35,377 bases of DNA from Candidatus Omnitrophota bacterium (GTDB taxonomy: Bacteria; Omnitrophota; Gorgyraeia; Gygaellales; Profunditerraquicolaceae): contig JAHIOW010000005.1 in NCBI GenBank assembly GCA_018895075.1, forward strand, positions 1 to 35,377, written 5' to 3'. The notes beneath the pieces are model-generated. The model saw only the letters and a program-made list of their open reading frames with translations, did no database searches and was not told the origin of the DNA. The translations under genes and the position numbers were made by a program. Below are positions 1-35,377 of the stretch, piece by piece. The number at the start of each line of letters is the position of its first letter. Within the stretch, counting starts at the first letter, position 1.

Positions 1-148
1 CGTTTTATCTTTTATTTCGTTATCTACCAATATGTTAGCATAAATATGAGAAAGAACAAGCATTTTTTCCGACGGGAGAATAAATCTCTCCGACGAGAAA
101 ATAGAGAAAATTTAGTCAGAGTTTTTCAGAGCTCTCTTTTTTCACAGG

Positions 149-628
149 CTACTCCACCGTCAAATCCTCCTCTATATAATTGCTTAACCGTTCCTTTAAC
201 TGATTTACGCGCGCCTGTTCCTGGGCGCATGCTTCTTCTTCTATCTTTTTCATCTTTTCTCTGTATTCGGGGTCATGCTCGTATTTATGCTCCGAAATAA
301 TAACTGCGGGAAGCCGGAATATTCCGAAGATGCCTTTTATAAACGCCATCGGATAATCCCAAAGGGTTATTTTAAAACGGTCCGTAAGATAACCCATTTG
401 CCTATAGTAATACTCTACGGCTTTCCTGCGCCTGTTAAAACGTTCTTTTGCCAGGCCAAGATCAGCAGGTACGCTATTATCCTTACCTCGTGTATATTCT
501 AAAATAACAGAACCGTCCCGGGAAACTATATATCCATCGCCGTATGGTTTTTGGCCATAATCGAACTTATATGTCACGCAGCCGGATAAAAATAAAACTA
601 ATAGCAATAAGCTAAGGATTTTTTTCAT
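149..628 (-). CDS. hypothetical lipoprotein
   Basis: ORF with signal peptide and lipobox MKKILSLLLLVLFLSGC; no family recognised in the mature part. Confidence 0.65.
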   Translation of the reverse strand: MKKILSLLLLVLFLSGCVTYKFDYGQKPYGDGYIVSRDGSVILEYTRGKDNSVPADLGLAKERFNRRRKAVEYYYRQMGYLTDRFKITLWDYPMAFIKGIFGIFRLPAVIISEHKYEHDPEYREKMKKIEEEACAQEQARVNQLKERLSNYIEEDLTVE

Positions 629-640
629 AGAGTATAGCCT

Positions 641-862
641 TTACTCAAAAACTCCCAGCCCCTCTAATTTTTTACGCAACTGTTCAATCCTGCGTTCCTT
701 TTCTTTCAGTAGGTTTTGCAGTCTTATTATTTCCCCATCTTTCTCTAGAAGAGATTCCTTGAGTTCCGCCTGGCTCTCTAACCTGCTTTTGGGGACAACC
801 GCGCATCCGATTACTCCCAGGCACAACAAGACTAATAAACCCTTCTTCAACGCCACGCCCAT
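641..862 (-). CDS. small coiled-coil lipoprotein
   Basis: Start at MGVALKKGLLVLLCLGVIGC (lipobox), followed by a heptad-like E/K/L-rich region; the ORF track's upstream start at 886 is less likely. Confidence 0.6.
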   Translation of the reverse strand: MGVALKKGLLVLLCLGVIGCAVVPKSRLESQAELKESLLEKDGEIIRLQNLLKEKERRIEQLRKKLEGLGVFE

Positions 863-863
863 C

Positions 864-1604
864 CTATCCCGGCCTCCTTTCATCATAAATCAGATTTAAT
901 CCTTTGATAGTCAAATCTTCATCCGTCTTATCCATCTTTTTACAGAATCCTTGGATTAAGCGGATATTTCCGCCCGTACCAATGACCCGGGCATCTTTCC
1001 CTATTTTATCTTTTATCCTCTCAACCAGATTATCCAGGAGCGCGGTGAAACCATAAATTATTCCGCTGAGCATACTGCTTTTGGTATCCCTGCCTATGAA
1101 TTCTTTAGGCCTTTCTAATTTTATTTTAGGTAACAGCGCAGTGCGCTCAGCAAGGGCATCTAAAGAAATATCTAATCCCGGCAGAATCATCCCGCCCAAA
1201 TATTCTTTGTTTCTGGATATCAAATCAAAGGTAATGGCCGTGCCAAAATCAACGATGATTAAAGGCGCCCCGTATAACTTAACCCCGGCATAGGCATTAA
1301 CCAGACGGTCCTGGCCTACCTGCTTAGGTTTACGATAAAGATTTTTTATCGGCGCTCTACTATCCTTACCTAATATACAGGGCCTGCATTGAAATAATCT
1401 CCTGACATCCTTCTCCAGGATTTTTGTAACAGCAGGCACAACACTGCAGATGATACAACCATCGATTTTAATCTTCCTTAATCTGTTTTTAAATCTTGGC
1501 AGATTATAATCTTTTGTGGCAAGATTAAATCTTTTTATAATCTTATTGCCGGAAAATAAACCCAAATTAATATTGGTATTGCCTATATCAATAGCTAGCA
1601 GCAT
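864..1604 (-). CDS. coaX: type III pantothenate kinase
   Basis: MLLAIDIGNTNINLGLF; DFGTAITFDLI; GGMILPG; GTGGN motifs. Start chosen at MLLAIDIGNTN, because the longer ORF start lies inside a palindromic repeat. Confidence 0.9.
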   Translation of the reverse strand: MLLAIDIGNTNINLGLFSGNKIIKRFNLATKDYNLPRFKNRLRKIKIDGCIICSVVPAVTKILEKDVRRLFQCRPCILGKDSRAPIKNLYRKPKQVGQDRLVNAYAGVKLYGAPLIIVDFGTAITFDLISRNKEYLGGMILPGLDISLDALAERTALLPKIKLERPKEFIGRDTKSSMLSGIIYGFTALLDNLVERIKDKIGKDARVIGTGGNIRLIQGFCKKMDKTDEDLTIKGLNLIYDERRPG

Positions 1605-3606
1605 AACCATTACTATTAGGGACACCCTTTCTGCTAATCGGGAGGGTGTCCCTGAGGGTTTTTATTTTATCTCTAATTACTGCGGCCTTCTCAAACTGCA
1701 GGTTCCTAGCCGCTAATTCCATCTCGTATCCTAACTCTGATATGTATCTATTCAACTCGTATTCATCTTTCTCCTGGCCGGTTAAAGATTCCACAAATTC
1801 CTCTGCTTCATCCATGGCCTCAATCCCCTCTCTTATTGCCTTCTGGATGCTACGGGGGATAATCTTGTTCTTCTCATTAAACTCTAATTGTAATTTTCTG
1901 CGGCGGACACTTTCTGTGATTGCCTTTTTCATCGAGCCGGTTCGCGTGTCGGCATACATAATGATTGTGCCGTTAATATTGCGCGCGGCGCGTCCGGCAA
2001 CCTGGATCAGGGAAGTAGCTGAACGCAAAAATCCTTCTTTATCCGCATCTAAAATCGCCACTAATGATACCTCAGGCAGGTCCAGCCCTTCTCTCAATAA
2101 ATTTATCCCCACCAGGCAATCAAATTCTCCCCGCCTTAAACCTTTAATGATTTTTGCGCGTTCAATAGTTTTAATCTCAGAGTGTAGATATTTTACCCTT
2201 AAACCCTGCTCTTGTAAATAGCTGGTTAGGTCTTCAGCCATACGTTTAGTCAGGGTGGTTACTAAAGTACGCTCGTTCCTTTGCGCGCGCCTCTTTACTT
2301 CTTTAATCAAATCCTGGAGTTGCCCTGCGCTGGGTTTTACTATAATCCGGGGGTCAATTAGGCCTGTAGGCCGGATGACCTGCTCAATTACCTCAAGCCC
2401 AGTTTTCTTTATTTCAAATTCAGCCGGGGTAGCTGAGGCAAAAATTACCTGCTTTACTAAATCCTCAAACTCCGCAAACTTTAAAGGACGGTTATCTAAA
2501 CAGGAAGGCAGCCGGAAACCATACTCTACCAAGACCTCTTTTCTGGCGCGGTCACCTTCATACATCCCCCTTAATTGCGGTATAGTGACATGAGATTCAT
2601 CAATGATGGTTAAAAAATCCTCGGGAAAATAATCCATTAAGCAATAAGACCGAAAACCTTGCGGCCTGTCTGAAAGATGCCGCGAATAATTTTCAATGCC
2701 GTGACAATACCCTATTTCTTTTAACATCTCCATATCGTAACGGGTACGCGTCTCTAACCTTTGGGCCTCTAATAATTTATTTTTACTCTTTAAAAAATTT
2801 ACCCTGCCTTCTAACTCCCGTTCTATGGGTTTAAGGGCGCCGGCGATTTTATCACCGGAAACTATGAAATGCTTCGCCGGATATATGGCTACTTTATCTA
2901 AGGCACTTAATACCTGCCCGGAGATGGGGTTAAATTCAGTAATCTTTTCTATTTTCTCCCCGAATAATTCTATGCGCAATGCCTTCTCCTGATAAGAAGG
3001 AAATAACTCTAGCACATCTCCCCTCACCCGGATCCTTCCGCGGATAAACTCGTAGTCATTTCTCTCGTATTGTATTTGAATAAATCTTAAAATTAAGTCA
3101 TCCCGGGAAATAGTCTGGCCCTTTTCGATAAAAACCAGCGACTCCCGATAGTCTTCAGGGGAACCCAAATTATAAATACAGGATACCGAGGCAACAATCA
3201 GCACATCGCGCCGGCTCATAAGCGAACTGGTGGCAGAAAGCCTCAGGCGGTCCAACCTCTCGTTAATAGAAGCGTCTTTCTCTATATATGTATCTGTGGA
3301 AGCTATATATGCCTCGGGTTGATAATAATCATAATAACTGACAAAATACTCTACCGCATTTGCAGGAAAAAACTCTTTAAATTCCGAATATAATTGCGCG
3401 GCTAGGGTTTTATTATGCGAAATAACCAGGACTGGTTTATTGATACCGGCGATACAACTGGCGAGGGTAAAGGTCTTGCCGGAACCGGTAACGCCTAAAA
3501 GCGTCTGATATCTCTGCCCATTTAAAAGGTTCCTGCTTAATGCTGCGATTGCCCGGGGCTGATCCCCGCAAGGTTTAAATTTAGTTTTTAATTTAAATAA
3601 ACTCAA
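1588..3606 (-). CDS. uvrB: excinuclease ABC subunit B
   Basis: GVTGSGKTFTLA Walker A, DESHVTIPQLRGMYEGDRARK, INLLREGLDLPEVSLVAILDADKEGFLRS, C-terminal UVR motif. Confidence 0.97.
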   Translation of the reverse strand: MSLFKLKTKFKPCGDQPRAIAALSRNLLNGQRYQTLLGVTGSGKTFTLASCIAGINKPVLVISHNKTLAAQLYSEFKEFFPANAVEYFVSYYDYYQPEAYIASTDTYIEKDASINERLDRLRLSATSSLMSRRDVLIVASVSCIYNLGSPEDYRESLVFIEKGQTISRDDLILRFIQIQYERNDYEFIRGRIRVRGDVLELFPSYQEKALRIELFGEKIEKITEFNPISGQVLSALDKVAIYPAKHFIVSGDKIAGALKPIERELEGRVNFLKSKNKLLEAQRLETRTRYDMEMLKEIGYCHGIENYSRHLSDRPQGFRSYCLMDYFPEDFLTIIDESHVTIPQLRGMYEGDRARKEVLVEYGFRLPSCLDNRPLKFAEFEDLVKQVIFASATPAEFEIKKTGLEVIEQVIRPTGLIDPRIIVKPSAGQLQDLIKEVKRRAQRNERTLVTTLTKRMAEDLTSYLQEQGLRVKYLHSEIKTIERAKIIKGLRRGEFDCLVGINLLREGLDLPEVSLVAILDADKEGFLRSATSLIQVAGRAARNINGTIIMYADTRTGSMKKAITESVRRRKLQLEFNEKNKIIPRSIQKAIREGIEAMDEAEEFVESLTGQEKDEYELNRYISELGYEMELAARNLQFEKAAVIRDKIKTLRDTLPISRKGVPNSNGYAASY
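1618..1653. repeat. GGGACACCC-family inverted repeat, copy B1
   Basis: agggacaccct ... agggtgtccct, 11-bp perfect arms; spans the uvrB C-terminal codons. Confidence 0.9.
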
Positions 3607-4522
3607 GGCTCATATCGATTGATTTTAACGAGTGGGTTAAATCACCGATGGAAATCATCTCTACGCCGCTAGCGGCAATCTTTCTCACGTTTTTTAAAGT
3701 TACCCTGCCTGATACTTCTAATTTGGGCGTTAGGTTACCTCTAATCTTAACCGCTTTTTTTATATTTTTAATACTCATATTATCCAGCATAATTATATCC
3801 GGTTTTAGTTTCAAGACTTCTTTAAGTTCTTTTAAACTCTTCACTTCTATTTCTACCTTGACATTTTTTTTATTCTTAATTCTCTTAAAAAATTCTTTTA
3901 ATCTGACAACTGACAACTCCTGCATGCCGCCCGCCTGCCGGCGAGGCAGGGCAGGCATGGGACAACTGATAACTTTAAAATGATTATCCTTAATCAGCAA
4001 CATCTCATCCAATCTAAACCTATGATTATACCCCCCGCCTACCCTTACTGCATACTTTTCTAATTCCCTTAGGCCGGGAATAGTCTTACGGGTATCCATA
4101 ATCTTTACCCCGTTAGAAAATCCTTTCTTTATTTTCTTACCACTTTTTCTAACGGGGTTTACCATATAGGGCTCTACCCTATCTACATATTTCTTTGTCT
4201 TGGTGGCAATACCAGAAAGAAAACTTAAGAAGTTAAGGGCTACCCTCTCTGCAATTAATATACTCTGTGCCTTTCCGAAGAGCCGGGCGATAACCTTTCC
4301 CTTTTTTACTAACCTACCGTCTTGAACCTGAGGTTTGAATTTTATGTTTTTATCCTGGGCTTTAAATACCCGGCGCGCTATATCCAGGCCACAAACCAAA
4401 CAATCCTCTTTGGCTAATAGAATCGCCTTTGCGTGTCTATCTTTAGGGATAATTGATGTGCTGGTAATATCCCCCTTACCAATATCCTCTTTTAACGCCA
4501 CCCTTATAATATCTTTTATCAT
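3593..4522 (-). CDS. nadC: nicotinate-nucleotide pyrophosphorylase (quinolinate phosphoribosyltransferase)
   Basis: EDIGKGDITS, ERVALNFLSFLSGIAT, MDTRKTIPGLRELEKYAVRVGGGYNHRFRLDEMLLIKDNH; carries two repeat-derived in-frame insertions. Confidence 0.95.
   Translation of the reverse strand: MIKDIIRVALKEDIGKGDITSTSIIPKDRHAKAILLAKEDCLVCGLDIARRVFKAQDKNIKFKPQVQDGRLVKKGKVIARLFGKAQSILIAERVALNFLSFLSGIATKTKKYVDRVEPYMVNPVRKSGKKIKKGFSNGVKIMDTRKTIPGLRELEKYAVRVGGGYNHRFRLDEMLLIKDNHFKVISCPMPALPRRQAGGMQELSVVRLKEFFKRIKNKKNVKVEIEVKSLKELKEVLKLKPDIIMLDNMSIKNIKKAVKIRGNLTPKLEVSGRVTLKNVRKIAASGVEMISIGDLTHSLKSIDMSLEFI
3923..3959. repeat. GC-rich palindromic element inserted in nadC
   Basis: catgccgcccgcctgccggcgaggcagggcaggcatg; encodes MPALPRRQAGGM. 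Confidence 0.8.
4107..4158. repeat. inverted repeat inserted in nadC
   Basis: 14-bp perfect arms accccgttagaaaa (4107..4120) / ttttctaacggggt (4145..4158); encodes NPVRKSGKKIKKGFSNGV. Confidence 0.9.
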
Positions 4523-4550
4523 TAGGCCTCGTTTTTAATCCAAGTATTAT

Positions 4551-7355
4551 TTATGAGCAATGCAATTCATCAAGCAATTTTTCTAATCTCTTGATTCTAT
4601 CTTCTAATTCTTTCTTTTCGTTTTTAATATTCTCTATCACCTCGGCAGGCGCATTTTTAATGAAAGCGGGGTTCTCTAAAGTTTTCTGTTTGGATTCTCT
4701 GCGGATTAGCTCTTCAGATATTTTCTTCTTTATCTTAACCTGCTCCTTTGATACCTCAATGATGCCGCTAAAATGCAGGTATATATCTGTATCTTTGGTT
4801 ATATCGCTGATGGTAGCCGTTGGCCTGTTATTAGCATCCAAAATTTTTAAATCCTGAAGCCGGGTTAATTTTATAACCAGGCTTCTGTTACTTTCGAGCA
4901 ATTGCCTGTCTATTTTAGCATGCGGGTAGATAGAGACTAAAATTTCCTGTTCGGGCTTAATCTCAATCTCGGTGCGTAAATTCCTTATTGCTTTAATAAC
5001 CGCAAACAGCGATTCCATCTGCTTTTCTATTTTCTTATCAACCATTTGCTCTTGTATATGCGGCCAGGGCTGAACCATTATACTGGTATTCTGATATTCT
5101 GATATTCCGGTATCCTGATTTAGCCTCTGCCAAATCTCTTCGGTTATAAAAGGCATAAAGGGATGTAACGCTCTTAGCGATTTCTCCAAAACCTTATACA
5201 TAACTATCTGAGTATTCCTGTTCTCTGTGCTCTGTTTTCTGTTGACTAGAGCTGGCTTAGCCAGCTCTAAATACCAATCGCAGAATTCATGCCAGAAGAA
5301 CCCGTATAATATACCTGCTGCTTCATTAAACCGGTAAGTATCTAGTGCCTTATTTACTTTCTTTAGGGCAGAATAAAATCTGCTCAATATCCAGCGGTTC
5401 GTCATATCCAAATCTTCTTTTTTAAAGAATTGGCATAAATCTAATTCCTTACAATGGACTGTCCCCGGAGGGGACTGTCCCTTGAGAAGAGATGGCTCTA
5501 AATTCATTAAAATAAATCTTGAAGCATTCCAGATTTTGTTAGCGAAGTTTCTGCCCTGCTGGAATTTCTCTTTAGATAAAAATATGTCCTGGCCTCCTGT
5601 GGCTATGGATATCAGGCTAAAACGCAATGCGTCTGCGCCGTAATCATTTATAATCTCCAAAGGGTCTATGACGTTGCCCAGTGATTTAGACATCTTTTTA
5701 CCGGAAATGTCGCGTACCGTCCCATGGATATAGACATCCCCAAAGGGTATATCTTTCATGAACTCTAATCCGGCCATAATCATCCGCGCCACCCAGAAAA
5801 AGATTATTTCCGGCGCCGTTACCAGGACCGAGGTAGGATAAAAATATTTCAGTTCCTCGCAAGGGACTGTTCCCGACCTATCCCGAGCGAAGTCAATGGA
5901 AGGGGACTGTCCCTTGACAAATGTGGCAAATGGCCACAACCAGGAGGAAAACCAGGTATCCAGTACATCCTCGTCTTGTTTAAGATTTGAGGACTCGCAC
6001 CTTCTGCATGCCTTTGGCTCCTCTGTGCTGGCAAAGGCCTCTTTCCGGCAATCCAGGCAATACCATATCGGTATACGGTGACCCCACCAGATCTGCCTGG
6101 ATATACACCAATCCTGGATGTTCTCCATCCAGTTTAGATATACCTTGGTCCAACGTTTAGGATAGAACTTAATCTTGCCTTTTTTTACCGCTTCAATTGC
6201 CGGTTTTGCCAGGGATTTCATTCGCACAAACCATTGACGTGAAAGATAAGGCTCAATCAAAGTATGACAACGATAACAATGCCCTGCCGATAATTGGTGA
6301 GGCTGGACTTTCTCAAGCAAGCCTTTCTCTTTTAGGTCTTCTAGGATAACCTCTCTAGCTTCAAACCTGTCCATACCTCGGTAATCACCTGCGTTTTCAT
6401 TCAGACGGCCGTCGGCAAGCATAATATTTATAAATTCTAATTTGTGTTTCTTGCCTAATATATAATCATTGGGGTCATGCGCAGGGGTTACCTTCACCGC
6501 GCCAGTTCCAAACTCCATATCTACCATACTATCAGCAATTACTTTTATTTCCCTATTGATTAGAGGTAAAATCAAAACCTTGCCAATAAATTTTTTATAG
6601 CGCTTATCTTTAGGGTTGACTGCCACCGCGGTATCGCCTAACATCGTCTCGGGTCGGGTTGTTGCAACCACAACGTAGGGGACAGTCCCCGACTTGTCCT
6701 GAGCGAAGTCAATGGAGGGGGACTGTCCCCTAAGAGGATATCTTATATAATATAAATTCCCCTGGAGCTCGCTATGCGGCGCCTCCTCATCAGAGAGCGC
6801 AGTCTGACACCTGGGGCACCAGTTTATAACCTTATCATCCTGATAGATTAAACCTTTATTCCAAAGAGCAACAAAAACGCTTCTCACTGCCTTTGAATAC
6901 TCCTCATCCATGGTAAATCTGGCCCGCGGCCAATCACAGGAAGCGCCTAATTTTTTCAGCTGGTGTATGATAGTAGAGCCGTATTGCTCTTTCCACTGCC
7001 ATACCCTCTCAAGAAATTTTTCCCTTCCTAAATCCTGGCGCTTAAGGCCATCTTTAGCGATTTCCTTCTCCACTACATTTTGCGTGGCGATACCGGCATG
7101 GTCTGTGCCCGGCATCCAAAGCGATTCTTCGCCTTTCATTCTATGGTAGCGTATCAGGACATCCTGAATAGTATTATTCAGGGCATGGCCCATATGCAGG
7201 ATTCCGGTTATATTAGGAGGAGGTATAACTACGCAGAAAGGTTTTTTAGCAGGATTGGATTTTGCGGAAAATAAATTGTTCTCTTCCCAGGACTTATACC
7301 ATTTATCTTCGGTTTCCTTGGGATTATAACGACTGGGGATTTCATTCATACTCAC
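4551..7355 (-). CDS. valS: valyl-tRNA synthetase
   Basis: PPPNITGILHMGHALNNTIQD (HIGH), GKKMSKSLGNVIDP (KMSKS), ATTRPETMLGD editing domain, C-terminal coiled coil; three repeat-derived in-frame insertions. Confidence 0.97.
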   Translation of the reverse strand: MSMNEIPSRYNPKETEDKWYKSWEENNLFSAKSNPAKKPFCVVIPPPNITGILHMGHALNNTIQDVLIRYHRMKGEESLWMPGTDHAGIATQNVVEKEIAKDGLKRQDLGREKFLERVWQWKEQYGSTIIHQLKKLGASCDWPRARFTMDEEYSKAVRSVFVALWNKGLIYQDDKVINWCPRCQTALSDEEAPHSELQGNLYYIRYPLRGQSPSIDFAQDKSGTVPYVVVATTRPETMLGDTAVAVNPKDKRYKKFIGKVLILPLINREIKVIADSMVDMEFGTGAVKVTPAHDPNDYILGKKHKLEFINIMLADGRLNENAGDYRGMDRFEAREVILEDLKEKGLLEKVQPHQLSAGHCYRCHTLIEPYLSRQWFVRMKSLAKPAIEAVKKGKIKFYPKRWTKVYLNWMENIQDWCISRQIWWGHRIPIWYCLDCRKEAFASTEEPKACRRCESSNLKQDEDVLDTWFSSWLWPFATFVKGQSPSIDFARDRSGTVPCEELKYFYPTSVLVTAPEIIFFWVARMIMAGLEFMKDIPFGDVYIHGTVRDISGKKMSKSLGNVIDPLEIINDYGADALRFSLISIATGGQDIFLSKEKFQQGRNFANKIWNASRFILMNLEPSLLKGQSPPGTVHCKELDLCQFFKKEDLDMTNRWILSRFYSALKKVNKALDTYRFNEAAGILYGFFWHEFCDWYLELAKPALVNRKQSTENRNTQIVMYKVLEKSLRALHPFMPFITEEIWQRLNQDTGISEYQNTSIMVQPWPHIQEQMVDKKIEKQMESLFAVIKAIRNLRTEIEIKPEQEILVSIYPHAKIDRQLLESNRSLVIKLTRLQDLKILDANNRPTATISDITKDTDIYLHFSGIIEVSKEQVKIKKKISEELIRRESKQKTLENPAFIKNAPAEVIENIKNEKKELEDRIKRLEKLLDELHCS
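5456..5483. repeat. GGGACAGTCCC-family short palindromic element in valS, copy A3
   Basis: ggactgtccccggaggggactgtccctt; encodes GQSPPGTV, core deleted. Confidence 0.85.
5861..5915. repeat. GGGACAGTCCC-family palindromic element in valS, copy A2
   Basis: aagggactgttcccgacctatcccgagcgaagtcaatggaaggggactgtccctt; encodes GQSPSIDFARDRSGTVP. Confidence 0.92.
6678..6730. repeat. GGGACAGTCCC-family palindromic element in valS, copy A1
   Basis: 13-bp perfect arms ggggacagtcccc/ggggactgtcccc around cgacttgtcctgagcgaagtcaatggag; encodes GQSPSIDFAQDKSGTVP. Confidence 0.92.
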
Positions 7356-8923
7356 ACATTTACTTTATCTTTCAGCAACTTATACTCAACGCTATCAACC
7401 AGCGCCTGCCAGCTTGCCTCAATAATATTTTCCGAAACGCCAATAGTGCTCCAGGAATCCTGCTCGTCTTGAGACTGGATAAGGACGCGCACCTGTGCGG
7501 CTGTGCCTGCCTTTTCCTCTAAGACCCTGACCTTAAAATCAGAAAGATGCATCTTGGATAACGTGGGATAAAAATCACGCAGCGCTTTACGCAGGGCATT
7601 ATCTAAGGCATTTATCGGGCCATCGCCTTCGGCGGCAGTGTGTTCCTTTACGCCTTTTACCTTTAATTTAATAATTGCCTCTGAGGTAATCTTTTTATTG
7701 GAATGCCTCTCCACCACCACGCGGAAACCCTGTAATTCAAAGAAACTCTTATATCTCTTGAGCGCCTTCTTAATCAATAACTCAAAAGACGCCTCTGCTG
7801 CCTCAAAATGATAACCCCGGTGTTCCAGGTTCTGTAAAAGTTTGAGGATCTTCTTAGTCTTGGGGTCCTCTTTGTTTAAGTCTAACTGCAAATTTTTTGC
7901 CCGGATTAATATGCCGGTCTTGCCGCTCAATTCTGAAACTAAAATCCTGCTGCGGTTGCCTACTAAGGCCGGGACAATGTGTTCATAACTCCTGGGGGTC
8001 TTCATTACCGCATTGATGTGCACGCCGCCTTTATGGGCAAAGGCAGATACCCCGGTATAAGGCTGGTCGTTTCTCTGTTTCATATTGCTTATCTCGCTGA
8101 CAAAATGGGAAACATGGGTTAATTCTTTTAATCTATCATCAGGGATGCAATCGATATTTAATTTTAATTTAAGATTGGCGATAATCGGGATTAAATCTGC
8201 GTTACCGCAACGTTCGCCATAGCCATTGATTGTGCCTTGCACCATATCTGCCCCGGCTTCAACCGCAGCCAGGGAATTAGCCACAGCCAGGCCTGCGTCA
8301 TTATGGCAATGTATGCCTAGGCCGATATTTATTTGCGGACGGACCCGGCTAATTACCTCTAAAATATTAGAGGTAAGCGACCCGCCGTTTGTATCGCAGA
8401 GCACCACTGCCTTTGCCCCTGCCTCCTGGGCAGTAAACAGGCATTTTAAGGCGTATTGGCTGTTGGTTCTATACGCGTCAAAGAAATGTTCGGCATCATA
8501 GAATACGGTTAAACCGCGCGAGGCCAGAAAACTTACCGTATCCTTAATCATATTTATATTTTCATCTAAGGTGGTCCTTAAGACCTCTTCGATATGCAGG
8601 TCCCAGGTCTTTCCAAAGATAGTTATAGTCTTTGCCTGGGATTTCAAGAGAGACTTTAGATTCTGGTCCTGGCTTGCCTGAGAGTGCGGCCGGCGGGTTG
8701 AACCAAAGGCAACCAACTGGCTGTTCTTAAGATGTTTTTTACTCATCTTTAAATAGAACTCCATATCCTTGGGGTTAGAGCCGGGCCATCCTCCCTCGAT
8801 AAAATGCACTCCTAATTTATCTAATTCCTGCGCGATACGCATCTTATCCGTAACCGAGTATGAAATACCTTCTCCCTGCGCCCCGTCGCGTAAAGTCGTA
8901 TCGTATAATTTTACTCTGGACAT
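7352..8923 (-). CDS. cimA: (R)-citramalate synthase
   Basis: YDTTLRDGAQGEGISYSV, GGWPGSNPKD, CDTNGGSL, GIHCHNDAGLAVANS, HKGGVH; C-terminal LeuA-type regulatory domain. Confidence 0.92.
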   Translation of the reverse strand: MSRVKLYDTTLRDGAQGEGISYSVTDKMRIAQELDKLGVHFIEGGWPGSNPKDMEFYLKMSKKHLKNSQLVAFGSTRRPHSQASQDQNLKSLLKSQAKTITIFGKTWDLHIEEVLRTTLDENINMIKDTVSFLASRGLTVFYDAEHFFDAYRTNSQYALKCLFTAQEAGAKAVVLCDTNGGSLTSNILEVISRVRPQINIGLGIHCHNDAGLAVANSLAAVEAGADMVQGTINGYGERCGNADLIPIIANLKLKLNIDCIPDDRLKELTHVSHFVSEISNMKQRNDQPYTGVSAFAHKGGVHINAVMKTPRSYEHIVPALVGNRSRILVSELSGKTGILIRAKNLQLDLNKEDPKTKKILKLLQNLEHRGYHFEAAEASFELLIKKALKRYKSFFELQGFRVVVERHSNKKITSEAIIKLKVKGVKEHTAAEGDGPINALDNALRKALRDFYPTLSKMHLSDFKVRVLEEKAGTAAQVRVLIQSQDEQDSWSTIGVSENIIEASWQALVDSVEYKLLKDKVNV

Positions 8924-8932
8924 CTTTTCTCC

Positions 8933-10153
8933 CTATTTAGCTAAACCGAACCTCTTATGCAACACCCTTACCGCTTTCTCTGCGCATCTTTTTTTGATAA
9001 TACAGTAAATGCTTATATCTGAGGTAGAGATCATCTCAATATTAATCTTATTTTCTGCCAGGGCAGCGAACATAGTGGCTGCCACGCCGGGATGCGACTT
9101 CATCCCCACGCCTATTATTGAAACCCGGGATATATCCTCATCTTGCAATACATCCGAAGCCTTGATATCCTTGGCCACCCCCCTGATAAGCCTGGATACC
9201 TTCAGGGTATCTGCTTTTTTAACCGTGAAAGATATATCGGTCTGGCGCAGGTGGCTGACATTCTGGACAATCATATCTACATTAATTCCAGCGGCAGCTA
9301 ATCTTTTAAATATCTTTGCGGCAACCCCTGGCCGGTCAGGAACATTGCAAATCGTAATCTTGGTTTCATTCCTATTTAAGGTTATACCGCTCACCACTAC
9401 TTCTTCCATTCTCTTAACCTCCCTGGTAATAATTGTGCCGGTCTTATAGTTGAAACCGGAACGCACATGGATAGGTATATTAAATTTTTTTGCTACCTCT
9501 ATGGAGCGTGACTGCATCACCTGGGCGCCTGCCGAAGCCATCTCCAGCATTTCATCATAAGTAATATATTCAATTTTTCTTGCCTGAGGTTCTATACGGG
9601 GATCGGCAGTATATACTCCCTCAACATCAGTGTAAATCTCACAGGCCTCGGCATCCAATACCTTTGCCAAGGCCACAGCAGTTAAATCCGAACCGCCGCG
9701 GCCTAAGGTAGTAATATCCTGATTTAAGGTTATGCCCTGGAATCCGGCCACAATCACAATCTTACCCTGGTTTAATTCCTCTTTTATCTTATCGGTATTT
9801 ATTTTTATGATCCGCGCCCGGGTATGGCTGGTATCAGTAATAATCCCCACCTGCCCGCCGGTAAAAGATATTGCCTTAGCGCCGAATTTTTGTATCCCCA
9901 TCGCCAGAAGAGCGGCGGAGATTTGTTCCCCGGTGGATAATAACATATCCATCTCGCGTTCCGCAGGCATAGAATTAATCTTGCCTGCCAAGGCAGTTAG
10001 TTCATCCGTCGTATCCCCTAACGCCGAAACTACCACCACCAGAGAATAACCTTTCCTCTTATAACTTACTACCCTTGCTGCCGCTTTCTGTATGCGCTGG
10101 ATATCAGCCACTGAAGTCCCGCCGAATTTTTGCACAATCAAGCCTTTATGCAT
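8933..10153 (-). CDS. lysC: aspartate kinase
   Basis: VQKFGGTSVAD, GRGGSDLTAVALA, tandem ACT domains. Confidence 0.95.
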   Translation of the reverse strand: MHKGLIVQKFGGTSVADIQRIQKAAARVVSYKRKGYSLVVVVSALGDTTDELTALAGKINSMPAEREMDMLLSTGEQISAALLAMGIQKFGAKAISFTGGQVGIITDTSHTRARIIKINTDKIKEELNQGKIVIVAGFQGITLNQDITTLGRGGSDLTAVALAKVLDAEACEIYTDVEGVYTADPRIEPQARKIEYITYDEMLEMASAGAQVMQSRSIEVAKKFNIPIHVRSGFNYKTGTIITREVKRMEEVVVSGITLNRNETKITICNVPDRPGVAAKIFKRLAAAGINVDMIVQNVSHLRQTDISFTVKKADTLKVSRLIRGVAKDIKASDVLQDEDISRVSIIGVGMKSHPGVAATMFAALAENKINIEMISTSDISIYCIIKKRCAEKAVRVLHKRFGLAK

Positions 10154-11735
10154 GTCTTTTTCTCCTGATAAGAATAATAGGTATCACCTCGTAAAGCATC
10201 ACACCGGCTAATATTACCAAAAGTACTGATACCGTAAAAAGCATGATGTCTTTATTTATAAAATATTTGACTACTTGAAACAAAAGAGACGCTATAGTAG
10301 TTATAATCATAAAAAAGGCTGGCCAGAGAGTGAATCTGGCTGACTTTTTTTTAGCTAAAAGCCAACAGCTCAAAACCAGCAAGGCCAATGCCGCTACTAA
10401 CTGGTTTGATGCCCCAAAGGCCGGCCAGATTTTATTCCATTTGCCGCTGAATGCCAGGCTTGCGCCTAAGATTACTATAATAAAACTAGAAAAATAACGG
10501 TTCTTTACCTTAAATAATTCTTCAATTAAATAGCGGGAAATCCTGGTGGCAGTATCCAGCGTAGTAATAATAAAAGCATTGAGTATGACTATAGCCACAA
10601 CCTTGCCGGAATTGCCTAAAATGCTGGAGGTAATCAGGCCGTAACCCCTGCCGAATAACCCTATGGGTGTGGTGTTTTTTAAAATGAGCGCAAAATCCTC
10701 TTTTTTATGAAAAAGGGCTGCCACTGAGACAATGGCTATTAATGCCAAGAGCGCCTCGCAAACCATAGCGCCATAACCAATCCTTTTGATATGGCGCTCG
10801 CTGGCAATTTGTTTAGAAGTTGTGCCGCTGGCTACTAATGTATGGAATCCCGAAACCGCGCCGCAGGCAACAGTGATAAATAATGCCGGCCATAGATAAC
10901 CTTCCCCCGATGCCCAGCTGTGATAACCGGGCATATCTATTCTGGGAGGAGACAATATTAAACCCAAATAACCGCAACCTATACCAAAGAACAACAGGAA
11001 ACTAGAGAGATAATCGCGCGGTTGCAAAAGTACATTAACAGGCAGGATAGAAGCAAAATAACAATATATGAATAAGATTAAAAGCCAAATATTGAGGCTG
11101 TTATTTACAGGCAAAATATTACCCAAAAAGACCAATCCCGCCAGGCATATTAAGCCCAAGATTGTAGCTAGAATGGTATTTATCCGCAGATAATATAAGA
11201 GATAACCTACTACAATTGCCACAGGTATCAAACCCAATGAGGGTATGACAACCTTGGGCTCCTTAACAAAGGTATCCGCGCAAAGATAGGCAAATACCGC
11301 AACAACCAAAATCAGGGCCAGTAAAAGAAATAAAGAAAGGGTTATCTTTGCCCTCCTGGATATTACATGCTGGGCAATATCTGCGATAGTGGAACCGCCC
11401 TCCCTGACCGAAGTTACCAGGGAGCCGAAATCATGCACCCCGCCGATAAAAATCGTCCCCAACACTACCCACAGCAACGCCGGAATCCACCCCCAAAGCA
11501 TTACTGCTATAACCGGCCCGACAATAGGCCCGGCTCCGGCAATGGAAGAAAAATGGTGCCCGAACAGAACCAGCCAATTTTTGGCAGGGATATAATCCAA
11601 GCTATCGTATTTAGAGAATGCCGGAGTTGGCCTCGCGGGGTCAATTGACCACAGGGATTCTAACTTCCGGGCATAGAACCTATACCCTAAGAACAATAAT
11701 ATCACGCCGATAAAAACAATAATTAAAGCATTCAT
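10146..11735 (-). CDS. cstA: carbon starvation protein CstA family transporter
   Basis: GHHFSSIAGAGPIVGPVIAVMLWGWIPALLWVVLGTIFIGGVHDF signature and multiple TM segments. Confidence 0.93.
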   Translation of the reverse strand: MNALIIVFIGVILLFLGYRFYARKLESLWSIDPARPTPAFSKYDSLDYIPAKNWLVLFGHHFSSIAGAGPIVGPVIAVMLWGWIPALLWVVLGTIFIGGVHDFGSLVTSVREGGSTIADIAQHVISRRAKITLSLFLLLALILVVAVFAYLCADTFVKEPKVVIPSLGLIPVAIVVGYLLYYLRINTILATILGLICLAGLVFLGNILPVNNSLNIWLLILFIYCYFASILPVNVLLQPRDYLSSFLLFFGIGCGYLGLILSPPRIDMPGYHSWASGEGYLWPALFITVACGAVSGFHTLVASGTTSKQIASERHIKRIGYGAMVCEALLALIAIVSVAALFHKKEDFALILKNTTPIGLFGRGYGLITSSILGNSGKVVAIVILNAFIITTLDTATRISRYLIEELFKVKNRYFSSFIIVILGASLAFSGKWNKIWPAFGASNQLVAALALLVLSCWLLAKKKSARFTLWPAFFMIITTIASLLFQVVKYFINKDIMLFTVSVLLVILAGVMLYEVIPIILIRRKRHA

Positions 11736-11751
11736 CCTTTAGAAATCTTAC

Positions 11752-11827
11752 AGGGACACCCTTTCTGCTAATCGCAAGGGTGTCCCCAGGTGGGGACACC
11801 CTTAGCTTTGACTGGAAGGGTGTCCCT
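11752..11827. repeat. GGGACACCC-family inverted repeats, two adjacent copies (B2a 11752..11786; B2b 11793..11827)
   Basis: agggacaccctttctgctaatcgcaagggtgtccc and gggacacccttagctttgactggaagggtgtccct; B2a shares its core with B1. Confidence 0.9.
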
Positions 11828-13028
11828 GAGGTTGTTTAATAAAATAATCCAGCAATTCGTGGCCTTTCTCAAAATAAAGGTCGGACTTTTTTGCCTCCTT
11901 TTCACTGTAATTCAAAAATCCTTTTCCTGCAATATCTTTACCTAATATACCAAAGCAGACTGCATCTTGGGCATGGGTCCTCAGCGAAAGAGGCGTGGCA
12001 TGATCAGGCAAGGCTAAGATGCGGAAATCTTTGCGCCGGTTCTTAAATGCCTTTAATATTGTGCCTACGACCAGCTGGTCAAATCTTTCAATGGCCAGAA
12101 TCTTTTGCCTTAAATCGCCGTTATGGCTTGCCTCATCCGGAGCTTCTACATGCACCAGAACAAAATCTTTTTCGGCAAGCGATTCCAAGGCTGCCTTGGC
12201 CTTACCCTTGTAATCCGTATCATAATATCCGGTTGCCCCGGGCACATTTATTACATCCAAGCCTAAGATTTTACCCAATCCTTTTATCAAATCCACTGCG
12301 GATATGATACTGCCGCTTAGGCCGTATTTATCAAAAAACTTTGGCATGCTGGGTTTTCTCCCCTGGCCCCAGAGCCAAATCATATTAGCAGGATTTTCTT
12401 TCAAATCAATCCTAACCAGGTTTATCTCCTGATTTTCTAAAATCTGGCGCGAATCTAACATTAATTTTATAACCATCTGGGCATTCTTGCCCTGGGGTAG
12501 ATTCTTATCAATACCCTGGCCCATGATATCATGGGGTGGTTTACACCCTAAGTCCTGAAGGCCCTCTTCTGCCCCATCCTTGACTAACATTAAATTCCTG
12601 TAACTTACCCCGGAATAAAATTTAAATCTATCGTTGCCTAAATTCCGGTCAATGAATTTCATCAATTCCGCTGCCTCTTTAGAGCCGATATGGCCTGCGC
12701 TATAATCCAGGAGTTTATCGCCTGAAACCGTAACCAGGTTACAACGGAAGGCGACATCATTATCTCCCAGGTCTACTCCTAAATTCGCTGCCTCTAAAGG
12801 GCCCCTGCCGGTGTAATACATCAAAGGATCGTAACCTAAGATTGAAATATTGGCTACATCAGAAGCAGGCGGCATCCTTTGCGGGATAGTTTTTACCTGT
12901 CCCATGATGCCGTGCTGAGCAATAAAATCCATATTCGGGGTACGCGCAACCTCTAAAGGCGAACGCCCGCCTAATTCCTTTATCGGATAATCAGCCATAC
13001 CATCAGCAACTAAAACTATGTATTTCAT
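11802..13028 (-). CDS. ApgM-like cofactor-independent phosphoglycerate mutase family protein / proposed homoserine kinase
   Basis: [73 protein letters not shown]; context with hom, thrC and lysC. Confidence 0.85.
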   Translation of the reverse strand: MKYIVLVADGMADYPIKELGGRSPLEVARTPNMDFIAQHGIMGQVKTIPQRMPPASDVANISILGYDPLMYYTGRGPLEAANLGVDLGDNDVAFRCNLVTVSGDKLLDYSAGHIGSKEAAELMKFIDRNLGNDRFKFYSGVSYRNLMLVKDGAEEGLQDLGCKPPHDIMGQGIDKNLPQGKNAQMVIKLMLDSRQILENQEINLVRIDLKENPANMIWLWGQGRKPSMPKFFDKYGLSGSIISAVDLIKGLGKILGLDVINVPGATGYYDTDYKGKAKAALESLAEKDFVLVHVEAPDEASHNGDLRQKILAIERFDQLVVGTILKAFKNRRKDFRILALPDHATPLSLRTHAQDAVCFGILGKDIAGKGFLNYSEKEAKKSDLYFEKGHELLDYFIKQPQGHPSSQS

Positions 13029-13747
13029 AATTTTATTAGGGACTGTCCCCGAAGGGGACTGTCCCTAAATTTTCTCCCGCAGGGGACTATTCCTAAACTT
13101 ATTATCAATTTTTTTGCTAATTCTTTTTTACTTCTTACGCTAACGGCATTACCTAGCCTGTCAATAATAAAGGCGCGGTAAGGATTAATTCTATTCGCCA
13201 CCATAACATCAGCCCTTGCTTTCTGTTGCGCTGATTTCGCCTTCTGAACCAAAGCAGCATCTGAAACTCCCGGCTCTAATTTAAACATTACCAGCTTTGC
13301 TCCAGGGGCAAGACGCCGGATATCCTGAATAATTTTTGGCAAAAGTTTCAGTCTCAAAACGTAATTTTTGCACGATTTAATCTTTCCTTTCACCAAAGAT
13401 GCCGGCTTAAAATCTGCCACTGCTGCTGAATGTATTATGGCATCGTATCTACTGCAACGCAGTTCCTTAGTAAGTTTTTCTTTTAACTCATTAAAAAATC
13501 TAAAGCGGCGTATCCTGATAGATTTATCCAAGCCATTAGCGCTTACAGGGCCTAAGAATAAAGTTACCCTGGCGCCGAGTTTTTTTGCCACTGTGGCCAA
13601 TAAGATACCGGTCTGGCCGCTGGCAATATTACTTATAACCCTTACCTTATCTATAGGGACCCACGTTGGCCCGGCAGTAATCAAGATTCGTTTATTTTTT
13701 AAACCTTGCGCCTTGCGCCTTGCGCTATGCATTATTTCAATACCCAA
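13025..13747 (-). CDS. coaB: stand-alone phosphopantothenate--cysteine ligase (CoaB / DFP C-terminal domain)
   Basis: [51 protein letters not shown]; the flavoprotein CoaC domain is absent. Confidence 0.82.
13038..13067. repeat. GGGACAGTCCC-family short palindromic element at the coaB 3' end, copy A4
   Basis: agggactgtccccgaaggggactgtccct; a degenerate half copy aggggactattcct follows at ~13081. Confidence 0.88.
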
Positions 13748-14816
13748 TCTCTTTCAACACTGCTTTCATATTCGCTTTCACTACCTTTGGCGGCTTTATA
13801 GTCTTTATCGCTCTATCCGGGTCTTTTAGGCCATGGCCGGTCAATATACAGACGATACGAATGGGTTGTTTAATGTTTGATGTTTGATGTTTAATAAAGT
13901 AATTATTCTTGGCGAGTTTTAATAATCCGGCCACAGAAGCCGCAGATGCCGGCTCAACAAAAATACCTTCTTTGGCTGCTAATAATTTATAGGCCTGGAG
14001 TATTTCTGCGTCGGATACCATGTCAATAAGGCCGCCGGATTCATCGCGCGCTTGCTCTGCCCTCTTCCAACTGGCAGGATTACCAATGCAGATAGCAGAA
14101 GCGATGGTCTTGGGATTTTTTACAGGATGACCCCTAACAATAGGGGCTGCGCCTTCTGCCTGAAATCCCAGCATCTTGGGTAACTTGGTTATTTTACCCT
14201 TGGCGTTATATTCTTTATACCCCTTCCAGTAGGCAGTGATATTTCCTGCATTACCCACCGGCATAACCTGAAAATCAGGCGCAGTGCCCAGGCAATCGCA
14301 GATTTCAAAACTGGCGGTCTTCTGTCCTTCAATCCGGTAAGGATTCAAAGAATTTACCAATGTTACAGGATATTTTTGTGTAATCTCTCTGACTAAATCT
14401 AAGGCAGCGTCAAAATTACCATCCACAGCTAAAATTAACGCTCCGTGCGCCAATGCCTGGCTTAACTTCCCTAGAGCAATTGCACCTTTAGGTATAAGAA
14501 CTATGCATTTCAGATTGCTCTTGGCCGCATATGCTGCTGCTGAGGCAGAGGTGTTTCCGGTAGAAGCGCAAATAACTGCTGTAGCTTTATCCTCACAGGC
14601 TTTAGAAATAGCCACGGTCATACCTCTGTCCTTAAAAGAACCGGTGGGATTTAGGCCTTCGTATTTTAAATAGACCTGGAAATCCCCGCCCATCAGTTTA
14701 CTCAGATGTGCGGCATTTATCAAAGGAGTATTGCCTTCTTTTAAGGTAACTATGGGTGTATTTTCAGTTACCGGCAAATATTCTCTATATCTCTCGATCA
14801 CTCCGTTATAGCTCAC
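13737..14816 (-). CDS. thrC: threonine synthase
   Basis: [33 protein letters not shown] (PLP lysine), [15 protein letters not shown]. Confidence 0.93.
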
Positions 14817-16108
14817 ACTTCCTCCATCCTAATCGCTACTGATTTTTGCTTTATCGCGGCTAAACGGTCTATGGCCTCCAGCGCCTGCCGCAGATTCTTT
14901 TCTTTCGCTTCATGGATAATCATCACTATAGGCACAACGTGCGCCTTGCTCCTTTCCTTCTGCGTAACCGAGGCAATACTTATCCCTGATTGCGCCAAGA
15001 TACCCGAAATCTTGGCTAATACGCCGGGCTTATCTACCGCCATAAAACGGATGTAGTAGCGGCTCTCAATATCATCTATCCTGCGTAACCTTTTTATAGA
15101 CTCATCTACCCTGATATTTAAAGTCGGCCTGAACAACCCTGCCCTGATATCCTGGGTTAAATCTACTAAATCTGATACTACCGCCGAGGCAGCAGAGAGT
15201 TGTCCCGCGCCTGGGCCATAAAACAAAAGGTTACCGGCTAAATCAGAAGACACATATATGGCATTGAATATCCCTGTAACTGAAGAGAGCAGATGACCCC
15301 TGGGTATAAGCGTAGGGTGGACCCTGACCTCTAATTCCTCTTTTTCTTTTTTGGCGATAGTGAGTAATTTTATCTCAAAACCCAGTTCTTTAGCATAATT
15401 AATATCGGCTAAAGAAATCTGCGAAATGCCCTCGATAAAGATATCGCTAAAGTTTACTAACCTGCCAAAACAAAGATATACCAACAATATTAATTTATGC
15501 GCGGAATCTATCCCCTCAATATCTAAACTGGGGTCTTTCTCGGCAAAACCTTTTAACTGTGCCTGGGCAAGGGCTGCCTTAAATGTAAAATTATTATTTG
15601 ACATCTGGGAGAGTATAAAATTAGAAGTCCCGTTTACAATACCGAGGATATTATAAAACTTATTAGCCACCAGCCCTTCGCGCAGAGATTTTATGATCGG
15701 GATACCCGCCCCTACCGCTGCCTCGAAGTATATGTTCTTTTGCCTGTCCTGGGCCAAGGCAAATAATTCTTTACCGTTCTGGGCCAAGAGGGCCTTATTG
15801 GCCGTAACAATATTCTTTCCTTTTTTTAAGGCCTCAATTATGTACTCCTTTGCCGGGTGTATGCCGCCGATTAACTCTACGACAATATCTATCTGGGGAT
15901 CATTGAGAATCTTTTTGGAGTCCCGGGTAAGCAGGCTCCTGTCCACATCAACATCTCTTTTGGAGGTAATATCCTTATCGTAGATTTTCTGGATATTTAT
16001 CTCCAGGCCTATCTTTTCCCTTAAAAAGGTCTTTCTCTGGCGTAAGATCTTGACCACCCCGGAGCCGACATTGCCGAAACCAACTAAACCCACGTTAATT
16101 TTTTTCAT
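14813..16108 (-). CDS. hom: homoserine dehydrogenase
   Basis: [56 protein letters not shown]-terminal ACT domain. Confidence 0.95.
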
Positions 16109-16465
16109 CTATTTGCCTTTCTTCAAATAATATTCTACAGTCTGCGTGATTATTGCCCTGTGCCTTTGGTCCACAGCTAAAAATTCAAGCCTGGTATCAT
16201 AGATTAAATCCTTGGTAACTTCGCACGACTCTATTACTTTAGCCACAAGCATAATAGGGGTAGGGTCAAAGGGCAATCTTATCTCCAGGACAATATTTGT
16301 TCCTGCCTTAAATGGAGTGTTCGTAGTCAGGAGCATCCCGCCCAGGCTTAAATTCTTGGTCTGGGTTGTATCTACCTTATCCTTTTCTTCCGCTATCCGA
16401 TAAGAGACAATAAAACGACCATCAATGCGGGGGTATTTTCTTTTTTCCGGTCCGTTATATGCCAC
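16109..16465 (-). CDS. PilZ domain protein
   Basis: RKYPRIDGRFIVSYRI plus NLSLGGMLLTT, the PilZ RxxxR and D/NxSxxG motifs. Confidence 0.8.
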   Translation of the reverse strand: MAYNGPEKRKYPRIDGRFIVSYRIAEEKDKVDTTQTKNLSLGGMLLTTNTPFKAGTNIVLEIRLPFDPTPIMLVAKVIESCEVTKDLIYDTRLEFLAVDQRHRAIITQTVEYYLKKGK

Positions 16466-16517
16466 TTCTCAACCTCCTTTACTTATCTATCGCTCGCCCC
16501 GAACGTCTCTAGCGAAA

Positions 16518-16595
16518 TGGTCGGGGAGGTGGGACTCGAACCCACGACCTTTTGAACCCCATTCAAACGCGCTAGCCAAACTGCGCTACTCCCCG
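16518..16595 (-). tRNA. tRNA-Pro(GGG), CCA encoded
   Basis: RC CGGGGAGTAGCGCAGTTTGGCTAGCGCGTTTGAATGGGGTTCAAAAGGTCGTGGGTTCGAGTCCCACCTCCCCGACCA folds as a cloverleaf; anticodon loop ATGGGGT. Confidence 0.95.
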
Positions 16596-16679
16596 ATTTG
16601 CCCTTATTCTTTGAATGTCAGCAAATCGGTACCGAGCCTTACTTATTTACAATCAAAAGGCGAGGTACCTAATTATTGC

Positions 16680-17672
16680 CTATTCCTCTTTCTTCTCCCT
16701 GGTCATCAAGTCACGCACTGCCTTAAGTGGAGATTTGTTTTTATAAAGAACAGAATATACCTCTTTAGTTATAGGCATATCAATTTTATATTTCAGGCTT
16801 AACGCATATGCGGATTTAGTCGTGGGTATCCCTTCAGCCACCATCTGCATATGGCTTTTTATCTGCCTTAAGGATTTGCCTTTGCCGATCTCATCACCCA
16901 CAAATCTATTTCTACTGTAGGAGCTAATGCAGGTAGTTACCAGGTCGCCTAAACCACTTATACCGCTGAAGGTATTCAGCCTTGCGCCCATCTTCTCACC
17001 CAGCCTTGAAATTTCTAGTAACCCCCGGCATAAAAGCGCGGCCTTGGTATTTGCGCCAAATCCCAGGCCATCGGATATGCCACAGGCAATAGCAATGATG
17101 TTTTTCAGGCTCCCGCCTAATTCCACGCCCGCAACATCATCATTTGTATAGAGCCTGAATCCTTCAGTCATCAAAGTATCTTGCAGGTACTTCCTTAAAC
17201 TTTTATCATAAGAAGCCACTACAGCGGTAGTGGGTATTCCTCTGGCTACCTCCTGGGCGATAGTAGGCCCGGAAAGCACCGCCAATTTTATATTGCCCAG
17301 TTCATCTTTTATGACTTCGGACATTCTCTTGAGCGAACCTGTTTCTATGCCCTTTGCCGCGCTCAAATATATTGTATCACAGCAACGGCTATCAATGTGT
17401 TTGAGTTTCTTTAAAACTTTACGCATATGCTCTGAAGGAATAGCCAGGATTATCAATCCGCCAGCCTCCGCTGCCTCCTTTAAGTTATGCGTAATTTTTA
17501 CATCAGCCGGTATCTTAATGCCGGGTAAAAACTTGGTGTTTATCCTTTTTTTATTTAAATATACGGCGTAATCCTCAAATATGCTCCAGAGGGTAACCTT
17601 AAAACCTTTACGGTGCAATAAGATTGCTAAGGTTGTGCCCCATCCGCCATCACCTAAAACTGATATCTGCAT
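16680..17672 (-). CDS. gpsA: glycerol-3-phosphate dehydrogenase [NAD(P)+]
   Basis: VLGDGGWGTTLAILLHRKG, LSGPTIAQEVARGIPTTAV, ELGGSLKNIIAIACGISDGLGFGANTKAALLCRGL. Confidence 0.96.
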   Translation of the reverse strand: MQISVLGDGGWGTTLAILLHRKGFKVTLWSIFEDYAVYLNKKRINTKFLPGIKIPADVKITHNLKEAAEAGGLIILAIPSEHMRKVLKKLKHIDSRCCDTIYLSAAKGIETGSLKRMSEVIKDELGNIKLAVLSGPTIAQEVARGIPTTAVVASYDKSLRKYLQDTLMTEGFRLYTNDDVAGVELGGSLKNIIAIACGISDGLGFGANTKAALLCRGLLEISRLGEKMGARLNTFSGISGLGDLVTTCISSYSRNRFVGDEIGKGKSLRQIKSHMQMVAEGIPTTKSAYALSLKYKIDMPITKEVYSVLYKNKSPLKAVRDLMTREKKEE

Positions 17673-17682
17673 TCTTTATCTT

Positions 17683-18096
17683 TTAAGTCTCTTCATCTTT
17701 ATAATCTGAATTTTTTAAGCAGTGGGCTTCAGGATATATGTGTGTTGGGTTTTTTTCTTCCCGGGTAATAAATTGAATCCCGACATTGTAACTGCCGTCG
17801 CTTTTAAGCTCTATCCTTACCGCTCTGCCGATAATTCCATTCTGATATATCAGGCATCTGTTGTCTAAATCTACGCAAATAGATAATACACTTTTATCAA
17901 AAGAAAGCCATATTATATCGTCCTTGTTCACCTTCTCTTGTATCCTGCAGAGTAACCCGGACTGGCTGATATCTGAGGTATAACCTTGGAGTATTTTAGA
18001 AATCGTCTCTTTCTTGCATACCTTGCAGGCAAGAGGCACTACATAATCTAATCTGGCAAATTCTCGGCGTTCTAATCCCTTATGCTTATCTTGCAT
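17683..18096 (-). CDS. PilZ domain protein
   Basis: ERREFARLDYVVPL plus SDISQSGLLCRI. Confidence 0.75.
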   Translation of the reverse strand: MQDKHKGLERREFARLDYVVPLACKVCKKETISKILQGYTSDISQSGLLCRIQEKVNKDDIIWLSFDKSVLSICVDLDNRCLIYQNGIIGRAVRIELKSDGSYNVGIQFITREEKNPTHIYPEAHCLKNSDYKDEET

Positions 18097-18845
18097 TATC
18101 TTATTTGCAGGTCGTACTTATTTGTCCTCATCTTGGCTAAGTCCCAGGCATAATCATAGAGGTGCAGGCCTTTACTGACAGCAACAATCTCACCATCCTC
18201 AACCCCGATCTCCTCGGCCATATACTGCTTTACTAACTGCAATCCCCCCATGTTTGCAGGAAAACCTCCCCAGAGGTCCCAGGAGCGAAAATATAAGATA
18301 AAATGCAATTTACCGTAACGCACACGGGTATCTATGAGCCTCAGGCACGGCGGATCAACTAACTTTATGTCAGAAGGCATACCGATCTCCATTATTGCCT
18401 GGTTTGTCCCAAAGCCTTTTTCCTTGTAAATCTTTATCACCTCTTCTACCTGATTTACATTTAAGGGTATCTCCTTAATCATCTCTTTGCCGTTGACATC
18501 CTGTCTTACTTTCACCTTTGGCTCAACTAATCTTTCACCATAGGTATAATCCTCGGTCTTGGTCTTGGTTCCGGTAAGCAGATAATTCAAATACCCATGG
18601 ATATATTCCATATCCGTGGGCGCGGGAATGTTCATTCCCTCTGGAATTATGGGTATAATCTGATGAGAGGGTTTCTTAACCCTGACAACCGCAAAATCAA
18701 ACTCCAGGCGCTTCTGCCCTTCATAACTACCCCGGGTTATAGTATAGACATGGCCTTTCTCTAAAATCCGGGATAAACATTGAAACCAGGCGTCATCCAG
18801 GTCAAAGGCATCAATAAAAACCGGCTCTAAAAATTCTTTTTCCAT
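18096..18845 (-). CDS. thymidylate synthase-family protein (ThyA-like, archaeal-type or related)
   Basis: YTYGERL, PPCLRLIDTRVRYGKLHFILYFRSWDLWGGFPANMGGLQLVKQYMAEEIG (RSxDxxxGxPxN-like). Start set at MEKEFLEP because the ORF-track start lies in tRNA-Gly. Confidence 0.75.
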   Translation of the reverse strand: MEKEFLEPVFIDAFDLDDAWFQCLSRILEKGHVYTITRGSYEGQKRLEFDFAVVRVKKPSHQIIPIIPEGMNIPAPTDMEYIHGYLNYLLTGTKTKTEDYTYGERLVEPKVKVRQDVNGKEMIKEIPLNVNQVEEVIKIYKEKGFGTNQAIMEIGMPSDIKLVDPPCLRLIDTRVRYGKLHFILYFRSWDLWGGFPANMGGLQLVKQYMAEEIGVEDGEIVAVSKGLHLYDYAWDLAKMRTNKYDLQIR

Positions 18846-18849
18846 AGGT

Positions 18850-18923
18850 TGGAGCGGGCAACGGGACTCGAACCCGTGTAGGTAGCTTGGAAGGCTACTG
18901 CACTGCCACTGTGCTATGCCCGC
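18850..18923 (-). tRNA. tRNA-Gly(TCC), CCA encoded
   Basis: RC GCGGGCATAGCACAGTGGCAGTGCAGTAGCCTTCCAAGCTACCTACACGGGTTCGAGTCCCGTTGCCCGCTCCA; loop CTTCCAA. Confidence 0.95.
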
Positions 18924-19029
18924 GTAAATTCGGTTAGGCACTATGCTCGCTGTTTTGCTTGTCGCTTCGCTACGCTTAATTCACTTGCTATAACTTATCA
19001 GTGAATTACACCGCGCTAAGCGCGGTGCT

Positions 19030-19064
19030 GCTTTAGTGCCACCATAATTTTCCTTGTCGGAAAA
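19030..19064. repeat. 35-bp direct repeat, copy 1
   Basis: gctttagtgccaccataattttccttgtcggaaaa, identical to 19115..19149. Confidence 0.95.
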
Positions 19065-19114
19065 GAGCAGGTATGCACTCCGCTCGCTGTTTTGCTTGTC
19101 GCAAAACTGCGCTC

Positions 19115-19149
19115 GCTTTAGTGCCACCATAATTTTCCTTGTCGGAAAA
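19115..19149. repeat. 35-bp direct repeat, copy 2
   Basis: Identical to 19030..19064; this copy lies inside the hairpin that includes the tRNA-Tyr 3' end. Confidence 0.95.
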
Positions 19150-19158
19150 TTATGGTGG
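19124..19158 (-). repeat. 15-bp perfect inverted repeat (hairpin) overlapping the tRNA-Tyr 3' end
   Basis: ccaccataattttcc-ttgtc-ggaaaattatggtgg. Confidence 0.9.
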
Positions 19159-19445
19159 GCAGGAGAGGATTCGAACCTCTGAAGGACAAGTCCGCCAGAT
19201 TTCAAGTGCCCTCAAGTTACCTTAAGGCTTGGACTATCTCATCACCTTAGTTTTTAACTGTAGGTGGTGGGCGCTTAGTCTCTGCACCTTCCCGCCACAA
19301 AACTCTGGCGGGCTTGGCTCAGGATTGCCCTTGACTCATTCATGCCAAGGGTTTCCCTGAATTCACCCACTTTTCCATCTTGTCTTTCGACAGGACGCTG
19401 CGTTTTTCCACAGTCTGGTGCGATTGGCCACTCCGCCACCTGCCC
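19153..19445 (-). tRNA. tRNA-Tyr(GTA) interrupted by a group I intron; exons 19410..19445 and 19153..19202 (CCA encoded)
   Basis: Joined exons GGGCAGGTGGCGGAGTGGCCAATCGCACCAGACTGT|AAATCTGGCGGACTTGTCCTTCAGAGGTTCGAATCCTCTCCTGCCCACCA: class II cloverleaf with long variable arm, loop CTGTAAA, discriminator A. Confidence 0.92.
19203..19409 (-). other. group I intron (IC3-like), ~207 nt, no internal ORF
   Basis: Starts after U and ends in G; P1 CUGU/GCAG with U.G at the splice site; P4-like AATTCAGGGAAACC; Q-like AATCCTGAGCCAAGCC; R GTGCAGAGACTA; S GATAGTCC; P2 GTC-GAAA-GAC; P9 GCCTTAAG-GTAA-CTTGAGGGC. Confidence 0.92.
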
Positions 19446-20028
19446 AATTTATATATTCGTCTATCCAGTTTTTAATCAGTTCGAGCAAACGTTTATCATT
19501 ATAACGGACATGAATTAAACCATAAGGTAATTTCCTATTGCTCAAATTTGAATTACCTTCTCTTATATACGGTTTAGTAAATTGACATAAAGGAACTTTG
19601 GTTATATTATGCCAGTACGCTTTTGATTCTTCTATATCCTGAAAAGAGTAACCATAAAGATAAATCTTCAATCTCTCTTCACATATTCCACAAACTTCTC
19701 TTAAGAATTTTAAAAATATTTTTATTATTTTTGGATTGCTGTTAGCAAAGTCTACAGTACTACCTATCAAAGTCCCTTCTGCCCAATAAAGCATAATACC
19801 AGCAATTTTTAATTTCTCTTCAATAATAGATAAATTAGACTTTATCTCAAACTGTGGTTTTATTTTATAATAGTTATACCCTGCCTCTGAACGGTCTCTA
19901 CGATTAATATTATATCTCTTCATAAGATTATATACTGTCCAGAAGGAAACGTTTAATTTTTTAGCAACCTCTTCTACAGTATATTTGTTATCCTTATAAA
20001 ATGTTTCAATTTGAGTTTTTTCGATCAT
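19363..20028 (-). CDS. HTH + LAGLIDADG-like homing-endonuclease-family protein overlapping split tRNA-Tyr
   Basis: N-terminal HTH (YTVEEVAKKLNVSFWTVYNLMKRYNI) followed by IAGIMLYWAEGTLIGSTVDFANSNPKIIKIFLKFLREVCGI...YGLIHVRYNDKRLLELIKNWI. Start ATG at 20028; the ORF-track TTG start lies in tRNA-Thr. Confidence 0.7.
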   Translation of the reverse strand: MIEKTQIETFYKDNKYTVEEVAKKLNVSFWTVYNLMKRYNINRRDRSEAGYNYYKIKPQFEIKSNLSIIEEKLKIAGIMLYWAEGTLIGSTVDFANSNPKIIKIFLKFLREVCGICEERLKIYLYGYSFQDIEESKAYWHNITKVPLCQFTKPYIREGNSNLSNRKLPYGLIHVRYNDKRLLELIKNWIDEYINWAGGGVANRTRLWKNAASCRKTRWKSG

Positions 20029-20034
20029 TTTAAA

Positions 20035-20109
20035 TGGAGCCGGCGAGAGGAATCGAACCCCCAACCTAGGGTTTACAAAACCCTTGCTCTACCATTGAGC
20101 CACGCCGGC
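20035..20109 (-). tRNA. tRNA-Thr(TGT), CCA encoded
   Basis: RC GCCGGCGTGGCTCAATGGTAGAGCAAGGGTTTTGTAAACCCTAGGTTGGGGGTTCGATTCCTCTCGCCGGCTCCA; loop TTTGTAA. Confidence 0.95.
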
Positions 20110-20110
20110 A

Positions 20111-20998
20111 TTAACTACACCTCTTTATCGCCCCGGGGATGTTATCTATTATGTCCGAGGCAATCATACCCGGTTGTGTCTTATCTCTGGCGGCTAAATC
20201 TCCGGCCAGGCCATGCAGGTAAACCGCGTATTTGGCAGCAGCAAATGCATCTAACCCTTGAGCCAAAAAAGCAGCAATCATCCCTGTCAATACATCGCCG
20301 CTTCCGGCAGTAGCCATTCCCGGGTTACCGGTCTTATTGATATATAAATTGCCTTTGTAATCTGCTACTACAGTATTATGGCCCTTTAAAACTACTGTTA
20401 CTCGATAAGTCCGGCTAAATTTTCTGGCAATATTTTTTCTCTCAGACTGAACTTTCTTTACGCTAATACCTAAAAGCCTGGCCATCTCTCCCGGGTGCGG
20501 CGTCATTATTATTTCTTTGACACCTTGACACTTTCCTGCCTGCCGGACAGGCAGGGACACTTTGACACTGCCTAAATGCCCCACTAATGCATTGAGCCCA
20601 TCAGCATCAATAACCAAAGGTTTATTTATATTAAATATAACCTTGCGCGTTAACCCTTGAGTTGATTTATTTTGAGTAAGTCCCGGCCCCACTGCTAAAA
20701 CATCTATATTTTTTATAAAATCTTTTATCTTTTTATAAGCACTTAAGCTTAAAGTCCCTTGCCTGGTTTGAGGTAACGGCAATGTCATCACCTCGTTAGG
20801 TTTTATCTTTATTATTGCCTTGTTTAGGCTTTTAGGGACACCCAGGGTAATCAGTCCGGCGCCTGTACGCATTGCCGCATGAGCACATAATGCCGCAGCG
20901 CCGGAGAATCTGGCGGAACCGGCCAAAATAAAAATATGGCCAAAGTCGCCCTTGTAGGCGTTAAGCCTTCTGCGTAATAACGGCGTTGGCAACCGCAT
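20111..20998 (-). CDS. nnrD: ADP-dependent NAD(P)H-hydrate dehydratase (stand-alone, no NnrE epimerase domain)
   Basis: KGDFGHIFILAGSARFSGAAALCAHAAMRTGAGLIT, MTPHPGEMARLLG, GNPGMATAGSGDVLTGMIAAFLAQGLDAFAAAKYAVYLHGLAGD. Confidence 0.93.
   Translation of the reverse strand: MRLPTPLLRRRLNAYKGDFGHIFILAGSARFSGAAALCAHAAMRTGAGLITLGVPKSLNKAIIKIKPNEVMTLPLPQTRQGTLSLSAYKKIKDFIKNIDVLAVGPGLTQNKSTQGLTRKVIFNINKPLVIDADGLNALVGHLGSVKVSLPVRQAGKCQGVKEIIMTPHPGEMARLLGISVKKVQSERKNIARKFSRTYRVTVVLKGHNTVVADYKGNLYINKTGNPGMATAGSGDVLTGMIAAFLAQGLDAFAAAKYAVYLHGLAGDLAARDKTQPGMIASDIIDNIPGAIKRCS
20535..20555. repeat. GC-rich palindromic element inserted in nnrD
   Basis: cctgcctgccggacaggcagg, one-base variant of the 26712..26731 palindrome; encodes LPVRQAG. 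Confidence 0.88.
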
Positions 20999-21326
20999 AA
21001 CTCTTCACATGCGAAATAGACACATGCACATCTATCTTCTTGGCCCTGCCATTTAAAATCGCGCAATATGGCCTGCCATCTTTATCATTTAAAATCTCGA
21101 CTTCCTTCCAGCTTAATTCACTGTCCCCCATCGCCTTAAATACCGCCTCTTTAGCGGCAAACCTGCCCGCAAGATATTGATATAAACTCCCCCGGGTCTT
21201 GGCATTTTCTAATTCCTGCGCTGTAAATATACGATTTAAGAATACGTTTCCCCATTTTTCTACTGCCTGGCGCAGCCGCCTTACCTCTGTGATATCCACC
21301 CCCGTTCCGATAATACTCTTATCCAT
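20961..21326 (-). CDS. acpS: holo-[acyl-carrier-protein] synthase
   Basis: GTGVDITEVRRL, AGRFAAKEAVFKAMG, VSISHVKSYAVANAV. Confidence 0.93.
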   Translation of the reverse strand: MDKSIIGTGVDITEVRRLRQAVEKWGNVFLNRIFTAQELENAKTRGSLYQYLAGRFAAKEAVFKAMGDSELSWKEVEILNDKDGRPYCAILNGRAKKIDVHVSISHVKSYAVANAVITQKA

Positions 21327-22035
21327 TTATTAAAGCCCTCATCTGCCGCACTGCCTGTTCCAAACCTACTAAGGCGGCTCTGCAGACTATAGAGTAACCA
21401 ATATTTAATTCTTCTATTGCCTTTATTTTAGCCACCCGGGATACATTAGAATAATCTAAACCGTGGCCGGCAAAAACATGCAGATTTCTATCTCTGGCGA
21501 AATCAACCGCGGTTTCTAATTCTTTAAAATATGTATCTTGTTTTTTTGCGTTCGCGGCCCCGGCATAGCGGCCTGTATGCAACTCTATCATGCTCACTCC
21601 AATTTTTCCTGCCGCCTCAATCTGCCTTCTGTCCGGGTCAATAAATAAACTCACATTAATACCTTGATCTTCTAATCTTTTTAAAACCTGCCTTATCCTT
21701 TTAAAATTAGAGACAACGTCCAATCCCCCTTCGGTGGTTAATTCCTGCCTCCTCTCAGGCACAAGCGTGGCCTGCTCAGGCTTGACTGCGCAGGCTATCT
21801 TAACTATATCCTGCGCCACAGCCATCTCCAGATTTAATTTTGTCTTCACTACCTCTTTTAGTATACAAAGGTCCCTTTCTTTAATATGCCGGCGGTCTTC
21901 TCTCAGGTGTACCACGATACTATCGGCTCCCGCGGACTCACAAACTAAAGCCGCAAATACCGGCTCAGGTTCAAGCCCGCCCCGGACCTCTCTTAGTGTA
22001 GCGATATGGTCAATATTTACGCCTAATTGTGGCAT
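21319..22035 (-). CDS. pdxJ: pyridoxine 5'-phosphate synthase
   Basis: LGVNIDHIATLREVRGG, EPVFAALVCESAGADSIVVHLREDRRHI, SLFIDPD, GHGLDYSNV; start chosen at MPQLGVNIDH. Confidence 0.95.
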   Translation of the reverse strand: MPQLGVNIDHIATLREVRGGLEPEPVFAALVCESAGADSIVVHLREDRRHIKERDLCILKEVVKTKLNLEMAVAQDIVKIACAVKPEQATLVPERRQELTTEGGLDVVSNFKRIRQVLKRLEDQGINVSLFIDPDRRQIEAAGKIGVSMIELHTGRYAGAANAKKQDTYFKELETAVDFARDRNLHVFAGHGLDYSNVSRVAKIKAIEELNIGYSIVCRAALVGLEQAVRQMRALING

Positions 22036-22044
22036 CTTTAATGA

Positions 22045-22090
22045 GCACATAACCCCACACCCAGCAAACTGGGTGTGGGGTTATTTGTGC
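22045..22090 (-). promoter_or_regulatory. strong hairpin between the CdaR-like ORF and pdxJ
   Basis: Perfect 14-bp stem aaccccacacccag-caaa-ctgggtgtggggtt (22051..22082), extended imperfectly by gcaca/tgtgc. Confidence 0.7.
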
Positions 22091-22093
22091 GAA

Positions 22094-22234
22094 TTAATAA
22101 TTGATTCGGGCTATCTCACCCTTAGTATAAAACCAGGCCATAACCGCCAAGATAAGCGCGATGATCTTAAGCCAGGGGTGAGATGTTACCCAATGTCTAA
22201 TCTTGACTTTAATCTTAATTTTTTCTTTAGGCAT
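22094..22234 (-). CDS. 46-aa membrane peptide resembling the N-terminus of CdaR/YbbR proteins, without YbbR domains
   Basis: MPKEKIKIKVKIRHWVTSHPWLKIIALILAVMAWFYTKGEIARINY*, directly downstream of cdaA; absent from the supplied ORF track. Confidence 0.6.
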   Translation of the reverse strand: MPKEKIKIKVKIRHWVTSHPWLKIIALILAVMAWFYTKGEIARINY

Positions 22235-22976
22235 TTTTTTTCTTGGGTTTCATCAGTTCTTTTATCTTAGAAAGCATCTCTTCCCTGCTCAAATCCTTGT
22301 ATAATCTGCCCTGGTAGGCCAAAGAGACATCGCGGCGCTCCTCAGAAACAATGATAATCATGGCATCTGTCTCATCGCTCAAACCCAAAGCCGCGCGATG
22401 CCGCGTCCCAAAGATGCGGCTTATATCCGGATTTTGCGTGATGGGAAACAGGCACCCCGCAGCGGTAATACGGCCGCGCTGGATGATTATGCCTCCGTCA
22501 TGAAGTAAACTATTGGGTGTAAATATATTCTGGATTAGGTCCGCAGATACACGCGCGTCTATAAGCACCCCGCTTCCGATATAGGGATTCAAAGGGTCGT
22601 TTTTTTCTATGGCAATCAACGCCCCAATCTTATCCTTACAAAGGTTCTCTGCTGCCTTAACTGCCTGGCTGATAATATAATCCAATTCTTCTTCTTTTAA
22701 GGCTGTGGTAAAAAGATGGCGCTGCCCTAATAATGCCAGGCCCTGCCTGATTTCGGTATGGAAAATAATCAACAAGGCTATAATTGATATCGCGAATAAT
22801 TTTGTCAGTAACCAGCTGAGTACCTCCAGGCCCAATCTCTGAAACAGAATAAAGGCAAACAAAAGGATAATTATCCCGCGTAAGGCATGTATGGCACGCG
22901 TGCCTACAAAAAAAAGCAGGATATGATAAATAATAAACCACAGGATCGTTATCTCAACTATTGTTTTCCAGATCAT
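22227..22976 (-). CDS. cdaA: diadenylate cyclase, CdaA type
   Basis: N-terminal TM segments, IFHTEIRQGLALLG, GSGVLIDARVS, LLHDGGIII, GTRHRAALGLSDETDA. Confidence 0.92.
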   Translation of the reverse strand: MIWKTIVEITILWFIIYHILLFFVGTRAIHALRGIIILLFAFILFQRLGLEVLSWLLTKLFAISIIALLIIFHTEIRQGLALLGQRHLFTTALKEEELDYIISQAVKAAENLCKDKIGALIAIEKNDPLNPYIGSGVLIDARVSADLIQNIFTPNSLLHDGGIIIQRGRITAAGCLFPITQNPDISRIFGTRHRAALGLSDETDAMIIIVSEERRDVSLAYQGRLYKDLSREEMLSKIKELMKPKKKNA

Positions 22977-23773
22977 ATATCGTCTCTTTCTCTTATTATC
23001 GCCTCGGCAACCTTTATTGCCTCGGACACCGGCTTCACATCATGGACCCTGAGCAGGTTTGCGCCGTTCTTAACCGCCAGGACGCAGGCAGATACCGTAC
23101 CGAAAATTCGCTCCTGCGGACCGCTATCCAATATCTTGCCGATAAAGGATTTTCTGGATGCCCCGACTAACAAAGGCCTGCCTAAGACCTTCAATTCAGA
23201 AAGCCGGTTTAATATCTCTAAATTATGCCCTGCGGTTTTACCAAAACCGATACCGGGGTCAACGATAATCTTATTCCTATCAATACCTGCCTCCACAGCC
23301 CGGACTATCGCCTTATCCAGATATTCTATAATCTCATCAATTAACGACTTGTATACAGGATTATCCTGCATTGTCCGGGGATTGCCTTTCATATGCATAA
23401 TTACAACTGCGGCTTTATATTGAGCGACTATCCTTAACATCTCTGTGTTGTTCAAACCCGTAATATCATTGACCATCAGCGCGCCATTATCTAAGGCCTG
23501 CCTGGCAACCTCTGGCTTATGGGTATCTATGGATATCGGCACCTTTATCTTTTTTGATAAGGCCTTTACCGCCGGAATAGTTCTTTGTAATTCTTCTTCT
23601 ATAGATACAGGCTCTGCCCCGGGGCGGCTTGATTCCCCTCCTACATCAATAATATCCGCGCCGTCCTCTACCATTTTTTCTGCAAAATCAACGATTGAGT
23701 TTTGAGTTTTATACAGTCCGTCTCCGCTAAATGAATCAGGCGTAAGATTAACAATACCCATAATTTTAATCAT
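22973..23773 (-). CDS. folP: dihydropteroate synthase
   Basis: MGIVNLTPDSFSGDG, DGADIIDVGGESSRPGAEPVS, VDPGIGFGKTAGHNLEIL, GASRKSFIG. Confidence 0.96.
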   Translation of the reverse strand: MIKIMGIVNLTPDSFSGDGLYKTQNSIVDFAEKMVEDGADIIDVGGESSRPGAEPVSIEEELQRTIPAVKALSKKIKVPISIDTHKPEVARQALDNGALMVNDITGLNNTEMLRIVAQYKAAVVIMHMKGNPRTMQDNPVYKSLIDEIIEYLDKAIVRAVEAGIDRNKIIVDPGIGFGKTAGHNLEILNRLSELKVLGRPLLVGASRKSFIGKILDSGPQERIFGTVSACVLAVKNGANLLRVHDVKPVSEAIKVAEAIIRERDDI

Positions 23774-25638
23774 TGCTTGCCTTCGCCCTCTTTTGCCTCT
23801 ATCCCGATCAGGCGTTTGACTTCCTCTCCGTCTAAAACTTCTTTCTCTAAGAGCGCCTTGCTTAAAATATTTAATTTATCCACATGCTGTATTAACAAGG
23901 TCTTTGCCTTAAGATACGACTCATCAACTATTCTCTTGACTTCTGCATCAATAAGGCGCGCGGTCTCTTCACTGTAATTCTTTTCTTCCATGAGGTCGCG
24001 GCCCAAGAAAACCAGCCCCTGCCTTTTACCTAAGGTAATATTGCCTAATTTATCTGACATCCCCAGCTGGCAAACCATATAGCGGGCCATATGCGTGGCC
24101 TTTTCTAAATCATCCTGCGCTCCGGTAGTAATATCGTCTAAGCTTATCTCCTCAGATGCCCGGCCAGCCAGCATAAGTGCAATTCTGGCAAGAAGTTCTC
24201 TTTTCGTAAGATAGTGCCTATCTTCAATAGGGGCAACAAAGGTATAGCCGCCGCTTAGGCCTCTGGGAATTACAGAAACCTTCTTCAGGGGGTCAATCTC
24301 CGGAAGCAATAAAGATATTAGGGCATGGCCTGCTTCATGGAAGGCGGTAATCCCTTTTTCCTTTTCAGACATAATCCGGGTCTTCTTCTCCGGGCCCATA
24401 AGTACCCTTTCTACGGATTTCTCAAAATCAATTGTCTGGACAGCGTCTTGATTTTTTCTGGCACCAAGCAATGCTGCCTCATTACAGAGATTAGCAATAT
24501 CTGCTCCGGAAAAACCCGGGGTTTGGCTGGCAATGGATTTCAGGTCTACGGAAGGGGCCAGTTTAATCTTGCGGGTGTGAACCTTGAGTATCTCTTCCCT
24601 TCCTTTAATATCAGGTAAGTTCACAATAATCGTCCGGTCAAATCTTCCCGGGCGTAAAATTGCCGGGTCTAAGGTATCTGGCCGGTTGGTCGCAGCGATA
24701 AGGATTAACCCCTGCTGGCCGTCAAAACCGTCCATCTCTACCAAAAGGGCGTTGAGCGTCTGTTCCCTTTCATCATGCCCGCCGCCAATACCGGAAAAAC
24801 GCAGGCGCCCTACTGCATCTATCTCGTCAATAAAAATAATTGACCCTTTTCCTGAAGTCTTGGCCGCGCGCCTGCCCTGTTCAAATAAATCCCGCACCCG
24901 AGAAGCCCCCACGCCTACAAACATCTCTACAAAATCCGAACCACTTATAGAAAAAAACGGCACCCCTGCCTCACCAGATACTGCCTTGGCCAATAAGGTC
25001 TTACCCGTGCCCGGAGGGCCCACCAGTAAAACACCCTTAGGTATCTTTCCGCCCAACTTCTGGAATCTCCCAGGGTCCTTTAAAAAGTCAATAACCTCTG
25101 TTAACTCCTCTTTTGCCTCATCCACGCCTGCCACATCATTAAAGGTTATTTTCTCGTCTTGCTTTTGGGTATGCATCTTAGGGCGCATCTTACCAAATGA
25201 CATAATCCTATTTCCCAACTGCTCTCCCCGGGAAGCCATAACCCACCAGAAAAGTATCAAAAGCAGTATCGGCCCTAAATTAAAAAGTAATACCACCCAA
25301 AAGGTGCGCGCGGGCTTAACCTCAAAATAAGCTACATTTTGCCTGATCAGGCTAAGTAACTCCTGGTCATTTTCGGGAATATTCAGTTTAAACTTGGTAT
25401 TATCTATAAATTCCCCCTGGAGTTCGGTTTCAATCTTGGTTAAAGACTTAATCTCCCCGGGGTTATCCTTTAGAACTTGATAAAATTCACTATAAGATAT
25501 TTCCTTGGGCACTCCGGTAAGAGATGTATTCATGGAGCTAATCAAAAGATAGAATATAATCAGCGCAAATATCCAGCCAAAGGGAAAACGTTTAAGTACC
25601 TTATTTTTCTTAGACTTAGAATTTTTATTGTTTGCCAT
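23770..25638 (-). CDS. ftsH: ATP-dependent zinc metalloprotease FtsH
   Basis: [49 protein letters not shown]-like [25 protein letters not shown] zinc motif, N-terminal TM. Confidence 0.97.
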
Positions 25639-25708
25639 TGCTATTATCCTTTCAAACTTTTTATTATATATTTAGATATACCTAAAATCAAGCATTTATT
25701 AGAAAAAT

Positions 25709-26677
25709 TCACCTGCGGTAAAAAAAGATTGACCTCCTTTTCTTAACTATAGAAACGCCCTTAGGCAGGTCTACTACGGAATTTACCGGGCGTTTTGAAA
25801 TCATATCCTCTATCTCCCTTATGTGCCGAAATGTAATCCTGCGCGTATCCCCCTGGATCTTGGCAATCATCAAACGCAAACTCAACCTTTGTATTGCCGG
25901 GTGCAACTTCAAAAGTTTTTTTAAATCGACCCTTGCCTTGGTTTTTTTGACAAACCTCCTGGCTATGGCCGCCAGATAATCGTAATCGCATCCCACGCTC
26001 TCTGCCATATTGCTCAATACCTCTTTGATATTTTGGTTATATTCCTCCTCCAGCAAAGGCAATAATCTATTTCTGATCTTGTTCCTCAGATATAAATCTT
26101 CTAAATTTGTAGTATCCAGGCGCGCCCTGATCTTTCTGCGTCTTAAGTACATCTGGATTTCCTTACGCCTGACTTTTATCAAAGGACGGATAATTGAGTA
26201 ACCGGAAATATTTCTTTTTGGCGCAATCCCGGATAATCCATATAGGCCTGCTCCTCTTAAAGTGCGCATCAATACTGTTTCAGCCTGATCATCAAGGTTA
26301 TGGCCTAAGGCGATCTTGTCGGCTTTTGTATCTTTGGCTACCCTGAATAAAAACCCCAGGCGCGCGTTTCGGGCAATCTCCTCAGGAGAGCCGCATCTGG
26401 CAATCTCTCTAACATTAATCCGGGCGCAAGTTACAGGCAATTTTAATCTCCCGGCTAATCTCTCAACAAATCTTTTGTCTTTGCATGAGTCTTTTCTTAA
26501 CATATGGTCCAGATGGGCAACGTGCAGACTAATCTTTAATTCTTTTTTTAAACTATTTAATAAATAAAGCAGGGTTACCGAATCTGGCCCCCCTGAAACG
26601 CCCACAATAATCTTATCGTTTTTATCAATAAGATTATATTCTTTAATCGTATCTTTTACCTTATCCCGAATCCCCAT
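25709..26677 (-). CDS. tilS: tRNA(Ile)-lysidine synthetase
   Basis: IIVGVSGGPDSVTLLYLLN (SGGxDS PP-loop), GHNLDDQAETVLMRTLRGAGLYGLSGI; start chosen at MGIRDKVKDT. Confidence 0.93.
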   Translation of the reverse strand: MGIRDKVKDTIKEYNLIDKNDKIIVGVSGGPDSVTLLYLLNSLKKELKISLHVAHLDHMLRKDSCKDKRFVERLAGRLKLPVTCARINVREIARCGSPEEIARNARLGFLFRVAKDTKADKIALGHNLDDQAETVLMRTLRGAGLYGLSGIAPKRNISGYSIIRPLIKVRRKEIQMYLRRRKIRARLDTTNLEDLYLRNKIRNRLLPLLEEEYNQNIKEVLSNMAESVGCDYDYLAAIARRFVKKTKARVDLKKLLKLHPAIQRLSLRLMIAKIQGDTRRITFRHIREIEDMISKRPVNSVVDLPKGVSIVKKRRSIFFYRR

Positions 26678-26684
26678 AGGCCAT

Positions 26685-26741
26685 AGGGACACCCTTACAG
26701 CCAAAGCTAAACCTGCCTGCCGGCAGGCAGGGGTGTCCCCT
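26685..26741. repeat. GGGACACCC-family inverted repeat B3 with nested palindrome
   Basis: agggacaccct...cagccaaagctaa[acctgcctgccggcaggcag]gggtgtccccT; core matches the reverse complement of B2b. Confidence 0.88.
26712..26731. repeat. 20-bp perfect palindrome nested in a larger inverted repeat
   Basis: cctgcctgccggcaggcagg. Confidence 0.95.
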
Positions 26742-26751
26742 CTCCTGTAAA

Positions 26752-26828
26752 TGGTGGCGGCGGCTGGATTTGAACCAGCGACATATCGGGTATGAGCCGA
26801 CTACTCTACCAGGCTGAGTTACGCCGCC
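26752..26828 (-). tRNA. tRNA-Met(CAT), probably elongator, CCA encoded
   Basis: RC GGCGGCGTAACTCAGCCTGGTAGAGTAGTCGGCTCATACCCGATATGTCGCTGGTTCAAATCCAGCCGCCGCCACCA; loop CTCATAC. tRNA-Ile2(CAT) is not excluded. Confidence 0.85.
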
Positions 26829-26829
26829 A

Positions 26830-27216
26830 TTAATGAAATATCCTTTTTATAAAAAGAATGTAGCCTACAGCAATAGCATTTAAAGAGGCAAGCAGCACCA
26901 CCGCCGCGGCGATATCCTTAACCAGCTTTATTAAGGTGTGGTATTTGTCGGTGAGCATATCGATCATCAGCTCAATAGCGGTGTTAAAAATCTCTGCCAT
27001 GAATACGAGGGTTATGGTGATGCACAGAGCAACCAGCTCTATGCCGTTTAAACTAAAATACACCCCCAAAAGAAAAGCCAGGATGCCCAGCATAAAAATG
27101 ATGCGCATGTTGCGGTGATATAAGATTAGATAAACAATGCCTTTTATAGCAAATTTAAAACTTACTCCCAATTTCTGTAATTTAAAGATATTTCTAAAAA
27201 CCCTGTTTTTGGCCAT
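26830..27216 (-). CDS. dgkA: diacylglycerol kinase / undecaprenol kinase family
   Basis: FKFAIKGIVYLILYHRNMRI, VFMAEIFNTAIELMIDMLTDKYHTLIKLVKDIAAAVVLLAS. Confidence 0.9.
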   Translation of the reverse strand: MAKNRVFRNIFKLQKLGVSFKFAIKGIVYLILYHRNMRIIFMLGILAFLLGVYFSLNGIELVALCITITLVFMAEIFNTAIELMIDMLTDKYHTLIKLVKDIAAAVVLLASLNAIAVGYILFIKRIFH

Positions 27217-27219
27217 CGC

Positions 27220-28008
27220 TTACTTTTTTCTATAAGCCTCCAGATAAGAATCGCAGTAAATCTGTTTATTCAGAATTAACTCTGAAGTTATCAGGGCATC
27301 CATCAATTCTTTGTCCTGCGGGTCAATGATTGCCGCATCCAGGCCAAAGGCAACTGCCATGGTAAGAAATGTGCGGTTAATCAGGCTGCGCAGGCAACTA
27401 CCCTGCGAGACATTGCTTAACCCTACCACGGTTTTTGGGGACGGTTCAGAGATAATCTTAAACTCATGTATTGATTCCAGGATATCCCTCATTTGCGCCT
27501 GGGCCACATTAACCGGAAGAACAATAGGGTCTAGATAGAGATTTTCAGGGGAAAATCCCTGCTCAGAACAGTAACTGACAATCGTGGCCGCCAATTCCAG
27601 GCGCTGGTCTTTATTCTGCGGTATACCTTTTGCGCTTATAGTCAAGCCAATCAACCCGGCCTGGTATTGTTTGGCCAAAGGCACTAATATATTCAATTTT
27701 TCTACGTCGGCAGTAGTAGAATTTATAATCGCCTTATTCTTTATCACCTTTAATCCTGATTCAATAACTTCGGGTTTGCTGGAATCTAAAACTAAAGGCT
27801 TATTAGTAACTTCTTGTATAGTTTGGACCAACCATTGTATATCAGAAACAGGCTGCCGCGAGACAGGCCCGCAATTAACATCCAGCGCGTCTGCACCTGC
27901 CTTTAGCTGCTCTAAAGCGTACTTTTGTATCGGGGCCTTATCTTTTTTCTTTATCGCCTCCCCTATATCTTTATACATCCCATTTATCAGCTCGCCAATG
28001 ATAAACAT
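27220..28008 (-). CDS. acsE: methyltetrahydrofolate:corrinoid/iron-sulfur protein methyltransferase
   Basis: FIIGELINGMYKDIGEAI, AGADALDVNCGP, PLVLDSSKPEVIESGL, IINSTTAD, GLSNVSQG; next to acsD, cooC, acsV and acsC. Confidence 0.88.
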   Translation of the reverse strand: MFIIGELINGMYKDIGEAIKKKDKAPIQKYALEQLKAGADALDVNCGPVSRQPVSDIQWLVQTIQEVTNKPLVLDSSKPEVIESGLKVIKNKAIINSTTADVEKLNILVPLAKQYQAGLIGLTISAKGIPQNKDQRLELAATIVSYCSEQGFSPENLYLDPIVLPVNVAQAQMRDILESIHEFKIISEPSPKTVVGLSNVSQGSCLRSLINRTFLTMAVAFGLDAAIIDPQDKELMDALITSELILNKQIYCDSYLEAYRKK

Positions 28009-28127
28009 AATTAATCTCTCTTTAACTAAAAACTCAAAACGCAAAAGGTAAAACTACAACTAAAAATTCAAAACTTTTTACTTTTAACTTGTGGTTTTTC
28101 GTTTTTACTTTTGGCTTTTTACTTAAT

Positions 28128-29093
28128 TCAGCCTTTCATTAACTCGTCTATATACTTATTTACTTTCTCTATTGCCTGCGGATGCCGCATCACCAGGATA
28201 TCTGCCCCGGCTTGGATAAGAGCAGTGGCAGTCACTGCCTCCCAGATTACGCCTCTTTCTGATTCAGGGCCCCAGCAAGGAAACTCCTGCTCGCTCGCCT
28301 TGGCCTCTTTTGCCCGCCAGGACTCCTGGCCCACAAAACAGATAAACGGGCAAGCCACAGTTTTATCACCAGCCAGGGCAGCAAGCCGGGCGCGCTCCAT
28401 AATGGAGTAGGCATACTCCAGGCCATAACCTAATGCTCCGATAGTGGGGTTAATCACAATGTGGTCTAATGCCAGGCCCATATCTGAAATCAAAATATTC
28501 AGCTGTTTGGCAATATTTATATCAATGGGGGATTCGGCAATAATATTGTGGCCGTCAGCTAAGACCGCTACGCTCAGAGTCTTATAATTATCCTGCGCAG
28601 CGCTGCCTACCAGGCAACGTTCATTTTTGGCTGCCTGGCAACAGACAGGTAATACCAGGTTATCTTTGGCATCATCACCGCATCCTAAAATAATCAAAGG
28701 CACGTCCACTTTCTTTAATAACTCACCCACTAATTTTGCTTCCTCATCAGGCGTCTTGTTCCCGAATTCCGGATGAGCCCCCTGCAATCTCAGGCAGATC
28801 AATCCTGCCTTATATTCCTTAACGCATTTTTCTGCCCAGGCCAGCGGGTCACTGAAGACATCGGCATAGGCCTTAGCTAAACCTGCAGGCCAGTCACTCG
28901 GGGCAATATCCCAAACCTCAAAGGCAACCACCGGTTTATTCGCTAAGACGCCTTCCCCAGATAAAAACGGCAATGTCGCCTGTCCTCCGACTTTAATCAC
29001 CTGCCTGCGGCTGCCGCCTTCTTCTTTGGTGGCGCCGATATTTATCACCGAGACCTCACCCGTCCATTTCTCCAGCATTAATTCTCCTGCCAT
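28128..29093 (-). CDS. acsD: corrinoid/iron-sulfur protein small (delta) subunit, CdhD/AcsD
   Basis: VGGQATLPFLSGEGVLANKPVVAFEVWDIAPSDWP, DPLAWAEKCVKEYKAGLICLRLQ, DHIVINPTIGALGYGLEYAYSIMERARLAALAGDKTVACPFICFVGQESWRAKEA. Confidence 0.92.
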   Translation of the reverse strand: MAGELMLEKWTGEVSVINIGATKEEGGSRRQVIKVGGQATLPFLSGEGVLANKPVVAFEVWDIAPSDWPAGLAKAYADVFSDPLAWAEKCVKEYKAGLICLRLQGAHPEFGNKTPDEEAKLVGELLKKVDVPLIILGCGDDAKDNLVLPVCCQAAKNERCLVGSAAQDNYKTLSVAVLADGHNIIAESPIDINIAKQLNILISDMGLALDHIVINPTIGALGYGLEYAYSIMERARLAALAGDKTVACPFICFVGQESWRAKEAKASEQEFPCWGPESERGVIWEAVTATALIQAGADILVMRHPQAIEKVNKYIDELMKG

Positions 29094-29830
29094 ATTTTAT
29101 CTCCAATCTCCCGCAGTGTCTTCAAACCCGGGCTGTCGTTATCTAATCCCAGAAGCGAATTTCCATTCAGGCTCACCTTGGTTATATTATTATCTAAAGG
29201 TATATTGCCTATATATTCCAATCCCGAATCTTTTATAACCTCTTTATTTACTTCCTGGTCATGCTGATTAATAATCAATAGTCTTTTTTTAATTTTCACG
29301 CCTAACTCATTGGCTAATTCATTAATCCTTTTTGCTGACTTTAATCCCACCTTAGTAGCATCTGAGATTACTAACAGCGCCTGGGCATCTCTGCTGGTAC
29401 GACGGGAAAGATGTTCAAGCCCTGCCTCATTATCAATGACAATATAGTCGTAATCCTTGACGAGCTTGCTCATAATATTTCTTAAGACATTATTCACATA
29501 ACAGTAACAGCCCGGCCCTTCGGGCCTGCCCATTACCAATATATCAAAACCATTGCCTTCGGCTATTGCTGTCTGGAGGCGATACTCCATAAACCTATCC
29601 TTGGGCATCCCGGAAGGGATCTTTTCCGGATGCAAACTTATTTCCTCCAGTATTGAGCCGATGGTCTCTTTTATTTCTATGCCTAAGGCCTCTGCTAAAT
29701 TACTATTGGGGTCAGCATCCACTGCCAATACAGAGCCCAGTTTCTTCTCTCTGATAACTCTCACTATAAGTGCGGCCAGGGTAGTTTTACCTGTCCCGCC
29801 TTTTCCGGCAATAGCGATTGTATAACCCAT
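29078..29830 (-). CDS. cooC: CooC-type P-loop ATPase (CODH/ACS nickel maturation family)
   Basis: IAIAGKGGTGKTTLAALIVR, VDADPNSNLAEALG, RPEGPGCYCYVNNVLR, DYIVIDNEAGLEHLSRRT. Confidence 0.9.
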   Translation of the reverse strand: MGYTIAIAGKGGTGKTTLAALIVRVIREKKLGSVLAVDADPNSNLAEALGIEIKETIGSILEEISLHPEKIPSGMPKDRFMEYRLQTAIAEGNGFDILVMGRPEGPGCYCYVNNVLRNIMSKLVKDYDYIVIDNEAGLEHLSRRTSRDAQALLVISDATKVGLKSAKRINELANELGVKIKKRLLIINQHDQEVNKEVIKDSGLEYIGNIPLDNNITKVSLNGNSLLGLDNDSPGLKTLREIGDKIWQEN

Positions 29831-31761
29831 TATAATTTTATACTCGGGAATTTACTTAAATCAGTATGCGGAAAAAACAAGGCTGCCATATATTCATCCA
29901 TATATCCCGGTTCAACCGATAATTCAAAATAAGTTATCTTACGCGCGATATCATTGGCTTTCTTCATTGCCTCGTAAGATAAAAGTATCGAGCGTGCCCC
30001 GGCCAGGGAACTGTTACCGACAAAGATAAATCTGGAGTTTTCTAAATCCGGTAATAGGCCTATTCTCTTGGCGTTATCTATATTAATATACGTACCAAAC
30101 CCTCCGGCAACAAAGACCTTTTTTACATCAGCGAACTCAAGAGACATATGCCTTAGCAGCTCGCTGGCGGCAGCGTAAATCGCTGCCTTGGAGCGCTTGA
30201 TATTCTCAATATCTGCCTCGCTAATCACGATATCAACAGTAGAGTCGCACTCCTCTTTAAATGCCACCACAAATTCCCTGCCATATTCATTATCGCGGAT
30301 GCGTTTATGGTCTTTTATCTTTATCTTACCATTTTTATCCAAAAGGCCTGCGCCTAACATCTGGGCAATGATATCAATGTAGCCCGAACCGCATATACCC
30401 CGCGGCCTTACGCCGCCAATAGTCTCATAAGCCACTTTAAAATCAACAGGGGAAATTTCTACCTTCTGAATCGCCCCGGAACTGGCGCGCATACCGCAGG
30501 TAACCCCGCTTCCTTCAAAGGCAGGGCCGGCAGAGGCAGAGGCAGAAATGAGAAAATCTTTATTACCCAGGACAATCTCTCCATTTGTGCCGATATCAAT
30601 TAAAATAGCCAGGCCTTCTTCTTTATCCAGCCCGCAAGACAAGACCCCTGCCGTAATATCTCCGCCGACATAACTGGAAATACCGGGCGAGCAAAATAAG
30701 AGGCCCCGGGGATTTACCTTTACCCCTGCCTCAGCAGCCCGGATTGTAGGCACAAAATTTACTGCCGGCACATAAGGTTCTCTCCTGAGGTAAGTGGGGT
30801 CAATACGCAATAAAAGATGCATCATAGTGGTATTACCCGCGCAGACTACGCAATTGACGTCATTAAGGTCTATTGCCTGTTTTTGAATCAAATCTTGCAA
30901 CATCTTATTCATGCCGTCAATAACCGCATGGTGCAATCTCTCCAGGCCATCCTGCTCCTGGGCAAAGATGATACGCGTGATAATATCACTGCCAAAGGTA
31001 ACCTGTTTATTATAAGTTGCCCTTGTTCCCATGACCTTCTTGGTATTTAAATCTACCAACTGCCCGGAGATAGTCGTGGTTCCGATATCAAAACATAAAC
31101 CAAAATTTTTATGGGAAGTATCGCCTGGTTCAATAAACACAACCTCGGTGGTGCCATTTCTCTTACCCAGGGTCACGGTAACCTTCCAGTCAGCAGAACG
31201 CAGTAATGCCCCCAGGCGCCGGATATTAGCCAGGCCTGTCTGCATAATCGGTATATCCTGAATACGCCGTATCTGCCGGTACAATCTTTCCAAATCGCTG
31301 ATCTTATCTTCTAAATCCGGCGGGGGTAATTCTAAATATAACTTTGTGGCTAAAGGCGAATGCGCAAAAATCTCATCCCCTAAAATAGAAGAAGGCGACT
31401 CTATCTCTTCCGCCTCGGAATAGAAACCCTTTAATCTTAAATCTAAATCCTGCGGGGTTAATTTGTCTAAATCTAACCTCGATTCCGGAAGAATTTCTAC
31501 CTCTAAGTCACTCTGTATAGTAGTCAGACAGGCAAGATAGATACCTTGTTTTCTTTCCTCTAAACTTACCCGCCCGCTGGGCTGAGTAACTACCTGCCCT
31601 TTTTTCACCCTGACCTTACAACGGCCGCAGACGCCGTCACCGCCGCAACTGGAATTGACGTATACGCCGGCAGATAAGCTGGCTGAAAGTATAGTCTTGC
31701 CGCTATCTACCTCTATGGTCTTGTTATCCGGACAAAATGTAACCTTAAATTTTTCCATCAT
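29830..31761 (-). CDS. acsV: corrinoid activation/regeneration protein (RACo-like, 2Fe-2S + ASKHA/DUF4445)
   Basis: N-terminal CGGDGVCGRCKVRVKKG...ACLT ferredoxin motif; FDIGTTTISGQLVDL, DIGTNGEIVLGN, VAGGFGTYINIDNAKRIGLLPD. Confidence 0.9.
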   Translation of the reverse strand: MMEKFKVTFCPDNKTIEVDSGKTILSASLSAGVYVNSSCGGDGVCGRCKVRVKKGQVVTQPSGRVSLEERKQGIYLACLTTIQSDLEVEILPESRLDLDKLTPQDLDLRLKGFYSEAEEIESPSSILGDEIFAHSPLATKLYLELPPPDLEDKISDLERLYRQIRRIQDIPIMQTGLANIRRLGALLRSADWKVTVTLGKRNGTTEVVFIEPGDTSHKNFGLCFDIGTTTISGQLVDLNTKKVMGTRATYNKQVTFGSDIITRIIFAQEQDGLERLHHAVIDGMNKMLQDLIQKQAIDLNDVNCVVCAGNTTMMHLLLRIDPTYLRREPYVPAVNFVPTIRAAEAGVKVNPRGLLFCSPGISSYVGGDITAGVLSCGLDKEEGLAILIDIGTNGEIVLGNKDFLISASASAGPAFEGSGVTCGMRASSGAIQKVEISPVDFKVAYETIGGVRPRGICGSGYIDIIAQMLGAGLLDKNGKIKIKDHKRIRDNEYGREFVVAFKEECDSTVDIVISEADIENIKRSKAAIYAAASELLRHMSLEFADVKKVFVAGGFGTYINIDNAKRIGLLPDLENSRFIFVGNSSLAGARSILLSYEAMKKANDIARKITYFELSVEPGYMDEYMAALFFPHTDLSKFPSIKL

Positions 31762-31835
31762 CCTTCATTGGGGACGCACCCCTTGGTGCCACCCTCTTGC
31801 ATCCTAATTACTTATTTTTAAAAGGGTTACAACTC

Positions 31836-33164
31836 TTATAAGTTTTTTAAGAACGAGGGGATTCCAGCTGCTTCTTTTGGCCCTACTACCACCTGCCAGC
31901 CAGACTTGTCTTCCAAATCCCCGCTCATTACCGCCACATAACCGGGAATAATCAGTCTTTTATGTGAAACGACCTCTGCTAACCCCGCTTTATTTATAGA
32001 GTCAGTAATCTTCTCGGGCGTAAACTTCTCTGCTGCCCAGCCGGTCAAGACAGACATGCCTTCAGTATCTACGCTGATAATGAAACTCGGTATCTTGCTC
32101 GCCTCTACTTCCCCTAACACCGTGTAATAGGTAAGAGAGAAATTCGTAGTGACTAAAACCGGTGATTTATCGCCTGCCTTGCCCACTGGATAAAGTTTTG
32201 GTTCAATCTGTAAAGGTTTCTGGGGATCAGTATATATATTCTGCCTTAAGGTCAAAAGCGATAAAACCTCAGCCGGTTCTATGCCCTTAATCAAAACAAT
32301 ATTTGCGTATTTTGCAATACAGGTCGCCGCCTCCATTGTCTCTTCGTAAGGGTCTTCATTTTCTATGATGGATAAAGTCGGGTATCCTAAACTGCGGTCG
32401 GATTTTTTCAGCGCTCGCCTTCTTATCTGCGTTAAGTCCCAAATCTTATCTTTAAGCGACGTTGCGCCTACATCTAAAACCAGTTCCCCTACCCCTTGAC
32501 TATTTAATTCCCTGGTCAGGCTAGAAAGTTTATCTAAGTCTAAAGCAGTAGCCACCAGCGGGCACTGAAACTCCTGGGCTAATTTAGAAACTACAGCCAT
32601 ATTCTCTAAAGTGGCGTGATAGATGAGGGGTTTTCTCTCCCTAACTTTTATCAAGGCCTCCTTCAGGGCTTCTGTTTCCTCGCTCATCAATACCAGGCCC
32701 AGTTGTGTATTGTTGAAGACTAACTCTGTAGCCCGGATAAATTTTTCTTTATCGCCGGTTTGTCTTACGGCTACAAGATTTACTTTCAATTCCTGGCCCA
32801 CGCGCTCAAATACCAATTTATTAATCTTATCCAGCCTCTCTTTTATCTCTGAATCCCCGAGGCTATCTTCAATAATAAAGCCCAAGCCGCAGGGATGATG
32901 GAATTTTTCTTCGTGGCGGAAAAGCACTGTTTCATTACCCACCTCTAATTTGCTATTCCCCGTGCCTATAGTAATTAATTTTATGGGAGCAAGGGCAGAT
33001 TCTTCCAGCGCCTTTTTTGCCTCTGTGCTCAGGTAAGGGCATTTATCAATACTGGCTGCCTTTTTGGCCAGTTGCATGGCAAAGGCAAGGCAGGTTACAA
33101 GTCCGCACTCACGGCAATTAGTCTTGGGTAGTAATTTGTAGATATCTAATCCGGAAAACGCCAT
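31836..33164 (-). CDS. acsC: corrinoid/iron-sulfur protein large (gamma) subunit, CdhE/AcsC
   Basis: LLPKTNCRECGLVTCLAFAMQLAKKAASIDKCPYLS 4Fe-4S motif; TNFSLTYYTVLGEVEASKIPSFIISVDTEGMSVLTGWAAEKFT; IIPGYVAVMSGDLEDKSGW. Confidence 0.93.
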   Translation of the reverse strand: MAFSGLDIYKLLPKTNCRECGLVTCLAFAMQLAKKAASIDKCPYLSTEAKKALEESALAPIKLITIGTGNSKLEVGNETVLFRHEEKFHHPCGLGFIIEDSLGDSEIKERLDKINKLVFERVGQELKVNLVAVRQTGDKEKFIRATELVFNNTQLGLVLMSEETEALKEALIKVRERKPLIYHATLENMAVVSKLAQEFQCPLVATALDLDKLSSLTRELNSQGVGELVLDVGATSLKDKIWDLTQIRRRALKKSDRSLGYPTLSIIENEDPYEETMEAATCIAKYANIVLIKGIEPAEVLSLLTLRQNIYTDPQKPLQIEPKLYPVGKAGDKSPVLVTTNFSLTYYTVLGEVEASKIPSFIISVDTEGMSVLTGWAAEKFTPEKITDSINKAGLAEVVSHKRLIIPGYVAVMSGDLEDKSGWQVVVGPKEAAGIPSFLKNL

Positions 33165-33226
33165 ATTGTTTACTCCCTACGCACAAATAAATTAAGAATG
33201 TAAAATGTAAAATTAAAAACTACAAT

Positions 33227-33661
33227 TCAAAATCTAAAATTAAACAAATCTGTAGGACTAAGTCTTGATAATTCTTTAGCGAATACTTCGGAATCGTTAT
33301 GCCCACGTAAACTAGTCAATTTTTTGATTAAACCATCATTTAAGCGTATTGCTATTTTTTTATTATTCTCTGTATTTCGGAATAAAACCTCAATTCTATC
33401 ACTTGCTAATTTTTGAATGTTCCCTTTTCCATAAGTGCAACCTGCAGATAACTGGATACCATCAATCAAGCAAGATTTGGGTTTATTGAATGCCCCCTTC
33501 ACGATTACCTTAATCCCAAAATGTTTTTTGCATTCGAGCTTCTTTATAGCTAAATCCCCCATCAACAATCCTAATACGAGATACGGTCCCAGATGTCCGT
33601 GAAAATCAATAGCTCTTTTTAGGTCTATTTTATTTCTGAATTTTAAATTGCAATTTTGCAT
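33227..33661 (-). CDS. FmdE family protein (formylmethanofuran dehydrogenase subunit E-like)
   Basis: AIDFHGHLGPYLVLGLLMGDLA, DGIQLSAGCTYGKGNI. Confidence 0.78.
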   Translation of the reverse strand: MQNCNLKFRNKIDLKRAIDFHGHLGPYLVLGLLMGDLAIKKLECKKHFGIKVIVKGAFNKPKSCLIDGIQLSAGCTYGKGNIQKLASDRIEVLFRNTENNKKIAIRLNDGLIKKLTSLRGHNDSEVFAKELSRLSPTDLFNFRF

Positions 33662-33668
33662 TTTTAAT

Positions 33669-34337
33669 TTACTTATTAATCAGACTAGCAAAATATCCTG
33701 CCCCAAAACCATTATCAATATTTACCACTGCCACTCCGGGAGAACAACAATTGAGCATAGTCAACAAGGCAGACAGGCCTCTAAAACTTGCGCCGTAACC
33801 GCAGCTCGTCGGCACAGCAATGACCGGGCAACTAACTAAACCGCTGACCAAGCTGGCCAATGCCCCTTCCATGCCGGCGATAATGATAATTACCTTGGCC
33901 TTCTTTAAAATATCTATATTATTTATGAGGCGGTGTACTCCTGCCACCCCTACATCATAAAGCCTCACCACGCGGTTGCCCATTACCTCTAATGTCACAG
34001 CCGCCTCTTCTGCCACAGGGATATCTGAGGTACCTGCTGAAACTACAGCCGCCAAACCTTTACGGCAGGCTCTATCCTTTCCAAGAGCATAACCTAATCT
34101 TGCTAAGGAATTATACTTTAATCCGCGAAATGATTTTTTTAGATAGCTGAATGTGGCCTTCTCTAACTTAGTAAGTAATAAGTCCTGGTTATTGCTGATT
34201 AACTTCTGGGCAATCTTTTTAAGTTGCTCTTTTGTCTTACCCGGACAATAGATTACTTCTGAAAAACCTCTGCGCCTTTTCCTGCCTATATCAACCTTGG
34301 CAAAACCTAAATCACAAAAAGAGGGCTCAACGCTCAT
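33669..34337 (-). CDS. larB: nickel pincer cofactor biosynthesis protein LarB
   Basis: EVIYCPGKT, VVSAGTSDIPVAEEAAVTLEVMGN, DVGVAGVHRL, IIAGMEGALASLVSGLVSCPVIAVPTSCGYGASFRGLSALLTMLNCCSPGVAVVNIDNGFGAG. Confidence 0.92.
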   Translation of the reverse strand: MSVEPSFCDLGFAKVDIGRKRRRGFSEVIYCPGKTKEQLKKIAQKLISNNQDLLLTKLEKATFSYLKKSFRGLKYNSLARLGYALGKDRACRKGLAAVVSAGTSDIPVAEEAAVTLEVMGNRVVRLYDVGVAGVHRLINNIDILKKAKVIIIIAGMEGALASLVSGLVSCPVIAVPTSCGYGASFRGLSALLTMLNCCSPGVAVVNIDNGFGAGYFASLINK

Positions 34338-34345
34338 TATGCCTA

Positions 34346-34684
34346 TTATCCCTGGAATATTATAAACAACACCAATATTATAATCAGGAAAGCCAATATA
34401 TAAAAATCATTAAAATACAAAAAATCGCTGATCATGTCTTTCAAGCCAACCCTGGGCCCCGGCGAAGAAGTAACCGGGGGCTTCTTTAAGCTAGGGGCCT
34501 TATGCACAACTGGTTTAAATGACCGGCGTAACTCTTCTATCTGTTCTGCTCTAAATCTTAGATACAAACCGCCGACCTTATAAGCAGGTATCCGGCCGCT
34601 CTCTGTTAACTTTACAACCTCATCTTCGGAAATACCTAAAATTACAGAAACCTCTTTTATGGTCAGCAGTTTTCCTTCTGGCAT
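34346..34684 (-). CDS. excisionase-type HTH protein with C-terminal transmembrane helix
   Basis: LLTIKEVSVILGISEDEVVKLTESGRIPAYKVGGLYLRFRAEQIEEL, then a C-terminal hydrophobic helix YFNDFYILAFLIIILVLFIIFQ. Confidence 0.75.
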   Translation of the reverse strand: MPEGKLLTIKEVSVILGISEDEVVKLTESGRIPAYKVGGLYLRFRAEQIEELRRSFKPVVHKAPSLKKPPVTSSPGPRVGLKDMISDFLYFNDFYILAFLIIILVLFIIFQG

Positions 34685-34706
34685 ATCTCCTTACCCTTTT
34701 ATTTTA

Positions 34707-35210
34707 TTATTTACCAATCTTACCGGATGCAACCCAGGAATCTATGGCCTGTCTTTCAAACCTCCAGCTATTGCCTTCTTTTGCTCCCGGCACCTTACCT
34801 GAATTTGCCAACTCTAAAATAGAACTTAAATCTACCTCCAGATAACGCGCCAGTTCTTCGGCATTTAAAAAATCGTGCAGCATGGAACATCTGCCTTCAA
34901 ACACTGCGCCTTCAGCCACATTTAATTTTACCGGGAATATCTCGCCTTCAATGACTGCCGTAGGCAAAAGAGTTAATCTCTCTCTGGCCAAGACCTTTCC
35001 CTTTAAGTGGCCGCCGATAATAACATTGTCTCCCGTAATATTGCCTATAACTTGCGCTGTGGGAGCAATAGTTAAATTACCCATGGTCTCTAAATTTCCC
35101 TCAAATTTACCGTGGATACGCAGGTTAACCGGTTCTTTGAAAGTCAGGTTCCCTTGCATAGCTGCGTCTACATCAAGCACTTTCTCTTCCATCCTCTTTT
35201 TAAAAGCCAT
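34707..35210 (-). CDS. bactofilin-family protein with C-terminal HTH (excisionase-like) domain
   Basis: Beta-helix repeat pattern NLRIHGKFEGNLETMGNLTIAPTAQVIGNITGDNVIIGGHLKGKVLARERLTLLPTAVIEGEI, then FLNAEELARYLEVDLSSILELANSGKVPGAKEGNSWRFERQAIDSWV. Confidence 0.82.
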   Translation of the reverse strand: MAFKKRMEEKVLDVDAAMQGNLTFKEPVNLRIHGKFEGNLETMGNLTIAPTAQVIGNITGDNVIIGGHLKGKVLARERLTLLPTAVIEGEIFPVKLNVAEGAVFEGRCSMLHDFLNAEELARYLEVDLSSILELANSGKVPGAKEGNSWRFERQAIDSWVASGKIGK

Positions 35211-35377
35211 TATCTCTCACCCCCTTTTCCTGTTATAGAGCCTTGCTCAAAACTATTTTCTCGTCGGAGAACTTCATCTCTTCCTTTTAATCTCACCTCC
35301 GCCTATTTTCTCGTCGGAAAATTGGCTGGTTTCCTAGTATTCAAGTCCTTTTTAGGCCTATTTCAGCCTTAAATTTC

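Follow-up and report, generated by a model that had tools for sequence, protein, structure and literature searches.

An ORF between two tRNA genes in an Omnitrophota genome

We analyzed 35,377 nucleotides of a contig from a Candidatus Omnitrophota bacterium (JAHIOW010000005.1; this whole stretch is referred to as the window), in which an ORF of 221 aa, running from ATG to TGA (19363-20028, reverse strand), lies between two tRNA genes on the same strand. Its upstream neighbor is tRNA-Thr(TGT) (20035-20109, reverse strand), whose encoded CCA ends at 20035, six nt (TTTAAA) before the ATG at 20028. Downstream is tRNA-Tyr(GTA), c[19153,19445], which was missed by ordinary ARAGORN and detected by ARAGORN in intron mode: its 5′ exon (19410-19445, reverse strand) ends at U35 of the anticodon, a 207-nt intron (19203-19409, reverse strand; ARAGORN i(37,207)) lies between anticodon bases 35 and 36, and the 3′ exon, which includes the CCA, occupies 19153-19202 (reverse strand). 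The intron is a group I intron by its Rfam score (RF00028, 102.2 bits against a gathering score of 50), the U at its 5′ splice site and its terminal G (splice sites CTGT/GG...CTTG/AAA), and since it matches RF00028 from end to end (model positions 1-253), no ORF is nested in its loops. The intron-split gene is the only tRNA-Tyr found in the assembly (88% complete).

The conserved protein comprises 194 aa (19447-20028, reverse strand; alignment of 42 homologs). Residue 194 ends at 19447, and a tryptophan codon straddles the tRNA-Tyr boundary by one base; the frame then runs through the exon (AGGGVANRTRL) and into the first part of the intron (WKNAASCRKTRWKSG) until the TGA at 19363-19365, so that this tail (19363-19446, reverse strand) passes P1 and P2 and reaches the 5′ strand of P3 in the Rfam alignment. 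The original prediction, made from the letters of the window, had described the start beside the tRNA-Thr CCA, the end of the conserved part at the tRNA-Tyr 5′ end, the frame crossing P1 and P2, and a gene not nested in the intron, all of which agree with our annotation. The same arrangement of ORF and intron-bearing tRNA-Tyr occurs at 16 other Omnitrophota loci; these loci, and the purifying selection on the family proteins (median dN/dS of 0.13 in 27 independent pairs), show that the arrangement in the window is more than chance.

A Shine-Dalgarno site is absent before the ORF start (window positions 20026-20035, six nt after the tRNA-Thr CCA), and 3′ processing of tRNA-Thr would leave the ORF mRNA nearly leaderless. 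Just downstream of tRNA-Tyr (19030-19158) there is a 35-nt perfect direct repeat (19030-19064 and 19115-19149) and a 15-nt perfect inverted repeat, and the CCACCA end of tRNA-Tyr is included in the repeats of this region.

Domains and predicted fold of the protein

Residues 1-58 (19855-20028, reverse strand) have weak matches to HTH_23 and HTH_28, and the AlphaFold2 model of the 194-aa protein (pLDDT 94.3) places helices at residues 4-13, 18-25, and 29-38 of this N-terminal helix-turn-helix. PHROGs families of HTH-containing endonucleases are matched across the family, and the window protein matches them through its N-terminus. In the model, the HTH is followed over residues 59-194 (19447-19854, reverse strand) by the order helix-strand-strand-helix-strand-(insert)-strand-helix, which is the alpha-beta-beta-alpha-beta-beta-alpha order of the LAGLIDADG core save for the insert before strand 4. 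Y81, E84, G85, W139, and G170 are invariant in the 42-relative alignment, and E84 and G85 are each kept in 236 of 239 relatives. The catalytic acid of LAGLIDADG proteins stands at the end of the first helix. E84 (codon 19777-19779, reverse strand), the candidate catalytic acid in the motif IMLYWAEGT, is placed at the end of the first LAGLIDADG-like helix in our model, so that the family has the conserved acidic residue and Gly at the predicted end of helix 1 that would be expected of this class.

The original prediction had called the ORF LAGLIDADG-like, and this reading stands on the motif, the predicted topology and the weak fold matches, but not on profiles, since no Pfam LAGLIDADG profile is matched even at E=10. 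In the Pfam search proposed with that prediction, the window protein matched no nuclease and only HTH families, below cut-offs; no LAGLIDADG family is among the 25 most-matched families for 42 family members; and the lack of matches to Pfam or NCBIfam nuclease families counts against a homing endonuclease. A profile comparison (hhalign) with the genome's own LAGLIDADG_3 proteins was weak (probability 30%, 25 columns). Foldseek searches of the PDB gave OmpA-like proteins as the best matches, with low TM; behind them were LAGLIDADG inteins (for example, TliVMA, with probability 0.97-0.99, E of about 0.1, and TM 0.33-0.45), and none of the matches to homing endonuclease structures had E<0.001. 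Among viral structure models, several top matches are annotated as endonucleases, some of them LAGLIDADG. Together, the motif, topology and weak fold matches, on which the class name rests, suggest a LAGLIDADG-like protein with a divergent fold.

A family of ORFs beside tRNA genes

The window ORF is a member of what appears to be an undescribed family, found in uncultured bacteria of the Omnitrophota and Patescibacteria; full-text searches, which cover subscription papers and preprints poorly, found no description of the family or of its tRNA pattern. Relatives were collected by protein-similarity searches only, and none was picked for its proximity to a tRNA. Matches with E<=0.001 were found in 95 of 386 sampled Omnitrophota genomes and 103 of 337 sampled Patescibacteria genomes (a minority match the HTH region only), and 242 distinct proteins have the C-terminal domain, a few of which may be partial copies of one locus. 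The same profile also found proteins of about 290 aa with HTH and LAGLIDADG_3 domains (L004, which is G000:C49, and L196-L202).

A tRNA gene lies within about 120 nt of 228 of the 242 homologs, and 28 anticodons are represented. Most homologs (196) are directly 5′ of a tRNA on the same strand, with a median of 13 nt from the end of the domain to the tRNA and 175 of them within 40 nt; a further 17 are on the 3′ side, 14 face a tRNA of the opposite strand tail-to-tail (for the Ala(ggc) group, Rfam confirmed that the tRNA is reversed), and one has another placement. The remaining homologs are five at contig ends and nine with no tRNA within the limit, of which four are near a group I intron. Among the other long ORFs of these tRNA-rich 8-kb loci, which served as a control, a tRNA comes directly next in 10.6% and is present at either end in 26%. 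Some split tRNAs are mislabeled by ARAGORN: those called Ser in L005, Phe in L057, and Ser in L176 are Tyr by position, and L015, counted as a 3′-side ORF, is also 5′ of an intron-bearing Tyr that ARAGORN missed.

The protein clades are faithful to one tRNA. In a FastTree phylogeny of 239 proteins, tRNA labels (20 labels with at least three rows) change 25 times, against a minimum of 19 and a mean of 153.9 after shuffling, and none of 200 shuffles was as low, although close kin in the tree inflate a statistic of this kind. Val(tac), Gln, Gly(tcc), Val(gac), Met, and Pro(cgg) each form a single well-supported group, and Tyr, Thr(ggt), Gly(gcc), Lys, Gln, and Arg(tct) are found in both phyla. 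A homing gene bound to its target should keep its tRNA identity across phyla in this way. The genes are optional and patchy, lie outside introns and inteins (no family copy was seen inside an intron), and stand beside the tRNA gene that is their presumed target, as free-standing homing genes do. No relatives were found in plasmids or phages, or in IMG/VR searched with a single 7-residue pattern.

Decayed copies of the ORF, with in-frame stops or truncation, remain beside tRNAs at L062, L094, and L048; such broken copies are expected from a cycle of gain, decay and loss.

Overlap of the ORF with the tRNA

The original prediction had proposed that RNase P cleavage at the tRNA 5′ end strips the ORF of its stop codon, so that translation of the ORF and production of the tRNA exclude each other in a built-in feedback. 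This is mechanically plausible for the window copy, and the stop lies inside or beyond the tRNA in 122 other homologs as well; but of the 196 5′-side frames, 123 enter the tRNA and 73 stop before it, and the 31 homologs on the 3′ side (17) or tail-to-tail (14) have messages that RNase P could not cut. The real frame and the other two stop before the tRNA equally often (37, 38, and 34%, respectively), which means that entry into the tRNA is what proximity gives. Where frames do enter, the tail inside the tRNA is shorter in the real frame (median 22 nt) than in the other two (44 nt; p=7e-8, kinship ignored), and 34 of the 123 stop at tRNA base 10, apparently because the tRNA's own U8-A9-G10 is read as TAG; if anything, early termination is favored. 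The Tyr group of the window is in the minority with long tails, and the frame in which the ORFs of L005 and L007 enter the tRNA differs from that of the window ORF. Since tail lengths and frames vary, the read-through tail is not a conserved part of the protein, and the comparison of homolog C-termini suggested with the prediction, which shows entering tails to be shorter than in the other two frames, lends no support to a regulatory link. The overlap in the window thus looks incidental, and we regard the feedback as very improbable.

Group I introns beside the family

The homing side of the original prediction, for which homologs away from both introns and tRNAs would have been adverse, fared better: as described above, nearly all homologs adjoin tRNAs, and group I introns are near them above expectation. 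Of 281 tRNAs within 100 nt of an ORF, 34 have an intron, whereas the remaining tRNAs of these loci have one in 6 of 241 cases (Fisher p=2e-5, kinship ignored). Introns lie within 350 nt of 45 of the 242 ORFs, in both phyla and in several orientations, and are found in tRNAs called Tyr, Phe, Thr, Arg, Asn, Ile, Leu, Ser, and Asp.

Within the window's taxonomic family, we recovered the syntenic Thr-Tyr-Gly locus through a neighboring gene. The Tyr intron is present in 7 of the 20 ORF-free syntenic loci and absent in 13, whereas all 8 genomes with a Tyr-linked ORF carry it (p=0.0025); thus, in this taxonomic family the intron occurs without the ORF, but the ORF was not seen without the Tyr intron. 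This co-occurrence (8/8 vs. 7/20) is the basis for proposing that the intron may block cleavage by the putative nuclease. Outside this taxonomic family, Tyr-linked ORFs beside intronless tRNAs are common, and most ORF-linked tRNAs have no detected intron, which counts against the homing reading as far as immunity is concerned. The window and the 16 other Omnitrophota Tyr loci have the anatomy of collaborative homing, namely a free nuclease-like gene beside an ORF-less intron.

At least one group I intron is found in 206 of 386 Omnitrophota genomes and 166 of 337 Patescibacteria genomes, and the tRNA introns seen there lie in the anticodon loops of many isoacceptors. Separately, intronless ORF-linked tRNA-Tyr genes often have T31-A39 where A31-T39 is usual. 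We considered this swap as a form of resistance but regard it as no more than a weak lead: 37 of 337 Patescibacteria genomes (about a tenth) match the pattern anyway, and only two of six ORF-linked Tyr genes in a random sample of Patescibacteria have it. No diagnostic base was obvious in other isoacceptors.

Footprints of broken tRNA genes

We searched for the 5′ half of the partner tRNA upstream of 5′-side ORFs and for its 3′ half downstream of 3′-side ORFs (exact matches alone were too insensitive). The expected half, scoring 13 or more, was found at 8 loci, against 0.45 from shuffled flanks, and the wrong half at none; most halves break at bases 28-42, that is, in the anticodon arm. For example, bases 1-36 of a tRNA-Thr stand just before the ORF in L028 and are identical to the resident copy at 34 of 36 positions; L154 has a Gly(TCC) 5′ half that stops at the anticodon; L111, L212, L087, and L124 have 5′ halves ending at 28-36; and L075 and L038 have 3′ halves after the ORF. 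With a half-tRNA profile, halves were found in 35 of 242 neighborhoods, a few of which are intact tRNAs that ARAGORN overlooked or that a contig end truncates, against one match in three-fold shuffled sequence. The window copy itself shows no such footprint.

Where the acceptor part of a fossil half survives, the intact tRNA next to the ORF pairs with itself in that part and differs there from the fossil; in these cases it therefore seems to have replaced the old gene, not to have arisen by its rejoining. The fossil halves suggest that the family breaks into tRNA genes at the anticodon, bringing a replacement tRNA. However, tRNA halves are also found near tRNAs in loci without a family ORF, which counts against the homing reading, and four loci have an old 5′ half, a complete new tRNA of the same identity and the old 3′ half with no ORF inside: L007 (Thr, 3717-3969), L011 (Gly, 4902-5122), L027 (Thr, 4581-4732), and L219 (Val, 1058-1405, split in the anticodon loop; all in ORF-strand coordinates). 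These ORF-free insertions and halves indicate that anticodon-loop breaks with tRNA replacement are wider than the family ORF, and we infer that the putative nucleases of the family cause some of them.

A putative tRNA-specific homing endonuclease

We consider it likely that the ORF is a free-standing, tRNA-specific putative homing endonuclease, with a divergent LAGLIDADG-like fold and an HTH, aimed at the anticodon arm; the nuclease activity, exact target and immunity of the family proteins are what we infer from the patterns above. The protein would bind the DNA of a single tRNA gene (tRNA-Tyr in the window) and cut it within the anticodon arm; once the break is repaired, the ORF would be joined to an intact tRNA at one of its ends, which is where we observe it. 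With the ORF lying directly against the tRNA, its frame often continues into the tRNA sequence and terminates at the stop that happens to occur in it. The resident copy would be spared because the target is no longer present in its tRNA gene: in the lineage of the window, the shield would be the group I intron that splits the anticodon loop between bases 35 and 36, and in other lineages a replacement tRNA divergent in sequence may serve. As a guess, the single motif of the protein would suit a homodimer that recognizes the near-palindromic anticodon stem-loop in its DNA form. More tentatively, the family could be a natural cleave-and-rescue drive on essential tRNA genes, in which the resident, probably single-copy tRNA gene would be cut in the anticodon loop, the surviving cassette would bring a complete divergent tRNA of the same identity, or an intron-shielded one, that restores function and resists cutting, and the broken halves of the old tRNA would persist as fossils around the new one.

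Other functions would account for part of these observations. A WhiA-like protein, with an HTH and a degenerate LAGLIDADG domain, could be a transcription or processing factor for the neighboring tRNA, so that adjacency reflects autoregulation of the tRNA operon; the HTH, the strong purifying selection, the placement in tRNA operons and the tRNA-faithful clades all fit such a regulator. We nevertheless think it unlikely, given that the acidic E84 is conserved in 236 of 239 proteins, that the gene is patchy (about a quarter of genomes), that it lies on either side of the tRNA and also in opposite orientation, and that a regulator has no place for the intron enrichment or the tRNA-half footprints. 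Some LAGLIDADG proteins are maturases, and with a group I intron near 45 of 242 loci the protein could act on RNA, as a tRNA-intron maturase or a tRNA-specific ribonuclease; since most partner tRNAs have no detected intron, we rejected an intron maturase, and with the Tyr intron kept in 7 of 20 ORF-free loci of the window's taxonomic family, an RNA substrate in general seems quite improbable. tRNA ends are used by many mobile elements, and other insertions do occur in tRNA genes here, as would suit a mobile ORF that uses them as safe landing sites while its target is unrelated to the tRNA; yet the fidelity of each clade to one isoacceptor across phyla is far above chance, which makes a passive association of this kind most improbable.

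The putative homing endonuclease resembles several known systems. F-CphI of cyanophage S-PM2 takes part in collaborative homing at psbA (PMC6083498): its gene, too, is free-standing and adjoins a gene in which the target is interrupted by a group I intron without an ORF, and intron and nuclease help each other spread. However, F-CphI carries an Endo VII motif, its substrate is a protein gene of a phage, and its role has been proven biochemically, whereas the present family is LAGLIDADG-like, sits at many cellular tRNA genes that are mostly intronless, and is known here from sequence. SegB of T-even phages is, like the window ORF, a free-standing endonuclease-type gene in a tRNA cluster (between tRNA-Arg and tRNA-Ile), and the cuts of T4 SegB were mapped inside tRNA genes (PMC2988022, PMC13096335); it differs in being a phage GIY-YIG enzyme of one locus with a broad motif, and the parts of these reports available to us describe neither clade-by-clade tRNA fidelity nor tRNA-half footprints. 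I-ShaI and other single-motif LAGLIDADG enzymes of CPR rRNA insertions (PMC11270868) share with our family the host group, the small single-motif LAGLIDADG(-like) protein and the link to group I introns, but they are nested in rRNA insertions and match Pfam LAGLIDADG_1-3, whereas the window family lies outside introns, at tRNA genes, with no such match; the word tRNA is absent from the main text of that paper. Finally, the HTH + LAGLIDADG_3 proteins of the same genomes (L004 and L196-L202) have a related HTH domain but, unlike the window family, have two motifs and a clear Pfam LAGLIDADG_3 match, and no tRNA was found beside L004.

If the homing reading is true, many reduced bacterial genomes would carry selfish nucleases each tied to one tRNA identity, forming a natural series of related enzymes with targets in the anticodon arm. 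Collaborative homing would then have an example on bacterial chromosomes, and cleave-and-rescue gene drives would possibly have a natural precedent. The abundance of group I introns in the tRNA anticodon loops of both phyla would also find a reason (the introns as shields), as would the orphan tRNA halves (as scars).

Other insertions in tRNA genes

Insertions with a left end of roughly TCCCGCC/CCCGCC start right after a broken 5′ half in L008, L011, L176, L181, L191, and L192 (tRNA-Gly), and the same type of left end is also found at L027, L298, and L307. Several of these insertions follow base 35 of tRNA-Gly(TCC), and they look like a small tRNA-targeting mobile repeat. In a relative, L169 (2531-3009), the region between tRNA-Thr and tRNA-Tyr contains a 5′ fragment of tRNA-Tyr, repeats and a short GIY-YIG-like ORF, so a second type of nuclease may use the spot occupied by the window ORF.
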